Under the pieces are notes generated by a model. It ran no database searches. It was given only the letters and a program-made list of their open reading frames with translations, and was not told the origin of the DNA. DNA of 64,000 nucleotides, taken from NCBI GenBank assembly GCA_013426015.1, contig CP058998.1:620001-684000 (forward strand), in the 5' to 3' direction. Below are positions 1-64,000 of the stretch, piece after piece. Made by a program: the position numbers and the translations under genes. This DNA is from Candidatus Fermentimicrarchaeum limneticum. GTDB lineage: Archaea; Micrarchaeota; Micrarchaeia; Burarchaeales; Fermentimicrarchaeaceae. The stretch's first letter is position 1. Each line of letters starts with the position of its first letter.

Positions 1-415
1 TTTCAAGGTATAGACTGCCCCCAAGATCCATTGGCTCCGGTTTAAGAATTTCTCCCCGGGCCAGTTTCCTCTGTAGCTCAAGCTCCTTCTGCTTCTCCAT
101 TTCTTCTTTTCTCCTCACCCGCTCTATGTAGCGCTCGTGGCTACTTTTCCATCTCTTGTATTCCTCATAGAAAAAGTCATCCGTCCCGTAAACTTCCTTC
201 TCAGCTTCCCTGTGGTTTTTGTTTGTAGTGCAAAGGATCTCGCAAAACTTGTCCAACTTCTGGCACTCTCCCTCAACAACAGTTTCTAAAATCTCCTTTG
301 AACGCCCTTCCCTGTCAAGCTCCCAAGCTAGCTGTTTGATGTGAAACTCCACCCAGATCGGAAATGGGTGCGTCTCCTGCCAGTTTATCTCATCTTCCAA
401 GAGCTTTCTTTTCAT
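1..415 (-). CDS. Hypothetical protein, 3' end beyond the left edge
   Basis: An open reading frame reads leftwards from an ATG at 413-415 and runs off the window, leaving 138 visible residues. It is highly charged. The region after about residue 95 is rich in Arg, Lys and Glu and probably forms a coiled coil. No catalytic or nucleotide-binding motif is visible. Its start overlaps the end of the next upstream gene by 26 bp, so the two are probably co-transcribed. It lies downstream of the recombinase gene in what looks like an integrated element, so it is probably an accessory gene. I do not recognise the family. Confidence 0.55.
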   Translation of the reverse strand, partial: MKRKLLEDEINWQETHPFPIWVEFHIKQLAWELDREGRSKEILETVVEGECQKLDKFCEILCTTNKNHREAEKEVYGTDDFFYEEYKRWKSSHERYIERVRRKEEMEKQKELELQRKLARGEILKPEPMDLGGSLYLE

Positions 416-761
416 TTTCCAGCCTCCTGTCAATTCCGTAGAGCTTGAGCTTCTGTCTGACTACGAAAAGTTTGATTATAACATTCTCGTATTCAATTGC
501 GGTTGCCTTGATTTTCTGGTAGCTTCCAATCCTTGAAACGTCAAAAGATTCAATTATGCTTGGGGCGGTTCTTCCGTAAAATCTCCTCTCAAAAGCATTC
601 TCGTCAATGGACCTTATCTTTTGCGCAAAAGTCTCCAGCAAATTAGCATCATCAGCCAGAACCCCGGCCAACTCGCCTTTTCTCTTAAGAAGTTCCTCGT
701 ATTCCAGTAAGAGGTAGGCCTGCTTTTTCTTGAGTTTATTCGGAAATAGCCGATAATACAA
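390..761 (-). CDS. Hypothetical coiled-coil protein
   Basis: This 123-residue basic protein is predominantly helical and probably coiled-coil. It has no Cys clusters, signal peptide or membrane segment. It starts 14 bp downstream of the tyrosine recombinase stop codon and overlaps the next gene by 26 bp, so recombinase, this gene and the partial gene at the window edge look like one transcription unit. The function is unknown. From context it may be a small accessory protein of the integrated element next to tRNA-Leu. That assignment is inference only. Confidence 0.5.
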   Translation of the reverse strand: MYYRLFPNKLKKKQAYLLLEYEELLKRKGELAGVLADDANLLETFAQKIRSIDENAFERRFYGRTAPSIIESFDVSRIGSYQKIKATAIEYENVIIKLFVVRQKLKLYGIDRRLENEKKALGR

Positions 762-775
762 ATTCCAGAAGGTGT

Positions 776-1981
776 TCAGTGTAGATCACCCATCAGCTTC
801 TTGTCCAAGCCCATTGCAACGACTTTCTTGGCTAGGAATTCTTTAACCTCCGGGTCCTGGAATAAGGCGTTCATCAGCTCGTTTGCCTGCCCGTTGTAAT
901 CAACCAGAAGCTTCCTTTCGTCTAGCGGGTTGCCGCATCTGCCGCAAAAGGATTGGCCGGGGGAATTCCGCTCCTTGCAGCGATGGCAAATCTTAATATC
1001 TAGCTTCGGCTCTTTCTCAGCCGGTGTTTCTTTCAAGGAGTACATCTGCAGGAGCGTGGAATCAACGTCCCTGCCGGACAGGTGCACGTAGATTGCAGCC
1101 ATGTCGCTGCATTGAGTCCAGCCAAAGTATTCCTTCATCTGAGCCTCTGTAAGCTTGCTGGCTAAGGCAGTTGCCCTTGAGTGTCGGAATAAATGAGGAT
1201 AAATGCGCTTTTTGACCCCGCTTGCCTTCCGGGTTCGGCGTAACATGGCAAGGATAGAAGGGTAGGAAACAGGGATTGGTTCATATCTGCCTAATCTAGC
1301 CGGCCATAAAGGGGCGTTGGGGTTGTCCTTGTCTGGGTGCTCCTGAAGCCATTGGCTCAACACCTGAACACTTGCAATAACCCGGACTCGCCTGCTTCCG
1401 GTCTTTCCGTTCACCAACAAAACCGCGCCATAATTGTCAAACTGAACGTTTTTCAGTTTAAGGTAAAGCAGTTCGCCTATTCTGCAGCCAGATTCGTATA
1501 AGACCAAAATCAGAGCCTTATCTCGTGGATTTGTAGTGGCGTTAGCTAGCTTTTCAACTTCTTCAACTGTTAGCAATTCCTCGGGGAGTTTGTGTTTTTC
1601 ATTCCTCAGTCGGGGCTTGAGCCACTTTATAACTTCCGGGAATTCCTCATCCTCTCCTTTCAGCCATTTGTAGAACGTTTTGAGGACAATCTTGAAATCG
1701 TAAACGGTGTATTCTGAATAATCTTTTGAATCCATAGAGGACACAAGCTCGATCAGATCCTCCTTTGTCGCTTCAGAAAAGTCCTTTCCAAGCCATCCCG
1801 CAAGGTAGCGGACGCACCACATACACTTGACTACCCGGAGCTTGCTTGAACCTTTTGCCAGCCTGATGTGGGCGAAGTCCTCAATCTGCTTTTTGGTTTT
1901 TTCCGGGAGGACAGAAGCTCGCAGTCGTCCTAACTCCTTTTCAAAGTTCGTCTGGTGCTTGTATATGGTGAATTCGTTCAT
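776..1981 (-). CDS. Tyrosine recombinase/integrase with C-terminal zinc ribbon
   Basis: This is a site-specific recombinase of the XerC/XerD/phage integrase family, 401 residues. An N-terminal SAM-like core-binding domain spans about residues 20-120 and the catalytic domain about 135-310. Visible catalytic residues are R167, K193, H263 and R266 in a HxxR motif, W288 in place of the third His, and the nucleophile Y298 in IYVH. Residues 332-350 carry two CxxC pairs that form a zinc ribbon, an addition absent from bacterial Xer proteins. The gene ends about 100 bp from the 3' end of tRNA-Leu(CAG), the usual arrangement for an element integrated into a tRNA. It is related to the recombinase at 12314-13468, which has the same architecture. 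Confidence 0.9.
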   Translation of the reverse strand: MNEFTIYKHQTNFEKELGRLRASVLPEKTKKQIEDFAHIRLAKGSSKLRVVKCMWCVRYLAGWLGKDFSEATKEDLIELVSSMDSKDYSEYTVYDFKIVLKTFYKWLKGEDEEFPEVIKWLKPRLRNEKHKLPEELLTVEEVEKLANATTNPRDKALILVLYESGCRIGELLYLKLKNVQFDNYGAVLLVNGKTGSRRVRVIASVQVLSQWLQEHPDKDNPNAPLWPARLGRYEPIPVSYPSILAMLRRTRKASGVKKRIYPHLFRHSRATALASKLTEAQMKEYFGWTQCSDMAAIYVHLSGRDVDSTLLQMYSLKETPAEKEPKLDIKICHRCKERNSPGQSFCGRCGNPLDERKLLVDYNGQANELMNALFQDPEVKEFLAKKVVAMGLDKKLMGDLH

Positions 1982-2082
1982 GCCTCTGTCCTACTCGAAG
2001 ATCTATTTATAGATTGCTGCTGAATTCGACATATTGTTAGGGGATTGACGAAGTGGAGGCAAGACTCTAGAATGATACACTA

Positions 2083-2168
2083 TGCAGGGGGTGGGATTTG
2101 AACCCACGAACCCACTAAGGGACGAGGTTCTGAGCCTCGCACATTTGACCATGCTTTGCTACCCCTGC
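2083..2168 (-). tRNA. tRNA-Leu(CAG)
   Basis: An 86-nt class II tRNA on the minus strand. The 7-bp acceptor pairs GCAGGGG with CCCCTGC and the discriminator is A, as expected for leucine. The anticodon stem CGAGG/CCTCG encloses the loop CTCAGAA, giving anticodon CAG. A long variable arm and a T arm with loop TTCAAAT follow. No intron is present. The 3' end faces the tyrosine recombinase gene, so this tRNA is a likely integration site. The second attachment copy would lie beyond the left edge of the window. Confidence 0.95.
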
Positions 2169-2254
2169 AGCGGCATATATTCTGTGCATAATATAATATA
2201 AAGTTTAGTTAGTGTTAAAAATACCAGCGAATAAAAACGACTGTGGTGGTGTTT

Positions 2255-4342
2255 ATGGATATGTTCCTGCTTGTGCCGCTCGGCTCCCTGCTCGCACTCG
2301 GGTTCTCCGCTTATCTGGCAAACGGAATACTGAAGCATGATGAGGGAGAGAAGGAGGTGAGGGAGATATCCGCCTCCATACGGGAAGGCGCCAGTGCTTT
2401 TCTCAAGAGGCAGTACGGCACGGTTGGAGTGATAGGGTCTGTCGTGCTGCTCCTGCTGCTCGTGCTCGCATACTTCGGCAATGTTTCATACTTCCTCCCC
2501 TATGCATTTGTTCATGGGATGATAAGCTGCGCCCTTGCAGGCTTCATAGGTATGTCCATTTCAACAAGGGCGAACGGCAGGACGACAAATGCTGCAAAGA
2601 CGAGCCTGAGCCCTGCCTTGAACATTGCTTTCAGCAGCGGCGCGATAATGGGTTTGTGCGTTGCGGGCATTGTCCTCATGGACTTGACCATCTGGTATTT
2701 CATACTGGACCACTTCTACCCCGGTGACATTGAGCTCATAACAGACGTGATGGTTTCCTCCGCAGTGGGAACGAGCTTCATGGCATTCTTCGCAAGGGTT
2801 GGGGGAGGAATCTATACAAAAGCGGCAGATGTCGGAGCAGATTTGGTTGGGAAGATTGAGAAGGGGATTCCTGAGGATGACGCGAGGAATGCGGCGGTGA
2901 TTGCAGACCTGGTGGGGGACAATGTTGGTGATGTTGCGGGGATGGGTGCTGATTTGCATGAATCATATGCAAGCGCAACGCTTGCTGCAATGTCCCTGGG
3001 TGTTTTTGCATTCATCAAAACCGGTTTAAGCTTCAATGCAATGATGGCTCCTCTGCTCATAATGTTTGGAGGGGTCATCTCATCAATAATTGGAACTTTC
3101 TTCGTGGAAGTGAAAGGGGAAAGGGTGAGACACAGGGAGTTGCTCAATGCGATAAGGAGAGGAGTCTATGCGACATCCGCCCTCTCCTTCATAATATCGT
3201 TTATAATCATCTACCTCCTGTTCGGGATGGAGCATATAGGGCTTTTCGGCTCAATGGCTGCAGGCTTGATTGCAGGAGTGGTGATTGGGTTTGTAAGCGA
3301 GTATTACACCTCCTGCACGTATTCGCCTACGAGAAGGGTTGCGCTTTCTGCGGAGAGCGGGACCGCAACGCTCATCATCAGTGGAATTTCAGTGGGCATG
3401 CTGAGCACAGCTGTCCCGATAATTATTGTGAGCATGGTCGCTGTCCTCGGCTACTACCTTGCAGGGGGAGCGGCGAACCATGACATGGGGTTGTACGGAA
3501 TCGCACTTACAGCGGTTGGCATGCTGAGCACGCTTGGGATGACGCTTGCAACTGATGCATACGGGCCTGTCGCAGACAATGCAGCAGGGATTGCTGAGAT
3601 GACCCACCAGCCCCCAAAAATAAGGAGCAGGCTGGATGCGCTTGACGCGATAGGCAACACAACAGCCGCGACTGGAAAGGGGTATGTGATTGCCTCCGGC
3701 GCATTGACGGTGATTGCGCTCATCACTGCATATACGCAGCTCGTGAACAGGATTATTGCGCCTGCTGAACTCACCCTAAGCTTGGAGGACCCGCTTGTCG
3801 TTGCAGGCCTGTTCATGGGAGGGATGCTTCCCTTCGTTTTCAGCTCAACGACAATGAAGGCAGTCGGCCATACTGCGGAAAGCATAGTTGCTGAGGTGAG
3901 GAGGCAGTGGAGGATTAAGGGGGTGCGGGAGGGCAAGGTGAAGCCGGATTATGCAAAATGCGTTGATATATGCACAAAAGCAGCTCTTGGAGCTTTGATG
4001 ACACCCGCCCTCATAGCAGTCGCAAGCCCGATAATTGTCGGCTTCACACTCGGACCTAAGGGTGCGATTGCCCTGCTAATGGGCGCGCTTGTTTCCGCAT
4101 TCTCAATGGCACTCATGATGGCGAATGCAGGAGCTGTCTGGGATAATGCGAAGAAGTATATTGAAGCAGGCCATTACGGAGGGAAGGGTTCGGAGCAACA
4201 CAAAGCAGCGGTTGTTGGTGACACTGTGGGAGACCCATTCAAGGACACTTCAGGTCCTTCTCTGGATGGATTGATAAAGCTCATGACAATGATTTCGCTG
4301 GCAATCGCACCTGTCGTTGTGAAGTATGCACTGCTGAAGTGA
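2255..4342 (+). CDS. hppA: Membrane-bound ion-translocating pyrophosphatase
   Basis: An integral membrane pyrophosphatase (M-PPase) that couples PPi hydrolysis to H+ or Na+ export, about 695 residues with roughly 16 membrane helices. The substrate site signatures are clear: DVGADLVGK followed by DNVGDVAGMGADL in the first cytoplasmic cluster, and GDTVGDPFKDTSGPSL near the C-terminus. The motif GNTTAATGKG has Ala where K+-independent enzymes have Lys, which points to the K+-dependent class. H+ versus Na+ specificity cannot be decided by eye. I chose the ATG at 2255 behind GGTGGTG; an in-frame GTG lies at 2243. An AT-rich TATA-like stretch lies near 2190-2205. The MFS gene follows after 4 bp. 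Confidence 0.95.
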   Translation: MDMFLLVPLGSLLALGFSAYLANGILKHDEGEKEVREISASIREGASAFLKRQYGTVGVIGSVVLLLLLVLAYFGNVSYFLPYAFVHGMISCALAGFIGMSISTRANGRTTNAAKTSLSPALNIAFSSGAIMGLCVAGIVLMDLTIWYFILDHFYPGDIELITDVMVSSAVGTSFMAFFARVGGGIYTKAADVGADLVGKIEKGIPEDDARNAAVIADLVGDNVGDVAGMGADLHESYASATLAAMSLGVFAFIKTGLSFNAMMAPLLIMFGGVISSIIGTFFVEVKGERVRHRELLNAIRRGVYATSALSFIISFIIIYLLFGMEHIGLFGSMAAGLIAGVVIGFVSEYYTSCTYSPTRRVALSAESGTATLIISGISVGMLSTAVPIIIVSMVAVLGYYLAGGAANHDMGLYGIALTAVGMLSTLGMTLATDAYGPVADNAAGIAEMTHQPPKIRSRLDALDAIGNTTAATGKGYVIASGALTVIALITAYTQLVNRIIAPAELTLSLEDPLVVAGLFMGGMLPFVFSSTTMKAVGHTAESIVAEVRRQWRIKGVREGKVKPDYAKCVDICTKAALGALMTPALIAVASPIIVGFTLGPKGAIALLMGALVSAFSMALMMANAGAVWDNAKKYIEAGHYGGKGSEQHKAAVVGDTVGDPFKDTSGPSLDGLIKLMTMISLAIAPVVVKYALLK

Positions 4343-4346
4343 TTGC

Positions 4347-5525
4347 ATGGCAGGGAGGAAGCTTTTCGGCGTGGGGAGGAACATAATCGCCCTGGGAGCA
4401 GTGAGCTTCTTCACGGACATTTCCAGCGAGATGATTTTCCCCATCCTGCCTATTTTTCTTACATCCATCCTCGGTGCTAGCAAGGAGGCGGTCGGCCTCA
4501 TTGAGGGCGTTGCGGACAGCATGTCAAGCATATTCGACATCCTGGTTGGCTATTTCTCTGACAAGTTCAGGAGAAGGAAGGATTTTGTTGTTGCCGGCTA
4601 CGGCTTCTCCTCAATTGTGAAGATAGGCATTGCGCTTTCAACAGCCTGGTGGCACGTGCTCATAATGAGAGGTCTTGAGAGGGTTGGAAAGGGCCTGAGG
4701 ACAGCTCCCAGGGATTCGATAATAGCCGCATCCGTGAACAAAGAGACAAGGGGCAGGGCGTTTGGCCTGCACAGAAGCATGGACACACTCGGCGCGGTTG
4801 TAGGGCCTGTGTTTGCGTATATAGTACTCAGAATATTTGGCGAAAGCGAGGCAGGCTACCGCTATGTATTCTACGCTTCCCTTTTGCCTGCCTTCATAGC
4901 TGTTGCAGTCATAATTCTTTTTGTGAGGGAGCCGAGAAAGAAAACAGGGATTCAGAAGAAACATCCATTCTGGGAGTCGCTGAGGAAAACATCAGGTGAA
5001 TATAAGAAATTCCTCCTGGTTTCAGTCCTCTTCTCCTTGGCCTACTTCAGTTTCGCATTCTTCATTGTGAGAGCAGCGGATATAGGGGTGAAGCCAGAGG
5101 ATGTGATTCTGCTGTATATATTGTATAACATAATCTACATGCTCTCCTCAGTTCCTGCAGGCTCGCTTTCAGACAGGATTGGCAGGAAACCGGTTATTGG
5201 GGGCGCATTTCTCCTTTATGGAGTTGTCTGCCTTGGTTTTGCTTTCGCCAGCAGCTGGTGGCATGCAGCGCTTCTCTTCGCTCTCTATGGAATTTTCGTC
5301 GCGGCAGACGAGTCGGTCAACAAGGCATACATTTCAGACCTGGAGCCTGATGAGATAAGGGGCATGGCTCTGGGGGCGTACAACACTGCGGTTGCAGCAG
5401 CCTATCTTCCTGCAAGCATTCTTGTCGGGGTGCTGTGGACCGCCATGGGGCCTGTTGTGGGGTTTGGCGTTGCTGCAGTGATAGCAATAGTATCGGCTTT
5501 TGCACTTATGATATACGGCAGGTGA
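4347..5525 (+). CDS. MFS transporter
   Basis: A 392-residue major facilitator superfamily permease with about 12 hydrophobic segments. The loop between helices 2 and 3 has GYFSDKFRRRKDFV, and the pseudo-symmetric second half has GSLSDRIGRKPV; both are the classical MFS motif A. The sequence RVGKGLRTAPRDSIIAAS resembles uncharacterised bacterial and archaeal MFS proteins annotated as multidrug or sugar permeases. The substrate cannot be inferred. The gene starts 4 bp after the pyrophosphatase stop codon, so the two are probably co-transcribed, and it ends 2 bp from the convergent gene that follows. Confidence 0.88.
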   Translation: MAGRKLFGVGRNIIALGAVSFFTDISSEMIFPILPIFLTSILGASKEAVGLIEGVADSMSSIFDILVGYFSDKFRRRKDFVVAGYGFSSIVKIGIALSTAWWHVLIMRGLERVGKGLRTAPRDSIIAASVNKETRGRAFGLHRSMDTLGAVVGPVFAYIVLRIFGESEAGYRYVFYASLLPAFIAVAVIILFVREPRKKTGIQKKHPFWESLRKTSGEYKKFLLVSVLFSLAYFSFAFFIVRAADIGVKPEDVILLYILYNIIYMLSSVPAGSLSDRIGRKPVIGGAFLLYGVVCLGFAFASSWWHAALLFALYGIFVAADESVNKAYISDLEPDEIRGMALGAYNTAVAAAYLPASILVGVLWTAMGPVVGFGVAAVIAIVSAFALMIYGR

Positions 5526-5526
5526 G

Positions 5527-6078
5527 CTATTTCAGAGTTGTTCTGAGCTGTTGGAGATATAGCTCATACAGCCTGCCGTAAACAACAGCTTCCACAGTCT
5601 TGTGTTCCCCCTTCTCGGATACTGCAATAAGACCTGCCTTAGATTCCTCATTGTATGAAATCCTGTTATTAGTAAGATCAAGCATGCTGATGTTCTCGTC
5701 TTTCAGCCCCAAGTCTTTGAGAAGCAGGACTACTGGCTCTCTGTCCCCTTTGCCGGCTTGGAGAGTGTTCTTCACCCGGATATTGCCAAACGCGCTCTCC
5801 GCCATGAAGTGCGCAGCCTTTTCTACAAGCGGCCTGTCAATCAGTTTTGGCAACTGGATACTCTCTTCTATCTTCGCTTTGTGGTAATCCGTGAGTTCGC
5901 ACAGCTTCCTTGAAGAGTCGTTCTGAAGCTGGCCTAAGACTTGTTCATGGACTCGGTATATCTCCCTCAGTTTCTTCCTATCCTCCTTCGTAGGACCATT
6001 GGGCGACATCCTAACCCGCGCTATTACGGTCTGGATGCCGGGGTCTTCCAAAACTGGCTTCTCTTTGTATGCGCTCAT
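5527..6078 (-). CDS. Hypothetical protein
   Basis: A soluble protein of 183 residues from the ATG at 6078; a TTG at 6102 would add eight residues. It is rich in charged helices, with a segment around KEDRKKLREIYRVHEQVLGQL in the first third and a more beta-like C-terminal part. There is no signal peptide, membrane segment or recognisable motif. A TATA-like TTTTATAT lies just upstream of the start. It is convergent with the MFS gene and not obviously co-transcribed with the acetyltransferase upstream. I do not recognise the family. Confidence 0.6.
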   Translation of the reverse strand: MSAYKEKPVLEDPGIQTVIARVRMSPNGPTKEDRKKLREIYRVHEQVLGQLQNDSSRKLCELTDYHKAKIEESIQLPKLIDRPLVEKAAHFMAESAFGNIRVKNTLQAGKGDREPVVLLLKDLGLKDENISMLDLTNNRISYNEESKAGLIAVSEKGEHKTVEAVVYGRLYELYLQQLRTTLK

Positions 6079-6119
6079 GAGTATATTTCTGCGGCTGGGC
6101 AATATAAAACTAGATGTAA

Positions 6120-6614
6120 TTAGAGGTATCTCTCCATCCCGGCCGCAGCAAATCCATAGACGAGCCTGTTGCTCCTTCCAGTCGCAGAAAGGAACGCCTT
6201 TATGAACTCCTCATACTCGTACCCGTTCTCCTTTAGGAATTTCGCAGCCTTTTTGGATACGGGAACTGTTGCGATGCATTTCACTCCCATCTCCTTAAGC
6301 TCCTCATCCATCACTTTGAGAAGGGTTGTTCCAATGCCCTTCCCGCGAAAACCTTTCAACACGGCCAATCCAACTCCTGTTGCGTTTTCAGAGTCAACCA
6401 CCCTCTCAATTCCTCCGATGGGCTGGTTTGTTTCCTTGTCAACCACGATGAGGGCGAATTTCTTCCCAGGCAGGTTGTGGTAGTGGTCAACCCACTTGGA
6501 AGACATGTCTTTCTTGAACATCTTAAGGAGTGTCTCCACTTCTTCCGGGCGAGCTTCACGGATGTAATACGTATCACAATCCCTCAATATTCTTTGCTGA
6601 GTTACCTGGCTCAT
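6120..6614 (-). CDS. GNAT-family N-acetyltransferase
   Basis: A 164-residue protein with the GCN5-related acetyltransferase fold. The acetyl-CoA pyrophosphate-binding motif A is visible as GFRGKGIGTTLL at about residues 87-98, preceded by the strand GVGLAVLK. The following helix KKAAKFLKENGYEY matches the usual GNAT C-terminal motif. The acceptor substrate is unknown. It is the last chromosomal gene before the integrated element: the 13-bp left attachment repeat lies 44 bp upstream of its start codon, so the insertion may have replaced or displaced its original promoter region. Confidence 0.85.
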   Translation of the reverse strand: MSQVTQQRILRDCDTYYIREARPEEVETLLKMFKKDMSSKWVDHYHNLPGKKFALIVVDKETNQPIGGIERVVDSENATGVGLAVLKGFRGKGIGTTLLKVMDEELKEMGVKCIATVPVSKKAAKFLKENGYEYEEFIKAFLSATGRSNRLVYGFAAAGMERYL

Positions 6615-6657
6615 GTGTATTTTACGAATTCTCCGTATTAAAAGTTATCAGAAAAAG

Positions 6658-6670
6658 AGTGGGGCTGCTG
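6658..6670. repeat. Left attachment repeat (attL) of the tRNA-Pro element
   Basis: The 13-mer AGTGGGGCTGCTG is identical to 13511-13523, which covers the last bases of tRNA-Pro plus three flanking bases. It lies in the 91-bp gap between the chromosomal acetyltransferase and the first element gene, exactly where the far end of a tRNA-integrated element is expected. Confidence 0.75.
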
Positions 6671-6705
6671 TGAATTAATTTTTCAGTTCAGTTTCTCTAC
6701 CATTT

Positions 6706-7098
6706 TTAAGATTGCTTTGGCTTTATAACAAAATTCTCCTCTATTCTAACTTCCCCTGTCTTCCCATCCATTATAACCTTCCAACTTATACCGGTATTAT
6801 CTGGAACCTTATCATCGATATTAAGTGTTTTATCTTCTACCAATCCATTTTGAGCAGATTCAACAACTCTTCTTATTGAATGAACCTGACCCCTTGACTT
6901 CATAAAGAGAATTCTTCCATCAAGCGTTATACCCTGATGTATATGCGGTTCAGTTTTGCCCCTTTTGCCTATCAACATATCTACATACGCACATCCTATA
7001 ATTTTATCATGTTTAAGTCTTACTTTAACCCAATATTTCTTATCTCCAGTTTCAAATTTCGTAGGTTTCATCCAAAGGTTTGTTTGCAGTTCACTCAT
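6706..7098 (-). CDS. Hypothetical protein of the integrated element
   Basis: A soluble protein of about 130 residues if the ATG at 7098 (MSELQTNLW) is used; an in-frame start at 7122 would add eight. It is beta-rich and basic, with no signal peptide or membrane segment. It lies next to the left attachment repeat and is AT-rich relative to chromosomal genes. Similar small genes of unknown function are common at the ends of archaeal integrated elements. I do not recognise the family. Confidence 0.55.
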   Translation of the reverse strand: MSELQTNLWMKPTKFETGDKKYWVKVRLKHDKIIGCAYVDMLIGKRGKTEPHIHQGITLDGRILFMKSRGQVHSIRRVVESAQNGLVEDKTLNIDDKVPDNTGISWKVIMDGKTGEVRIEENFVIKPKQS

Positions 7099-7207
7099 TG
7101 TACCCACTCTTTCTCTCCCCAAAATGTTGAATTCTTTATTGGACCTGATATTAGCAGATTGTTTGATGCTGAACCAAAAGAACCTTGGGAGATGAGATGA
7201 ATATCCC

Positions 7208-7882
7208 TCATTTTTTAATAAACTTACGTCCGATGAGTATACCTACAAATAAAACGACTACTAAAAGCAGAATTGCACCGCAGATAAACAGGTAAGGATT
7301 TAGAATGGTACTCCAATTCATTGCGCTATTCGAGACTGGCTTGTAGGCGCAATTAGCCGTATCTATGGTATAACCTTCCTTCTCTTTCAATGGGCATACA
7401 CATTGGCAATTATCTCCAGAATTATCAAGTACAAAGGTTCCTCCGCATGTTATAGGACAATATTTCTCAAATTCAATCCAGAACGGTGCTGATGTTTTAT
7501 GGTCAGCGCTATTAACGTCGTAGACTGTCAATTCACACATGCCCTTAAATGCCCTGCTCGTAGCAACAAAAAAAGTTATATTGACTTCGCCATTTGCTGG
7601 AACCCCAAAATTTTGTATCGAACCAGTAGAGCAATTACTATACGCACCGAATACCGCATCAACATTTGCTGTGTTCTTTACAGTCGCATGCACAATACTC
7701 TGCGAGGTTGCAGTCCCAGTAACAAAATCATCAATTCGGGTTATGTTCGGTGTCCCTGGCGAGCCGATCTTGATTCCAGGTCCACACCGCATCAAAGTTC
7801 CTGTTCTTATTTCTTGCATCTTTGACCATTCGCTGCAAGTCAGGCCTGTTCCTGTTTCCACCGCTAAACCCGTTATCCGCAA
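7208..7882 (-). CDS. Truncated type I membrane protein with Ig-like ectodomain (possible fusogen or spike remnant)
   Basis: The frame encodes 224 residues, but only those after about residue 46 look genuine, because the first part overlaps a serine recombinase fragment in another frame. Residues about 55-141 form an Ig-like beta sandwich with paired Cys at 84 and 116 and the pattern ATVKNTANVDAVFGAYSNC. A Cys-rich stalk spans 142-180 with CxCxC, one membrane helix spans about 196-218, and a short basic tail follows. This layout matches the C-terminal part of class II-like fusogens (HAP2/fusexin domain III plus stalk and anchor), but generic Ig-like surface proteins share it. It has no signal peptide and probably no native start, so it is likely a 5'-truncated pseudogene. 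Confidence 0.55.
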   Translation of the reverse strand: MRITGLAVETGTGLTCSEWSKMQEIRTGTLMRCGPGIKIGSPGTPNITRIDDFVTGTATSQSIVHATVKNTANVDAVFGAYSNCSTGSIQNFGVPANGEVNITFFVATSRAFKGMCELTVYDVNSADHKTSAPFWIEFEKYCPITCGGTFVLDNSGDNCQCVCPLKEKEGYTIDTANCAYKPVSNSAMNWSTILNPYLFICGAILLLVVVLFVGILIGRKFIKK

Positions 7883-8006
7883 ACGTGGCAGTTAGGGTAT
7901 GCCCCATTTCTTTTAGCTGCTCCTTGCCAATCTCAATCTGCCTTTCAATAGGTGGGGCCTTGTTAGTATCATCATCCGATTCCCTTGCGTATATAACAAA
8001 TTTCAT
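7731..8006 (-). pseudogene. Serine recombinase, N-terminal fragment
   Basis: The first 85 or so residues match the N-terminal catalytic domain of serine resolvases and invertases: YARES with nucleophile S10, the pattern PPIERQIEIGKEQL, DNGFSGGNRNRPDLQRM, and the conserved WNQDRLARD ending. The frame stops a few residues later at residue 91, where full-length proteins have at least another 90 residues including helix E and the DNA-binding part. The sequence switches at about 7740 into the coding sequence of the neighbouring membrane-protein remnant, so a deletion joined two genes. It should be inactive for recombination. Confidence 0.8.
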
Positions 8007-8066
8007 GTTTTACCTCGTAAAGCTAAAAAGGAAAGGCTGGCAATCTGAGGGGCTACGCCTCCTCAG

Positions 8067-11036
8067 CTACCCCCCGTTTAACAAGCAGCTCTGCTTCCTT
8101 CTGTGGCAGCTCTGCAATGTCACCCTGTTTGAATGGGCCATAGGTCTTCCCATCAGCACCCTGGAACTTGGGACATGGCTTTTTGAACCTAATACCCACC
8201 CCCCCCCTGCGGGTTGCGGGTGCATAGTATCAGATTGTGATACTAACACGTCTGAGTTTTCTTTTTTTTGTAAAAAGTTAGTATCATTTTTAGAAGCCTC
8301 CTCTCTCCTCAGGGCATTTTGACTTAGTATCAAATTTGGGGGACTTAGTATCACGCTGGTATCATTGGACCCGCCCGTTGGTTTGATACTATCTTTTGTA
8401 GTTTCAGGCTCGACATACGACGGGATAGTATCATTTTTTGATACTATGACACTGGGAACTGCGACCCCCCCTCCCTTTTTTAATTTATGCAAGAAAATTA
8501 CCCCACGGGCAGTCAACTCCGCCCCCTTGCCAGTCGTTGCCTTTATGAGACCGAAATCACCCAGGGTCCCATAGCTCCGCTTGATAGTGGCTGTTGAAAC
8601 ATCCAATTCTTGTGAGAGTGCAGTTGAAGTCTTCGCCGTTATCTTGATGCTATCTAAAATTTTGTAGTCCGTACTGTCTAGACTCTTGCAGATTTCTGTG
8701 AATTCATTCTCGGTAATTTCCAGCTTTCCCTCTTCCGATAGCTTAAAGTCTTTGAGTTGCAGGTCCTCCAGCATCTTAGTGTAAAATTCCACCGCCCTGT
8801 CAACATGAACCTTATCCACAATAACCTGCTCTTGCGTTGAGTCGGTAGAATGGAGTAGGCAGGCATACGCCACGCTGAAGCGGGTCAGCACATCCCTAAA
8901 ACCATTATGTACTATGGGGAGTGAAGGAATAGAATATTCCCTCATTATCATTTTAGCCTTTTCAATAATCTCATTTGCCGCCTCATTGGTGTAAGTGATA
9001 TGCTCGGGCTTGCGAGACCAAACCCAGTATACGTGGCGCAAGAAAATGTCGTCGGGAATTGGTCTCGTCCCAGCCTTTCGGCTGGCTATCAAGTCCTTAT
9101 CAACGTCTGCATCCCCAAAAACGTGGAAGGCATCCCACCTCGTGAGGTTGGCGGGTTCAACAAAAATGTAAGTATCAAGCCACGCCATGCAGCGATACAA
9201 GTAGTTGTTGATCGGTTTTGATTTGTTAGGGTTCAATGCTGCGGTAATGCGGACCCTTGATAGCGCCTCCCCAGCCTGCGAGCGCCTGACAATGACCCGC
9301 TGCTGCTCCAGCGCCTCTCTGAACTCGCCAATTTCATCCGAATGTATATTTTGCAGCCCATCGATGGCTACATAGCCCAAGTCATTCATGGGGAGTGCTC
9401 CCCAAACAATGGTATGGTTATCAGTGTCGATGGTGTATGTGATGCCCGCCCTGCTTGCTGACTCCGCAACTATGTAATCACCAAGATGATAATGTGAGGT
9501 GGTGGTATCCTCCATTGACTTGGACTTAAAGCACTTCGTGTCCCCGATGTACACCTCGACCAATGAGCCCCGAATCGCATTTCCCATAATGTCTGGTATT
9601 TTCGAGGGGGAATGCAGCACAAGCAGTCTGCTCTCCTTAACGAGGGGGCGCCCCACCAGGTCAGGTGAAATCTGCGAGCTTAGATCAATACCAGATGAGA
9701 AATACTTAGGGAAGTTTATCCTGTCCCCCTCGTTAATTTTAAAATCGGAGAATTCCGTTTCCAATGGCTGTATCTTTTCTGCAATAATGCTTATTTCCTT
9801 CGTCTTTGGCTCTACTATCACCTCGCCCCAAATCTTAATCTTCTTAGCAGAAGGCGGAACTCTACCAACTGCGTGAATGCGTGTAGGTGTGTAAAATTTC
9901 TTCTCATATTTTGGTATTTGCTCTAGCAAATTCTGCACATATATAACTGAATAGTTGTGCTGTGAGGCGACCATGTCGTCTGGGAAGTTGGAGAAAAATA
10001 TTGCGGCTTTTGCATCCAACTTCCTTGTGTTTTTTCTTTCTGCATCAGTGTAAATTTCATAGGGAATTGCCATCTGGAATTTCCCTCCGACTACACGTAC
10101 CTCCACGCACACCTCGCATCCAATATAATCTGCAGAAAGGTCAGACACGGGGAGTTTAGGAACGTCGTGCCGAATTTCACTGGGTTCTTTCTCTCTCTTT
10201 GCAGCCAGCCCAAGCTCCATTGCTCGTTTTTTCACTTGGTCATATTTTTGTTTGTCCAGTGCACCACGTCCACACTCACCGCAAGTGAGGATGCCTTCCC
10301 GCAATGCAAGCAATTGCATTGCACCTGCCCCAACCATATGACGGAAGCAATACCAAACATCTTTTTTTGTATCAATTTTGAAATTCATTGGCGGTGTTGA
10401 AGTGCTCCCGTGGAAGGGATGCGCACCTTGAAACACTCCGTCCCCCATATTCCTCAACTTCCGCAAATTGACGATGTCCGCACAAGTGAAGCTGAGCCTG
10501 CTACTGCTGATTACCCTTGTCTCTTCTTCTGCAACTTCTTCTATTGCCTTGGTCATAAACGGAGAGAGAATTTCTACAATCAGTGACCAGGCAACTTCCG
10601 CTATCTCCACATCGTTCTTCACCGAGTAAGGTTTCCCATTGGGGTGAATACTGGGAGGTATGACGAGCACTTCTTCCTTAGCACGCACTGAAAAAACTTC
10701 CCCATATACATTGCTCACTTCTTTTATGTTACAGGCACCCTTACAACGAAAGACGAAGTTTTCATGCCCACTACCAGTGAGAAGGGAGAAGGTGCGGGGC
10801 AATTTCTCTCCTATTGCCATTGCCACTTCGGGCTTGTCGCAGTCTATCCCAATCACGGCGTCATATCCCGCAACTAACCCTATGTTTCCTTCCCAGGAGG
10901 TTATTTTTTTATCTGTATACTGATAATTCTGTGTAGTATTCCATGCAGTTTCAAATGGTCCCTTCTGTCCCTTCTTAATCTTAGCAAATCGGAATGCTGA
11001 GTTTTGCAACTGCTTTGGAATTGAGATTGCACTCAT
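8067..11036 (-). CDS. Primase-polymerase fused to MCM-like helicase domain (replication protein)
   Basis: A 989-residue multidomain replication protein. Residues 1-160 are an archaeo-eukaryotic primase (PrimPol) domain with IDCD at 64-67, GSGH at 88-91 and the VIPPSIHPNG motif near 125-134. Residues about 200-245 look like a CHC2-type zinc finger, with HPFH at 206-209 and CFRH at 230-233. Residues about 440-640 resemble an MCM AAA+ core: GDTKCFKS at 498-505 as Walker A, AID at 557-559 as Walker B, ALNP at 600-603 as sensor 1. The usual Walker B Glu is Gly560 and the SRFD arginine finger is not conserved. A winged helix spans about 786-850, then a low-complexity tail. The start overlaps the upstream Sm-like gene by ATGA. 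It is probably the element's replication initiator. Confidence 0.8.
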   Translation of the reverse strand: MSAISIPKQLQNSAFRFAKIKKGQKGPFETAWNTTQNYQYTDKKITSWEGNIGLVAGYDAVIGIDCDKPEVAMAIGEKLPRTFSLLTGSGHENFVFRCKGACNIKEVSNVYGEVFSVRAKEEVLVIPPSIHPNGKPYSVKNDVEIAEVAWSLIVEILSPFMTKAIEEVAEEETRVISSSRLSFTCADIVNLRKLRNMGDGVFQGAHPFHGSTSTPPMNFKIDTKKDVWYCFRHMVGAGAMQLLALREGILTCGECGRGALDKQKYDQVKKRAMELGLAAKREKEPSEIRHDVPKLPVSDLSADYIGCEVCVEVRVVGGKFQMAIPYEIYTDAERKNTRKLDAKAAIFFSNFPDDMVASQHNYSVIYVQNLLEQIPKYEKKFYTPTRIHAVGRVPPSAKKIKIWGEVIVEPKTKEISIIAEKIQPLETEFSDFKINEGDRINFPKYFSSGIDLSSQISPDLVGRPLVKESRLLVLHSPSKIPDIMGNAIRGSLVEVYIGDTKCFKSKSMEDTTTSHYHLGDYIVAESASRAGITYTIDTDNHTIVWGALPMNDLGYVAIDGLQNIHSDEIGEFREALEQQRVIVRRSQAGEALSRVRITAALNPNKSKPINNYLYRCMAWLDTYIFVEPANLTRWDAFHVFGDADVDKDLIASRKAGTRPIPDDIFLRHVYWVWSRKPEHITYTNEAANEIIEKAKMIMREYSIPSLPIVHNGFRDVLTRFSVAYACLLHSTDSTQEQVIVDKVHVDRAVEFYTKMLEDLQLKDFKLSEEGKLEITENEFTEICKSLDSTDYKILDSIKITAKTSTALSQELDVSTATIKRSYGTLGDFGLIKATTGKGAELTARGVIFLHKLKKGGGVAVPSVIVSKNDTIPSYVEPETTKDSIKPTGGSNDTSVILSPPNLILSQNALRREEASKNDTNFLQKKENSDVLVSQSDTMHPQPAGGGWVLGSKSHVPSSRVLMGRPMAHSNRVTLQSCHRRKQSCLLNGG
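8226..8445. repeat. Iteron-like array of AGTATCA, candidate replication origin
   Basis: Eight exact copies of AGTATCA occur within 220 bp: direct at 8226, 8280, 8326, 8347 and 8427, inverted (TGATACT) at 8238, 8384 and 8439. A one-mismatch copy lies at 8358. Two pairs form palindromes: 8226-8244 (7-bp arms, 5-bp spacer) and 8425-8447 (9-bp arms, 5-bp spacer). T-runs lie nearby. The array is inside the 3' end of the primase-helicase gene, in the part that encodes a low-complexity tail, which suggests DNA-level selection. Confidence 0.7.
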
Positions 11037-11221
11037 GGCCTCTCCTCCTCGATTCGAATAACTCTGCTCATTGGTATTGCGCGCTCTTTCCCTTCTGTCA
11101 AGAAAATAAGGAAGTGAGAATTGTAACCAAGAATTTTGCCTCTCATGAAAAAAGGCTTAATTCCATCGTCATAAACAAGCTGCACTTCTTTGTTTAGAAT
11201 TTTCTCGTCCACGTTCACCAC
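11033..11221 (-). CDS. Small Sm-like/RNA-binding-type protein
   Basis: A 62-residue protein starting with GTG behind GAGGTGA. The sequence is beta-rich and has the rhythm of an Sm/Lsm fold: a short N-terminal helix, VQLVYDDG, a GKILGYNS turn, a strand of hydrophobic residues and a final AIPMSRVIRIEE. It lacks obvious signature residues, so the fold is a suggestion. Its stop codon overlaps the start of the primase-helicase gene (ATGA), implying translational coupling with the replication protein. A role in copy control or as a replication accessory is possible but unproven. Confidence 0.55.
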   Translation of the reverse strand: MVNVDEKILNKEVQLVYDDGIKPFFMRGKILGYNSHFLIFLTEGKERAIPMSRVIRIEEERP

Positions 11222-11234
11222 ACAATCACCTCAT

Positions 11235-11375
11235 TTAAAGTTCTAAAATTTTTTTCCTCATCTCATGGCTCCTTATCTGCCCTGTCATGACCATTTCTTT
11301 GAGCTCCCGCACCCATACCGGGCTGGTTGGATCTGCAATGGCGGCATCATCAGTCGTGTCTATCACCCTTGTCAT
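11235..11375 (-). CDS. Possible 46-residue ORF following the RHH gene
   Basis: A short frame starting at an ATG inside the end of the ribbon-helix-helix gene encodes an acidic N-terminal half and a helical C-terminal half (WVRELKEMVMTGQIRSHEM). The overlap with the upstream gene would permit translational coupling, and it ends 13 bp before the Sm-like gene. It has no recognisable motif and is short enough to be chance. It could also be a C-terminal part of the RHH protein separated by a frameshift. Confidence 0.3.
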   Translation of the reverse strand: MTRVIDTTDDAAIADPTSPVWVRELKEMVMTGQIRSHEMRKKILEL

Positions 11376-11502
11376 CCAAATAAAGCGACTTCTGAATTTG
11401 CGTCGAGACGGGAATACCGTACTTTTCTTTTCTCTTCCTGAGTTCCCGCCAAAGTTTCTTAGGGAGTGAAATCGAGCCAACCTCTGTTGTCGTTTTTTCC
11501 AT
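11350..11502 (-). CDS. Ribbon-helix-helix DNA-binding protein, 50 residues
   Basis: The protein has the pattern of an Arc/MetJ/CopG ribbon-helix-helix domain: a short beta strand (TEVGSISLPKKLW), helix A (RELRKRKEKYG), a turn (IPVS) and helix B (TQIQKSLYL). Such proteins dimerise and insert the strand into the DNA major groove. Start ATG at 11502, stop TGA at 11350. It is the first gene of the leftward replication operon and lies 9 bp from a perfect palindrome, so autoregulation of the operon, as in plasmid copy-control CopG proteins, is the likely role. A longer frame exists here in another register but looks less protein-like. Confidence 0.65.
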   Translation of the reverse strand: MEKTTTEVGSISLPKKLWRELRKRKEKYGIPVSTQIQKSLYLDDKGDRHD

Positions 11503-11510
11503 ATTTATCA

Positions 11511-11580
11511 TAGGTCAATGACCTACTAATGTTAAGACTAGTAGGATTATTAAACCTTTCGGTTCCCAACCTATTAATAG
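11511..11580. promoter_or_regulatory. Divergent promoter region with three palindromes (candidate operators)
   Basis: The 86-bp gap between the RHH gene and the divergent regulator holds TAGGTCA-A-TGACCTA at 11511-11525, CCTACTA-N10-TAGTAGG at 11522-11545, and CTATTAATAG at 11571-11580. The first two share the half-site CCTA/TAGG and overlap. They are good candidates for binding by the RHH or winged-helix protein. Confidence 0.6.
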
Positions 11581-11588
11581 AGGGTTAA

Positions 11589-12269
11589 ATGGTTTTAAGA
11601 AAACTCACCAACAAAGAGAGATATGAACTTGTGTTGAATAGCGCCAAATATTTTAGATTATTTGTTAGTCTTTATCACAAGCCAGAGTATCCTGAAAACC
11701 TTTGTGAAAAATTTAAAGTCAGTGTTGCAACTATGGGTGAAAGACTGAAGAATTTATGTGATGTGGGATTGATTAAAAAGGATAAGAAAGATGGGCGAAA
11801 GCAATATTATGATTTGGATGAGATGGGTTTTTTAAAAGTTTTTTGGAAAGAGCAATTAGATTTTATGATAAAAAAGTTCTTTGATGTTTCACGTGAAACA
11901 CAAGTATCAGAAAACCCAGAACTTTTGAAGCGGTTCAAAACGTTTGAATCTTTAAGACCCGAGATAGCACCAATTTTACTGGAACTAATTCTTATGGCTT
12001 TATCATTCCCATCAGTTAGAGAATCTAGGTTATCATTGAGAGAGTTTCTAACAAAACTTATCTATTCACAATTTAAACTGTTGGATTACAATTGGGAGCA
12101 TCCTAATCTATGGAAAGGAAACAAAGAATTAGAGGAGACATTGAACAAAACTTTACCGATAAAAGATCCAGTTCAAAAATACGTTGCATTATTTGATTCA
12201 GAACCACTTGATGAGCCAGCGAAAAGGTTTCTTGAATCTATGTCCAAAAAAACAATGAAGAAAAAATAA
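11589..12269 (+). CDS. Winged-helix transcriptional regulator
   Basis: A 226-residue protein with an N-terminal winged helix-turn-helix at about residues 18-85, ArsR or MarR-like: recognition region ENLCEKFKVSVATMGERLKNL, wing KKDGRKQYYDLDEMG. The rest is helical with no known domain and could sense a ligand or mediate dimerisation. It is transcribed away from the leftward replication operon and separated from it by palindromes. The gene is strongly AT-rich compared with the chromosome, consistent with foreign origin. It probably regulates the element's divergent promoters, including its own. Confidence 0.75.
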   Translation: MVLRKLTNKERYELVLNSAKYFRLFVSLYHKPEYPENLCEKFKVSVATMGERLKNLCDVGLIKKDKKDGRKQYYDLDEMGFLKVFWKEQLDFMIKKFFDVSRETQVSENPELLKRFKTFESLRPEIAPILLELILMALSFPSVRESRLSLREFLTKLIYSQFKLLDYNWEHPNLWKGNKELEETLNKTLPIKDPVQKYVALFDSEPLDEPAKRFLESMSKKTMKKK

Positions 12270-12313
12270 TAATTCTGAAGAAATAACTCAAAAAGGTAAG
12301 GGTGAGAGGCAAT

Positions 12314-13468
12314 TTACTCCCATTCCGAGAGCATCTTTTTGACTTTCGGCTGCTTCATCAGCCAGTCCATGAACCTGTCCCGCTTTTCCCGCTCAACATA
12401 TTCCTTTTTGAGTGTCTCATCTGTCAAAGGAAAAGAGCATTGCGAGCAGTATAAGGAATCAACCCTATTCTCGATCTTGCACTTGGGGCATATTACGGGT
12501 TTCAGTATGCTTTCCTCTTTCTTCTCCTCAACCTTTCCATTTATCCTCAGCAGCTCCGTATCAACATCTTGGTTCAGCATGGAGATATAAGTATCGCACA
12601 TAGCGGTTCGTGTCCACCCAAAGACAACCTTCAGCTGTGAACTGGTTAAAAACTTTGCAAGAAATGTGGCCCTTGATGCCCTCCATGCGTGGGGATGAGT
12701 CGGCTTCTGGATCCCGCATCTTGCAGCAGTCCTTTCAGTAATCCTCTTGAGCCCGGGATAGGTCAAAGGTATCTTTGAGTAGCTTTTCCCCTGGTTAAAT
12801 ATCATGACCCACAAAGGCGCTGCAATATTATCCTTGTCAGGGTGCACTTTCAAAAGGTATTCTTTCAGATAAGGAGCTGCCTCAACAACCCTGACATACC
12901 TGTCGCCTGTCTTTCCACTCAGCATTACTCGCGCTCCGTACTCATCAAATATAACACTCCCGACCTTCATGCCCAACAGCTCCGCAGCCCTGGCTCCCGA
13001 GCTCCAAAGAGTCATAAGAATTGCCTTGTTTCTCAGATTCTGCTCGCTGTCAACCATTCTCAGCACATCAGATTCAACCAGCATATTCTCAGGCAGCTTG
13101 CGGTCCTGGTGCTCCATCTTTGTACGCACATCCTCAATCTCAAGAGGGTGCGGGTTCTTGATTAGCCACTTATAGAATTGCTTGAATGTCTGCCTCAGGT
13201 TCTCCCTGGTCTTGATGCTTATTTTGCTTTCATTAATCTTGGTGGTGAGAGCGACAACATCAGCACGGCCTTTAAACTTCTTCCAAGGCTTTGCCTGCAT
13301 CTTGGTCATCATCTTCAGTAAGCAGATTATTTTTATTACTGTATTTTCCCTCAAATTGCTTATGGCTTTTCGTTCATGCACAAACTTCTTGATGAGCTCC
13401 TTGTCATCCTTGCTTATGCTCTCCTCCTCATCCAGGCAGTCAATGGCTTGTTTTGTAGTCCACGTCAT
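12314..13468 (-). CDS. Tyrosine recombinase/integrase with C-terminal zinc ribbon
   Basis: A 384-residue recombinase. The SAM-like core-binding domain is at about 25-110 and the catalytic domain at about 128-310. Catalytic residues are R160, K186, H260 and R263 in HAWR, W285 at the third His position, and nucleophile Y294. Zinc-ribbon CxxC pairs lie at about 327-345. The start is 45 bp from tRNA-Pro(CGG), its presumed attachment target. It shares with the recombinase at 776-1981 the zinc ribbon, the W substitution (FGWT) and the segment HPDKDN followed by APLW, so both belong to one archaeal integrase subfamily. It would catalyse integration and excision of the element at the 13-bp repeats. 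Confidence 0.9.
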   Translation of the reverse strand: MTWTTKQAIDCLDEEESISKDDKELIKKFVHERKAISNLRENTVIKIICLLKMMTKMQAKPWKKFKGRADVVALTTKINESKISIKTRENLRQTFKQFYKWLIKNPHPLEIEDVRTKMEHQDRKLPENMLVESDVLRMVDSEQNLRNKAILMTLWSSGARAAELLGMKVGSVIFDEYGARVMLSGKTGDRYVRVVEAAPYLKEYLLKVHPDKDNIAAPLWVMIFNQGKSYSKIPLTYPGLKRITERTAARCGIQKPTHPHAWRASRATFLAKFLTSSQLKVVFGWTRTAMCDTYISMLNQDVDTELLRINGKVEEKKEESILKPVICPKCKIENRVDSLYCSQCSFPLTDETLKKEYVEREKRDRFMDWLMKQPKVKKMLSEWE

Positions 13469-13510
13469 AGAATAGTTTCTGTAATATGCTTATTTATAAA
13501 CTACTATGCA

Positions 13511-13523
13511 AGTGGGGCTGCTG
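13511..13523. repeat. Right attachment repeat (attR) in tRNA-Pro
   Basis: AGTGGGGCTGCTG covers the 3' acceptor strand and discriminator of tRNA-Pro and three bases beyond. It is identical to 6658-6670. Integration into the 3' end of a tRNA leaves the tRNA intact on one side and a short copy at the other end, as seen here. Confidence 0.75.
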
Positions 13524-13585
13524 AGATTTGAACTCAGGTCACGGAGTCCCGAACCCCGGAGCATACCAGACTAGCCCACAGCCCC
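13513..13585 (-). tRNA. tRNA-Pro(CGG)
   Basis: A 73-nt tRNA on the minus strand. The acceptor pairs GGGGCTG with CAGCCCC and the discriminator is A. The anticodon stem CGGGG/CTCCG encloses TTCGGGA, giving anticodon CGG. The T loop is TTCAAAT. No intron is present. Its 3' end is the attachment site of the element to its left. Confidence 0.95.
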
Positions 13586-13634
13586 TAGGCTTAAATATAC
13601 GTAAAGAAATAATTAAAACCTGCGTGGTGTTTAC

Positions 13635-15494
13635 GTGAAGGACCCTTTTCTGCATGCGAGAGAAAACGTTGTCAAGCTCATTCAGGAGAGCTGCCGGAAG
13701 CTCAAGCTCTCTGTTACTGAGGAAGAGATTGAAAAGAGCTTGGAATATCCGAAGGAGCAGTTCGGGGATTTGGCCAGTGCGATATGCTTCGAGCTTGCAA
13801 AGAGGGAGAAGAAGGCACCGAGAAGCATTGCGGAGGGCATAAAGGGGAGCACCAAGCCGTCAGGCATGGTTGAGAAGGTGGAAGTTGCGGGCGCAGGCTA
13901 CCTCAACTTCTACTTCAATTTCGGGAAGTTCGCGGAACTCACGGTAGAGGCAGTTGAGAAGAACAAGAATTACGGCGAGGTTGACCTTGGAAAAGGCAAA
14001 AGGGCATTGGTTGAATTTCCATCTGTCAACCCGAACAAACCATGGCACATAGGTCATCTGAGGAACGCCCTGCTCGGCGACTCTGTCTCAAGGATTCTGG
14101 AGTTTGCAGGCTACAAGGTTGAGAGGGAGAACTACATTGATGATTTGGGCCTGCAGGTTGCGCAGAGCATCTGGGGCTACATGAAGCTCAGCAGCAGGAT
14201 TGATGGGAAGGTGGACCACTGGCTCGGCAAGAAGTATGTCGAGGTTGCAAGGAGGACAAGTGAGAAAGCAGTTGAAGATGAAGTGAGAGGGATAATGAAA
14301 AAACTGGAGGAGGGGGGGAACGAAACTGCAAAGCTTGGCAGGGAGCTTGCAGAGAAGTGCGTGAAAGCTCAGTATGAGACTGCATTCAAGCTGAACATCT
14401 TCCAGGACGTGCTGATTTGGGAGGACAACATTGTGCAGACAAAGATGCTTGAAGGTGCAATTGAAATGCTCCTGAAGAAAGGCGCAGCAGTGAAGGAAAG
14501 TAAAGGACAGAATTCGGGCTGCATCGTCGCGAAGCTTGAGGGGATGAAGGAGTTCGCGGACATGGAAAGCCCTGACAAGATTCTCGTGAGGTCAGACGGC
14601 ACGGCAACTTACACTGGAAAGGACATTGCATTCCAGCTCTGGAAGTTCGGCATCCTCCCGAACAAGTTCACTTTCAGTGTCTTCATGAAGCAGCCGAACG
14701 GCAAGCAGCTCTATACAACAAGCTCCAGGGGGAAGAAGATGCCCTTTGGAAAGGCGGACCTTGTCGTGAACGTGATAGGGATGGAGCAGAAATATCCCCA
14801 GAAGGTGTTGGCGAGCCTGCTCAAGAGCATGGGGTACGAGAAGGAGGCAGGCAATTCCATTCATCTTTCCTACGAGCATGCCTGGCTGCCTGACGAGAAG
14901 TTCTCGGGAAGGGAGGGCACGTGGATTGGCTATACTGCTGATGAATTGATTGAGAAGGCGGTTGATTACGCAAAAGGCGAAATCAAGAACCGCTTCAGGG
15001 AGATGAATGAGAAGGAGAAGGAGGGAATTGCCCGCGCAGTCGGTGTCGGCGGCATCAGGTTCGACTTCCTGAAAACATCTCCTGAGAAGAAGATTGTGTT
15101 CCGCTGGGAGGATGCGCTGAATTTCGAGGGGGACAGCGCTCCTTACATACAATATTCGCACGCAAGGGCAGCGCGCATAATTGAGAAGTCTCCCGGTAAA
15201 TGCAAGGGAGTGGACTGCTCCATCTTGAATTCGCCTGATGAAAGAAGATTGGTGAGACTCATTGCCAAATTTCCTTCTGTTGTGAGGAATGCAGCGAAGG
15301 ATTGCAGGCCGCACTACATTGCCGATTACCTGATTGAGTTGTCTACTGCTTTCAGCAAATTCTACACCACTTCTCCTGTGCTGACTGCTCCTGAGAAGGA
15401 GAGGAAGGCAAGACTGGCATTGGTTGGATGCACCAAGAGGGTTCTGAAGAACGGGCTGGAACTTTTGGGTATAGATGCTCCTGAGAGAATGTAA
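13635..15494 (+). CDS. argS: Arginyl-tRNA synthetase
   Basis: A class I aminoacyl-tRNA synthetase charging tRNA-Arg, 619 residues, within the normal size range. The N-terminal additional domain spans about residues 1-110. The HIGH motif is at 138-141 (WHIGHLRNALLGD) and the Rossmann catalytic core follows. The KMSKS region is represented by FSGREGTWIG, as in archaeal ArgRS, which often lack a canonical KMSKS Lys. The C-terminal DALR anticodon-binding domain contains YSHARAARI. The start is GTG at 13635 behind GTGGTG; a TTAAATATA box lies at about 13590. The tRNA-Arg(TCT) gene follows about 300 bp downstream. Confidence 0.96.
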   Translation: MKDPFLHARENVVKLIQESCRKLKLSVTEEEIEKSLEYPKEQFGDLASAICFELAKREKKAPRSIAEGIKGSTKPSGMVEKVEVAGAGYLNFYFNFGKFAELTVEAVEKNKNYGEVDLGKGKRALVEFPSVNPNKPWHIGHLRNALLGDSVSRILEFAGYKVERENYIDDLGLQVAQSIWGYMKLSSRIDGKVDHWLGKKYVEVARRTSEKAVEDEVRGIMKKLEEGGNETAKLGRELAEKCVKAQYETAFKLNIFQDVLIWEDNIVQTKMLEGAIEMLLKKGAAVKESKGQNSGCIVAKLEGMKEFADMESPDKILVRSDGTATYTGKDIAFQLWKFGILPNKFTFSVFMKQPNGKQLYTTSSRGKKMPFGKADLVVNVIGMEQKYPQKVLASLLKSMGYEKEAGNSIHLSYEHAWLPDEKFSGREGTWIGYTADELIEKAVDYAKGEIKNRFREMNEKEKEGIARAVGVGGIRFDFLKTSPEKKIVFRWEDALNFEGDSAPYIQYSHARAARIIEKSPGKCKGVDCSILNSPDERRLVRLIAKFPSVVRNAAKDCRPHYIADYLIELSTAFSKFYTTSPVLTAPEKERKARLALVGCTKRVLKNGLELLGIDAPERM

Positions 15495-15497
15495 GCC

Positions 15498-15688
15498 AGT
15501 GAAACTGACATGCCTCTTTTCAGGCAAAAACGGGCGCCTCACGCCTGAGCCTGTCTTTTTTCTGTTTCACTTCGGAGCAGGTTTTTGAGTGAAACTGACT
15601 TTTCCGCTTCACCGACGAGAGGAAGCCGAAAACCGGTGGCTGTTTCCACTGTTTCCACCGACGTGTTTCATACCTGAGTGAAACTGAC
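15498..15688. repeat. Three AGTGAAACTGAC repeats at 90-bp spacing in a 299-bp intergenic region
   Basis: The 12-mer AGTGAAACTGAC occurs at 15498, 15588 and 15677, all on the plus strand and 90 and 89 bp apart. The intervening sequences differ but can form hairpins, for example TGCCT/AGGCA after copy 1, and GCTTC/GAAGC and CGGTGG/CCACCG after copy 2. GTTTCACT at 15564-15571 is the reverse complement of the repeat's first eight bases. No protein-coding frame is convincing between argS and tRNA-Arg. It may be a structured non-coding RNA or a degenerate tandem repeat. Confidence 0.55.
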
Positions 15689-15793
15689 TTTCATGCGGAA
15701 AATGCCGGAAGAAACAGATTAATAAACTTGTTTTTCATAAAGATAATGCGCGAGGAGGTGACATATTCTTCTAGAGTTTTCAAGCTAGAAGCT

Positions 15794-15883
15794 GGGCCTG
15801 TGGCGCAGCCTGGATAGCGCGGCAAGAGCAATCCCGCAAGCCTTCTAAGCTGAAGGTCGTGGGTTCAAATCCCACCAGGCCCG
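15794..15883 (+). tRNA. tRNA-Arg(TCT) with putative 15-nt intron at a non-canonical site
   Basis: The acceptor GGGCCTG/CAGGCCC, the T arm GTGGG-TTCAAAT-CCCAC and the anticodon loop CTTCTAA (anticodon TCT) are clear. The gene is 90 nt where 75 is expected. The extra 15 nt lie between the D stem and the anticodon loop, within GCAAGAGCAATCCCGCAAGC. Removing 15 nt to leave GCAGC restores four of five pairs with the 3' anticodon strand GCTGA. Archaeal tRNAs do carry introns at such positions, removed by the splicing endonuclease. The exact borders are inference. Confidence 0.85.
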
Positions 15884-15910
15884 CTTGACATTTTAGAGAA
15901 GGGTGGCAAT

Positions 15911-16303
15911 ATGGAAAGCAAAGACTACAAAAAAGGATTAAGGATATTTGAAAAAGTTTACAGAGAAAAAGCGGCAAGCACCCTAAACAAGATTAAAAGC
16001 TATGATAAGGAGCTTGCAGATGTGTTGATTGATACCGCTTACGGGAGAATCCTGTCCAGGCCTGCTTTGGATTTAAAAACAAAGGAAATGTGCATAGTTT
16101 CGATGCTTATCCCACTGGGGAAAACACTTGCTTTGAAGAGGCACATCAATGGTGCTTTGAATGTAGGAGTAGAGCCTGGGCATCTAAAAGAAGTTCTTGT
16201 GGCTAGTCATCTGTATGTCGGATGGCCTTTGTGCCTTGATGCATTCGATACACTTCAGGAAGTTTTAGAGGAAAGAAAGAGAAAGCAAAAGACTGGAAAG
16301 TAG
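15911..16303 (+). CDS. Carboxymuconolactone decarboxylase (CMD/AhpD-like) family protein
   Basis: A 130-residue all-helical protein. The core LDLKTKEMCIVSMLIPLGK, then LKRHINGALNVGVEPGHLKEVL and YVGWPLCLDAF, matches the CMD family (gamma-carboxymuconolactone decarboxylase-like). The redox CxxC of AhpD is absent, so peroxidase-reductase activity is unlikely; the single Cys in MCIVSM does not replace it. The specific substrate is unknown. It begins 27 bp after tRNA-Arg and precedes the UPF0147 and DNA polymerase D genes, all in the same direction. Confidence 0.85.
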   Translation: MESKDYKKGLRIFEKVYREKAASTLNKIKSYDKELADVLIDTAYGRILSRPALDLKTKEMCIVSMLIPLGKTLALKRHINGALNVGVEPGHLKEVLVASHLYVGWPLCLDAFDTLQEVLEERKRKQKTGK

Positions 16304-16336
16304 AGGAACCCAACGAGGTTCCTCTTGGGTGAGAAA

Positions 16337-16591
16337 ATGGCAAAGACAAATGTGGAGCAGATAATCTCTTTGATGGAAGAGGTGGAGAACGACACGTCAA
16401 TTCCGAGGAACGTGAGGAAGGCGGTCACCGATGCGAAAGAGAAGATGAAGGGCGACGAAGGCGAGCTGAGGACCCGGGCAAGTTCTGCAATATACCTCCT
16501 TGATGAGGTGAGCAACGACATCAATATGCCGATGCACGCCCGCACGCAGATATGGACGCTGATGAGCGCCCTGGAAACCGTGAAAGGCTGA
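16337..16591 (+). CDS. UPF0147 family protein
   Basis: An 84-residue helical protein from the ATG at 16337 behind GGGTGAG; a TTG lies at 16325. It matches the archaeal UPF0147 family: EQIISLMEEVENDTSIPRNVRKAV, then TRASSAIYLLDEVSNDINMP and ARTQIWTLMSALE. The function is not known. It ends 5 bp before the DP1 start, so it is probably co-transcribed with the replicative polymerase. Confidence 0.88.
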   Translation: MAKTNVEQIISLMEEVENDTSIPRNVRKAVTDAKEKMKGDEGELRTRASSAIYLLDEVSNDINMPMHARTQIWTLMSALETVKG

Positions 16592-16596
16592 AGCTG

Positions 16597-18096
16597 ATGA
16601 ATGACGAGGAGATTGTGAAATTCTTCGAGAAGGAGGAGGTTTTGCTTAGCCCAGATGCTGTAGAGTTCCTGAAGGAGAAGAATGACGATTCGCTTCTTAG
16701 GAAGATTCTTGAAAGAAGAGGAGAGGAGTTTTTCATTGGCAAGGAGTTCATTGAGCAGCTTATTGAGGAGGAGAAGAAGATTCCCATGCCTGCTGTGGAA
16801 GTGAAAAGGGCGAGCGACTTCAAGCCGATTGCAAAGGAGTACACTCCTCAGCTGAAATTCCTGAAGGAGTATGATGTGAGCGGGAAATGCAATTGCGGAG
16901 GAAGCGTTGATGATTTTGTGAATCTGTTCAGGGATAGATTGAAGAGGACAAAGAAGATGCTGGAGATGAGGGTGGGTGCAACCGGAATAAGCAGCATTGG
17001 CGAATTGGGCGGGTTTGCTAAGGGAAGGGAAGTCAGGCTTGTAGGCATGGTGACGAGCAAGAGGATTACAAAGAATGGGCATATCATGATAGAACTGGAA
17101 AGCGAGGAGGGAGTTGCCAAAGTCCTGGCATTGAAGTCAGAGAGGGAGCCGCAGAGGAGCTGCTTTGAAAAGGCAAACACCCTTCTTTTGGATGAGGTTG
17201 TCGCAATAGACGGAAGATTTTCCGACCCGTTCATAATTGCGAACGATGTAATCTGGCCCGACCTGCCGATCAGGACCCAGAGGGTGATTGACAGGGATGT
17301 GTGCATCGCATTCCTCTCCGACCTGCATGTGGGAAGCAGGAATTTCATGCAGGAGCAGTTCCAGAAGATGCTGAAATGGCTGAACGGCGAGATGGACGGG
17401 GAGAACGGCAAGGAGCTGGTTGGAAGGATAAAATACATCATAATCGCGGGGGATCTGGTTGACGGCATAGGCATATATCCCGAACAGGAGAAGGAGCTTA
17501 TCATCAAGGACATTTACGAGCAGTACGACATGTTCCTGAAATTCGTGAGTTCCATCCCTGAATATATTGAGCTCATCATAGCGCCGGGCAACCACGATGC
17601 AGTGAGAAGGGCAGAGCCGCAGCCTCAGATTACGAAGGAACTGCTCAAGGCTGACAACGGAAGGATGCACGTAGTGGGCAATCCTTCGCTTATCGATATT
17701 GAGGGGTTCAGAACTCTTGTCTACCATGGGACTTCGCTTGATTCAATCATCGCAGGGATATCCGGAATGAGCTACCAGCATCCTGAAAAACCAATGGTGG
17801 AGCTGCTGAAGAGGAGGAACCTTAGCCCAATCTACGGGGAGAATCCCGTTGTTCCAGAAAGCAAGGATTACATGCTTATCGAAGAAGTGCCGGACATTGT
17901 GCACATGGGGCACGTCCACAAGAACGGATATGACAATTACAAAGGAACGGTTGTTGTGAATTCCGGCACATGGCAGAGCCAGACCGACTTCCAGCTGAGG
18001 CAGGGCCACACGCCAAGCCCATGCATTCTGCCTGTGCTGGATTTGAGAAGCGGAAGGATGAACGTGATAAACTTCATGAAGAGGGAAAGCGGATGA
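16597..18096 (+). CDS. polB: DNA polymerase D (PolD) small subunit DP1, 3'-5' exonuclease
   Basis: The small subunit of the archaeal replicative D-family polymerase, about 500 residues from the ATG at 16597. It provides proofreading and contacts DP2. An OB fold lies at about 145-220. The calcineurin-like phosphoesterase domain has its metal ligands: SDLH 241-244, GD 285-286, GNHD 331-334, H377 and GHVH 438-441. All appear intact, so the nuclease should be active, unlike the inactive eukaryotic B-subunits. It overlaps DP2 by ATGA at 18093-18096, so translation is probably coupled. A longer in-frame start at 16552 would overlap UPF0147 and is less likely. Confidence 0.95.
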   Translation: MNDEEIVKFFEKEEVLLSPDAVEFLKEKNDDSLLRKILERRGEEFFIGKEFIEQLIEEEKKIPMPAVEVKRASDFKPIAKEYTPQLKFLKEYDVSGKCNCGGSVDDFVNLFRDRLKRTKKMLEMRVGATGISSIGELGGFAKGREVRLVGMVTSKRITKNGHIMIELESEEGVAKVLALKSEREPQRSCFEKANTLLLDEVVAIDGRFSDPFIIANDVIWPDLPIRTQRVIDRDVCIAFLSDLHVGSRNFMQEQFQKMLKWLNGEMDGENGKELVGRIKYIIIAGDLVDGIGIYPEQEKELIIKDIYEQYDMFLKFVSSIPEYIELIIAPGNHDAVRRAEPQPQITKELLKADNGRMHVVGNPSLIDIEGFRTLVYHGTSLDSIIAGISGMSYQHPEKPMVELLKRRNLSPIYGENPVVPESKDYMLIEEVPDIVHMGHVHKNGYDNYKGTVVVNSGTWQSQTDFQLRQGHTPSPCILPVLDLRSGRMNVINFMKRESG

Positions 18097-21000
18097 AGGA
18101 GTATTTCGAAAGCTTGCAGAAAGGCTTCGCTGATGCCTACTCTGTCGCAGAGAAGGCAAGGGCAAAGAATTTTGACCCAGACGGGAAGGTTGAGATACTG
18201 CCTGCAGAGGACATTGCCGCAAGGGTTGAGGGTATCGTAGGTCCTGCGGGAATTGCCGCGAGGATAAGGGAACTGGGAATGGACAAGAAGAGGGAGACGC
18301 TTGCTTTTGACATTGTGAAGGAGATAATCGAAAGGAATGAGGGCGACAGGGAGAAGGTGATTGAGCAGGCGGTCAGAACAGGAGTGGCAATTCTCACCGA
18401 AGGGGTGCTGGTTGCCCCCACGGAGGGGATTTCTGCCATCAGGATAAGGAAGAATCCTGACGGAAGCGATTATCTTGCGATGTATTTCTCAGGTCCTATC
18501 AGAAGCGCTGGAGGAACCGTTGCGGCTCTCAGCGTGGTGCTTGCAGATTTTGCAAGGAGGAGGTTCAGCATTGCGGATTACAGGCCGACTGACACGGAAG
18601 TGGAGAGGTATGTTGAGGAGATCGCATTGTATGATGTGCGTGCCGCGAGGCTGCAGTACCGACCGACAGATGATGAGATAAGGGTGATTGTGAAGAACTG
18701 CCCTGTGTGCATTGACGGCGAGCCAACTGAGGAATTTGAGGTTTCCGTCCACAAGGATCTGCCGAGGATTGAGACGAACAGGGTGAGGGGAGGGATGTGC
18801 CTTGTCATTGGAGAAGGAATCGCGCAGAAGGCAAGCAAGGTGCTCAGATACACGAAAAATATCGGACTGAACTGGAGCTGGCTGGAAGCCTGCGTCAAAG
18901 TTCCGAAGAAGGAGTCGGGAGGGGGGATAAAACCCAACAGATTATACCTGGATGATATCGTCGCAGGCAGACCCATCTTCAGCTATCCTTCTGAGAAAGG
19001 GGGCTTCAGGCTCAGGTACGGCAGGACGAGGATGAGCGGCATTGCTGCAAAGGCGATCCATCCTGCAACAATGATTCTTCTGGATGGGTTCCTGACAACC
19101 GGCACGCAGATGAAGGTGGAGAGGCCCGGCAAAGGGTGCATTGTCACACCGTGCAGCACAATTGAAGGTCCGTTCGTGAAGCTGAAGGACGGAAGCGTGC
19201 TGCAGGTGAAAAGCGTAGAGGAGGCCGAGAAGGTAAAGAATGATGTGGAAGTGATTCTCTCGCTTGGGGATCTGCTCATTTCATACGGGGATTTCTACAA
19301 GTCCAACCATCCCCTAATCCCCAGTGGTTATTGTGAGGAGTTCTGGCGCAAGGAGCTGGAGAAGGCTGCAAAAGAGAAGGGAGCCGACCCGAAGACTGCT
19401 GCGCCCCAAGAGCTGAGCGGGGAGGATGCGTTCAAGATTTCAGAGAAGTTCGGGGTGCCGCTGCACCCAGACTACACATACCTATGGCACGACATCACTG
19501 CGGATGAATTGAAGGAGCTTGTCGACTGGCTTGCGAATGGCAAGTTGATCTACGAATGGTTCAAGCTGAAGGAGCTGAGGGTTGAGAAAGGCGGTGGAAA
19601 GAAAGTGCTGGAGAAGCTGTGCGTGCCTCATACAGTCGAGGGAAACGAGGTTGTGGTGAGGGAGCACGCCATGCCCCTTCTGATGAGCCTCGGCATACTG
19701 CAGAACAGGAAGATAAGCCCGGAGAAACTCAATTCTGTTTTCTCAAAGGAGAAGAAAGCAATGGACATGGTAAGGGAGCTTGCCGGCGTGAAGCTGAGGG
19801 AGAAGGCACCTGTCTACATAGGTGCCAGGATGGGGAGACCTGAGAAGGCGAGGGAGAGGAAGATGAAGCCGGCCCCGCACGTTTTGTTTCCTATAGGAAA
19901 CTGGGGAGGCGCGACAAGGGACGTGGTGAAAGCATACAGGAAGGCAAAGGAGAGCGAGAGGTACGAGGGAAGGGGAGTCGTCGTTGAGGTTGCAAGGATG
20001 ACCTGCCCCTCTTGCAAGAGGGTTATGACAAGCAACAAGTGCCCCCTCTGTGATGTGAGGACAGTGCCTGCAAAAGTATGCCTGAAATGCAGCAGGGAGG
20101 TCCACGGTGATGTCTGCGAAAGGTGCAAGTCACGCGCATCTGAATCGGACTCAAGGGGGATCAACCTTGTGAGTCTGGTTGACGACGCGGTGAAGAGATG
20201 CGGCAGCCTGCCTGATGAGATTAAGGGAGTGAAAGGGATGACAAGCAGAAGCAAGATTCCCGAGCCGCTTGAGAAAGGCATCCTCAGGGCGAAGCACGGC
20301 GTTTTCGTCTTCAAGGACGGTACTGCAAGGTTCGATTCAACAAATGTCCTGTTAACGCACTTCAGACCGAATGAGATTGGGGTGGGTGTTGAGAAGCTGA
20401 AGGAGATTGGCTACGGCAAGGATTTTGAGGGGAAGGAGCTGAAGGATGGTAACCAGCTTGTCGAGATGAAGCCGCAGGACGTTATAATAGCTGAGAGAGG
20501 AGCGGGCTATATGGTGAAAGTTGCGAATTTCATTGATGACTGCCTGATCTACCTGTACGGGCTTCCTCCTTATTACAATGTTAAAAACACGGATGAGCTT
20601 GTTGGAAAGCTGGTAGTCACCCTGTCGCCGCACACCTCATGCGGCGTCCTCGGCAGGATAATTGGCTTCACAAAAGCGCATGTGGGTTACGCGCACCCAT
20701 ACATGATTTCGGCAAGAAGAAGGAACTGCGACGGGGATGAGGATTCCATGATGCTGCTTCTGGATGCGTTGATAAACTTCTCAAAGAAATTCCTGCCGGA
20801 CAGCAGGGGAGGGACGATGGATGCCTCCCTTGTTCTGACAACAGTGGTAAACCCGAAGGAGGTTGATGATGAGGTGCATGCGATGGAGATTTGCAGCGAG
20901 TATCCTCTTGAGCTATATGAATCTAGCATGAAGTTCGAGAATGCGGGAGAGGTGAAGGTGGAGAAGGTTTCGGACAGGCTAGGAAAGCCGGAGCAGTATT

Positions 21001-21473
21001 ACGGACTGGGATTCACCCATGGGACAGGTTCGCTGGAAGGGATACCACTCATGACAAAATACGTTGAATTGAAAAGCATGAAGGAGAAGATAGATGCGCA
21101 GTTCGCCCTGTCCGAGAAGATAAGGGCTGTGAATGTGAGGGATGCGACGGAAAGACTGATACTGAGCCACTTCCTGCCCGACCTTTACGGCAACCTGCGT
21201 TCCTTCTCGAGGCAGATTTTCAGGTGCGTGAGCTGCAACAGCAAGTACAGGAGAGTTCCTCTTTCAGGCAAGTGCAGGAGATGCGGAGGAAAGCTTGTCC
21301 TGACAATTTCGAAGGGAGGGATTGAAAAATACCTAAAAATCTCCCAGGAGCTTGCGGAAAAGTATCAGCTGCCCGCTTACCTGAAGCAGAGGCTGTCTCT
21401 GCTTGAGAGCGATATATCGTCTGTTTTCGGGAATGAGGACAAGAAGCAGTTCAGCTTGGCAGAGTTCATGTGA
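18093..21473 (+). CDS. polC: DNA polymerase D (PolD) large subunit DP2, catalytic
   Basis: The catalytic subunit of PolD, about 1126 residues from the ATG at 18093. It carries out template-directed DNA synthesis with two double-psi beta-barrels. The catalytic motif NCDGDED is at about 878-884, with no intein inserted there. A multi-Cys zinc cluster lies at about 638-680 (CPSCK, CPLC, CLKC, CERC), and a C-terminal zinc site at about 1045-1068 (CVSC, CRRCGGK). The conserved RSAGGT and GRTRMSG segments of the N-terminal half are present. The extreme C-terminus KKQFSLAEFM resembles a PCNA-interacting peptide. Start and stop overlap indicate an operon with DP1. Confidence 0.96.
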   Translation: MKEYFESLQKGFADAYSVAEKARAKNFDPDGKVEILPAEDIAARVEGIVGPAGIAARIRELGMDKKRETLAFDIVKEIIERNEGDREKVIEQAVRTGVAILTEGVLVAPTEGISAIRIRKNPDGSDYLAMYFSGPIRSAGGTVAALSVVLADFARRRFSIADYRPTDTEVERYVEEIALYDVRAARLQYRPTDDEIRVIVKNCPVCIDGEPTEEFEVSVHKDLPRIETNRVRGGMCLVIGEGIAQKASKVLRYTKNIGLNWSWLEACVKVPKKESGGGIKPNRLYLDDIVAGRPIFSYPSEKGGFRLRYGRTRMSGIAAKAIHPATMILLDGFLTTGTQMKVERPGKGCIVTPCSTIEGPFVKLKDGSVLQVKSVEEAEKVKNDVEVILSLGDLLISYGDFYKSNHPLIPSGYCEEFWRKELEKAAKEKGADPKTAAPQELSGEDAFKISEKFGVPLHPDYTYLWHDITADELKELVDWLANGKLIYEWFKLKELRVEKGGGKKVLEKLCVPHTVEGNEVVVREHAMPLLMSLGILQNRKISPEKLNSVFSKEKKAMDMVRELAGVKLREKAPVYIGARMGRPEKARERKMKPAPHVLFPIGNWGGATRDVVKAYRKAKESERYEGRGVVVEVARMTCPSCKRVMTSNKCPLCDVRTVPAKVCLKCSREVHGDVCERCKSRASESDSRGINLVSLVDDAVKRCGSLPDEIKGVKGMTSRSKIPEPLEKGILRAKHGVFVFKDGTARFDSTNVLLTHFRPNEIGVGVEKLKEIGYGKDFEGKELKDGNQLVEMKPQDVIIAERGAGYMVKVANFIDDCLIYLYGLPPYYNVKNTDELVGKLVVTLSPHTSCGVLGRIIGFTKAHVGYAHPYMISARRRNCDGDEDSMMLLLDALINFSKKFLPDSRGGTMDASLVLTTVVNPKEVDDEVHAMEICSEYPLELYESSMKFENAGEVKVEKVSDRLGKPEQYYGLGFTHGTGSLEGIPLMTKYVELKSMKEKIDAQFALSEKIRAVNVRDATERLILSHFLPDLYGNLRSFSRQIFRCVSCNSKYRRVPLSGKCRRCGGKLVLTISKGGIEKYLKISQELAEKYQLPAYLKQRLSLLESDISSVFGNEDKKQFSLAEFM

Positions 21474-21537
21474 TACGTCCTTGCAACAAAGAAAGTATTA
21501 AATCTCGTGGTTGTCCTAATTCTTGCGGTGGTTTTCT

Positions 21538-23877
21538 ATGAGAAAGGCAGTTCTATTGGCTCTTGCTTTGGTTCTGCTCTCGGGATGCGTGCTTTTCCCT
21601 CCTGAAGAGCAAACGAAATACGAAATATTCTCAAACCTGCCTTCAGAGGGGGTGGCCAATGCCGTGCTTGCCGATGTCAACGGGGATGCCTTCGCCGAGC
21701 TGATCTCCCTGATTGGAACTGCCATGGGAGGCAAGGCTCTCAAGAATTTGCACGGGGCGCAGCTTGCAGTATTCACCTACGAGGATGGAGGGAGCGCCGC
21801 TGTCATAAAGCTGAATACAACTATGGAGCTGAACGAGCTGATGGAGAGCCTTCCAGGGGGATACGAGGACCTGGTCAATGAGACGAAGCAGATTAACGGT
21901 AAACAGGTGGTGCTGCTGTACAGCAGCTATGACAAAGGAAAGGAGAACCCGCTGTGCGTATGGAGAGAAGGAGAATGGCTGAATTTCCTCTATTACCAGC
22001 AAGGCTACAGCTATGTTGTTAACGAAAATGTTGCAGAGAAACCGTCAATTAATGAAAGCTTGAGATGCGATTTCATAATGGAGAAGAAGTACGACACGAA
22101 GAAGGCTGAGCAGCTGCTCGCAGGGAGCGCGGAGATGAAAAAGAAGTTCTCGGGAGTAGGGAAGTTTTTCGGGGATGGGATGGCATACATCGAGAATTCC
22201 AGTGCATACGTCTCGCTGTTCGGGGATGAGAATGGGGATTATGCAGTCGCCATGCTGCAGGGGAAGAGGGCAGATAGCAATCTGTGCTACAACGATTCCT
22301 CTTCAGGAGGCGGTGCTGAGGTTGTGAAGAGGGGTAACAAGGAGGCTTGCCTTAAGGAGATGAAGGAGAGCTCCTCGTCTTATATTATGCCGATGAGCTT
22401 GAGCCTCATATACCTTGAGAGGAGAGTCGGGGATTACTCCCTCGTGGTTGTTGCGTATGTGAAGGAGAAGAAGGATGCGGTGATAAACAAAGCAGAAAAC
22501 ATCATCTTTGGCCTTGAGTTCCCGGGTGAGGAGGCAAGGTGGACCGACAAGATGACCCTTACCGTGAAGGTGTACGAGAACGATGAGAGCTTCCATCAAA
22601 TGCCTGTTGCAGACGCAAAGGTTAACCTGTACAAGTACGGCTATTCCTATATTGATTATGAGTATGGCGGAATGAACACGCTGGAACCGATAAAGAGTGC
22701 AAAGACGGATGACAACGGAATTGCGAAGTTCACCGACTTGGAGATTGGCAGCTACACTGTTGAAGCATCAAAGGAGGGCTACCTCAAGGGCACTGACTAC
22801 GTATACCAGGGAGATACCAACTCGAGCATCATGCTGCGGAAGCTTGAGCCTCTGAGGGTCAACGTCCGGGAGGGGAGCTACTCAAGCAGCGTCCCGGTTG
22901 CAGAGGCGAAGGTTGTCCTGTACAACGGGAGTTCGATATTTGCTGATGGAGGCGCAGTAGGTTACACCCAGAATTATGAAGTGATTGATACGAAATACAC
23001 GAACGCAAGCGGCGTTGCGGATTTTGGAAAGAGGAGTATTGAAAATGGTAAGATTGTTGTGAGCAAGGAGAGCTATGACGATTATACTACGTATCTATCG
23101 ACATATTCCAGAAATATAACTGTCTACCTCACAAAGAAGTATAATTACTATAATTACAGTGGGAAACCATTTACTGTAACTGTGCGGAGCTATGACGCTT
23201 CAGGGTTGGCTTTAAACAATATTGAAGGAGCGAAGGTTAGTATTTACAACAAGACCTCAATAGGTAATTACACACTTGCCACGACGAATTACACGGATTC
23301 AGATGGAGTGGCAAGGTTAAACGGTGGGAATATTATGGATGGGAAAATCGAAGTAGAGAAGGAAGGGTATAGGGCTTATAGTGAGTACTTCTACTATTAC
23401 AACACCAGAAATATTATGGTGTACCTCAGCCTAGCAAACCTAAACCAGACTTATGGATATAACAAAACTTCTGCTCCTGCTGAGAACTGCATCGGAAATT
23501 ACAGTCTGAGAGTTTGGCCCTCTGAGGCTGCAACTGCAACATGCACGGGCAGTAACGGCGCAGCTATCCCTTCAACAGGAGAGAATGCTGCAGATTGGTT
23601 CAACTATGGTGGGTGCGGTGGGTGGAAGACGTATAATGTAACACCGGGCTCTCAAGTGATGATACATGGGTATAGCGATAGCTGCGCAGGATGCAGTCTT
23701 TGGCATATAAATTACTATTTGCAAGATTACTACAACTCTAGCTGGCGTAGAGTTGGGTATGTAGATGGGCCTGACGAGCGTGGCGCAACCTATGATTTCT
23801 GCTATACCCCCAAAGGAAACAGGATAGACATAGAAGCTGAAACTGGTTTCTATGTAAGTGTATTCAAAAAGGGTTAG
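21538..23877 (+). CDS. Secreted lipoprotein with repeated regulatory-like beta domains
   Basis: About 779 residues from the ATG at 21538, behind GGTGG. A signal peptide ends in the lipobox LLSGC, giving lipid-modified Cys17 anchored outside the membrane. Residues about 20-330 form a domain of unknown family. Three tandem carboxypeptidase-regulatory-like repeats follow, each with (V/I)xxAKVxLY, a G(I/V)A(K/D/R)F or GVARL turn and a closing ITVYL or IMVYL strand. A C-terminal domain has several Cys. Many Asn-x-Ser/Thr sites suggest glycosylation. The last third is richer in AT and Tyr. Probably a surface structural or adhesion protein. It is convergent with the OGG gene and overlaps it by 14 bp. 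Confidence 0.78.
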   Translation: MRKAVLLALALVLLSGCVLFPPEEQTKYEIFSNLPSEGVANAVLADVNGDAFAELISLIGTAMGGKALKNLHGAQLAVFTYEDGGSAAVIKLNTTMELNELMESLPGGYEDLVNETKQINGKQVVLLYSSYDKGKENPLCVWREGEWLNFLYYQQGYSYVVNENVAEKPSINESLRCDFIMEKKYDTKKAEQLLAGSAEMKKKFSGVGKFFGDGMAYIENSSAYVSLFGDENGDYAVAMLQGKRADSNLCYNDSSSGGGAEVVKRGNKEACLKEMKESSSSYIMPMSLSLIYLERRVGDYSLVVVAYVKEKKDAVINKAENIIFGLEFPGEEARWTDKMTLTVKVYENDESFHQMPVADAKVNLYKYGYSYIDYEYGGMNTLEPIKSAKTDDNGIAKFTDLEIGSYTVEASKEGYLKGTDYVYQGDTNSSIMLRKLEPLRVNVREGSYSSSVPVAEAKVVLYNGSSIFADGGAVGYTQNYEVIDTKYTNASGVADFGKRSIENGKIVVSKESYDDYTTYLSTYSRNITVYLTKKYNYYNYSGKPFTVTVRSYDASGLALNNIEGAKVSIYNKTSIGNYTLATTNYTDSDGVARLNGGNIMDGKIEVEKEGYRAYSEYFYYYNTRNIMVYLSLANLNQTYGYNKTSAPAENCIGNYSLRVWPSEAATATCTGSNGAAIPSTGENAADWFNYGGCGGWKTYNVTPGSQVMIHGYSDSCAGCSLWHINYYLQDYYNSSWRRVGYVDGPDERGATYDFCYTPKGNRIDIEAETGFYVSVFKKG

Positions 23878-24727
23878 TTGACTTATTTCTTCCGTACCAG
23901 TAAACATACTGCTGGGCGTATCCTGCGTATCCTCCCCAGTAGTCGCCCGCAAATTCTCTTATCTCTTCATCACTAACTTTCCTGTTTTTGAAGTAGACCT
24001 TCTGCATTGTCCTCCTCACCCAGACGTCTATGGGGAATGCCTCCAGCTTGCCGTAGGCGAAGAGCAGCACGCAGTCAGCAATCTTCTCCCCAACTCCCGG
24101 TATCCTCATCAGCTCCATCTTCCCCTCCTTGTAGCCCATGCGGGCAATGTCGTTCAAATCAATCTTGCCGGAGCATGCCTTCGCGGCATTCCTCAAGTAT
24201 TCCGCTCTGAAGCCCAGCTTGCATTCCTTGAAAGATTTCAAGTCTGCTTTTGAAAGGGTTCCCGCCTCAGGAAAGCGGTGGAAGCATTTCCCTTCTATTT
24301 CAACCTTCTCCCCAAATTTTTTGGAGAGGTTTCCCACAATGCATTTTATATTCTTGAGGTTGTTGTTTGCCGAGCAGATGAAGCAGGCGAGAGTCTCCCA
24401 TGGGTCTGAAAGCGTCAATCGCAGCCCGTATAGATCCCGGACAGCGTGGAGCATGAACTCGTCCCTGATGAGCTTCCTGTAGATGCACTTCATGTCATCC
24501 TTCAGCCGGAACCTGTCCTCCACAACTTCCCTGATTTCCTGCTCAGTTTCATCACCTTTCCACTCAATTCGAAGCGCATCCCCTAGCTGCTGCAGCGAGA
24601 CCAAGGAACTGCCTGTAAGAAACTGCGCCACCCCGTTGTTGTAATCCATCAGGAAGAAAGGAGGCTGCCCGCTGAGCATCGTATGTTCAAGGCTAAAGCA
24701 TTTTACCGGTATCTCTAGGGCAGGCAT
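23864..24727 (-). CDS. ogg: 8-oxoguanine DNA glycosylase/AP lyase (OGG1 type)
   Basis: A 287-residue HhH-GPD base-excision repair enzyme that removes 8-oxoguanine. The hairpin-helix-hairpin is IPGVGEKIADC with catalytic Lys215, and the downstream Asp is D234 in FPIDVW. The 19-residue K-to-D spacing equals that of human OGG1. An N-terminal TBP-like beta domain spans about residues 1-95, so it is the full OGG1 type rather than the shorter OGG2 or AGOG. The start overlaps the end of glyS by 13 bp, so the two are probably co-transcribed. Confidence 0.9.
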   Translation of the reverse strand: MPALEIPVKCFSLEHTMLSGQPPFFLMDYNNGVAQFLTGSSLVSLQQLGDALRIEWKGDETEQEIREVVEDRFRLKDDMKCIYRKLIRDEFMLHAVRDLYGLRLTLSDPWETLACFICSANNNLKNIKCIVGNLSKKFGEKVEIEGKCFHRFPEAGTLSKADLKSFKECKLGFRAEYLRNAAKACSGKIDLNDIARMGYKEGKMELMRIPGVGEKIADCVLLFAYGKLEAFPIDVWVRRTMQKVYFKNRKVSDEEIREFAGDYWGGYAGYAQQYVYWYGRNKSTNPF

Positions 24728-26211
24728 AAGACATTACCTTTGATGAAAGAGTGAAGCTTCTCCTCCAGCTTGTCAATCTTCTCCCTTGTCTGCTTGCCGT
24801 CATTCCTGAAGCGTATTGTGACGGTTCCTTCTTTCAGCGTATCGTAATCAATTGTTATGCAGTAGGGCGTCCCTATCTCGTCCTGTCTCGCGTATCTCTT
24901 TCCTATGCTCCCCGTCTCGTCATACAGAACATCAAAGCCCTTCTCTCTAAGTGAATCTGCAAGTTCAGTAGCCTTCTCCGCAAGCCCGTCCTTCTTCATG
25001 AGCGGAAGAACAGCTGCTTCGAAAGGAGATAGAAAAGCTGGGAAATCAAACCACTCCCAATCCCTTCTTTCGGCATCTCCTCCCTTCCTGTAGCAGTGCT
25101 CCAGCATGCAGAGGATTGTCCTGTCAACCCCGAAGCTTGGCTCGACGACGTGAGGCATGACCTTGCCTCCATCCTCAAGCGAGACGGACAGATCCTTGCC
25201 GCTTGACTTCGAGTGGCTCTTCAAATCGTAATCAGTCCTGTAGGCGTTGCCTATCACCTCAACCCACCCGACAGATGTCTTCACTTCCAAGTCAATGTTC
25301 CCTCCGGAATAATGCGGTGTCTCTTCCGGAAGCATATGCCTGAAGCGCAATGCGTCATAGGGAATTCCCAGCTTCAGATAGAACTGCATCTCCCTTCCCA
25401 TGAAGTATGCCATTATTTCATTTGGAACAATCTTCCTCTCAACAGCCTCCCTTGCGGTAAGCTCAATGCAGTTGTCAGTCCCTTTCTTCTGCTCCTCTCT
25501 GCTGTAGATTCTAAATTTCTCCTTCTCAACCCTTTTGAATTTGGGGTGAGTCGGTGAATTGGGGTTGAAGAAGTACTCCAGCTCCATCTGACTGAACTCC
25601 CTGAGCCTCACAAGTCCCTGCCTTGGCGATATCTCGTTCCTGAAGGACTTCCCAATCTGCGCTATGCCCATTGGCAACTTAGACCCATGGCTCCTGAAAA
25701 CCCTCTGGAAGTCAAGGAATATCCCCTGCGCAGTCTCGGGGCGTATGTAGCCTGTCGTTCCTTCGATAGGGCCTATGTTTGTCTTGAACATCAGGTTGAA
25801 CCAGCCCACCTCACCGAGAGGGCCGCCGCATTCCGGACAGCGGATGTTGTTCTCCTTGATCTTGTTGTTCAATTCCTCAGGCTTGGCGCCCTCGCATCTC
25901 TTGCCCTTCTCCTCGAGCAGATGATCTGCTCTGAATTTCTTGCCGCATTTTGTGCAGCCTACAACCGGGTCCCCGAAGCAGGAGAGATGGCCGGACGCCT
26001 TCAGCACTACTTCAGGAAGGACGTAAACCGTTTCTATCTCGAAATAACCGTCCTTCCTTAGGAAGAAGTCCCTCCAGTATTCCTCAAGCTTCCTCTTCAG
26101 CGCCTTTCCAACCGGCCCGTAATCGTAGAAACCTGCCACAGGTGAGTAAAGCTCGTTTGAGGGGATCAGTATTGAGCGCTTGAGCGCTATCTCCATTACC
26201 TCCTGCTTCAT
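24715..26211 (-). CDS. glyS: Glycyl-tRNA synthetase
   Basis: A class II alpha2-type glycyl-tRNA synthetase, 498 residues, of the archaeal/eukaryotic form. Motif 1 is in the N-terminal ELYSPVAGFYDYGPVG region. A zinc-binding insert has CTKCGKKF and CPECGGPLG. Motif 2 contains the conserved segment around GKSFRNEISPRQG and FSQMELEYFF. Motif 3 is near VEPSFGVDRTI. The C-terminal anticodon-binding domain spans about 395-498. It heads a leftward unit with the OGG gene and is divergent from nop5. Confidence 0.96.
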   Translation of the reverse strand: MKQEVMEIALKRSILIPSNELYSPVAGFYDYGPVGKALKRKLEEYWRDFFLRKDGYFEIETVYVLPEVVLKASGHLSCFGDPVVGCTKCGKKFRADHLLEEKGKRCEGAKPEELNNKIKENNIRCPECGGPLGEVGWFNLMFKTNIGPIEGTTGYIRPETAQGIFLDFQRVFRSHGSKLPMGIAQIGKSFRNEISPRQGLVRLREFSQMELEYFFNPNSPTHPKFKRVEKEKFRIYSREEQKKGTDNCIELTAREAVERKIVPNEIMAYFMGREMQFYLKLGIPYDALRFRHMLPEETPHYSGGNIDLEVKTSVGWVEVIGNAYRTDYDLKSHSKSSGKDLSVSLEDGGKVMPHVVEPSFGVDRTILCMLEHCYRKGGDAERRDWEWFDFPAFLSPFEAAVLPLMKKDGLAEKATELADSLREKGFDVLYDETGSIGKRYARQDEIGTPYCITIDYDTLKEGTVTIRFRNDGKQTREKIDKLEEKLHSFIKGNVLCLP

Positions 26212-26279
26212 ACAACCATCTTGATTAGATATAAGAAGATAAATAAATGTTGACGTTTAAATATTCTCCTGGTGGTCTG

Positions 26280-27056
26280 ATGGGACGGGAAGAACTTCTT
26301 GAGAAAGCCAGGGCAGGCGTAAAGGAAGCCTATCTTGAAAGGGACAGGCAGCTCATTCAGTGCGTCAACGCAATAGACGAGCTGGACAGGGCCGGCAACC
26401 TTCTTTTTGAGAGGCTGCAGGAGTGGTACGGCATATACTTCCCTGAGCTGAGGGTGAATGAGCCCGAGAAGTACTGCGAGCTTGTGCTGAAGGTAGACAG
26501 GAAGAATCTTGACATGGGTGAGATTTCAAAAATTGTCGGTGAGGGGAAGGCAAAGGAGATAGAGGAGAGGGCAGGGAGAAGCATTGGCGTTGAGCTTGGA
26601 GAGAAGGGTCTGGATAAGATAAGGGAGCTTGCCGCGGAAGTTCTTGACATGCGCACGCTGAGAGACTCGCTTGAGAAGTATGAGGTGGTTGTGGCGAAGG
26701 AGGTCTGCCCGAATCTTACCTATCTGATTGATGCAACGCTTGCCGCGAAGCTCATTGCCCATGCAGGCAGCTTGAAGAGGCTGGCAAACATGCCTGCAAG
26801 CACCATCCAAGTCCTAGGGGCAGAGAAGGCGCTTTTCAAGCACCTTAGGCAACATACCAAGCCGCCGAAGCACGGCATACTCTTCCAGCATCCCTGGGTG
26901 AACTGCGCTCCTAAGAAGGACAGGGGGAGGATTGCGAGGCTGCTCTCAACCAAGATAGCAATTGCATTGAAAGCAGATTTCTACACAAAGAATTTCATAG
27001 CAGAGAAGCTGAAGGCCGCTTTGGATAAAAGGATGGATGAGATAAGGAAGGGTTAG
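26280..27056 (+). CDS. nop5: Nop5 (Nop56/58) C/D box RNP protein, lacking the N-terminal domain
   Basis: The core scaffold of archaeal C/D box sRNPs that guide 2'-O-methylation, 258 residues from the ATG at 26280 behind GGTGGT. The central coiled coil (ERLQEWYGIYFPEL and onward) and the C-terminal NOP domain (MPASTIQVLGAEKALF, then PPKHGILFQHP and RGRIARLLSTKIAIA) are intact. The usual 110 or so residue N-terminal domain that binds fibrillarin is absent. The upstream gene is divergent, so there is no missing 5' exon or frameshift. Fibrillarin is at 54345-55016, far away rather than adjacent as is common. Confidence 0.92.
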   Translation: MGREELLEKARAGVKEAYLERDRQLIQCVNAIDELDRAGNLLFERLQEWYGIYFPELRVNEPEKYCELVLKVDRKNLDMGEISKIVGEGKAKEIEERAGRSIGVELGEKGLDKIRELAAEVLDMRTLRDSLEKYEVVVAKEVCPNLTYLIDATLAAKLIAHAGSLKRLANMPASTIQVLGAEKALFKHLRQHTKPPKHGILFQHPWVNCAPKKDRGRIARLLSTKIAIALKADFYTKNFIAEKLKAALDKRMDEIRKG

Positions 27057-27057
27057 C

Positions 27058-27708
27058 ATGAGGATTCTGGCGCTTGCGGACTTGCACTCAGAGGAATTCA
27101 TACTTGAGGAGCTGGCGAACCTTCTAGAGAGGGAGAGGTTTGACTTAATTCTTATTGTAGGCGATATAACGCAGAACGGCCCTCTTTCCTATGCAGAAGA
27201 CCTTTTGGACGTGCTCAGGGGCGAGAAGGTGTGGGCGATTCACGGGAACATGGACACGCAGCAGGTTGTTGATCTGCTTGAAAGAAAGGGGATATTCCTG
27301 CACATGCAGAAGGCGGAGATCGGCGAGTGGAATTTCATAGGCTTCGGTGGCAGCAGCCCAACCTCGTTCAACACTCCAACTGAGTATGAGGAATGGCAGA
27401 TTTACGAGGAGCTCAACAAGTTCAGGATGAATCAGAAGACGATTCTCGTAACGCACTCCCCTCCATACGATTCCGGCGTTGACAAAACATCTGCAGGAGT
27501 GAGCGCGGGCAGCAAGTCGATAAGGAGGATAATTGAGGAGAAGAAGCCTTTCATGAACATATGCGGGCATATTCATGAGGGGGAAACGGAAGGGTGGATT
27601 GGCGGTACCAGAATTATTAAGGTGCCGCCGGCAATGAAAGAAAAGGCTGCTGAGATTTCGCTTGAAGAGGAAGTGAAGATGAATATTATCCCACTCTCCG
27701 AGAGATAA
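27058..27708 (+). CDS. Calcineurin-like metallophosphoesterase
   Basis: A 216-residue phosphoesterase with the five metal-binding blocks: ADLHS near residue 7, VGDITQNG at about 34-41, HGNMD at about 61-65, THSPP at about 137-141 and CGHIHEG at about 171-177. The layout (single domain, GNMD) is close to the YfcE/Mre11-like archaeal phosphodiesterase group. The substrate is unknown; small nucleotide or phosphodiester hydrolysis is plausible. It starts 1 bp after the Nop5 stop, so it is co-transcribed and may act on RNA. Confidence 0.88.
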   Translation: MRILALADLHSEEFILEELANLLERERFDLILIVGDITQNGPLSYAEDLLDVLRGEKVWAIHGNMDTQQVVDLLERKGIFLHMQKAEIGEWNFIGFGGSSPTSFNTPTEYEEWQIYEELNKFRMNQKTILVTHSPPYDSGVDKTSAGVSAGSKSIRRIIEEKKPFMNICGHIHEGETEGWIGGTRIIKVPPAMKEKAAEISLEEEVKMNIIPLSER

Positions 27709-27740
27709 TCTTATTATATATAGTAGCTTAATGTAAAAAT

Positions 27741-30707
27741 ATGGCATCACTTCGGCTAAACGTAGTTATACTTCTACTCATCTTCTTCTCTAATGTTTCG
27801 TATTCGGAGGGTGACAGATGTTGCATGTCTGATAATTGCGGAGTAGGATCGTATAAATGGGTGGGCCCTACGTATAAGTGCTTTGGAGACTACGTCTGCA
27901 ACGCTGGAACAGTATGCTTGGGTGGGGATTGCATTGATTCACTCCCACCTTTTTACGAAGCACGCTGTGATGTATGCGGCACTTGCGATGGGATAGGGGG
28001 ATGCACACGACCTCTCCCATGCGGTACTGTGTGTAGTACCGGCATTTACTCTGGCGTCTGCAATGGGCTGGGGGCTAATGGGTCTTATTGCAAACCGCTT
28101 CAAGCTGCGTCTCTGCCATGCTATTGCGATAGTATTTGCAAATCGGGTAAATGCTGTCCTAATAACAAATGCTCTGGGGTTACGGATGGGTGCTGCACGA
28201 ATTCTGACTGTCAAGCAGCGGAGGTATGCGACCCAAGTACAAAAACCTGCATTTCTAAATGTGAGTCTGACTGCACTTTTATAGATGATGAGGTATGCCA
28301 TTCTGAATGCAACCGGATAAATAGTTGTAGTCTTGCTACATACTGCGGTGAGAGAACAAAAGGAGAAGTGATATGCGAGGACCTGCTTTCGCAGGTGACA
28401 TGCTGCGACGGCCAGCTGGTACCATGCGGGCAAGATATCTTAGCATGCAACCCATATTGTGATGGAGATAAACTTTGCTCCTACCCATCCAATCAAGTAA
28501 CATGCGAGAAAGTGTGCACGAGTGGAGTGTGCCACTGCCAAAACCCTATTTCATGTGGAAGCGCAAGCTGCACAAGTTGTGGCACTAGCACCGTCTCCTG
28601 CCCCGCAGCCTACTGCTCTAGCGATGGAAAGCTGTGCACCTACCCGCCAACAGCCTCCTGCGAGATTCCGTGCTCTGGCAACACCTGCGGGAGCTGCACT
28701 GCAACATGCACAGCCACCTGTGTGGACTGCCCTTCTGGTCAGTGTATCGGAGGTGAATGTCTATCCGCGACAACATGCGGAAATGGAGTCTGCGATGCTG
28801 GAGAGAGCCAAGAGGGCTGCTGTAAGGATTGTGGCTGCAATACCGGCATCTGCTGCGATAATAAATGCGTTACTCCCAAATGCACCACCCCTAGCCAATG
28901 TGCTGATGCAGATCCCTGCACACAGGATGCCTGCTCCAACCCAGGGACATGCAGCGCAAGCTGCACCCACACTCCAATAAGCTGCCCAACAGGGCAGATA
29001 TGTAGCAACGGTCAGTGCATCTCAGCTACGTCATGCCCCAACGGAAAATGCGACTCTGGGATTGAGGACTGTTGCAGCTGTCCTGAGGATTGCGGTGCAG
29101 GAACATGTTTAGGTGACGTGCCTGGAGAGGTATGCAAAAAGTATATCTGCAGCGGGAAAACACGTGTTGAGACGTATAAGGAGAATTGTTGCGGGAACAG
29201 GATATGTGAGGGTGGGGAAGGGTGCGGGAACTGTCCATCAGACTGCTCGTGCAATTTTGGAGAGGAATGCAGAAACAATCAATGCGTCGGGAAGAAGCTT
29301 CTTGAGGATGGGGAGGAGTGTTCTGAAAGCAAAGAGTGTGCTTCGGGTCATTGCGAGTTTGGCTACTGCTGCGCTGCTGGGCTGTGCTGTAGAAAGGATT
29401 CTGAATGCTCGCGCGGAGAGGTATGCAAAAATTATGTGTGTCAGATCCCGGGAATGAACTGTAGTGACGGCACACCTAGTGGAGAGTGCTCTCCAGACAA
29501 GCCGAAATACTGCAACAATGGAAATTGGGTCCATGCGTGCCCAACATGTGGTTGCCCGGAAGGCAAGATATGCACGATGGACGGCAAATGCTATGGGTTG
29601 GATTGCGGGGATGGAACTGCCCGCGATACCTGCTCTAACAACAAGCCATACTTCTGCATGGATGGGGCATTGGTAAGCAAATGCTCGAAATGCGGCTGCC
29701 CCGAGGGGCTTCTGTGCGACAGAATCACCCAGATCTGCTATGAAAGACCTGGAATAAGCATAGCGTCACCTCTTGAAAACCAGACAATCAACGTTGGTGA
29801 GGAGAAGAAAGTTGTGGTAAGTGGCATGATATCGAAGGGCAGAGAGATAACTTACAGCATCGAGGGGAACGATTCAAGGTTCATACTCAGCAGATATGAC
29901 GCATCTAGCGGGGAGTTTGCTTTCGAGAATGTCAGCCCTGTCACCGATGACTATAATTCTTTTAGGGTGAGCGTGGCTGACAATGAAGGAAATCTGCTCG
30001 CCAATCGCACGAGAGGCTTCAGGGTGATAGACGCCCCTGCTGGGATAACCAACCTTCTATCGCTTCAGGATCTGCCATGGGAGATTGTTCAGTTTGTGCT
30101 CCTCCTCTTATTCGTCATCGTACTGCTGAACGCCATCATCCCATTTGCGAGGGGGCTAGGGAGGGGGATGTTGGTCTTCCCCGAGGGCTCGATAGTTCTT
30201 GTTGAGGGAACTGTTGGAAGTGGCGAGGAGGAGTTCTGCCTGGATATGGTACGCAGGAAAGTGAAAGATGGAAAGTTCTGTGCGGTGCTCTCATACGACC
30301 CCAGAAAGGAAGAAGGGTGGTTCAGCGAGTGGGAGAAAAACAGGTTGCTTTTCATAAAGGCTGAGCCGGATATAAATGAGATTGCGCTGAGCATCTCAAA
30401 GATGCTCGGGGGAGAGCCTCGGCTTGCTTTCATCAATGTCCTGAATCTCCTCATCCCAAAATATAATTCAGAGGAGCTGACCGACTTCCTGAGCACGAAT
30501 TTCGCGAAGCTCAGGGATGCGAAGTGCGGAGCAATTTTCTGTGTTGACAAAGGAATTAACGAGGAGGTTCTTTCCGCAATTGAGGGGCTTTTTGACGGCG
30601 TAGTGGAATTCCGGGTGGAGGAGGAGAAGGGGAAGCTCAACTCCTACTTCAGGGTGAAGGAGTTTAAATTGAAAAAGTTTGATAGTGATTGGAGAAGATT
30701 CAAATAG
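27741..30707 (+). CDS. Cys-rich surface protein with one membrane helix and a cytoplasmic pseudo-KaiC domain
   Basis: A 988-residue protein. A signal peptide covers about residues 1-22. Residues 25-670 are Cys-rich, with repeated CGNGVCDAGE-like and CPSDC motifs and scattered CxxC, probably stabilised by many disulfides. Residues about 675-770 form an Ig or cadherin-like beta domain. A membrane helix spans about 780-800. From 812 the domain follows KaiC/RecA-like ATPases strand by strand, but Walker A reads GTVGSGEEEF with Glu829 for the Lys, the Walker B Asp becomes Asn (FINVLN), and the catalytic EE is missing. It should not hydrolyse ATP. An intact KaiC gene starts 10 bp downstream, implying a partner complex that couples an outside signal to it. 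Confidence 0.75.
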   Translation: MASLRLNVVILLLIFFSNVSYSEGDRCCMSDNCGVGSYKWVGPTYKCFGDYVCNAGTVCLGGDCIDSLPPFYEARCDVCGTCDGIGGCTRPLPCGTVCSTGIYSGVCNGLGANGSYCKPLQAASLPCYCDSICKSGKCCPNNKCSGVTDGCCTNSDCQAAEVCDPSTKTCISKCESDCTFIDDEVCHSECNRINSCSLATYCGERTKGEVICEDLLSQVTCCDGQLVPCGQDILACNPYCDGDKLCSYPSNQVTCEKVCTSGVCHCQNPISCGSASCTSCGTSTVSCPAAYCSSDGKLCTYPPTASCEIPCSGNTCGSCTATCTATCVDCPSGQCIGGECLSATTCGNGVCDAGESQEGCCKDCGCNTGICCDNKCVTPKCTTPSQCADADPCTQDACSNPGTCSASCTHTPISCPTGQICSNGQCISATSCPNGKCDSGIEDCCSCPEDCGAGTCLGDVPGEVCKKYICSGKTRVETYKENCCGNRICEGGEGCGNCPSDCSCNFGEECRNNQCVGKKLLEDGEECSESKECASGHCEFGYCCAAGLCCRKDSECSRGEVCKNYVCQIPGMNCSDGTPSGECSPDKPKYCNNGNWVHACPTCGCPEGKICTMDGKCYGLDCGDGTARDTCSNNKPYFCMDGALVSKCSKCGCPEGLLCDRITQICYERPGISIASPLENQTINVGEEKKVVVSGMISKGREITYSIEGNDSRFILSRYDASSGEFAFENVSPVTDDYNSFRVSVADNEGNLLANRTRGFRVIDAPAGITNLLSLQDLPWEIVQFVLLLLFVIVLLNAIIPFARGLGRGMLVFPEGSIVLVEGTVGSGEEEFCLDMVRRKVKDGKFCAVLSYDPRKEEGWFSEWEKNRLLFIKAEPDINEIALSISKMLGGEPRLAFINVLNLLIPKYNSEELTDFLSTNFAKLRDAKCGAIFCVDKGINEEVLSAIEGLFDGVVEFRVEEEKGKLNSYFRVKEFKLKKFDSDWRRFK

Positions 30708-30717
30708 GGTGATACGA

Positions 30718-31473
30718 ATGGAGAGAACAAAAACTGGTGTGAAAGGATTGGACGAGCTCCTGAAAGGGGGCATCCCGAAGAACGCGGTTGTGCTTGTTTC
30801 CGGAGCAGCCGGTTCCGGCAAGACGATATTTGGGCTGCAGTTCCTTGTGAATGGCATTACCGAATTTGGGGAGAAGGGAATGTTTGTCACATTTGAGGAA
30901 TCGCACGAGGATGTAACCTCGCAGGCAGCTCAGTTCGGCTGGGATTTGGAGAAGCTTGAGGCTGATGGGAAGCTCAGGATAATGACGTTCACCCCCTCAA
31001 AGCACCACCTCTCCCACATCAATTCAGAGATAGAGAACGCTATAAATTCGTTCAAGCCAAGCAGGCTTGTCTACGACTCAATATCCACCATTGGTGTGTA
31101 CGCGGAAGTCATAGCAGATGTTGAGACCCTCATGAGCCTAGGGCTGAAGAAGGAGGACATAGCAATTGAGCTTCCCCCAGAAACCATTACGCGCAGGGCA
31201 GTTATGGATATAATGGGCAAGCTCAAATCCTCCCAGCTAACCTCCCTGGTGGTATCAGAGCTCCCTAAGAAATCTGATTACTTGAGCAGGGATACAGTAA
31301 GCGAGTTCATCGCTGATGGGATAATACTCCTCCACTGCTTGGAGAAGAAAGAAAAGAAGATAAGGGCGATCGAAGTACTGAAAATGAGGAGGACGAACCA
31401 CTCGATGGATCTGGTGCCGATAATTCTTGGGGAGAAAGGGATTGAGGTTCTTGTTGGGGAGAAAGTTTACTGA
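30718..31473 (+). CDS. KaiC-like RecA-superfamily ATPase
   Basis: A 251-residue single-domain KaiC-family ATPase from the ATG at 30718 behind GGTGAT; an upstream in-frame start at 30679 lies inside the preceding gene. Walker A is GAAGSGKT at 29-36, the catalytic glutamates are E60-E61 in VTFEES, and Walker B is LVYDSIS near 117-123. The C-terminal KMRRTNHSMDLVP is typical of archaeal KaiC-like proteins, whose known roles include signalling and oligomeric motors. It lies 10 bp after the membrane pseudo-KaiC gene, so the two probably form a mixed assembly at the membrane. It overlaps the end of the convergent aIF2 gamma gene by 7 bp. Confidence 0.9.
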   Translation: MERTKTGVKGLDELLKGGIPKNAVVLVSGAAGSGKTIFGLQFLVNGITEFGEKGMFVTFEESHEDVTSQAAQFGWDLEKLEADGKLRIMTFTPSKHHLSHINSEIENAINSFKPSRLVYDSISTIGVYAEVIADVETLMSLGLKKEDIAIELPPETITRRAVMDIMGKLKSSQLTSLVVSELPKKSDYLSRDTVSEFIADGIILLHCLEKKEKKIRAIEVLKMRRTNHSMDLVPIILGEKGIEVLVGEKVY

Positions 31474-32675
31474 AGCACGCCGAAGCCGCACAACCTCCAT
31501 CTCTGACCGATTCGTCTGCTTATTGCGATCTTGGTCTTGCTCTCCGCGCACACGGGCCTTTTCAGCTTGACAGTCATAAGATTTTTCTTTATTTTCTCGA
31601 CAAACCCGACAGAGGTGGAAGTCCCCACACCCAGGACAAGGGGCTCGTTTAGCTTGAAAGGAGGATTCTCCATATCCGGTCTCTGAAGTAGATGGAACCC
31701 CATCTCCAATATGTCTGTTGCATCAGGAAGCGCTCCCACCTTCCCCAGTATGTTGCCCACAAGGGTGTCAGCCTTTGTCAGCGAAGGGTCCAAACTCGTC
31801 CCAACAGCGACAAGCCCTCCAGGTATCGCCCTGTCCAATCTATCTCTTCCCGCGTTTAACGCAACAACCTTTGAAACAACAGGTTCGTACCTCTCCCTGT
31901 CCTTCTCCCCTTTGGGCGAGCCAGGCCGTATTTCAATCTCATCACCGCATTTCAATTCGCCCTGTATGAGCGAGCCGCCTACCACTCCTCCGACAAGCTT
32001 CTCAATTCCCGTGCCTGGCTTGTTAACGTCGAACGAGCGGGCTATGTACATCCTTGGTACCGCGTTCAGATTCCTCTCTGGAGTCGGGATGTGCTTCTGT
32101 ATCTCGCCGATGAGGACATCCATGTTCAGGCAGTAGTTCGCAACGAACGGCACTATCGGGGCATTCTCTGCGATAGTACCCTTGACAAAGCTCTTTATCT
32201 GCTCGTAATTCGCTTTTGCCTTTGCCTTGTCAACCAGGTCAATCTTGTTCTGCACTACCACAATGTTCCTAACCCCGAGGATGTCAAGAATCATAAGATG
32301 CTCAAGCGTCTGCGGCTGGGGGCACTGCTCGTTTGCAGCTATGACAAGAATTGCGCCGTCTATTATGCTTGACGCTGCAATTGCTGTGGCCATCAGGGTC
32401 TCATGCCCGGGAGCATCAAGGAAGGAAACCTTTCTGAGAACTTCGGTGGCAGTGCCGCATTTCGGGCACTTCTCCTCCACAGTAAAATCCTCAGGCTCAG
32501 GACACTGCGGGCATTTCCTGAAAGTAGCATCGGCGTAACCCAGCCTTATCGTTATGCCCCTCTTCTTCTCCTCGCTGTGAACCAGAGTCCAGACACCTGT
32601 GAGGCATCTCACAACAGATGTTTTGCCATGCTCCACATGACCAAGAAGACCTATGTTGACCTCAGCCTGACCCAA
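31467..32675 (-). CDS. eif2g: Translation initiation factor aIF2 subunit gamma
   Basis: The GTPase subunit of aIF2, which delivers initiator Met-tRNA to the small ribosomal subunit, 402 residues. G1 is GHVEHGKTS at 12-20, G3 is DAPGH, G4 is NKID. The zinc-binding insert CPQC plus CPKCG, diagnostic of the gamma subunit versus EF-1A, lies between G1 and G3. Domains II and III follow in full. The start is TTG at 32675 with GGTGG just upstream, a few bases after the S6e stop, so S6e and aIF2 gamma form the conserved archaeal operon. Confidence 0.96.
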   Translation of the reverse strand: MGQAEVNIGLLGHVEHGKTSVVRCLTGVWTLVHSEEKKRGITIRLGYADATFRKCPQCPEPEDFTVEEKCPKCGTATEVLRKVSFLDAPGHETLMATAIAASSIIDGAILVIAANEQCPQPQTLEHLMILDILGVRNIVVVQNKIDLVDKAKAKANYEQIKSFVKGTIAENAPIVPFVANYCLNMDVLIGEIQKHIPTPERNLNAVPRMYIARSFDVNKPGTGIEKLVGGVVGGSLIQGELKCGDEIEIRPGSPKGEKDRERYEPVVSKVVALNAGRDRLDRAIPGGLVAVGTSLDPSLTKADTLVGNILGKVGALPDATDILEMGFHLLQRPDMENPPFKLNEPLVLGVGTSTSVGFVEKIKKNLMTVKLKRPVCAESKTKIAISRRIGQRWRLCGFGVLQ

Positions 32676-32685
32676 TCAACCACCG

Positions 32686-33084
32686 CTATTTCTTCTTCTC
32701 TTCCTTCGGCTTTGGCGGGAACAACTCCTCCAGCTTCGCCTGGCCCCACTCCGTAATCTTTGTGTTCAGCTGCACTGTCTGGTCGGTTATTAGATTGCCT
32801 CTCACGCTCTTCCTCCTCCTCTCCCCGTGCGTCCTAGGCTTGAATCCAACTCCGCCTGAAAGCAGCAGGTGTGCCTTTCTGCCTCCCTTCAAATCCTTCC
32901 TCATTGGGAAACCGTCCTTGTCGCTGCCTCCGGTGGTGAGCAGCTTGTATCCTGCAGCTCCAACTGCACCGCCGTCAAGCGCGTCGCCTATCTTCAAGCC
33001 AACAAGCGCGGTTTCCTTATCCTTTCCTATCTCGGTTTGGTAGCTCCTTCCTGTTTTTGGGTCTGAAATGACAATTTTCATCAT
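32686..33084 (-). CDS. rps6e: Ribosomal protein S6e
   Basis: A 30S subunit protein, 132 residues. It matches the archaeal S6e family: KIVISDPKTGRSYQTEIG at the start, VGLKIGDALDGG, LTTGGSDKDGFPMRKDLKGG and GERRRKSVRGN. The C-terminal Lys-rich tail is short and lacks the eukaryotic phosphorylation region. Two adjacent ATG codons (33084 and 33081) follow GGAGG. A TATA-like TTATAAAG lies on the minus strand near 33127-33135. It heads the operon with aIF2 gamma. Confidence 0.95.
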   Translation of the reverse strand: MMKIVISDPKTGRSYQTEIGKDKETALVGLKIGDALDGGAVGAAGYKLLTTGGSDKDGFPMRKDLKGGRKAHLLLSGGVGFKPRTHGERRRKSVRGNLITDQTVQLNTKITEWGQAKLEELFPPKPKEEKKK

Positions 33085-33156
33085 TACCTCCTCCTAAAAG
33101 TTGGAATATGATATCGTTATTAATCTTTATAATCCTGTCGTCTTCGCGCATTTACT

Positions 33157-33186
33157 GGAAAGTTACCCCTCCATATTCTTTAAATA
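33157..33186 (+). promoter_or_regulatory. Promoter element GGAAAGTTACCCCTCC plus TATA box
   Basis: The 16-mer at 33157-33172 is identical to 57256-57271 upstream of mcm. Both are followed after the same spacing by a TATA-like sequence (TTTAAATA at 33179-33186 here). It lies in the gap between S6e and aIF5B. The 150 bp downstream on the plus strand has no convincing protein gene but contains two perfect small hairpins (CGCTG/CAGCG near 33213-33227 and CTGCAA/TTGCAG near 33239-33254), so it may drive a small RNA. Confidence 0.55.
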
Positions 33187-33329
33187 CCTTATTTTAGCAG
33201 ATAGTATCACTACGCTGGGGCACAGCGGAAGTAACGCCTGCAATTCCTTGCAGAAGGAGAGAGATGTTGCAGAAGCACCGTCTATGAAGCAGGAACTACA
33301 CGCCATGAAACAGGGGCTGAAAGCGCACA

Positions 33330-35108
33330 TCAGTCGTGTGAGGATGCCACAAACGTATCACCTAGAATACCTCGGATCTTGCCAAGCAGTTCAATTTCAT
33401 CGGGATTGAGAAATTCTTTGTATCTACTCGTAAGCTGCTTGGCATGCGTCCTAGGGACGTTTGTATAAAGGATGTCTCCCTCGTTCACCTGCCTTCCGAA
33501 GGTTGGCTCGCCCATTGAGATTGCAACCTCCAGCCCTTCCTTTGCTTCCGGAATGCTCTCCTTCTCGCTCTGTATGGATTTTATCCTGCCGACCACCACG
33601 CCTTTCTCGTTTATCAGCTCATAATCGGGCTTTATCCTTCCTGTGATGATATCCACGCCGAATATTGCGGGGTGGGAGGCCCTGAAGCAGCAGCCCGGCA
33701 GGACCTTGATTTTTGCAGGCAGGGTCAGGGACGAGAAGGCCTGGGAGCGCTCCTGCTCTTTTTCTGCTTCAACCCACTTCTTGTAGTTGTCAAGTAGCGC
33801 GTAGATTAGCCCTTCCCTCATTATCGTGACTCCTGCCCTTTTCGCCTCCTCCTCCGCGTCTGGAAGCACCTCTGTATTAAAGGAAAGGACAATGCCGTAA
33901 TACCTGTTGTGGTTCCTTATTCCCGATGCGTCAACCACGTCCTTCTTCACGACTGCGCCTATGCCCGACCTGTTCACAGGAATCTTCTCATTCTTCAGCA
34001 GCTTCATTATCGCTTCAAGCGAGCCGAGCGTGTCTGCCTTCAGTATGGGTCCGTCCTCCCCTTTCTCTACAAGCACTGCCTTGATCTCCTTGTTGATCTC
34101 TGCTTTCAGCCTCTGCTCATCCGCCTTGCTTGCCACTAAAAGCGGGGAGCCCGCAATTGCATCCTCCAGACCGGGTGCAGCTATCTTCACTCCCGCGGCT
34201 GCATGCACCTGCTCAACATTGAGGAATTTCTCCCTCGGGTCGCGCATCTCGTCCATCGGCTTTGGTCTGAGCAGCGCCCTCACTTTTGTTGTTTTAGCCC
34301 CATTTACCGTTCCAAAGACTATCTCGTCTCCTCTCTTTATCATCCCGTCATAGAGTATTACATCTATTGTGGTCCCAAGGCCCGTCTCCTCCTTCACCTC
34401 GAGTATGCTTCCTCTTCCCTCACCTTTTGCCTTGAGATGCAGCCTGCTTTTCAGAAACCTCTGGGAGAGGCCTGCTATGAACATCAGCAGCTCGTTCACG
34501 CCCTCTCCTGTCTTGGCGCTTATCGGTATTATTGCAATCTGTTTCGTGAAGTCGGATACCCTGTCAAACCTCTCTGACTGGAAGCCAAGCTCGTTCAGCC
34601 TTCCTACGAAGCTGTAAAGCCTCTTCTCAAACTCCTGCTGGACTTCTGGCGACTGGGAGTTGAAGGATGCAATGAAGGTGGAATTCGGTTGGGATTTCCA
34701 TCCCTCGATCAGGTCTATCTTGTTCATCGCCATTACGAAAGGCGTCTTGTAATCCCTCAGAATCTCGATTGTTTCCAACGTCTGCGGCTCAAAGCCCTTT
34801 GTGATGTCCAAAACAAGCACTGCCATGTCCGATATGCTGCCTCCTCTCTCCCTCAGGTTGGTGAACGCCGCATGACCTGGAGTATCTATGAAAAGCAGCC
34901 CGGGTATCTCGAGCTTGGTCTGCATGAGCGTCATCATTGCGCTGCATGCCTTCACTATTGCATCTGTAGGGACTTCACTTGCGCCGATGTGCTGCGTTAT
35001 CCCTCCTTTCTCTCTCTTCGCAACAGATGTCTTCCTTATCTTGTCTAGCAAGGAGGTCTTGCCGTGATCTACGTGACCCATCACTACGACGATAGGCTGT
35101 CTAATCAT
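33330..35108 (-). CDS. infB: Translation initiation factor aIF5B (IF-2 family)
   Basis: A ribosome-dependent GTPase for subunit joining, about 592 residues from the ATG at 35108 behind GGTG; an in-frame GTG is at 35117. G1 is GHVDHGKTS near residue 9, G3 DTPGHAAF, G4 MNKIDL. Domain II, the alpha-beta-alpha domain III and the C-terminal beta barrel (PGCCFRASHPAIFGVDI) are present. There is no long N-terminal extension, as usual in archaea, and no intein. The gene stands alone, with its 3' end facing a possible small RNA transcript. Confidence 0.96.
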   Translation of the reverse strand: MIRQPIVVVMGHVDHGKTSLLDKIRKTSVAKREKGGITQHIGASEVPTDAIVKACSAMMTLMQTKLEIPGLLFIDTPGHAAFTNLRERGGSISDMAVLVLDITKGFEPQTLETIEILRDYKTPFVMAMNKIDLIEGWKSQPNSTFIASFNSQSPEVQQEFEKRLYSFVGRLNELGFQSERFDRVSDFTKQIAIIPISAKTGEGVNELLMFIAGLSQRFLKSRLHLKAKGEGRGSILEVKEETGLGTTIDVILYDGMIKRGDEIVFGTVNGAKTTKVRALLRPKPMDEMRDPREKFLNVEQVHAAAGVKIAAPGLEDAIAGSPLLVASKADEQRLKAEINKEIKAVLVEKGEDGPILKADTLGSLEAIMKLLKNEKIPVNRSGIGAVVKKDVVDASGIRNHNRYYGIVLSFNTEVLPDAEEEAKRAGVTIMREGLIYALLDNYKKWVEAEKEQERSQAFSSLTLPAKIKVLPGCCFRASHPAIFGVDIITGRIKPDYELINEKGVVVGRIKSIQSEKESIPEAKEGLEVAISMGEPTFGRQVNEGDILYTNVPRTHAKQLTSRYKEFLNPDEIELLGKIRGILGDTFVASSHD

Positions 35109-35201
35109 ATTAAACACCAGAACTAGCCTCAGCCAGGCGGATTCTCTGTACTCTATTATATCGAATAAGGTATTTAACGCTTTTTCTTTAGAGAGGAAGA
35201 T

Positions 35202-35918
35202 TTAGCACAGCGGCATGTTTCCGCCAAGCACATTCTTCAGCTTCAGTGATTCCTCCGCGGGGTTTGCAGAGTCGACTATGCTCCTTCCCACAATTGCGAA
35301 GTTTGCACCTGCTTTGAATGCTTTTTCTGCGTCTCCACCTTGTGCTCCTATGCCGGGAGAGAGTATCAGAATATTCTCACCTACTAATTTTCTTATAGAA
35401 GAGAGCAAGTCATACTGATTTCCAGGAGCTATCACTCCTGCAACATCCAGCTTGTTGGCAATTGCTGCAATCTCCTCGACTACCTCCTTCTTGAACATGT
35501 GACCCGGGCTGCTCATTGCAGCCAGCAGGAAAACTCCTTTCTTAAGCTTGTTTGCAGATGCCAGCACTGCCTCCACAGCCTTCTCTCCTTGGAAGCCGTG
35601 GCTTATGATGGCATCGTAGCCTTTTGTGAGGTAGTATTCCGTCTTCATGGCATTGTTCTTGTCTATATCCGCAATCTTGGCGTCGAGTATAACCGGTACT
35701 CCATTCCCCAGTCTCTTGAGGGTGAGTATGGCACTCTCGTGGGAGAAGCCCCATATATCTGCATGCTCGGGATGCACCTTCACCGCGGTGATGTTATCTG
35801 CCGCTTCTGCCAGGACCCTCTGCGCCTTGTTCCAGTCAGTTGTATCCAGCGCCAGTATCAGGTTGGAGCCCCTTCTTCTAGCATTTTCAATGAACGCCCT
35901 TCGGAATTCAGCCTGCAT
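35202..35918 (-). CDS. pyrF: Orotidine 5'-phosphate decarboxylase
   Basis: A 238-residue TIM-barrel enzyme that converts OMP to UMP in pyrimidine synthesis. The catalytic array DAKIADID (Asp-x-Lys-x-x-Asp) lies near residues 96-103. LALDTTDW forms the first strand, and SPGIGAQGGD then IVGRSI form the phosphate-binding end. The size and the PGIGAQGGD motif fit the archaeal group. No other pyrimidine gene lies nearby. Confidence 0.95.
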   Translation of the reverse strand: MQAEFRRAFIENARRRGSNLILALDTTDWNKAQRVLAEAADNITAVKVHPEHADIWGFSHESAILTLKRLGNGVPVILDAKIADIDKNNAMKTEYYLTKGYDAIISHGFQGEKAVEAVLASANKLKKGVFLLAAMSSPGHMFKKEVVEEIAAIANKLDVAGVIAPGNQYDLLSSIRKLVGENILILSPGIGAQGGDAEKAFKAGANFAIVGRSIVDSANPAEESLKLKNVLGGNMPLC

Positions 35919-35962
35919 AGGATTACCCCTATAGGATTAGGCGATCGTATAATAAATATTTA

Positions 35963-36370
35963 CTATGTCAACTCCTTCGTAAGCCTCTTGTAATCCTTCG
36001 GGTATCTTCTCCTGAGGTTCCTGCAACGCCTGTAGTAGAGGAAGTTGGAAGTCATGATGCTGGCTTCAAAGGCGGAAAAGAACGAAAGCAGTGCAAGAAT
36101 TGCAAAATCATTGTTGATGAGCCAGAGGACTGCAACTGCAAACGTGTAGAAGAACCATTGCAGAAGCAAACCGAGCACTGCAGACGTTTCGTAGCTGAAA
36201 TGCCTCCACAGGAACTTCTGGAAAGGATTCTGCTCCCTGCTTTCAGAGAGTTTTTTACCAAGCGCTTTGGTGGTGAACTTCACCGCTCGGTATGTGCTGA
36301 GCTGGTCCATCATTGCGAAGAGGCACAGCATGAACCAAGTGAAGACTGAAAGTTCCGCAGATGAGATCAT
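35963..36370 (-). CDS. Small membrane protein, unknown
   Basis: A 135-residue protein with about three to four hydrophobic segments (around residues 8-25, 62-85 and 88-108) and a strongly basic C-terminal tail (YYRRCRNLRRRYPKDYKRL). No Cys pairs or catalytic motif stand out. It lies between pyrF and scpB on the same strand and ends 44 bp upstream of pyrF. I do not recognise the family. Confidence 0.65.
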   Translation of the reverse strand: MISSAELSVFTWFMLCLFAMMDQLSTYRAVKFTTKALGKKLSESREQNPFQKFLWRHFSYETSAVLGLLLQWFFYTFAVAVLWLINNDFAILALLSFFSAFEASIMTSNFLYYRRCRNLRRRYPKDYKRLTKELT

Positions 36371-36382
36371 TACACCGCCGAG

Positions 36383-36961
36383 TTACACGCTAAAATAGTC
36401 CTTGAACTTTTTCGTCGTCTTCAGTACCTTTGTCCTCCCCTGCTTTTCTGCTGTGATGAACTCCTTCTCAACAAGCTCCTTCACGTGGTCGTATACCGAG
36501 GAGCCAATCATTTTGACAAGCTTTGATTGCTTCATCACATCGTTCTTTGCAATCACTGCGAGAGTTTTGAGAGCGCCTCTTGATAGCTCCGCCTCCTTTG
36601 CCAAGCCCGACACTTTCCTCTCGTACTCGGGTTTGAGTCGCATTATGTATCCTCCATCCTCGAATGATATGACAATGGCGCTTCCTCTCTGCTCGTATTC
36701 AAGCTGCAGCTCCTTCAGCTTATCCTGCACGATTTTCCAGGAGTTGACCCCTGCGAGCTTCGAGAGAGCCCTCACGGTCACGGGTGAGGTGCTCATGAAA
36801 AGCGCGGCCTCGATGATGCTTTTTGCATCAAGTCCTTCATCAAGTTTTGGGATCTGTTCTGCAGGCTTCTCCTCTGCAGGCAGTTCCCCCCCTACCTCCT
36901 CCTGAAGCATCTCTCCGAACTTCTCCTCCTCAGCTTTCTCTCCCGCTGTTTCTCCTTCCAT
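36383..36961 (-). CDS. scpB: Segregation and condensation protein B
   Basis: A kleisin-interacting subunit of the SMC-ScpAB chromosome condensation complex, 192 residues. The acidic, disordered first 45 residues are followed by two winged-helix domains: SIIEAALFMSTSPVTVRALSKL opens the first, and the second contains GALKTLAVIAKNDVMKQSKLVKM and GRTKVLKTTKKF. The partner scpA lies at 39057-39758; the two are separated by unrelated genes. No smc gene is in the window. Confidence 0.9.
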   Translation of the reverse strand: MEGETAGEKAEEEKFGEMLQEEVGGELPAEEKPAEQIPKLDEGLDAKSIIEAALFMSTSPVTVRALSKLAGVNSWKIVQDKLKELQLEYEQRGSAIVISFEDGGYIMRLKPEYERKVSGLAKEAELSRGALKTLAVIAKNDVMKQSKLVKMIGSSVYDHVKELVEKEFITAEKQGRTKVLKTTKKFKDYFSV

Positions 36962-37036
36962 AGTTGAGTTCTAACCTCCAAATAATATTAATCTTTACTG
37001 TATTGCAGTCAGAAGCTCATCATACTTGACTCTCTT

Positions 37037-37450
37037 CTATCGTACAACCGCCAGCTTGCAGTGCCGGACTCCTCGCACTGAAGCAAGGGAATCTGCAATT
37101 TCCTGCATCTCCCTTGCGCTGCCCTTTGCAGTGATTACCTCGAGGCAGTCGTCATGGGACAGGTGCACATGCATGCTGGCAATAATGCTCGCGCCGAACC
37201 TGTGCTGGATCTCGGTAATCCTGTCTGAAACCCCTCGCATGCCGTGGTCGTAGAGTATCGAGATTGTGCAGACCTTCACGCCTTTCCCCTGAACCCACTC
37301 GTCACGCGAAATCCAGTCGCGCAGAACGTCCGCAACAGCCTTGGAGCGGTTCAGGTAAGCCTTTTTTATTATTATCGCATCAAATTTTACAACCAGCTCA
37401 GGTGGCAGGGAAAGCGAGACTCTCTTCGCATACTTATTACTCTCATGCAT
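37037..37450 (-). CDS. nikR: Nickel-responsive regulator NikR
   Basis: A 137-residue metalloregulator, from the ATG at 37450; an upstream extension would be uncharacteristic. The N-terminal ribbon-helix-helix is KRVSLSLPPELV then NRSKAVADVLRDW. The C-terminal ACT-like domain keeps all four high-affinity nickel ligands, H83, H94, H96 and C102, with the same spacing as the Escherichia coli protein. With nickel bound it represses uptake genes. A 22-bp palindrome in the divergent gap is the likely operator for itself and the plus-strand membrane gene. Confidence 0.92.
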   Translation of the reverse strand: MHESNKYAKRVSLSLPPELVVKFDAIIIKKAYLNRSKAVADVLRDWISRDEWVQGKGVKVCTISILYDHGMRGVSDRITEIQHRFGASIIASMHVHLSHDDCLEVITAKGSAREMQEIADSLASVRGVRHCKLAVVR

Positions 37451-37475
37451 ATTGTGTATTACGAAACATAAATAT

Positions 37476-37497
37476 TTATTACCGCATGCCGTAATAA
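37476..37497. promoter_or_regulatory. Candidate NikR operator palindrome
   Basis: TTATTAC and GTAATAA form perfect 7-bp arms around a symmetric core containing GCATGC. It lies 26 bp upstream of nikR and 29 bp upstream of the divergent membrane gene, a position suited to a NikR dimer of dimers. The half-site differs from the bacterial GTATGA sequence, so assignment rests on position and symmetry. Confidence 0.55.
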
Positions 37498-37525
37498 CCA
37501 CGGCTGAAAAGCCGGAGTGAGTTGG

Positions 37526-37822
37526 ATGGTTTGTTATACGATACCGACAATTACGGCGGTCGTACTGCATTTTATAAGAGGAAAAAAGCCGTCATGGAAG
37601 GACAGCCAAAAGTACAAATCATTGAATCTGCTTCTATTCGGAGGGGCGATATTCGGTATTGTTGACCACATCTGGAACGGCGAGCTCTTCTTGGTAGGGC
37701 CGAATATACTGAGTGACCTTTTGCTTGGGTTTGCCATAACACTGACAATAGTAGGCGTGTGGGGCGTAACGATATATCTCGAAGCGATATCTCAGAAAGA
37801 GACTTCAAAAGCGGCAAACTAG
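37526..37822 (+). CDS. Small membrane protein divergent from nikR
   Basis: About 98 residues from the ATG at 37526; a GTG lies at 37517. It has three hydrophobic segments (about 1-18, 36-52 and 58-85) and a short polar tail. It contains one His-Ile-Trp and few other metal-binding candidates. The shared palindromic gap with nikR suggests nickel-dependent control, and a role in nickel handling is possible. The family is not recognised. Confidence 0.6.
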   Translation: MVCYTIPTITAVVLHFIRGKKPSWKDSQKYKSLNLLLFGGAIFGIVDHIWNGELFLVGPNILSDLLLGFAITLTIVGVWGVTIYLEAISQKETSKAAN

Positions 37823-37846
37823 TTTTTTGTTTCTTTTTTCTTCTTT
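37823..37846 (+). terminator. Poly-T transcription terminator
   Basis: Two T6 runs and short T runs directly after the stop codon match the oligo-T terminators used by archaeal RNA polymerase. Confidence 0.6.
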
Positions 37847-37908
37847 AAGAATATCCGTAAGTCAAAAGCACTTTCTGCTTATCCTCTACTGAAAGCTTTA
37901 TATATAAG

Positions 37909-37947
37909 ATGTTATATATTTCTAACATAAAGTTATATTAAGATAAC
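37909..37947. promoter_or_regulatory. Promoter with two inverted repeats upstream of the DUF2178/XRE operon
   Basis: ATGTTA-N8-TAACAT (37909-37928) and GTTAT-N6-ATAAC (37932-37947) lie just after a TTTATATATA TATA box. Both contain the core TTA(T)/TAAC. Their position suits repression by the XRE protein encoded by the third gene of the operon. Confidence 0.5.
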
Positions 37948-37983
37948 AAATAGTTAAAAATAGATAACAAAGAGGTGAGAAAG

Positions 37984-38385
37984 ATGGAAGGTACGAACAT
38001 TAAGAAACGCTCGCTGCGCGTTTTATTTTTTTCTGCCATAGTGATACTTGGAGGAGTCATTCTTTCTGTCCTTGGATATGTTGATGCAAAGACTGCTCCT
38101 TATATAATGTCAATTGGAGTAGCAATGCTTTTCGTTGGCATAGCAATTCAATTCAGGAAGAAGGATGAGGACATAGTAGATGAGAGGACAAAGAAAATTG
38201 ATATGGCTGCACTTGCCTATTCTTGGCGGTTTACTTTTATAGTTATAGCTTTGCTTATGCTAGTAAACGAATTCACAAGTATTAAACTCAGTGCCGAAGC
38301 AGTCCTGGGTATCATTTTCTTCTTCATGGCAGCAAGCCAAATTGTGTTGATGTGGGGTTTCAATAGGAGAGGTGATGTGGGATGA
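37984..38385 (+). CDS. DUF2178-like membrane protein
   Basis: About 133 residues from the ATG at 37984 behind GAGGTGAG; a GTG is at 37975. Four hydrophobic segments are visible, in two pairs. Between the pairs lies the cytoplasmic motif DERTKKIDMAALAYSWRF, which matches the DUF2178 family found with XRE regulators in archaea and bacteria. The stop overlaps the next gene's ATG (ATGA). The function is unknown; regulation of or interaction with the XRE repressor is suggested by the association. Confidence 0.7.
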   Translation: MEGTNIKKRSLRVLFFSAIVILGGVILSVLGYVDAKTAPYIMSIGVAMLFVGIAIQFRKKDEDIVDERTKKIDMAALAYSWRFTFIVIALLMLVNEFTSIKLSAEAVLGIIFFFMAASQIVLMWGFNRRGDVG

Positions 38386-38837
38386 GAAACATAAAAAATA
38401 AATCAAAAAGTGGTGTAGCAAAGGATAAAAGAGAAATTGTTGTTGGATTCATAGTAGCCGCCTTAGTGCTTGCGACTACGGTTCTTTACGTGACAAATAT
38501 GGGCAGCATCAACCTGTCGGAATATTCGACTATTCTAATAATAATCGTTCTGGTGATAGGCGCTACGTGGGTTTTAGTGGACAGGATGAGGAACGTGAAA
38601 GCCGGTCTCCCCGCCAAAGACGAGATGACGGTGAGGTTGATGCACAAGTCCGGATATTATGCATTTCTGGCTTCCATATACATCGCATTGGCGTTGATGT
38701 TGTCCAGCGACTTCCTAGAAGAGTCTAATGGTGCCGGGCTCGATGCAGGGCAAATTGGCGGAGGGATAATCCTGCTGTCTGCAATAGTCTTCATGGGCTC
38801 CTACTTCTATCTCAGCCACAAAGGGGCTGCAGAGTAG
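38382..38837 (+). CDS. DUF2178-like membrane protein, second paralogue
   Basis: A 151-residue membrane protein with two N-terminal helices (about 21-40 and 46-63), the cytoplasmic motif KDEMTVRLMHKSGYYAF, then two more helices. The KDEMT...A..S.Y pattern aligns with DERTKK of the previous gene, so the two are distant paralogues. It overlaps its upstream neighbour by 4 bp and is followed after 9 bp by the XRE gene. It probably forms a heteromer with the other membrane protein. Confidence 0.68.
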   Translation: MRNIKNKSKSGVAKDKREIVVGFIVAALVLATTVLYVTNMGSINLSEYSTILIIIVLVIGATWVLVDRMRNVKAGLPAKDEMTVRLMHKSGYYAFLASIYIALALMLSSDFLEESNGAGLDAGQIGGGIILLSAIVFMGSYFYLSHKGAAE

Positions 38838-38846
38838 GGTGTTCAG

Positions 38847-39041
38847 ATGAAAACAAGAATAAAGGAATTCAGAGCAAAGTACGATTTGACTCAGGAGCAG
38901 CTTGCGCAGAAGGTTGGCGTGAGGAGGGAGACCATTGTTTTCCTGGAAGCTGGAAAGTACAACCCTTCTCTTAAACTGGCGCATGACGTTGCAAAGACAT
39001 TGAAAACGAAAATTGACGAGCTGTTTACCTTCGAGAAGTAA
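38847..39041 (+). CDS. XRE-family transcriptional regulator
   Basis: A 64-residue stand-alone Cro/CI-type helix-turn-helix protein: [21 protein letters not shown], the recognition region [15 protein letters not shown], and the closing [18 protein letters not shown]. This YozG-like form is commonly found with DUF2178-type membrane genes. It ends 15 bp from the convergent scpA gene. It probably controls its own operon through the inverted repeats at 37909-37947. Confidence 0.9.
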
Positions 39042-39056
39042 GGGGGATATGCCATC

Positions 39057-39758
39057 TTAAGCTGCCTTTGCTTTCCCTTCCTCAACAGGCAGCTGTATGA
39101 ATATCTCGCCGAAGAACTTCTCCTGAAAGACAGATAATTTTCCATCCTGAGCAAGATGCAGAATGGGGATGAGCGTGTAGATTATTTCTTTCCTGTTCTT
39201 CTCCTTCAGCAACGATGAGAATGTCACCAAACCACTAGTATCTGCTGTCTTCTTCACTTTCGCATATATTTCCTTCATCCTCGCTGTAATGTCGTATTTC
39301 GGCACATTGATTATCATGTTCTCCTTTATCACCGGCTTCTCCTGCTTCTTCCTCTGCTCCTCGAACACTTCCTCAAGCGCGCCCATGAGCTCGTTCAGCG
39401 TCACCTTCCTCTTCCTCGGTATCCTCGTTCTCAGGGAGAGCATTGGAATTTCAACAGGCGCCTGAGTCTCATCAATGAAGGTCTGCTGCTCCACAACCTG
39501 CTCCTCTTCCTCGAATCTGAGCGCATCGCTCTTGAAGCGCAGGAGAATTGAAGCTGCAAGGATGAGGTTTGCCGGCACCCTCAAATCGAGCTTCTGGAGC
39601 TTCTTCACTCTCTCCAAATACTTCGAAGCAATGTCAACCAAGTCTATGTTCCACGGGTCCAGCTTCTCGCTCACCACAAGGTCGAGCAGCATCTCCCTCC
39701 AGGTGGGCTGAGCTACAAGCTGCTCCAAGTCAACTTTTCCCTCTTCCATACGAGGCAT
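39057..39758 (-). CDS. scpA: Segregation and condensation protein A (kleisin)
   Basis: A 233-residue kleisin subunit of the SMC-ScpAB complex. The N-terminal helical domain has LLDLVVSEKLDPWNIDLVDIASKYLE and the conserved LILAASILLRFKSDAL. The middle is a low-complexity linker, and the C-terminal winged helix (VTFSSLLKEKNRKEIIYTLIPILHLAQDGKL) would bind the SMC head. The acidic EEEEQVVEQQ segment marks the linker start. Confidence 0.92.
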   Translation of the reverse strand: MPRMEEGKVDLEQLVAQPTWREMLLDLVVSEKLDPWNIDLVDIASKYLERVKKLQKLDLRVPANLILAASILLRFKSDALRFEEEEQVVEQQTFIDETQAPVEIPMLSLRTRIPRKRKVTLNELMGALEEVFEEQRKKQEKPVIKENMIINVPKYDITARMKEIYAKVKKTADTSGLVTFSSLLKEKNRKEIIYTLIPILHLAQDGKLSVFQEKFFGEIFIQLPVEEGKAKAA

Positions 39759-39823
39759 TTTTCGCTCCGCATCTTTATTAATCTACTTTTTCGTTTGGGA
39801 CTCTCGGCAGCCGCTCTGCCGGA

Positions 39824-40297
39824 CTAAATCTTTTTAAGATAGTATCCCTCTATGTTCTGAAAGCCTGCTTTACCTAGTAATTGTAGCATTGCGGGATTCG
39901 TTGTGCGAGTATAAATAGCTGCAATCCCTTCTGATTCGCAGTGTCTGAGCAGCAGATTCATAACTGCAATTCCCATATCTTTTCCTATAAGCCTAGGCTC
40001 TTCTCTAAAAGGGTAGAATGCAGTTATTTCTGCAACAGTATCCTCATTAGTTAATTTGTTTATCCTTGCTGCTGTATACAAAATACCATTTAAATATCCA
40101 ACTTTTTTGAACTCAATGCCGATATGCCCAGTCAGTATCTCTTCCGAAGAGCCGTGCGGTTTTAGAGTAATAGTGTATGCTCTCTCTCCAGATGGTTTTG
40201 TTATGATTTCCCTGAGCGGGACTTCAAGTTTTATGACTCCTGCAGGCGTCTCTATCTCATCCTTTGTTGGCTGCCTTTGTGCTAGAGCCATACTCAT
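39824..40297 (-). CDS. GNAT-like acetyltransferase
   Basis: A 157-residue protein with a GNAT-like layout: beta strands in the first 100 residues, then the helix-strand-helix RLIGKDMGIAVMNLLLRHC, IAAIYTRT and AMLQLLGKAGFQNIEGYYLK typical of the acetyl-CoA fold. The pyrophosphate loop (IGKDMG) departs from the Q/RxxGxG consensus, so enzymatic activity is uncertain. It stands between scpA and trm5 with 55 bp or more of gap on each side. Confidence 0.6.
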   Translation of the reverse strand: MSMALAQRQPTKDEIETPAGVIKLEVPLREIITKPSGERAYTITLKPHGSSEEILTGHIGIEFKKVGYLNGILYTAARINKLTNEDTVAEITAFYPFREEPRLIGKDMGIAVMNLLLRHCESEGIAAIYTRTTNPAMLQLLGKAGFQNIEGYYLKKI

Positions 40298-40352
40298 ATT
40301 TTGAATCTTTCTCTATTTAAATCCCAAAGAAACGACTCTTTAATCTTTTCAG

Positions 40353-41369
40353 TTATTTCACTCTGAAATCCATCACAATCTGCACAACAGTAGGAGCGAA
40401 AGGCCTCACTACTCTCTTACCAGTCACTTCTGCCTTCCTCCCACTAATCATCGCCTCATTTGCAACAAGCTTCTCAGCTTCCTCAAATGGATTCTGCTCA
40501 CTCGCAAACTGGTAGAAGTGGACTATGCAATTCTTTTTAGCAGCAAGGAAAGCCTCGCCAAGGAATTTCTCCGCACCTTTCGGAAGAGGCATGAGAATCC
40601 TGTCAGCTGAATTCACAAATTTCGCAGGAACGATTTCCTTAACATCTCCTAGCAATGGAGTTATTATCTCCTGCATCCTGTTCAGCCTTGTGTTCTCCTG
40701 CATGTATTTGAATGCATCTGGATTCAGCTCAACTGCATGAATTTTCACATGGGGCTGCACCTTCGCAATGACTATGGGAAATGGGCCTACACCTGCGAAA
40801 AGTGCCAGTATATGCTCTCCGGGCTTCACTTGCTCGGCTATTCTCCTCCTCTCAAAAGATAATCTTGGAGTGAAATACACTTTTGAAACATCCAGTCTGA
40901 ACCTGCAGTTGTTCTCCCTGTATTCTGTGACGGTTCTCCTCTCGCCTGCAAGGAACTTCAGCTTCCTAGTTCTGTACACGCCTTCCATGGGGCCGAGTTT
41001 CTTGAAAACCGATTTTACATTCCTGTGAACATTCATGAGAGATTCTGCAATGAGCCTCTCCTTCTTCTCAAGCTTCTTGGGAATTTCTAGTATTGCTATG
41101 TCACCTATGATGTCGAAGGACCTTACAACCAGCTCAAGCTCTTCTGCAGCTAGTTTTCCCTTGAGACTCTCTTCAAGCGAGAAAACTCGTGGTGTTCTTT
41201 TCTCCAGCTCTATCTCCACAAGCTTGAAACTCTTGAATTTCCCCTTGACTGGGAAGTAGATCCCATCAGGCTCAGCTTGAGGAACGTATCTGTTGTCAAG
41301 CAGATTCAGCGAGATTAGTTCCTTCCTAATGCTTTCAGCTTCTCTTCTCCTGACAAGTATGCATTTCAC
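40353..41369 (-). CDS. trm5: tRNA (guanine37-N1)-methyltransferase Trm5
   Basis: A 338-residue class I SAM methyltransferase that forms m1G37 (an early wyosine precursor) in tRNA. The N-terminal D1 domain is present (about 1-65). The middle RNA-binding region has KLKFLAGERRTVTEYRENNC and VYFTPRLSFER. The SAM domain contains ALFAGVGPFPI and a VELNPDAFKYM acidic strand end. The motif MPLPKG stands where NPP(Y/F) or NLP is normally found. The start lies 51 bp from the divergent transporter gene. Confidence 0.92.
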   Translation of the reverse strand: MKCILVRRREAESIRKELISLNLLDNRYVPQAEPDGIYFPVKGKFKSFKLVEIELEKRTPRVFSLEESLKGKLAAEELELVVRSFDIIGDIAILEIPKKLEKKERLIAESLMNVHRNVKSVFKKLGPMEGVYRTRKLKFLAGERRTVTEYRENNCRFRLDVSKVYFTPRLSFERRRIAEQVKPGEHILALFAGVGPFPIVIAKVQPHVKIHAVELNPDAFKYMQENTRLNRMQEIITPLLGDVKEIVPAKFVNSADRILMPLPKGAEKFLGEAFLAAKKNCIVHFYQFASEQNPFEEAEKLVANEAMISGRKAEVTGKRVVRPFAPTVVQIVMDFRVK

Positions 41370-41420
41370 AGTATATACCTTTCACACAAGTTCTTTAATC
41401 TGTTGCTGAGAAAACAAGTT

Positions 41421-42284
41421 ATGGAGGACAGAGTAAAGGGCTCTCTTTTCATCATATTCGCAGCGTTCTTGTATAGCTTCATAGGGATTTTCTCACGGTT
41501 TGCAGGGATAAATGCGTTTGCCCTAGTTTTCTACAAGATAGCGCTCTCCACATTCTTCTTTTTCTTGATATTTCTTTTTTTCAGGAAAAAAATGGGGAAG
41601 TTAAGGATGGACTGGGAGATGGCAGAATTCTTCGTTCCTTATGGGTTTATAGTTGCCGTGACAGAAATGACATTCATAGGTGCTTACTTGAACACGGGTT
41701 TGACAAACACCGCATTCCTGAATGGCTTGTATCCTTTATTTATTATTATATTGTCCTTCTTCTTTCTTAAAGAGAAGGTAAATTCAAAGACGCTTCTTTC
41801 CCTTTTTATCGGCATTGCCGGAATAAGTTTCATCGTGGGAGCGGATTTGCTTGTAATGTTTAATGAGAGAAACCTGTTTGGAGATGTTTTGGCACTGGTT
41901 TCTGCCCTTGCCTACGCAGCCTTCATTATATGTGGAAGGGAGAGGGCAAAAATGAGGATAGACATCTACTACGCAACTTTCTGGTCGTATGGAATTGCGG
42001 CTCTTTTCCTCCTGCCAGTCAACCTGGCGTACGGCACCTTTGCAATCCCACTGGAATCAACAATCTGGATTGTTATTCTCGCATTCATATGCACCAACAT
42101 AGCCTTCCTTGCATTCTGCAAGGGATTTGAGTATATCGAGGCCCCTAAGGGCGGCATAATAGCGCTCTCAGAACAGCTGTTCGTGACCATCAATGCACTC
42201 CTCTTCTTCGGAGAGCAGCTCAGCTCTTTCATAATAGTGGGCGCCGTCCTAGTCTGCTCTTCAGTTCTCCTTGCGGAGAGATAG
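41421..42284 (+). CDS. EamA/DMT-family transporter
   Basis: About 287 residues from the ATG at 41421; a TTG at 41403 is less likely. Ten hydrophobic segments form two EamA repeats, each with the characteristic pattern (IFAAFLYSFIGIFSRF and LALVSALAYAAFIICGRERAK). The conserved NTAFLNGLYPLF segment ends helix 4. It probably exports or imports small metabolites; the substrate is unknown. It is convergent with leuS, 17 bp apart. Confidence 0.88.
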   Translation: MEDRVKGSLFIIFAAFLYSFIGIFSRFAGINAFALVFYKIALSTFFFFLIFLFFRKKMGKLRMDWEMAEFFVPYGFIVAVTEMTFIGAYLNTGLTNTAFLNGLYPLFIIILSFFFLKEKVNSKTLLSLFIGIAGISFIVGADLLVMFNERNLFGDVLALVSALAYAAFIICGRERAKMRIDIYYATFWSYGIAALFLLPVNLAYGTFAIPLESTIWIVILAFICTNIAFLAFCKGFEYIEAPKGGIIALSEQLFVTINALLFFGEQLSSFIIVGAVLVCSSVLLAER

Positions 42285-42301
42285 TAGCTCGGAGTTGCCG
42301 C

Positions 42302-45106
42302 TTAACCAATGAATATGGAAGGCTTCATCGGCATTGCCTGCCTTGCCTTCTTCGAATGGGCATCCTGGGCTTCGTCTTCAGAGAGAATGAATACATCGGC
42401 ATTCAGCTCGCTTGAGAGGAAGTTCTTGGCGCCTTCCAGAGCCTCTTTCTCCTGCCTCGAACTCAGGACAGTTGGCGAGAGGTAGTTCACATTCTTGATG
42501 AGCTGCTCAATGACTCTCTGCGCTTCCTTCGGGGTTCCTCTCATCCTGTCGTCTTTCATTGCCTCCTTCATTACAACGTCAAACTTCTTCTCCTTGTAAG
42601 CCAAAGAGTAGAGCTTCCTCTTCCAGTCTGACGCGCAGTAGATGTAGATGACCCTAGGAGTCATCTTAGTTATTCTAACTATGTTATCAATGTCCTCTCT
42701 TGTATTGAGTATGAGTTGTTCAGAGAGGTCTGCAGAAGTATCTATTTTCATCTCATCATGCTTAGGCCATTCCGCAATAGAAACAAACTCGGAATCCTTA
42801 ACAAACTCCTTCTTCCCAAGCTTCTCCCACATCTCCTCTGAGAAGTGCGGTATGAATGGGGATAGCAAAAGAATGAGGTATTCAAGGTACTCTCGCAGCA
42901 CCTTGCGGTTCTTCCCTCCTCTCCTCAGATACCACTTCAGTTCATTTATCGCCCCGTAGAACTCATCCTGCGCAATATCCCGGAGTTCCAGATTTTTATA
43001 GTGTTCTTCGGAGAATTTCACTTTCTTGTGAATCGCCGAGAGGAGCCAGTTATCGACAGTATTGCTCTCAAGCGGAAATTCATTGCATCTTTTAACAAGC
43101 ATTTCAATTGAATTCATTCTTGAGGCTATTCCTTCCGCCATTGTTGAATTGAAGTCAGCATCCTGCGACAAATCTGCTCCCGAAACAACGGAGAATCGCA
43201 CAACATCCGTTCCGTATTTTCTTATCGCTTCCCTCAGGGGAAGGATGTTGCCCATGCTCTTGCTCATCTTCTTCCCTTCCATCAGAACAAAGCCATTCGT
43301 CACGATCTGCTTTGGCCACAGTTCTCTTGGAAAGATGGCAACATGGTTGAAGAGGAAGAAGGTAAGGTGGTTGTGGATCAGATCGCCTGCAGAGTGCCGG
43401 GAGTCAAGGGGGTACCAGTAGAGCAGCTCCTCCCTCATCTTGTTGAGCAACTGCTCGTCGATGCTGAATTTTGTTGAAACTTCCTTTGCATTCCCCTTTC
43501 CAAGCATAAGGTAATCGAAAACTTCTGGGTAGAGCTTCTCTGCATCAATCTCCTTCAGATAGGGGGAGATGGTGTAAAAAGCCATGTAGATTGTTGAATC
43601 AGAAAGGGATTCGATTATCTGCGTCCTGTCGAACGGGAAGGGAGTTCCGAGCCCACTTGCCCTCACGCAGGCCTTCTCCTTCAGCCAGTCAATTGTGTAC
43701 TCGTATTCGACAATCGTCTTCTTGGGAATGATGCTTACCTGCTTCAGGCATTCCTTGACCTGCTCCTTCCACCCCTCGTCACCGTAGTTTATGAACCACT
43801 GCCCTTCCACCTTCTTCACAACGCACATCGTGCCGCACCTGCAGTAGACGGGACCGTTTATTATGTCATACATCAGAAGCACCTTGCCCTCAGCAAGCAT
43901 ATCCTGCTTGATCTTCTCCTTTGCAGTGAGCGCTTTCTCCCCGCGATATTTGCCGGTAATCATTCTTCCCTCGTGCGCCTCTGCCCTGTAAAGCTCCTCG
44001 GTTGCCTGCTTTGCCTTTGGATCTTTCTGGTCTGCGACACCGAGTTTCTCGGAAATTTCCTTGGCGGGATATTTCCCGTAACCGGCAAGCTCTATGACCT
44101 GAACCGCCCTGTCCGAGTAATTCTCAAAAGAAGTTCCCTTCAAGTCGCGCAGTGCAAGGAAGTCGTAGGGAGCATGCGCAGGGACGCTCATCACAACTCC
44201 GGAGCCGTTCCGCGGGTCCACGAAGTCGGCAGGAAGGATGGGAATCTCCTCGCCTGTCATGGGATTTGTACAGTTCTTGCCGATCAGCTCCACAGTTCTT
44301 ACCTGCTCCTTCAGCTCAAGCTTCATCTGGTGCTTCAGCTTCTCTGCTGCATCGGATGAAACAATGTAACTCTCGCCATTGCTCTCAATCCTGACGTAGT
44401 TTACGGATGGATTTACCCACAGGTTTGTAACTCCGTAGATTGTTTCTGGCCTGAATGTTGCAGTCAGGAGGTTGTAGTTGCCGAACTTGAATTTTATGAG
44501 GACGTACTCATCAATATTCGGGTCTACGTCGCCCTGCGTGTCGTGCGAGCCCACGGCGTTGTTGTCCTTGGGGCACCAGGGCACAGGATGGCTGCCCTGC
44601 TTCAGATAGCCCTTCTCATTCAGTTTTATGAACTGCCAGTCTATGAATTTATTGAACATCTTGTCGTAAGTGTAGAACTTCCTCCTCCAGTCTATTGAGA
44701 AACCCATCTCCTTCATCCCCAATTCAATCTCCTTGCTGAAGTAGTCCACAAGCTTTTCAGGAGTGTTGAGCTGGGAGACCATGTGCTCAGGGATGTTGTA
44801 GATGTTCTTGAAAATTTCGTATATCTCCTTGTCTCCTTCTGCGATTCTCTTAGCCATGGCAAGGACTGGGGTGCCGGTGACATGGAATCCCATCGGGAAA
44901 AGAACGTTATAGCCTTTCATTCTCATGAAGCGCGCGTAAACATCTGTCGTAGTGTATGTTCTTGCATGTCCTATGTGCTGGGGGCTGTTGGGGTAGGGAA
45001 AGGCGGCTGTGAGGAAGAACTTCCGTATCTCACTGACATCGGGCTCGAAAATCCTTGCGTCAGCCCACTTCTTCTGCCACTTATCCTCTAGTTCATGGGG
45101 TTCCAT
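42302..45106 (-). CDS. leuS: Leucyl-tRNA synthetase
   Basis: A class I synthetase, about 934 residues, of the archaeal/eukaryotic type. HIGH is at 44-47 (SPQHIGHA) and KMSKS near 612 (GKKMSKSMGN). The CP1 editing domain lies in between and contains TFRPETIYGVTNLW and GSGVVMSVPAHAP, the editing signatures. The C-terminal anticodon-binding and extension domains are complete. The ATG at 45106 follows GGTGATACCC; a GTG lies at 45115. The next upstream gene is 39 bp away on the same strand. Confidence 0.96.
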   Translation of the reverse strand: MEPHELEDKWQKKWADARIFEPDVSEIRKFFLTAAFPYPNSPQHIGHARTYTTTDVYARFMRMKGYNVLFPMGFHVTGTPVLAMAKRIAEGDKEIYEIFKNIYNIPEHMVSQLNTPEKLVDYFSKEIELGMKEMGFSIDWRRKFYTYDKMFNKFIDWQFIKLNEKGYLKQGSHPVPWCPKDNNAVGSHDTQGDVDPNIDEYVLIKFKFGNYNLLTATFRPETIYGVTNLWVNPSVNYVRIESNGESYIVSSDAAEKLKHQMKLELKEQVRTVELIGKNCTNPMTGEEIPILPADFVDPRNGSGVVMSVPAHAPYDFLALRDLKGTSFENYSDRAVQVIELAGYGKYPAKEISEKLGVADQKDPKAKQATEELYRAEAHEGRMITGKYRGEKALTAKEKIKQDMLAEGKVLLMYDIINGPVYCRCGTMCVVKKVEGQWFINYGDEGWKEQVKECLKQVSIIPKKTIVEYEYTIDWLKEKACVRASGLGTPFPFDRTQIIESLSDSTIYMAFYTISPYLKEIDAEKLYPEVFDYLMLGKGNAKEVSTKFSIDEQLLNKMREELLYWYPLDSRHSAGDLIHNHLTFFLFNHVAIFPRELWPKQIVTNGFVLMEGKKMSKSMGNILPLREAIRKYGTDVVRFSVVSGADLSQDADFNSTMAEGIASRMNSIEMLVKRCNEFPLESNTVDNWLLSAIHKKVKFSEEHYKNLELRDIAQDEFYGAINELKWYLRRGGKNRKVLREYLEYLILLLSPFIPHFSEEMWEKLGKKEFVKDSEFVSIAEWPKHDEMKIDTSADLSEQLILNTREDIDNIVRITKMTPRVIYIYCASDWKRKLYSLAYKEKKFDVVMKEAMKDDRMRGTPKEAQRVIEQLIKNVNYLSPTVLSSRQEKEALEGAKNFLSSELNADVFILSEDEAQDAHSKKARQAMPMKPSIFIG

Positions 45107-45145
45107 GGGTATCACATAGTTATTTGCGGGCGTATTTAAAATGTT

Positions 45146-46048
45146 TCACAGGAATGCGCTGCAGAAGCTCCAGAAGTTCTGGCCAAGGGTGTCAAGGCAG
45201 TAGCCGCCCTCCAGCACTGCAAAAGTCCTTGCTTCTAGCTCCTCGGCCTGCTTCCGTATCATGCTTCCAATTTTGTTGTATGTTGCACTGTCCCGTATGT
45301 CTATTGCATTGCCGCAGGAATGGTCCTTGTAGAATGTGTCAAAGCCCACGCTAACTCCTATGAGCTGCGGCTTGAATTCAGCTACGTATTTTGAAAAATT
45401 CTCCTCAAAAATTTTTAGGTATTCTGCATCCGTTGTCTCAGGCTGTACTACTACATTCTTTATGTGCCCATTATTCTCCTTCTCAAAGCCCGAATTCCAC
45501 GGGAAGCAAGTGCCCGGGTCCTGATGAAAGGAGAGATAGAAAACCCTGTTATCCTCGTAGAATATGTCCTGCGTTCCGTTCCCGTGGTGCTGGTCTATAT
45601 CAACAATCATGGCCCTCTTCAGTTCAGATTCAAGAAGGGATGCTACCGCAAAGGCGATGTTGTTCAGGTAGCAGAACCCTCCGAAGAAATCCTTTCCTGC
45701 ATGATGGCCCGGAGGCCGGACAAGCGCGAAAGAGAAATCTTCCTTGGAGTTCCTTGCAGCCTTCAGTGCTGCCCCTGCGGCAAGTTTTGCAATTTTGAAT
45801 GTATTCATCGAGAAAGGGTTGTCCCCTCCTCCCTGCTGTGTATCCGAGAGGAACTTCAGCCTCTCAATGTAAGCCTCATCATGGATAACATACAGGTCCT
45901 TCTCTTTGACATCCTCAGGTTTGTCAAAGGATACGGGAAGCTTGTTTTCCTTGATATATTTCAGTATTGCCACCAGTCTTTGAGGGCTCTCCGGATACCC
46001 TTCCCCAGTTTCATGCTCCAGAAACCTCTCGGAATAGACGATTTTCAT
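45146..46048 (-). CDS. Histone deacetylase family protein (acetylpolyamine/protein deacetylase type)
   Basis: A 300-residue arginase-fold zinc deacetylase. The active site elements are all present: the tandem His in PPGHHAGKD, GFCYLNNIA, the DIDQHHGNG zinc-ligand block with its Asp and His, a second Asp in VSVGFDTFY, and the closing GGYCLDTLG. Archaeal members act on acetylated polyamines or proteins such as Alba. Which applies here cannot be told. It lies 22 bp from the ACT gene on the same strand. Confidence 0.9.
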   Translation of the reverse strand: MKIVYSERFLEHETGEGYPESPQRLVAILKYIKENKLPVSFDKPEDVKEKDLYVIHDEAYIERLKFLSDTQQGGGDNPFSMNTFKIAKLAAGAALKAARNSKEDFSFALVRPPGHHAGKDFFGGFCYLNNIAFAVASLLESELKRAMIVDIDQHHGNGTQDIFYEDNRVFYLSFHQDPGTCFPWNSGFEKENNGHIKNVVVQPETTDAEYLKIFEENFSKYVAEFKPQLIGVSVGFDTFYKDHSCGNAIDIRDSATYNKIGSMIRKQAEELEARTFAVLEGGYCLDTLGQNFWSFCSAFL

Positions 46049-46070
46049 GCCATCACATTCATATGATTAT

Positions 46071-46466
46071 TCAATTCTTAATAATCTTAACGCCGTCAGC
46101 CCGGAGTATTTTCAGTGTTTTTTCCAGACAGTCCTCCTTTACAAGGATGTGGTCCGTTGAATACGCGGATATCGCGAATATGCTTATATCCTTCTCAGCC
46201 AGAAGGGTTGCTATATGCGCAAGGAAGCCCACCAACTCGAAGGGAAGCTTTGTCTCAAAGGAGACTATTCTGAAAGACTTCTCCTCCTCGATGGTTTCAA
46301 GTCCATGGTTCTCTTCTGCTATCACTGTTATCTCGTTGCCGTCCTTTATTAGCGCGAAAACCTTCTCAGAACTTGCCGGACAGTCCTTCAGCTTGGCTAT
46401 GACGTACCGCTTCGGGCTGACGCTTGCTTTTATTTCAACCTTCTTCCTGAACTCGTCAAGCTTCAT
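46071..46466 (-). CDS. ACT-domain protein
   Basis: A 131-residue protein of the CASTOR-like ACT group (COG3603). It contains a first ACT-like half and a second with FETKLPFELVGFLAHIATLLAEKDISIFAISAYSTD, a regulatory fold that typically binds amino acids. There is no fused enzyme domain. It starts 24 bp from tRNA-Ser and lies in line with the HDAC gene. Probably a small-molecule sensor. Confidence 0.8.
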   Translation of the reverse strand: MKLDEFRKKVEIKASVSPKRYVIAKLKDCPASSEKVFALIKDGNEITVIAEENHGLETIEEEKSFRIVSFETKLPFELVGFLAHIATLLAEKDISIFAISAYSTDHILVKEDCLEKTLKILRADGVKIIKN

Positions 46467-46489
46467 TTCAAAAACCTTTATTTAACAGA

Positions 46490-46576
46490 CGCCAGGGGTG
46501 GGATTTGAACCCGCACTCCCCGTAAGGGGAACCAGATCTCAAGTCTGGCGCATTGACCAGATTCTGCCACCCTGGC
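46490..46576 (-). tRNA. tRNA-Ser(TGA)
   Basis: An 87-nt class II tRNA on the minus strand. The acceptor pairs GCCAGGG with CCCTGGC. Discriminator G fits serine rather than leucine. The anticodon stem CCAGA/TCTGG encloses CTTGAGA, giving TGA. A long variable arm (TTCCCCTTACGGGGA) is present, with no intron. Confidence 0.93.
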
Positions 46577-46628
46577 ATGGAATATATTCTCTCCGCTCAC
46601 CTTTAAAAAGATGTCAATTCTGCGGCAG

Positions 46629-47219
46629 TTACTTCAGAAACATGGTCTGCATTTTCTTCTTTTCTACGTAATCGGAGACTATTTTTGATTTCAGCAAATT
46701 ATCAAGATCCGAGAAAAGCTTTCCTGCCTGTCTTATCTCATCTGCAAATGCAACAATTTCCTCCAAGCGTGATTTTGTCATACTGCACCCATTCAGTACA
46801 ACCTTACCCTCCATTATCACGTCCAGTGCTCTTTTTGCCTCTTCTAGGTTAATGGAGCCGTTCTTGTCTACTTTGATACCTTCTTTTCTGAAAGGCTGTA
46901 CGTGGTCGGAGCATACGCCTTTGGCATATGACCCGTCTGGCTTTACCTGAAACCAGCCAAGCAGCGAATTGCCCTGCTTTGCACCCTTGAAAGTGAATAA
47001 GTCGTCTGTAAATCGTGCGCTCCATTCGCCTCCTTCAATTTTTCTGCTTACCTTTATGTTAACTTTCCCTTCCGCAACGGAAATAGTCATGTCGAAAATA
47101 TCTGTCTTTGCCGGAAGGAGGTTGTTCATCTTATCTTCCTTGGAAAACTTTACAGTACAACCACCGAACGTTAATTCCTCTGCTTCCTCTTTTTTTAGTG
47201 GCACGAAATCAACCAACCA
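46629..47219 (-). CDS. Hypothetical protein
   Basis: About 196 residues. In-frame start candidates are TTG at 47219, GTG at 47207 and an ATG at 47306 that overlaps the upstream gene by 98 bp; a start near the upstream stop is most plausible. The middle is beta-rich (KVNIKVSRKIEGGEW, FTFKGAKQGNSLLGWF) and the C-terminal third is helical. Cys residues are scattered and there is no membrane segment. It is co-directional and coupled with the 301-residue protein upstream. I do not recognise it. Confidence 0.55.
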   Translation of the reverse strand, partial: WLVDFVPLKKEEAEELTFGGCTVKFSKEDKMNNLLPAKTDIFDMTISVAEGKVNIKVSRKIEGGEWSARFTDDLFTFKGAKQGNSLLGWFQVKPDGSYAKGVCSDHVQPFRKEGIKVDKNGSINLEEAKRALDVIMEGKVVLNGCSMTKSRLEEIVAFADEIRQAGKLFSDLDNLLKSKIVSDYVEKKKMQTMFLK

Positions 47220-48114
47220 TCTCGCCGTAGGTGCAAGTATCCGCTTTAAGGCTTTGGTATATTTCGAACCTGAGCTCGTACAATGCGTTGGACCTCTTGC
47301 GTTCATCTTGTATTTTACTAGCTTCTCTTATTTTGCCAAGATAGGGTTCGCTTCCCTTCCCAGAGTAGAAGAATACTACATCTTCCATCAGGTTTGGTGA
47401 TTTTAACGATTCAATGTTTGTGGCCCTGCATAACGCAAACCAGTCAAACTTATACCTGACTCTGATTGAAATGTAATCCCGCGTTGAAGGAACATCACTC
47501 TCAGGGACTACCTTGTCGTGCGTGTGCAAATCCAAGATTAGCTTCTCTGGATCCAGTGACCTAACCCTCTTTTTAAGCTTGCCGGTCAGCCTTGTCCTTT
47601 CCCTTGAGGAAATCAGTTCCCAGTCCCTGCCCAGAAGCTCATCAACGCTGCTCACATCCTTGTTGAACACAATATCCCGGATGGAGCCCTTTCTTTCAAT
47701 CTCCCTGAGAGTCGAAACTGCCTCCCTGTCATCCTTCTCAACAGCTTTTTTTATAGTCTGGATGACATCCTCGTTAGTTGCGAGTATTCTACTTGGATGA
47801 GGGGTAAGGATCTCATCAACAACTGAAACTTTGGGGGTAACCCTTCTCCCTATGCCAATTCCGCGGGTTTCGACAATATGCTCATCCTCAAGCTTTGCAC
47901 TGATATCCATTATGCCCTCGATCACCTTTACCTGCGCAGTCGGTAGAACCAGCTTCCTGCCCATTCCCGAGATCACCCAGTCGGTTTTCGACAGTTTCAA
48001 CCTTGCAAGGGTCTCAGCTAGGCTGGCCTCGCCGGCCTTATGTATGCTCTCTGTTATTATGGACTTCTCACCATGCTGGAAAAACTCCTTGGGCTCGGCT
48101 TCCTTCAAAATCAT
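47209..48114 (-). CDS. Hypothetical protein
   Basis: A 301-residue soluble, charged protein. Residues about 1-120 are alpha/beta; 120-190 helical (SIRDIVFNKDVSSVDELLG, SRERTRLTGKLKKRV); the C-terminal part contains DLHTHDKVVPESD, a His/Asp cluster that could bind metal or be coincidental. No fold is recognised. It sits between S10 and the next hypothetical gene on the minus strand, 33 bp from the S10 stop, so it may be part of the EF-1A/S10 transcript. Confidence 0.6.
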   Translation of the reverse strand: MILKEAEPKEFFQHGEKSIITESIHKAGEASLAETLARLKLSKTDWVISGMGRKLVLPTAQVKVIEGIMDISAKLEDEHIVETRGIGIGRRVTPKVSVVDEILTPHPSRILATNEDVIQTIKKAVEKDDREAVSTLREIERKGSIRDIVFNKDVSSVDELLGRDWELISSRERTRLTGKLKKRVRSLDPEKLILDLHTHDKVVPESDVPSTRDYISIRVRYKFDWFALCRATNIESLKSPNLMEDVVFFYSGKGSEPYLGKIREASKIQDERKRSNALYELRFEIYQSLKADTCTYGEMVG

Positions 48115-48147
48115 GCTTAAAATTAGGCATCACCTTGTATTTTAAGC

Positions 48148-48453
48148 TCACTCCAAACTTATCTCAATGTGGACAGTGTCAGGCACGCGCACGCGCATAA
48201 TCTGCCTCAGAATTCGTTCATCGCCAACAACGTCAATAACACGCTTCCTTATTCTCATCTCCCAGTGCTCATAGGTGTCGGAGCCATCCCCACAGGGAGT
48301 CCTCCTCGTGGTGATTTTCAGACGCTTCGTAGGAAGAGGGATAGGGCCACGCATATCCACGCCAGCTGCCTTCGTTATGTCTTTTATCTGGTTGCAGACG
48401 TCGTCAAGTTCCTTGGGGTTTTTGCCTATGAGCTTTATCCTCGCGCGGGTCAT
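48148..48453 (-). CDS. rps10: Ribosomal protein S10
   Basis: A 101-residue 30S protein from the ATG at 48453 behind GGTG; a GTG lies at 48462. It matches archaeal S10 (S20e): ARIKLIGKNPKELDDVC, the KTxxxRGPIPLPTKRL-type loop and TYEHWEMRIRKRVIDV. S10 is exposed on the 30S head. The gene lies 65 bp from EF-1A in the conserved archaeal EF-1A/S10 order. Confidence 0.95.
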   Translation of the reverse strand: MTRARIKLIGKNPKELDDVCNQIKDITKAAGVDMRGPIPLPTKRLKITTRRTPCGDGSDTYEHWEMRIRKRVIDVVGDERILRQIMRVRVPDTVHIEISLE

Positions 48454-48518
48454 GCATAGCACCTTTATTGGCTCTCATTAGTTCATAATGAGAAGCAGAA
48501 AAGGAAAAAAGAAAGAAA

Positions 48519-49790
48519 TCAGGCAACCTTTGTTACCTCCAGAACAACTCCGGCAGCAACTGTCTGCCCCATGTCCCTTATGGCAAACCTGCCGAGCTGC
48601 GGGAATTCACTGAATTTCTCAACTACCAGAGGCCTCAATGGCTTCACTTTCACTATTGCCACGTCTCCAGTCTTCACGAAGTCCGGGTTCTTCTGCAGCG
48701 TCTGCCCTGTCTTCGGGTCCTTCTTCTCCAGTATGTCAACGATAGTGCAGGCCATCTGCGCGGTGTGTATGTGGAAGACTGGCGTGTAACCCTTTGCTAT
48801 TGCCGTCGGGTGCTCCAGGACGACTATCTGCGCAGTGAAGTCCTGGACTACCGTTGGTGGGTTGCTTGCCGGTCCAGCTACCTGGCCTCTCCCCAAATCC
48901 TTCTTGTCAACTCCTTTAACGTTAAACCCTACGTTGTCACCTGGCTTTGCCTCTGTGAGGGGCTGGTGGTGCATCTCAATGCTCTTCACCTCTCCCTTTG
49001 CCCCAGAAGGCATGAAAACAATTGTGTCTCCTGGCTTCAAGACGCCTGTCTCAACCCTCCCGACCGGGACAGTGCCGTGCCCGGTGATTGTAAATACCTC
49101 CTGCACCGGCAGCCTGAGGGGCTTGCCCAGCGGCTTTGCTGGAACTATGAACTTGTCAAATGACTCTACAAGCGTCGGACCGGTATACCAGTTCATCTTG
49201 TCAGGTGACTTCTTAACCGCATTAGCTCCCTCGTAAGCGGAGTAGGGTATGAACTGCAATGCCTCTGTCTTGTAGCCGATGTTCTTCAAAAGAGTTGTGA
49301 GTTGAGCCTTCAAATCCTCAAACTTCACCCTGTCATAACTGACACTGTCCATCTTGTTGATTCCCGCGACAATCTGCTGTATCCCAAGAACCTTTGCAAG
49401 GAACGCGTGCTCCTTCGTCTGCGGCTGTATTCCCTCCTTTGCAGAAACAACAAGCACGGCTGCATCCGCTTGGGATGCACCGGTAATCATGTTCTTGACA
49501 AAGTCCCTGTGCCCTGGTGCGTCTATAATTGTGAAGTAGTATTTGGGGGTCTGGAACTCCTTGTGGGCGATGTCTATCGTGACGCCTCTCTCCCTCTCCT
49601 CCTTCAACTGGTCCATTGCGAAAGCAAACTCGAAAGTCGCCTTACCGACCTTCTCGGCTTCATCCTTCAGCTTTTTCATATCCTGTTCGCTGATTGCACC
49701 GCTGTCATACAGAATTCTTCCAATAGTAGTGGATTTTCCGTGGTCCACATGTCCAATGAAAACCAAGTTTAGGTGTTCTTTTTCAGCCAT
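48519..49790 (-). CDS. tuf: Translation elongation factor EF-1 alpha
   Basis: A 423-residue GTPase that delivers aminoacyl-tRNA to the ribosome. G1 is GHVDHGKST at 12-20, the switch I region has [12 protein letters not shown]3 is DAPGHRDF, and G4 reads NKMDSV. Domains II and III are complete, including the tRNA-binding [13 protein letters not shown] region. The archaeal signature insertion around [12 protein letters not shown] is present. An AT-rich TATA-like AATTTTTAAA lies upstream at about 49858-49868. Confidence 0.97.
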
Positions 49791-49889
49791 TCGTATCCCT
49801 CCATTTACATCTGTAACAGCACATTTTATGCTTCAGAAGCCATATACTTTTGCACATGATAATTTTTAAAGGTTTCTAAGGGTAACACG

Positions 49890-50750
49890 TCACTTTCTTG
49901 ACAGCTCTGATGAGATTGCCCCTCCGACAGCACCAAGCAGAGCGAAGAGCACAACCGTCGCAACGAGCTTTGTGAATATGAATGCGGCGGGAAGGGTAAG
50001 GTCCGTCACTGATGTCTTCATGATGATGTCCACGATGCCAACATCAAGCCCAAGTGAGAGCAGGAAGTCGCCTGCCTGGAGCAGCATTCCCTTGAACAGC
50101 ACTGCGTATACGATATTGAAGAATGTTGCAAGGAAGGCTGCGAAAACCCCGCTAATCGCACCTGCGAACATCGCGTCCCTGCTTCTCAGATAGCCGTTGC
50201 TGTATCTGTCAACCCTTAGCCTGAGCAGGTAGGCAGCAACATAACCGCCAACCACCTCCCAGATTAGGAGGAGGTTTATGAAAGGCAGGCCCATAAGGAA
50301 GCCGCCGACTATGCCCCCAAAGATTGTGGAGCTGACTGTTTCTGACGTTTTCACTGCGAGCTCCACCTTCATTTTCGGGATGCGCTTCTCCTCAATTCTT
50401 GCGGGGGGAAGGCGTTCCTCTTCATAAGCTGGCCTGGCTTCGGCAACTCTGGCAGGCTCCGGCACTTCAAACTCTGGCGGAAGCTCGGCAGAGCATAGCC
50501 TGCAGTATAGCCTGCCCTCCTTGTCTATTGCACAGGCATCGCATATTGGCTTCTTGCATGCCGAACAGACCCCCACTGCCTCTGAACGCGGGTGATTGGC
50601 GCACTTCAGCTCCGAAAACTTTGATTTGGCGATGCATGCCTTGCAGTATACCTTTCCGTCCTTCTCAACAGCGCATCTGGCGCATACTCCCTTGTTGCAG
50701 GATGAGCATATCCCCACTGCCTCGGATCTGGGATGGGTAAAGCATCTCAT
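49890..50750 (-). CDS. Membrane protein with two N-terminal B-box-type zinc fingers
   Basis: A 286-residue protein. Two tandem zinc fingers at about 1-42 and 48-88 share the pattern C-x-H-P-R-S-E-A-V-G-(I/V)-C-x-x-C then C-x-x-C. A proline-rich linker at about 90-125 leads to four or five membrane helices (about 142-175, 190-225 and 240-285), with glycine-rich segments in helices 1 and 5. The zinc end is probably cytoplasmic and the C-terminus short. Such B-box plus membrane proteins occur in archaea and bacteria without known function. It is divergent from tRNA-Arg. Confidence 0.75.
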   Translation of the reverse strand: MRCFTHPRSEAVGICSSCNKGVCARCAVEKDGKVYCKACIAKSKFSELKCANHPRSEAVGVCSACKKPICDACAIDKEGRLYCRLCSAELPPEFEVPEPARVAEARPAYEEERLPPARIEEKRIPKMKVELAVKTSETVSSTIFGGIVGGFLMGLPFINLLLIWEVVGGYVAAYLLRLRVDRYSNGYLRSRDAMFAGAISGVFAAFLATFFNIVYAVLFKGMLLQAGDFLLSLGLDVGIVDIIMKTSVTDLTLPAAFIFTKLVATVVLFALLGAVGGAISSELSRK

Positions 50751-50811
50751 TTTATCAGTGATATTCTGGGGCTGGTTATTTAAATTTATATTGGATAGAA
50801 AGTATACGCAC

Positions 50812-50886
50812 GGGCCCGTAGCTCAGCTTGGATAGAGCGGCAGCCCCCTAAGCTGTAGGTCGCGCGTTCAAATCGCGCCGGGCCCG
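50812..50886 (+). tRNA. tRNA-Arg(CCT)
   Basis: A 75-nt tRNA. Acceptor GGGCCCG/CGGGCCC, discriminator G. The anticodon stem GCAGC/GCTGT encloses CCCCTAA, giving anticodon CCT. Position 33, nearly always T, is C here. The T arm is GCGCG-TTCAAAT-CGCGC. No intron is present. Confidence 0.93.
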
Positions 50887-50906
50887 TACAATTTTTCTGT
50901 GATCGT

Positions 50907-51263
50907 ATGAGCTCAACTCTCGGTTTGAAAAATCAGAAATCCACCGCCGAGCTTAAGGACGCGGACAGGAGGATAAAGCTGGCTAGGAAAGGCGACTACC
51001 TCGCACTGCTGAAATTCCTTGATAACGAATCTGTATCCGGCGAAGCAAAATACTCAGCGGTGCTCGAGCTTGTAAAAATGACAAACAGCAGGCAGGTCGG
51101 CTTCCGGGGGCTGGAATACCTGAGAAATTGCGTAAATTCAAAATACTCCGGGGATGAAAGAACTGTAAGGATGCGCAGCATGCTGGAAGAGGTTGCATCA
51201 CAGCAGCTGAACAGCCCCATGGTCCGGAAGGCAGCGCGGGCAGAACTGGAGAGGATTAGATGA
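50907..51263 (+). CDS. Small helical protein partnered with a PP-loop synthetase
   Basis: A 118-residue all-helical protein whose helices (RRIKLARKGDYLALLKFLDNE, KYSAVLELVKMTNS, KAARAELERIR) suggest HEAT or TPR-like repeats. There is no membrane segment or catalytic residue. It overlaps the next gene by ATGA, indicating translational coupling and probably a physical partner. It begins 20 bp after tRNA-Arg. The family is not recognised. Confidence 0.6.
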   Translation: MSSTLGLKNQKSTAELKDADRRIKLARKGDYLALLKFLDNESVSGEAKYSAVLELVKMTNSRQVGFRGLEYLRNCVNSKYSGDERTVRMRSMLEEVASQQLNSPMVRKAARAELERIR

Positions 51264-52093
51264 GCGCGATCTTCGGACTCTCGAGCGGTAAAGGCGACCT
51301 ACCCGGCTATAGCTGCGATCTGACGGACTCTCTGAAGGAAAGGCTGAAGGAAGCTTTCATCCATTCCGTCGGGAAAAGGATGCAGGGTGTTGAGAGAGTC
51401 GGAATAATGTTTTCCGGTGGGATAGACAGCGCGCTCATAGCGCATGTTGCAAGGAGATTTAACTCCAAGCTATTCCCCTACTCAGTAGGGATGGAAGGTT
51501 CAGAGGACATCAGATACGCCAAGAAGTTTGCCGGAGAGCTCGGCTTGGAGGTTAGGCAGATCATTCTCAGCGAAGAAGAGCTCATAAGCTATTATGAAAA
51601 AGTTCAGAGCTTACTCTGTGAGAAGGATTTCATCAAGATCGAGCTTGCAATCCCAGTTTTCATCTGCTCCGAGATTGCAAAAAAAGATGGTGTAAGAGTG
51701 ATTCTGACAGGGAGCGGTGCGGAGGAACTATTCGCAGGCTATGACAGGCACCTGCAGTGCTTCCTCAAGGGAGGCGACCTGCAGAAGATGCTTTCGGACG
51801 AGCTCAGGGCGCTGCACTCAAAGGACTTAAAGAGCATTGAACATATCGCATCGCTCAACCAGTGCGAGCTCAGATATCCATTCCTGGATGAGGATTTCAT
51901 AAAGTCTGCAACCTCCCTTAAACCCGAACTCAACCTCAGCAGAGATGGCGAGAAGAAGAGAATTCTGAAGCTGATCTCAATCGAGCTCGGCCTGCCGCGC
52001 GAAATTGCCGAGAGGCCAAAAAAGGCGATGCAGTACGGCTCAGGGATACACAAGATACTGCTCAAAGCGAAGAAAGAGAGCCTAATAAAATAA
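51260..52093 (+). CDS. Asparagine synthase-like PP-loop ATPase without glutaminase domain
   Basis: A 277-residue protein matching only the C-terminal synthetase domain of asparagine synthase B. The PP-loop SGGIDSALIA is near residue 53 and LTGSGAEELFAGYDRHL (the family GxGxDELFxGY signature) near residue 153. RYPFLDEDF and the closing LPREIAERPKKAMQYGSG also match. The N-terminal Cys amidotransferase domain is absent. It could transfer AMP with free ammonia or another amine. It is coupled with the helical protein upstream and the substrate is unknown. Confidence 0.8.
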   Translation: MSAIFGLSSGKGDLPGYSCDLTDSLKERLKEAFIHSVGKRMQGVERVGIMFSGGIDSALIAHVARRFNSKLFPYSVGMEGSEDIRYAKKFAGELGLEVRQIILSEEELISYYEKVQSLLCEKDFIKIELAIPVFICSEIAKKDGVRVILTGSGAEELFAGYDRHLQCFLKGGDLQKMLSDELRALHSKDLKSIEHIASLNQCELRYPFLDEDFIKSATSLKPELNLSRDGEKKRILKLISIELGLPREIAERPKKAMQYGSGIHKILLKAKKESLIK

Positions 52094-52130
52094 ATAAAGT
52101 TTAATAACTGCCTGCCACAAATAGAGATTG

Positions 52131-52730
52131 ATGGAAGACAAGCCTCTCGTATCGCGAAGGTTCGCAGCATTTGCGAGTGTAATCCTGGTTATCATGCTGG
52201 CACTGACTCTCTACTACCTAGCTGGGGGAATGAGAGGAGGCACGGCAAACCCGTTCCAGCCTTCCAAACCACCTGAAGAGCCAATATGGGAGCTCAGCCC
52301 GCTTGTCGCGCAGTACAAAATAGGAGACATCACACCAACCTTGGTAGTGAACTGCAGGTACATATTCATAGGCTCGGACGCACGCGGCGAGGAGAAAGGA
52401 GTCTACCCGTCAGGTACGGAGCGCGATAATATAGGGAGGGCGCTGTGCTTCTCCACAAACGACAGCGACTTCTGCAGCAAGTTTGGAACATCAACCAAAT
52501 ACTACAGTGGCGAGAGGGATTTCCCGTTATGCAATAAAAGCAACAGGACGGTCATCTACGCATTCCACAATCCGCTCTGCCCAATCTGCGCTGCCCAGAG
52601 GGAGGTGCTTGACGCATTCAGGAACGAGTTTCCCGGCAAGGTTACCATCCAATACATATGTGTTCCAACAAGTGATGCAGGAAGAGACGCATGTGCGAGT
52701 GGATTTTTCATAGGTAAGTACAACAAATGA
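52131..52730 (+). CDS. Membrane-anchored thioredoxin-fold protein (CPIC)
   Basis: About 199 residues from the ATG at 52131. One N-terminal membrane helix (about 11-31) would place the rest outside the membrane. After a linker, a thioredoxin-like core carries the redox motif CPIC in FHNPLCPICAAQREVL. Three or four additional Cys lie outside the motif. The C-terminus is short for a full DsbA fold. Together with the downstream DsbA-like protein (9 bp away) it may form or shuffle disulfides in secreted proteins. Confidence 0.75.
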   Translation: MEDKPLVSRRFAAFASVILVIMLALTLYYLAGGMRGGTANPFQPSKPPEEPIWELSPLVAQYKIGDITPTLVVNCRYIFIGSDARGEEKGVYPSGTERDNIGRALCFSTNDSDFCSKFGTSTKYYSGERDFPLCNKSNRTVIYAFHNPLCPICAAQREVLDAFRNEFPGKVTIQYICVPTSDAGRDACASGFFIGKYNK

Positions 52731-52739
52731 GGTGTTGCC

Positions 52740-53720
52740 ATGAGGAAGGATGCGAAGAACGCTAATACGAAAACCTGTTATATAATCATACTTATCGCAG
52801 TTGCTGCATTCGCCGCAATATCCTACTTGATCTTTGCAAGGTCGACATGCCAGAGGTGCGAATGCCCTGTGCAGAACTGCACAGCTTCCACACCCAAGCA
52901 GAATCTCTCCAACGTGAAGAGTTTTATGGGAAGGGTGATGGACAGTTACTCGGACCTTGCCTTTGCCGACCCGGTGACACCTAGCTTCATCCCGCAGGAG
53001 GGCGTGTGGGAGAGTGCCGTGTTGCTGAACAGAAGCGGTTCCACCAAAACGGTGAGGATAAGGGTTTACGACTCTAATCTCACTTTGGAGAGCGTCCTTG
53101 TTGAAGGGCCGAAACCGCCTTCGCTGAGCAGTGACGAGGTTGTTGCCAACGGAATCGTTAAGATGAGCGGCAGGATAAACTGCTCAGAGGACAAGATAAG
53201 ACTCTTCGTCTTCTTCGACCTGTACTGCCCGCCATGCATAGCGGATGAGAAGATAATTGATGAGGCCAGGCAGAAGTTCAATCAGAGCGTAAACTTCGAC
53301 TACAAGATAATAATGACCCACTCCTACGACTTGGCTAATACCTACGATCTTGAGAACGTGTCAAGGGCGGCCGGCTATCTGCTCTGCTCCAGAGCGCAGG
53401 GGAAGCTTGACGAATTCAAGCAGTGCGCAGTGGAAGCATACATGAAGCACGAGGAAGTTCCACTCAATATGACTGAGCTGAATGACTGCGCAAACTCCAC
53501 ATCCCTTAATGCAACTGCGCTGGATGGATGCATGGGCAGCTACTACCTTGACCTGAATAAGGACAGGATGCTTGCAGAGTCATACGGGCTTGTGGGATTC
53601 ACGCAAACAGTCCCCTCAGGCGCTCCCGTGGTGACGGTTGACTGCCTCTACAAAGCGCAGGCGGATTACGTGGAAAAATTGATATGCTACGCCCATCCAG
53701 AGCTGGAGGAATGCAAGTAG
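52740..53720 (+). CDS. DsbA-like thiol-disulfide oxidoreductase, membrane-anchored
   Basis: A 326-residue protein with an N-terminal membrane helix at about 13-36 and the rest extracytoplasmic. A short Cys cluster follows the helix (CQRCECPVQNC). The thioredoxin-fold domain from about 155 on has the active site CPPC in FFDLYCPPCIADEK. The helical insert with a Cys pair and the cis-Pro-type region SGAPVVTVDC fit DsbA/Vps-like oxidoreductases. There are several Asn-x-Ser/Thr sites. Its last codon meets the convergent DUF116 gene without a gap. It probably supports the many-Cys surface proteins of this organism. Confidence 0.78.
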   Translation: MRKDAKNANTKTCYIIILIAVAAFAAISYLIFARSTCQRCECPVQNCTASTPKQNLSNVKSFMGRVMDSYSDLAFADPVTPSFIPQEGVWESAVLLNRSGSTKTVRIRVYDSNLTLESVLVEGPKPPSLSSDEVVANGIVKMSGRINCSEDKIRLFVFFDLYCPPCIADEKIIDEARQKFNQSVNFDYKIIMTHSYDLANTYDLENVSRAAGYLLCSRAQGKLDEFKQCAVEAYMKHEEVPLNMTELNDCANSTSLNATALDGCMGSYYLDLNKDRMLAESYGLVGFTQTVPSGAPVVTVDCLYKAQADYVEKLICYAHPELEECK

Positions 53721-54302
53721 CTACATGTTTATTTTCTCCCTAACTTCCTCTATGTCCACCTTGGTATTCACACATCCATCCTTTTTCAGCATTACTCCCT
53801 GACCGGGAAACTTAGAGCCACCCCCAAGTTTCTCAATGGCCATCTCAAGCTCGTTGAAGCATGCAATCCCCAAGAATGCTTTTGGCTTGTGCTTGTTGAC
53901 TATGTTTATCACCTGCGAGCCGCCACCAACTATGAAATACTTCATGCCGTTCTTCTCGCACTCCTTCACTATATCATTGATGACACACTTCCCGCACTTA
54001 AGGCAGTGGTACCCATCCTCGTCTATAGGCATCTTGCACTCCTTCATGTCCCTTAGGCAGTGGGGGATGAAAACGACCCTGTCCTTCTTTGGGACCGCCT
54101 TGTAGAAATCTTTGTTCAAGCCATTATGGAATTCAATTGTGGTGTACTTGACCCACTTCTCGTCAAGCACCCCCACTTCCTTCCCTATCCTGTTCGCTAT
54201 GTCGCTTATTGAGGTATGCAGCCCTACGGCCGTTGCCCTGGCTACAAAATCCCTTATCTTCAGCTTAATCCCATCGTCCTTCAAAGGCTCCTTCTCAGCC
54301 AT
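53721..54302 (-). CDS. DUF116 family protein
   Basis: A 193-residue protein that matches the archaeal/bacterial DUF116 family: VVFIPHCLRDMKEC, HCLKCGKCVIND, and FIVGGGSQVINIVNKHKPKAFLGIACFNE. The conserved Cys residues suggest an iron-sulfur or zinc site. Function is unknown; the family is often found near lipoate or radical-SAM genes in bacteria. Here it is convergent with the DsbA-like gene and 42 bp downstream of fibrillarin on the same strand. Confidence 0.88.
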   Translation of the reverse strand: MAEKEPLKDDGIKLKIRDFVARATAVGLHTSISDIANRIGKEVGVLDEKWVKYTTIEFHNGLNKDFYKAVPKKDRVVFIPHCLRDMKECKMPIDEDGYHCLKCGKCVINDIVKECEKNGMKYFIVGGGSQVINIVNKHKPKAFLGIACFNELEMAIEKLGGGSKFPGQGVMLKKDGCVNTKVDIEEVREKINM

Positions 54303-54344
54303 AAGCTCACACAGACATTTTGAATTGCATTCTTTAAAATTGTA

Positions 54345-55016
54345 TCAGTGTCCCTGCATATACCGCATTACGACAAACAGGTGGTCCTTGTCAAACGGCG
54401 ACAGCTCATAGCTCTCAAGGATCTTGAAATGTTTCCCAAGCTTCTCCAGCACGCGCCTGTAAATCTCCTCCGGCTCCTTGGTCACGTCAACGCTCTGCGA
54501 TTTTATTGCAAGCATTGCGCAGCCTCCCTTCTTCAGGAATTGACGGGCGTTTTTTATCAGTATCTCATCCTGGTCAGGCTGCGCCACATCCTCATACAGA
54601 ACATCCACCTTGCCAACGTCCTTCTCGTAGTTCTCGGGCTTCCTTGCATCCGCAAGCAGCGGAAGCATATTGCTCCTCTTCTCACACGCATACAGCAGAT
54701 CCCGCATGCTCCTTGGGGCGAACTCCACGCAGTAGACAACCCCCCTCTCTCCGACAATGTCAGAAATGAAGCTGGGAGTAACGCCAGCAGCTGCCCCGAG
54801 GTAAAGTACCTGGTAACCCTTCTTTACAGGCATCTCCTTCAATCCTTTTACCACTGCCGCGGCAAGCTTGCTCCTGTACGGGTCCCAGTACCGATACTGC
54901 ACCCCCTTTACCTCGACAAGCCTCTCACCATGAATCCTGAAATCCCTGACAAGGTTCCTGGTGGCAAGCCTCCCCTCTATCGAAAAGACACCTTCAAACT
55001 TCTCATCAAGCTTCAT
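54345..55016 (-). CDS. flpA: Fibrillarin-like rRNA/tRNA 2'-O-methyltransferase
   Basis: A 223-residue SAM-dependent methyltransferase of C/D box sRNPs. The N-terminal beta domain contains RLATRNLV. The SAM domain has LYLGAAAGVTPSFISDIVG, then VYCVEFAPRSMRDLL and VLYEDVAQPDQDEIL. The catalytic Lys lies in LAIKSQSVDVT. All hallmarks of fibrillarin are present. It would normally dock on the Nop5 N-terminal domain, which is missing from the Nop5 at 26280. It starts 19 bp downstream of tRNA-Lys. Confidence 0.95.
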   Translation of the reverse strand: MKLDEKFEGVFSIEGRLATRNLVRDFRIHGERLVEVKGVQYRYWDPYRSKLAAAVVKGLKEMPVKKGYQVLYLGAAAGVTPSFISDIVGERGVVYCVEFAPRSMRDLLYACEKRSNMLPLLADARKPENYEKDVGKVDVLYEDVAQPDQDEILIKNARQFLKKGGCAMLAIKSQSVDVTKEPEEIYRRVLEKLGKHFKILESYELSPFDKDHLFVVMRYMQGH

Positions 55017-55034
55017 TCTCCCACTCTCAAATAG

Positions 55035-55124
55035 CGGGCCCGGCGCGATTTGAACGCGCGACTCCCTGGTTTCCTCATGGGATTTTAAAAGCCAGGTACT
55101 CTGGCCAAGCTGAGTTACGGGCCC
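55035..55124 (-). tRNA. tRNA-Lys(TTT) with 15-nt intron
   Basis: A 90-nt gene on the minus strand: 75 nt plus 15. The acceptor GGGCCCG/CGGGCCC and discriminator G are clear. The stem CCTGG/CCAGG encloses 22 nt, CTTTTA plus 15 nt plus A, where 7 are normal. The insert falls between positions 37 and 38, the canonical archaeal intron site. The anticodon is TTT. Confidence 0.93.
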
Positions 55125-55180
55125 TCAGAAGCTCTTAAAATTGGGGAGTTATTGGTATATTAAACTTGCTTAAAAATTCG

Positions 55181-55516
55181 CTATCTGCGCTTTCTGCATC
55201 TTAGTTTCTCCTTCGCATCAATCTTTGCCTGGATTTTTGTCTTCCATTCAAGATACTTTTTCTTATCTTCATCGCTTAGCTGTTCGTATTCCTTGCCATT
55301 CCAAAGAACTGTCTCTCCCTCACCCGGCTCCCATTCAGTTTCACCTTGGATTGCCATGCCTATCATTCCAGTTATACCAGATAGGATCATAGAAAAAAGC
55401 AGCACATAAGGGTATTCAAACCCATAAAAAACAATTTTTAAATCTAATATTTTTGAAAACCAAAGGATGAAAGCTAGCACGCTCAACACGACACCTGCCG
55501 TTCCAATGTAACACAA
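55181..55516 (-). CDS. Small membrane protein, unknown
   Basis: A 111-residue protein with two membrane helices (about 5-22 and 36-58) and a charged cytoplasmic tail rich in Glu and Lys that probably forms a coiled coil (DEDKKKYLEWKTKIQAKID). It ends in a basic cluster. The gene is AT-rich and ends 57 bp from tRNA-Lys. The family is unknown. Confidence 0.6.
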   Translation of the reverse strand: MCYIGTAGVVLSVLAFILWFSKILDLKIVFYGFEYPYVLLFSMILSGITGMIGMAIQGETEWEPGEGETVLWNGKEYEQLSDEDKKKYLEWKTKIQAKIDAKEKLRCRKRR

Positions 55517-55547
55517 TGCAGTTCCTATTCTTTGTCTTTCCGTACTC

Positions 55548-57206
55548 TCACTTCTTCAGCTTCTCCTCCTGCTTCTTTATACTTTCGTCACTCACCTTTT
55601 CAAAAAGAGGCTTTGCCGCAGCTATTTTTTTACCAGGGGTGAGAAGTTCCTTGTCAACATGTTCCCATGTCACCTTTTCATCAATGCCGAGCTGGGAGAG
55701 CAGCTTCTCTGATGAGAAAGGCAGGTAAGGCGAGAGCAATACCGCCAGCGCGGTTACGGCACGTGAGCACATGTATAGGCAGTTCCCAAGCTTCTGCATG
55801 TCCTTCTCCTTCCACGGCTCCCTTTCGCTGAGGTAGCGGTTGAATTCCGAAGCAAGTGAGTTTATCTCCTCAAGCCCTCCCTTCAAGTCGAAAGAATTGA
55901 TTCTTCTCCCAACAGAAATTTTTCTCTCTGTTATCAGTCTGAGCAGCTCCTCCTCGCCCTCGTCAAGCTTGGCAGGCTTGGGTATCTGCGAGTTGCACGA
56001 CTTGTTAATGAGCACAAGCGTCCTGTGTATGAAGTTGCCTATGCACGCAACCAACTCATTGTTAACCTTCTCCTGAAAGTCCTTCCAGTAGAAGTCCGCA
56101 TCCTGCACGCTGTGAGGAGTTATTGTCGTAACGTAGTAGCGCAGGTAGTCCGCAGGGAATGCCGGAAGGTAGTCCTCAAGCGAGACGAACCAGTTCTTGC
56201 TCTTTGAGAATTTCCTTCCTTGTAGATTGAGGTATCCCCTCGTCGGGATTGCATCGGGCGGCTTGAACCCCTCCCCGACCTCCATGAGCATTGCAGACCA
56301 GAAGAGGTAATGGTGATATACAATGTCCTTTCCTATGAAGTGCACTACCCTGCAATCCCTCTTCCAGTAATCCTCCCAGTTCTTCCCATTTTTATTCGCC
56401 CATGCAACGGTCGAGCTCACGTAACCGATGGGGGCATCAAACCAGACGTAGAGAACCTTGCTACTCTCGCCGGGTATGGGAACACCCCATTTCATATCCC
56501 TGCTGATATCCCAGTCCTTCAGACCATCCTTTATCCAGTTCAGCAGGTAGTTGACAACTTCGGACTGCAGCTCCTTGTTCCCCTTCAGCCACTTCTCAAG
56601 CTTAGGAGAGAGCTGGCTGAGCTTGAAGAAGTAGTGCCTGCTTTTCTTTGCTACTGGTTTTGAGCCGCATGAGGAGCATCTGGGTTCAAGCAGCTCTCCT
56701 GCAGCAAGTGCTTTGCCGCACACATCGCAGTAGTCACTGTACTGGCCGTCTGCGTCGCAGTACGGGCATCTGCCAATCACGAACCTGTCAGGCAGGAAGC
56801 GCTTGCACTTCTCGCAGTAAGCCTGCTCGACTTCCTTCTCATAAACCAGATTCTTGTTCTTGAGATTGAGGAAGAAGTGCTGCGCCATCTCCCTATTCTC
56901 ATCTGAAGATGTTCTGTGGAATATGTCCATGCTGAACCCAAGCTTCTCAAATTCCTGCTTGTCCCTCTCATGGTAATACTTCACAAATTCCTCAGGCTTC
57001 TTCTTCTCCTTCTCAGCTGCTGCGACAATCGGCGTGCCGTGCTCGTCGCTCGCGCAGATATAGACCGCATCGTTGCCCGCAAGCCTCTGGTAGCGGGCGT
57101 AGATGTCCGCGGGGAGATAGGTGCTCCTTATGTGCCCTAGGTGCAGAGGCCCGTTCGCATAGGGCAGTGCTGCAGTTATTGTTATCCTTATCCCAATCAC
57201 CTTCAT
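55548..57206 (-). CDS. metG: Methionyl-tRNA synthetase
   Basis: A class I synthetase, 552 residues. HIGH is HLGH in NGPLHLGHIRSTYLPAD; the KMSKS element is KFSKS in GRKFSKSKNWF. The zinc-knuckle insert has four CxxC-type sites (CEKC, CPYC, CDVC, CSSC), so it is the two-zinc type. The C-terminal helical anticodon domain ends without the EMAP-like tRNA-binding domain. Start ATG at 57206; the mcm promoter region lies in the divergent gap. Confidence 0.96.
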   Translation of the reverse strand: MKVIGIRITITAALPYANGPLHLGHIRSTYLPADIYARYQRLAGNDAVYICASDEHGTPIVAAAEKEKKKPEEFVKYYHERDKQEFEKLGFSMDIFHRTSSDENREMAQHFFLNLKNKNLVYEKEVEQAYCEKCKRFLPDRFVIGRCPYCDADGQYSDYCDVCGKALAAGELLEPRCSSCGSKPVAKKSRHYFFKLSQLSPKLEKWLKGNKELQSEVVNYLLNWIKDGLKDWDISRDMKWGVPIPGESSKVLYVWFDAPIGYVSSTVAWANKNGKNWEDYWKRDCRVVHFIGKDIVYHHYLFWSAMLMEVGEGFKPPDAIPTRGYLNLQGRKFSKSKNWFVSLEDYLPAFPADYLRYYVTTITPHSVQDADFYWKDFQEKVNNELVACIGNFIHRTLVLINKSCNSQIPKPAKLDEGEEELLRLITERKISVGRRINSFDLKGGLEEINSLASEFNRYLSEREPWKEKDMQKLGNCLYMCSRAVTALAVLLSPYLPFSSEKLLSQLGIDEKVTWEHVDKELLTPGKKIAAAKPLFEKVSDESIKKQEEKLKK

Positions 57207-57255
57207 CGGATATTTCTATTGAGCATATTAATAATTGCTTGCCTAGGTTATTTTC

Positions 57256-57285
57256 GGAAAGTTACCCCTCCCGAAGCTATTTAAG
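57256..57285 (+). promoter_or_regulatory. mcm promoter element GGAAAGTTACCCCTCC plus TATA box
   Basis: The 16-mer at 57256-57271 is identical to 33157-33172. TATTTAAG at 57278-57285 stands 6 bp after it, the same spacing as at the other site. It lies 81 bp upstream of the mcm start in the divergent metG/mcm gap, and is a candidate binding site for a regulator shared by both loci. Confidence 0.6.
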
Positions 57286-57365
57286 CCCTGAAAGAGAGGA
57301 GTCAACAAAAGATATTTATGCACTACAGTGTAAAATAGCAATACTTTTTTTAGGAGGAGAGGTGA

Positions 57366-59441
57366 ATGGCCGAGGATATCTCGCAAATAGTTGACGCGTT
57401 CGAGGAATTCTTCGATACTTTCTGTAAGGAGGATGTCGAGAAACTCCTCGAGAGGTATCCCGAGAGGAGAAGCCTGGAGGTCAGTTACATTGAGTTGAGC
57501 AGGTACAACAGCAAGCTTGCCGATAACCTCATAAACAAGCCTGACCTGTTCCTGAAGGCTGCTGTTGAGGCACTGAAGGGAATGGCGATATCCTCGCAGT
57601 ACGAGGTTCCTTTCGAGCCCCACGTGCGATTCTTCGAACTACCGGAGCAGAGCAGGCCCATGGTACAGGACATTGGTGCTGACCATGTCGGGAAGCTGAT
57701 CTGCGTGGATGGCTTGATAACGAAGAGGACGGAGATAAGGCCGAAAGTGAAGATGATGGTGCTGAGATGCCCCTACTGCGAGCACATCGAGAAGGTGCCG
57801 GTTGACAGGAAAACGGTGATACCTGAGACGTGCTCGAGCTGCAAGAGGAAGGGATTGCAGCATGACGAGGAGGGGTCCAAGTTCGTGAACCTGCAGAAGG
57901 CGGAGGCGCAGGAACCCCTTGAGAGGACAAGGGGAGGCGCACAGGCCAGCCATATAGAGGTGTGGATGGAGGATGACTTGGTAAACACCATCACGCCTGG
58001 CCAGAGGGTCGAGGTAACTGCCGTTCTGAGGATAAGGCCCTTCAGCGAGTCCAAGGGGCAGAGCTCCAGGACTGTTTACTCGAAATATCTTGATGCTGTG
58101 CATTTGAAGAGAGTTGAGAAGGAGTTTGAGGAGGTTGACATAACAAAGGAGGATGCGGCGAGTATAACAGCACTTTCAAAGGACGTCAACATTTACCAGA
58201 AGATAGTCGGTTCAATTGCACCCTCCATATACGGGCACGATGAGGTGAAGGAGGCGCTTGCCCTGCAGCTCTTTGGGGGCACCCCGAACAAGAGGCTGTC
58301 AGACGGCGGGAAGATAAGGAGCGACATACACGTGCTGCTGATTGGAGACCCGGGCATTTCAAAGACTAGGATGCTACAGTACATAGCGAACCTCGCGCCG
58401 AAGAGCATATATGTGAGCGGCAAGGCGGTCACATCAGCTGGTTTGACTGCAACCGCGGAGAAGGATGAGCTAGGTGACGGCGGCTGGACGCTGAAGGCAG
58501 GTGCGTTGGTTCTTGCTTCCGGTGGTTTGGCGAGCATTGACGAGTTCGACAAGATAAGGCCTGAGGAACTTGCAGCAATGCACGAGGTGATGGAATCACA
58601 AAGTGTATCAGTTGCAAAGGCGGGCATAGTGGCAAAGTTCAATGCGAAGACATCCATACTTGCTGCAGCGAACCCCAAGTATGGAAGATTCGACCCGACA
58701 AGGTATCCGGCCGAGCAGTTTGATCTCCCACCCACTATACTTTCCAGGTTTGATCTGATTTTCCCAATAAAGGACATTCTTGATGAGGAGAAGGACAGGA
58801 AGCTTGCCAGTTTCATACTGGACCAGCACACGATTGCTGGGAAGAGGGTCGAGAAGACGATAACTGAGGAGGAGGAGATAAGGCCGCCGATAGAAAGCGA
58901 TATGCTGAGGAAGTATGTCGCGTATGCAAGGAAGAAGGTCATACCTGTCCTGACACCTGAGGCGAGCGACAAGATAAGGGAGTATTACGTAGAGCTGAGG
59001 AAGATTGGCGCAATGCAGGGGGCAGTTCCCATCACCCCGAGATACATTGAGGGAATGGTAAGACTTGCTGAGGCCAGTGCAAAAATAAGGCTGAGCAACA
59101 GGGTGGAGCTTGCAGATGCCGATAGGGCGATTAGGCTGATGGACTTCATGCTTAAGTCAATCAGTATGGACAAGGGACTTGGAAGGATGGACATAGATAT
59201 AATAACCACCGGGCAGCCAAAGTCAAAATCGGACAGGATAAGGAATGTGCTTGACATCATCAAGGAATTGGAGAAGGAATATGATCTGGTTGAGATAGAG
59301 AGGGTTGTTGAAGAGGCGAAGAAGTACGGGCTTGACGAGATGGAGGCAAGGAGGATAATCGATGAAATGCTGAGGAAGACGGGTGAGCTGTACGAGCCCA
59401 AGCATGGGCATGTAAAAATTGTGAGGCCCAAGGTGGAGTGA
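57366..59441 (+). CDS. mcm: Replicative DNA helicase MCM
   Basis: The archaeal MCM helicase, 691 residues, which unwinds DNA at the replication fork as a hexamer. The N-terminal domain has a zinc motif with CPYC and CSSC at about 135-165. The AAA+ core has Walker A GDPGISKT at 327-334, Walker B SIDEFDK with D392, sensor 1 ANPKYGRFD and the arginine finger LSRFD. A winged helix closes the C-terminus. The stop overlaps the presenilin-like gene by 1 bp, so they are co-transcribed. GAGGTGA precedes the ATG. Confidence 0.97.
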   Translation: MAEDISQIVDAFEEFFDTFCKEDVEKLLERYPERRSLEVSYIELSRYNSKLADNLINKPDLFLKAAVEALKGMAISSQYEVPFEPHVRFFELPEQSRPMVQDIGADHVGKLICVDGLITKRTEIRPKVKMMVLRCPYCEHIEKVPVDRKTVIPETCSSCKRKGLQHDEEGSKFVNLQKAEAQEPLERTRGGAQASHIEVWMEDDLVNTITPGQRVEVTAVLRIRPFSESKGQSSRTVYSKYLDAVHLKRVEKEFEEVDITKEDAASITALSKDVNIYQKIVGSIAPSIYGHDEVKEALALQLFGGTPNKRLSDGGKIRSDIHVLLIGDPGISKTRMLQYIANLAPKSIYVSGKAVTSAGLTATAEKDELGDGGWTLKAGALVLASGGLASIDEFDKIRPEELAAMHEVMESQSVSVAKAGIVAKFNAKTSILAAANPKYGRFDPTRYPAEQFDLPPTILSRFDLIFPIKDILDEEKDRKLASFILDQHTIAGKRVEKTITEEEEIRPPIESDMLRKYVAYARKKVIPVLTPEASDKIREYYVELRKIGAMQGAVPITPRYIEGMVRLAEASAKIRLSNRVELADADRAIRLMDFMLKSISMDKGLGRMDIDIITTGQPKSKSDRIRNVLDIIKELEKEYDLVEIERVVEEAKKYGLDEMEARRIIDEMLRKTGELYEPKHGHVKIVRPKVE

Positions 59442-60283
59442 TGAACCACATAGCGAGAATAGTTGCGATGTTCCTCATCGCGCAGCTCATCGGCCTGTTT
59501 GTAGGTATCCAGCTCATCGGGAACCCGGAGCAGTATGGCAACCCCAACGTCACTCCGAACCAGCAGTCTGCTGATGTGGGGAACTCGGTAATTTTCATCT
59601 TGTATGTGGTAACCGTCGCAGTCATTGTCATCCTCATCATAAAATATTTTAAATGGGCCCCGTTTCTATTCAAGGCGCTTGAGCTTTTCACCGTGTTTGT
59701 GACCTCAACAATCGTTTTCGTTGTGTTTTTTGCATACCTGCGCGTCCCATATGCTTACGAGCTAAGTTTCGTGCTTTCGATCCTTCTGGTTGCGCTGAAG
59801 TTCTTCTACCCGAGGATAAAGAACGCAACTGCGATAATTTCCAGCGCTGCTGTCGGCGCACTATTCGGATTCTCTTTTGACATCGTCCCGACGCTCATCT
59901 TCGTGGCAATGCTTTCCCTGTATGATTTCGTGGCGGTTTTCATAACGAAGCACATGGTTTACATGGCGAAGGAGATGAGCAAGATGGATCTGTCCTTCTC
60001 CGTATCCAGCAGGGAGAGGAGGTATGTGAAGGAGAAGAAAAAGGAGGAGGAGTTTTCTGTTGAGCTGGGGAGCGGCGACATAGCAATACCGCTCATGCTT
60101 GCAGTCTCCGCCTACAAGATAAGCTACAGCATGATGGATTCCTTTGCTGTGGTGCTCGGCTCATCAATCGGTTTGGTTCTGGTTCTGTACTACGTAACTA
60201 GGAAGAGAGTTTTCCTTCCAGCCCTGCCGCCGCTGTGCTTCTTCGGCGTTCTTTTCCTTGGTCTTGCGAGGCTGCTGCACTGA
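59441..60283 (+). CDS. Presenilin-like intramembrane aspartyl protease
   Basis: A 280-residue protein with about nine membrane helices. Both catalytic aspartates are present: D162 in LYD and D213 in GSGD. The PAL motif is at 260-262. This is the A22 presenilin/signal peptide peptidase family, which cleaves substrates within the membrane. A hydrophilic loop of about 35 residues (SSRERRYVKEKK and EE) between the two Asp helices resembles the archaeal presenilin homologue. It is coupled to mcm by a 1-bp overlap; a functional link is not obvious. Confidence 0.92.
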   Translation: MNHIARIVAMFLIAQLIGLFVGIQLIGNPEQYGNPNVTPNQQSADVGNSVIFILYVVTVAVIVILIIKYFKWAPFLFKALELFTVFVTSTIVFVVFFAYLRVPYAYELSFVLSILLVALKFFYPRIKNATAIISSAAVGALFGFSFDIVPTLIFVAMLSLYDFVAVFITKHMVYMAKEMSKMDLSFSVSSRERRYVKEKKKEEEFSVELGSGDIAIPLMLAVSAYKISYSMMDSFAVVLGSSIGLVLVLYYVTRKRVFLPALPPLCFFGVLFLGLARLLH

Positions 60284-60315
60284 GCTTTATAAATTCATAT
60301 TAACAAAATGATTCC

Positions 60316-60720
60316 ATGGACTACGACCTGCTGCTGGACAGAGCGTATTCGTCCCTGCCGGACAAGGCTAGCAGCGGCAGCAGGTTCGAGATGCCGGTGG
60401 TCGAGAGCTTCGTGCAGGGCAACAAGACGATAATAAAGAACTTTGACGAGATTACTCAAAAGCTCAGGAGAAGACCCGAGGAGCTGATGAAGTACCTGTC
60501 AAGGGAGCTTGCAGTTCCCATGAGCAAGGAGGGAGCGGGTTTGGTGCTGCAGGGCAAATTCCACGACAGGATGCTGAACGAGAAGCTCAAACGTTATGTT
60601 GAGTCGTACGTCATATGCAAGGAATGCAAGAAAGCAGATACGAAGATTGTTGGGGTTGAGAGGGGGGTTAAATCCCTTGTCTGCGAGGCGTGCGGGGCGA
60701 GGTCGCCTGTGAGGGTCTGA
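60316..60720 (+). CDS. eif2b: Translation initiation factor aIF2 subunit beta
   Basis: A 134-residue subunit of aIF2. The N-terminal helix (YDLLLDRAYSSLP) binds the gamma subunit. The middle domain contains TIIKNFDEITQKLRRRPEEL and the C-terminal zinc ribbon has VICKECKKADT then VCEACGARSPV. The gamma subunit is at 31467-32675. It is followed 1 bp later by aIF1A. Confidence 0.96.
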   Translation: MDYDLLLDRAYSSLPDKASSGSRFEMPVVESFVQGNKTIIKNFDEITQKLRRRPEELMKYLSRELAVPMSKEGAGLVLQGKFHDRMLNEKLKRYVESYVICKECKKADTKIVGVERGVKSLVCEACGARSPVRV

Positions 60721-60721
60721 C

Positions 60722-61009
60722 ATGGTTGAGGAGGAGCCGTTTGCAAGGGTGAGGTTGCCTAGGAAGGGCGAGATTCTCGGAGTCGTAATAGGCATGATGG
60801 GGGGAAGCAGGATGCTTGTGGACTGCCTTGACGGCAAGGAGAGGATGTGCAGGGTTCCAGGAAAGATAAAGAGGTTCATCTGGGTGAAGGACGGGGATGC
60901 GGTGCTTATCAAGCCGTGGGCTATTGAAGCGGACAAGAAGGGCGACATTGCCTGGAGATACACCAGGTTGCAGGCAGACTGGCTGAGGAGAGAGGGCTAC
61001 CTAAAGTGA
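60722..61009 (+). CDS. eif1a: Translation initiation factor aIF1A
   Basis: A 95-residue OB-fold factor that binds the ribosomal A site during initiation. The fold is visible as GEILGVVIGMMGGSRMLVDC, RMCRVPGKIKRFIWVKDGD and ADKKGDIAWRYT. The N-terminus is short and the C-terminus ends without the eukaryotic acidic tail. It is linked with aIF2 beta and RIO1 in one operon with gaps of only a few bases. Confidence 0.96.
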   Translation: MVEEEPFARVRLPRKGEILGVVIGMMGGSRMLVDCLDGKERMCRVPGKIKRFIWVKDGDAVLIKPWAIEADKKGDIAWRYTRLQADWLRREGYLK

Positions 61010-61013
61010 GAGC

Positions 61014-61781
61014 ATGGCGAGAAGGCTCTCGACTAGAAAAAGGCCGAGGAGAGAGGACAAACAGCTCAAGGAAAGGAAGAAGATTGAGTCTGAGGTTTTT
61101 GACAGGCAAAGCATGCTGGTTCTTGGGAGTTTTCTGAACAGAGGGATACTGAAGAGCGTGGACTACCCCATAGCAAGCGGGAAGGAGGCAGTTGTCTTCC
61201 GCGCTACTGCAGGCGATAAGTTCGAGAAGGATGAGGAGTATGTTGCGGTGAAGATATACCGAATTGAGACGAGCGATTTTGTGAGGATGCAGGATTACAT
61301 AAGAGGGGACCCGCGCTTCCTTGGCGTGAAGAGGGCGAAGAGGCAGATTGTCTACGCTTGGACAAGGAAGGAGTTCAGGAATCTTGAGATATGCGCGGAT
61401 GCGGGCGTTCCTGCTCCCACGCAGTACGTATTCAAGGACAATGTTTTGCTGATGCAGTTCCTTGGGGAGGAGGGCATACCAGATTCATTGCTTATTGACG
61501 TTGGGAGCGACAATCCTGAGAAGGATTGCGAAACGTTGCTGGGTTACGTTAAGAAGCTTTACGAAAAGGAATTCGTGCATGCGGACATAAGCGAGTTCAA
61601 CGTGATGATGCATGGTGACGTGCCTTACCTGATAGACGTCGGGCAGGGAGTGCTGCTTGACCACCCGAAGGCAGATGAATTCCTTAGGAGGGACGTGGAG
61701 AACATTCTGAGGTACTTCAGGAAGTATGATGTCGAGAGGAACGCGGAGGATGTTCTGAAGGAGGTGAAAGCATCCGTATAA
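61014..61781 (+). CDS. rio1: RIO1-family atypical serine kinase/ATPase
   Basis: A 255-residue RIO kinase involved in small-subunit ribosome maturation. The nucleotide loop is SGKEAVVFRA, the catalytic loop VHADISEFNVMM and the metal-binding LIDVGQGVLLDHP. The RIO1-specific insertion around VRMQDYIRGDPRFLG is present. The basic N-terminus RRLSTRKRPRRE may bind RNA. It follows aIF1A with 4 bp between. Confidence 0.95.
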   Translation: MARRLSTRKRPRREDKQLKERKKIESEVFDRQSMLVLGSFLNRGILKSVDYPIASGKEAVVFRATAGDKFEKDEEYVAVKIYRIETSDFVRMQDYIRGDPRFLGVKRAKRQIVYAWTRKEFRNLEICADAGVPAPTQYVFKDNVLLMQFLGEEGIPDSLLIDVGSDNPEKDCETLLGYVKKLYEKEFVHADISEFNVMMHGDVPYLIDVGQGVLLDHPKADEFLRRDVENILRYFRKYDVERNAEDVLKEVKASV

Positions 61782-61838
61782 TCTGTTATACCTAATTGTT
61801 TATAAACTTAAAATGCGTAATCTATTCGGTGGTAACTT

Positions 61839-62471
61839 ATGGCCGTAACCGTTAAGGAAGAGCTTGCAAAACATCACGGGACAGAAGCTGCGGAATTGGT
61901 CGCGGAAATCAGGGGGAAGCCAAACGAAGCCATAAAGAAAAAGATGATGGATTTTGCAGAGGCAAATGGCTCTAACAATCAGAAGGTCGCCGGACTGACC
62001 GGTGCATTGCTTGAGGGATTCAGAAGGACGAAGGACAACAACCACAAAGCGACGTATGGAAGTGCTCTTATTTACCTGGCTTCCAGCATGAACGAGAGGG
62101 GAGAAGCGCTGATGAAACAGCTTGACAAGTTAAACGAGGATATAAAAAAGAAGGGCGATGCCCCTCAGTGGGTTGTTCCAAGAGAAAAGATTGAGGATAT
62201 GAATGCCTTCTACCATGATTTGCTCGGCATGAACATTACAAAGAACAATGAGAGTATGCTGATGATAAGGAAGGGTGCATTGCCCGTTGAGGCTAGCGAG
62301 GGTTTCATGAAGGTGCTTCTGGATGTTTATTACAGAAGCGGTTATGCTGTTGGGATTAAGAACGTGATAGATGGAGTGACATACAACCTTACAATCGGGA
62401 TAGACGAGATTCAGGACAGAATAAACCGGGCGAAGAATCAGTATGAGTTTGCTGGCCTGAAAGCGAAGTGA
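61839..62471 (+). CDS. Hypothetical soluble protein
   Basis: A 210-residue protein, mostly helical in the first 110 residues, with a mixed alpha/beta second half (KKGDAPQWVVPREKIEDMN, VASEGFMKVLLDVYYRSGY). There is no signal peptide, membrane segment or Cys. It has its own TATA-like region (TTATACCTAATTGTTTATAAAC) upstream and a GGTGG motif before the ATG. It is convergent with pcm. The family is not recognised; the product may be well expressed. Confidence 0.6.
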   Translation: MAVTVKEELAKHHGTEAAELVAEIRGKPNEAIKKKMMDFAEANGSNNQKVAGLTGALLEGFRRTKDNNHKATYGSALIYLASSMNERGEALMKQLDKLNEDIKKKGDAPQWVVPREKIEDMNAFYHDLLGMNITKNNESMLMIRKGALPVEASEGFMKVLLDVYYRSGYAVGIKNVIDGVTYNLTIGIDEIQDRINRAKNQYEFAGLKAK

Positions 62472-62472
62472 T

Positions 62473-63108
62473 TCACTTATAGCCGAACTCCCCGATCAGT
62501 GGAACGAAGACGACAGGCATCAGGTTTGAGATTTCTACTTCCTTTCCAACTTTCACGACAAGCTGCAAGTCCTGGAACATTCTGGAGCCCACTGGGATGA
62601 GCAGCTTTCCGCCCTCCTTCAGCTGGTCAACCAGCGGCTGCGGGATGGAGGGCGAGGCCGCTGTTACGATTATCCTGTCGTATGGCGACTCCTGTGCGTA
62701 ACCCTTCGTTCCGTCCCCCTCGACGAACTTCACGTTCGTCAGGGACAGCTTCTCTACGTTGGTTTTTGCTAGCTGGATGAGCTGCGGAATCCTCTCAACT
62801 GTGTAGACGACTCCTGAGTTACCTGCAAGTTCTGCAAGTATGGCAGCCTGGTACCCGCTCCCTGAACCGATTTCCAGCACCTTCATTCCTTCCTGCACAT
62901 CAAGGGATTTGCTCATGAATGCAACTATGCTAGGCGCGGATATGGTCTGCCCAAGCCCTATCGGAAGAGGAGTATCGGCATAGGCGCTCCTTCCGTATTC
63001 TTCAGGAATGAACAACTCACGCGGGACCTTCCTCATTGCCTCAGCTACACGCTCATCGACGTAACCGTGCGAAAAAAGAAGCTCTATCATCTCCTCATTC
63101 CCGCTCAT
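62473..63108 (-). CDS. pcm: Protein-L-isoaspartate O-methyltransferase
   Basis: A 211-residue SAM methyltransferase that repairs isoaspartyl residues in aged proteins. RVAEAMRKVPRELFIPEEY opens the fold, TISAPSIVAFM (the TISAPH-type segment) leads to the SAM motif VLEIGSGSGYQAAILAEL, then YTVERIPQLI and DRIIVTAASPSIPQPLVDQL. All core motifs of the PCMT family are present. Confidence 0.94.
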   Translation of the reverse strand: MSGNEEMIELLFSHGYVDERVAEAMRKVPRELFIPEEYGRSAYADTPLPIGLGQTISAPSIVAFMSKSLDVQEGMKVLEIGSGSGYQAAILAELAGNSGVVYTVERIPQLIQLAKTNVEKLSLTNVKFVEGDGTKGYAQESPYDRIIVTAASPSIPQPLVDQLKEGGKLLIPVGSRMFQDLQLVVKVGKEVEISNLMPVVFVPLIGEFGYK

Positions 63109-63240
63109 GATCTGTTTATGCAGGGGGGTGAATTAATAGCTTTCCCCAGTGCATGAAATGCCGCTTTAGTATAGATTTACCGACGTAAAACAGATAAAAA
63201 GTCTTTTATATTCTCTCATCCAAATAATACTAGTGAGAGA

Positions 63241-63771
63241 ATGCAGGTAGTGAAGATTCCCAGCGAGCGAGTGCCAGTGCTCATAGGAAAAAAAGGCGAA
63301 GTGAAGGCTGAAATCAAGAGGAGAGGCAAGGTAGAGCTTGATGTGGATGACGAGGGAGAGGTGCAGATAAGCAGCAAGGAGAGCGTGGGCGAATGGAAGT
63401 CCACGGAGGTCGTCAAGGCAATAGGCAGGGGGTTCAGCCCGGACAAGGCATTCAAGCTTTTCAGCGATGAGTTCTACCTGAAAGTAATTGATCTGAAGGA
63501 GATATTCGGAAGCGACAAGGACATAACACGGCACAAGGGGAGGGTGATAGGGCATGCTGGGAAGGCGAAGAGGGTGATTGAGGCGACCAGCGGCGCGGAC
63601 TTGTCTGTATACGGAAACACGATCGGCATATTGGGGAGGCTGGACGAGGTTGGTCTGGCGGAGAGCGCGGTGGGCAAGCTGCTTGAAGGTGCAAGCCATG
63701 CTAAGGTTTATTCCTTGCTTGAGAAGGGAAGGAGGAGAGCGAGAGAGGAGAGGCTATGGGAGACGAAGTAA
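63241..63771 (+). CDS. KH-domain RNA-binding protein (Dim2/Pno1-like)
   Basis: A 176-residue protein with two KH domains. The first has [17 protein letters not shown]; the second contains [28 protein letters not shown], with GHAG in place of the usual GxxG. This pair of KH domains is the archaeal Dim2/Pno1 (Krr1-like) family, which acts in 16S rRNA maturation with RIO1. It overlaps the top6B start by 16 bp. Confidence 0.9.
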
Positions 63772-64000
63772 ACGGAAGCGAGATTTTCAAGGAGTTCAAG
63801 GAGTATTCGGTAGTTGAATTCTTCAAGAAGAACAGGCAGATGCTGGGCTTTGCAGGGAAGGTGAGGTCGCTTACTACGATAGTACACGAGTATACTACGA
63901 ATAGTCTTGATGCCTGTGAGGAGGCGGGCATACTGCCCGAGATTGCTGTGAAGGTTGAGGATTTGCCTGATGGGCATACCAAGGTTACGATACAGGACAA
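63756..64000 (+). CDS. top6B: DNA topoisomerase VI subunit B, 5' part
   Basis: 81 complete codons are visible before the window ends. The start of the GHKL ATPase domain is clear: [13 protein letters not shown], then the N-box [19 protein letters not shown] with its Asn and Asp for Mg-ATP. It continues into KVTIQD, which leads to the G1 box. Topo VI relaxes and decatenates DNA. It overlaps the KH gene and normally precedes top6A. Confidence 0.95.

Follow-up and report, generated by a model that had tools for sequence, protein, structure and literature searches.

Within the gene for the replication protein of a small integrated element in Candidatus Fermentimicrarchaeum limneticum, an archaeon of the Micrarchaeota, eight copies of the octamer TAGTATCA are clustered in DNA that encodes a disordered interdomain linker. 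We regard this cluster as probably an array of binding sites for the element's own initiator, the PrimPol-MCM-winged-helix(-Gins51_C) protein encoded by the same gene, and most likely as the core of a replication origin. The window is the whole stretch of DNA that was analysed (64,000 nucleotides); the coordinates of its features and of the related arrays are given in Table 1.

Table 1. Features of the window and repeat arrays of the relatives (relatives are numbered on their own contigs)
Locus	Feature	Position	Strand	Remarks
Window	PrimPol-MCM-wHTH replication protein ORF	8067..11036	-	Final ~45 codons (8067-8198) probably out of frame
Window	Prim-Pol domain, residues 17-148	10593..10988	-	PF09250, 3.4e-12
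Window	MCM AAA+ helicase domain, residues 452-642	9111..9683	-	PF00493, 3e-13
Window	Winged helix, residues ~793-851, directly before linker	8484..8660	-	Pfam HVO_A0261_N, 6.7e-4 (below Pfam's own cut-off)
Window	Disordered-linker coding segment holding the entire cluster	8208..8475	-	
Window	C9 homopolymer, point where the two frames part	8199..8207		Sole C/G run of at least 8 in the window
Window	Gins51_C (GINS B-type) domain	8053..8199	-	PF22090, 5.8e-16; different frame from ORF
Window	Perfect dyad TAGTATCA-gattg-TGATACTA	8225..8245		
Window	A+T tract between half-sites inside the array	8257..8296		82% A+T, 40 bp
Window	Lone half-site TAGTATCA	8279..8286	+	
Window	Lone half-site TAGTATCA	8325..8332	+	
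Window	Lone half-site TAGTATCA	8346..8353	+	
Window	Near copy TGGTATCA	8357-8364		11 bp beyond half-site 8346..8353
Window	Lone half-site TAGTATCA	8384..8391	-	
Window	Near copy TAGTTTCA	8399-8406		
Window	Perfect dyad ATAGTATCA-ttttt-TGATACTAT	8425..8447		
Window	62-aa protein upstream of replication gene	11033..11221	-	L022 encodes a related protein at this position (BLASTP 2e-5)
Window	Ribbon-helix-helix-like protein of element	11350-11511		
Window	HTH protein of element	11589-12269		
Window	Tyrosine integrase of element	12314..13468	-	PF00589, 9e-12
Window	tRNA-Pro(CGG), integration target	13512..13585	-	Abutted by integrase
Window	Candidate far att, 13-bp copy of tRNA-Pro 3' end, AGTGGGGCTGCTG	6658..6670		Provisional; also at 13511-13523
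Window	Serine recombinase, N-terminal part	7731-8006		PF00239, 1.6e-14; ends after 91 aa; overlaps ORF 7208-7882
L018 (Burarchaeum)	Three AACTGTGCA-N6-TGCACAGTT dyads	523-641		
L022	ACTGTAAAG-N5-CTTTACAGT	7072-7094		Second half copy at 7126, cut by contig end
L015	GAAGTATA, five copies	2464-2646		

The repeat array

The octamer is the true repeat unit, and its eight copies lie within 222 bp (8225-8446) in both orientations. Recounting the heptamer AGTATCA, for which the original prediction had listed eight exact copies in both orientations at 8226-8445, gave the same number, and the two pairs described there as perfect palindromes were recovered as the dyads at 8225-8245 and 8425-8447. Exact TAGTATCA-N5-TGATACTA dyads are present at these two positions and nowhere else in the genome. 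AGTATCA occurs 17 times in the window compared with 5.5 expected, and 0 of 100 shuffles attained 17. Of the 27 copies of TAGTATCA in the genome (1,204,341 bases), eight make up the cluster, one more belongs to the element (7964) and 18 are elsewhere. Eight octamers in 222 bp thus stand against 18 in the 1.2 Mb outside the element, and the equal heptamer density elsewhere in the genome that had been named as the refuting outcome is absent. The half-sites of the window, taken as a whole set, show no helical phasing. From its composition, the tract at 8257-8296 would be a candidate unwinding element; linkers in the family described below are 57-64% A+T.

The replication protein and the end of its gene

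The winged helix was assigned using weak Pfam matches, a profile search and a structure model. The profile matches were to dimeric wHTH regulators, among them Csa3, LrpA and ZitR (E about 2e-5). Structure prediction gave a wHTH with a pLDDT of ~90, for a model that was built from four sequences and whose best PDB matches have E > 0.005. The domain resembles sequence-specific dimeric regulators (Csa3, LrpA, ZitR, CzrA) and is a candidate reader of the repeats. The genome carries a separate cellular MCM gene of the normal type (677654-678679 of contig C1), so the PrimPol-MCM gene was rejected as an orthologue of the host chromosomal MCM. A perfect inverted repeat, GCAATGCAA-gcaa-TTGCATTGC, was also noted within the PrimPol-MCM gene at 10301-10322.

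The cluster had been described as embedded in the end of the replication gene. It is indeed inside the gene, but not at its end: a Gins51_C domain follows, which had been overlooked because it is read in another frame past the C9 run. In the Burarchaeum relative (L018) a single frame runs through the linker into Gins51_C (PF22090, 1.5e-7) as an in-frame fusion. The protein of this family therefore has Gins51_C beyond the linker, which places the cluster between domains and not at the protein end, and the ORF end at 8067 is probably out of frame. The frame break at C9 may be a sequencing miscount, a frameshift or the boundary of a separate ORF; the repeats are in the interdomain linker whichever of these causes holds. 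All eight octamers avoid the sole phase that gives a stop codon in the linker frame, as is expected if the linker is translated.

The integrated element

The gene resides in an integrated element of ~6.9 kb at tRNA-Pro, as follows from the position of the integrase at this tRNA gene, the 13-bp tRNA copy and the insertion-free congeners: the genes that flank the element occur in four congeneric genomes, all of which lack the stretch 6695-13510. The left boundary is provisional because one congener match extends slightly past the copy at 6658-6670 (to 6694). Prim-Pol and MCM domains are thus combined in one protein inside an integrative element, which is the mark of a mobile-element PrimPol-MCM. 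The serine recombinase (resolvase) at 7731-8006 looks truncated. Together with the frame break at C9, this may mean that the element is partly decayed, which makes its activity uncertain. The HTH gene contains TGTTTCACGTGAAACA at 11885-11900, a single copy in the genome, which we take to be identical to the parS consensus of bacteria.

Relatives in Micrarchaeota

A protein search of 301 Micrarchaeota genomes identified three relatives besides the window (L018, L022 and L015), giving four known members in all, with L022 cut off by the contig end; the named relatives are Micrarchaeota MAGs. Further matches in a profile search of the 301 genomes were cellular-type MCMs alone, with far weaker scores. 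The phylum yielded just one further Prim-Pol gene (L073, G054), which was set aside because its contig looks like a bacterial contaminant. All three relatives have a repeat cluster right after the winged helix, and the motif sequences are unrelated. In the stretches covered (15 kb of L018, 7.1 kb of L022 and 8.2 kb of L015), all exact copies of the motifs are within the linker. The three L018 dyads are the sole inverted repeats with arms of at least 8 in the first 9.5 kb, and a search of the 301 genomes for this dyad returned L018 itself only; L015 contains no spaced dyads with arms of at least 8. The spacings of 53 and 42 bp between the L018 dyads and of 54 bp between the L022 copies are near whole helical turns.

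Use of the array as an operator, through which the winged helix, the HTH protein or the ribbon-helix-helix-like protein would control an internal promoter for the downstream genes, is unlikely. The dyads are operator-like in size (21-24 bp, with arms of 8-9 bp), the element encodes further DNA-binding proteins and same-strand genes follow, the next gene in L018 being just ~170 bp past the last dyad. However, eight sites in 222 bp are many for a single operator, and neither clusters nor dyads of this motif are present at the promoters of the regulator and of the replication gene. Outside the linker, the window element has one exact copy and L018, L015 and L022 have none, and the repeats keep to the replication gene though the downstream genes vary. 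It is very improbable that the array serves in partition, as a centromere-like site for a DNA-binding partner. Clustered inverted repeats adjoin the replication gene and a small ribbon-helix-helix-like protein is encoded nearby, but ParB (PF02195) was not found in the genome, the element proteins that were scanned included nothing ParA-like, and what invariably accompanies the repeats is the MCM winged helix.

Outside Micrarchaeota, the phage and plasmid collections contained, besides host-type MCMs, just distant PrimPol-MCM proteins (Bacillus, Microbacterium), and scans of viral contigs gave no match, whether the query was the window protein, one relative or either of two alignments. The Bacillus phage and plasmid proteins share ~27% identity with the window PrimPol-MCM; no Gins51_C was seen in these homologues, and their genes, the closest non-archaeal ones, carry no cluster of repeats, either internally or nearby. 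The gene family as a whole therefore does not share the trait. The phage and plasmid PrimPol-MCM genes scanned, a set that excludes two host-type plasmid MCMs, contained no in-gene clusters, and the linker array is so far confined to the four Micrarchaeota members.

Iteron-like repeats lie upstream of a primase gene in the Methanothrix plasmid pH6Ac (GTTCGAGCAAAGTTC-type; L027, 813-1012) and in the Microbacterium phage Hiddenleaf (ATTGTGG; L026, 2331-2441). Downstream of the PrimPol-MCM gene of L018, a HerA/FtsK-like ATPase is encoded at 2898-3860 and matches the phage terminase family phrog_2666, hinting that the L018 element may be viral.

Selection on the DNA

The half-sites fall into two reading frames in the window and into two or three in the relatives, in both orientations, and a repeat at the protein level is ruled out by these mixed frames. 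For a permutation test, codons were shuffled within each linker with the amino-acid and codon content kept (5000 trials). The observed best 8-mer count was attained by 0/5000 permutations for each of the window, L018 and L015 and by 31/5000 for L022 (3/5000 at k = 9). Permutations of the window linker gave a maximum of three copies of any 8-mer versus the eight observed. Across 26 cellular MCM loci, the most frequent 8-mer was present 2 to 4 times per 220 bp.

Clusters of unrelated sequence in mixed frames, at the equivalent gene position in 3/3 relatives, support both claims of the original prediction: that the DNA and not the protein seems selected, and that this region is the most promising candidate for an origin or for the binding region of the replication protein. 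It is scarcely credible that the repeats have no function as DNA and arose in a low-complexity linker by chance, drift or protein-level constraint. Linkers in general tolerate repeats, but the copies here occur in different frames and orientations and exceed the codon permutations, the position is equivalent in 4/4 members although the motifs are unrelated, and none of the results obtained favours such an origin of the repeats.

Proposed mechanism

We infer from the arrangement of repeats and domains that the initiator itself binds the array and that replication starts there, in the following order of events. The winged helix would bind the TAGTATCA half-sites: dimers would occupy the two dyads, and the lone sites would be bound by monomers or cooperatively. 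Several copies of the protein would thereby be gathered at its own gene. The MCM ring would be loaded at the 82% A+T tract (8257-8296) within the array, the fused PrimPol would prime the opened DNA, and the Gins51_C module might help ring assembly or activation, replacing host GINS. Linker DNA could be an origin yet stay in frame because the amino-acid sequence of the linker is nearly free to vary; origin and reader would be inherited together and diverge together.

We suggest more tentatively that the gene is a self-contained archaeal replicator cassette, in which primase, MCM helicase, origin-binding winged helix, GINS-type activator and linker origin are united. Its origin specificity might shift as winged helix and linker diverge in step, keeping related elements mutually compatible.

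In cellular archaea, origins are recognized by Orc1/Cdc6. To our knowledge, replication origins have scarcely been characterised in the mobile elements of DPANN archaea, and a search of the open-access literature found no paper describing such a linker-embedded array. If the proposal is correct, a single gene provides a compact initiator-origin pair, and an MCM helicase and a GINS module are tied directly to sequence-specific origin recognition. Targeting of the MCM ring without Orc1/Cdc6 would then become testable in vitro, and coding linkers, which are seldom searched, would be places in which replication origins can hide.

Comparison with known systems

The origin of phage lambda lies inside gene O, and its inverted repeats are bound by O dimers (PMC5043065). 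Common to both cases are inverted repeats, as initiator sites, inside the initiator's own gene, and clustered repeats of this kind were found in the window and in the three relatives. Lambda O, however, is neither a helicase nor a primase, recruits the host helicase and is unrelated to the archaeal PrimPol-MCM protein; the array described here, unlike ori-lambda, is located in an archaeal PrimPol-MCM gene between a winged helix and a GINS-type domain.

The C-terminal domain of SaPI Rep recognises iterons directly downstream of the Rep gene, and the repeats to which SCCmec Cch2 binds lie downstream of the Cch2 operon (PMC7581432). These proteins are likewise helicase initiators of mobile elements, with putative origins that adjoin the helicase gene (PMC7581432). 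In the window protein, the predicted winged helix is a candidate for a sequence-specific DNA-binding domain of the kind that such helicases have at the C-terminus. The SaPI and SCCmec arrays are bacterial and downstream of the gene, whereas the window array is inside it, preceding a Gins51_C domain that is in frame in L018; nor are their helicases PrimPol-MCM fusions with Gins51_C.

In the archaeal plasmid pRN1 (Sulfolobales) the origin is just downstream of the primase-helicase gene, with a conserved structure and an unconserved sequence (PMC4234260). As in our proposal, an archaeal primase-helicase-winged helix protein is paired with an origin close to where its gene ends (3'). The pRN1 origin is a 100-nt stem-loop outside the gene and its helicase is of SF3 type, whereas the window has an MCM helicase and several short dyads with lone half-sites in the gene, and not a single downstream stem-loop of ~100 nt. 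With this precedent (PMC4234260), the palindromes could be short-loop hairpins in single-stranded DNA, whose structure is read by the primase or helicase. Perfect arms of 8-9 bp with loops of 5-6 nt, often A-rich, are present in 3/4 members, and as single-stranded DNA the linkers of L018 (z -8.3) and L022 (z -4.0) fold far better than shuffles. Those of the window (z -2.2) and L015 (z -1.8) fold weakly better. In the window, moreover, every second octamer stands alone without a partner yet has the identical exact sequence, which is expected under duplex recognition and not under hairpins. We consider a hairpin origin quite unlikely.

Among related mobile-element primases, the C-terminal WH domain of PolpTN2 has been proposed to recognise the plasmid origin (PMC5862659), and the PrimQH and phage PrimPol-MCM families similarly contain a primase, an MCM-like helicase and a winged helix (PMC5862659). 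On these comparisons, the initiator-bound array would combine lambda-like repeats within the gene with an SaPI- or pRN1-like position past a C-terminal winged helix, in an archaeal PrimPol-MCM-Gins51 protein.

Other features of the window

A 10-12-bp repeat, AGTGAAACTGAC, occurs three times at 15498-15688, just 3' of the arginyl-tRNA synthetase gene. At the left edge of the window, a second integrase-like gene (776-1981, 401 aa, with a C-terminal zinc-ribbon-like motif) abuts tRNA-Leu (2082-2169), which suggests another tRNA-targeted integrated element.
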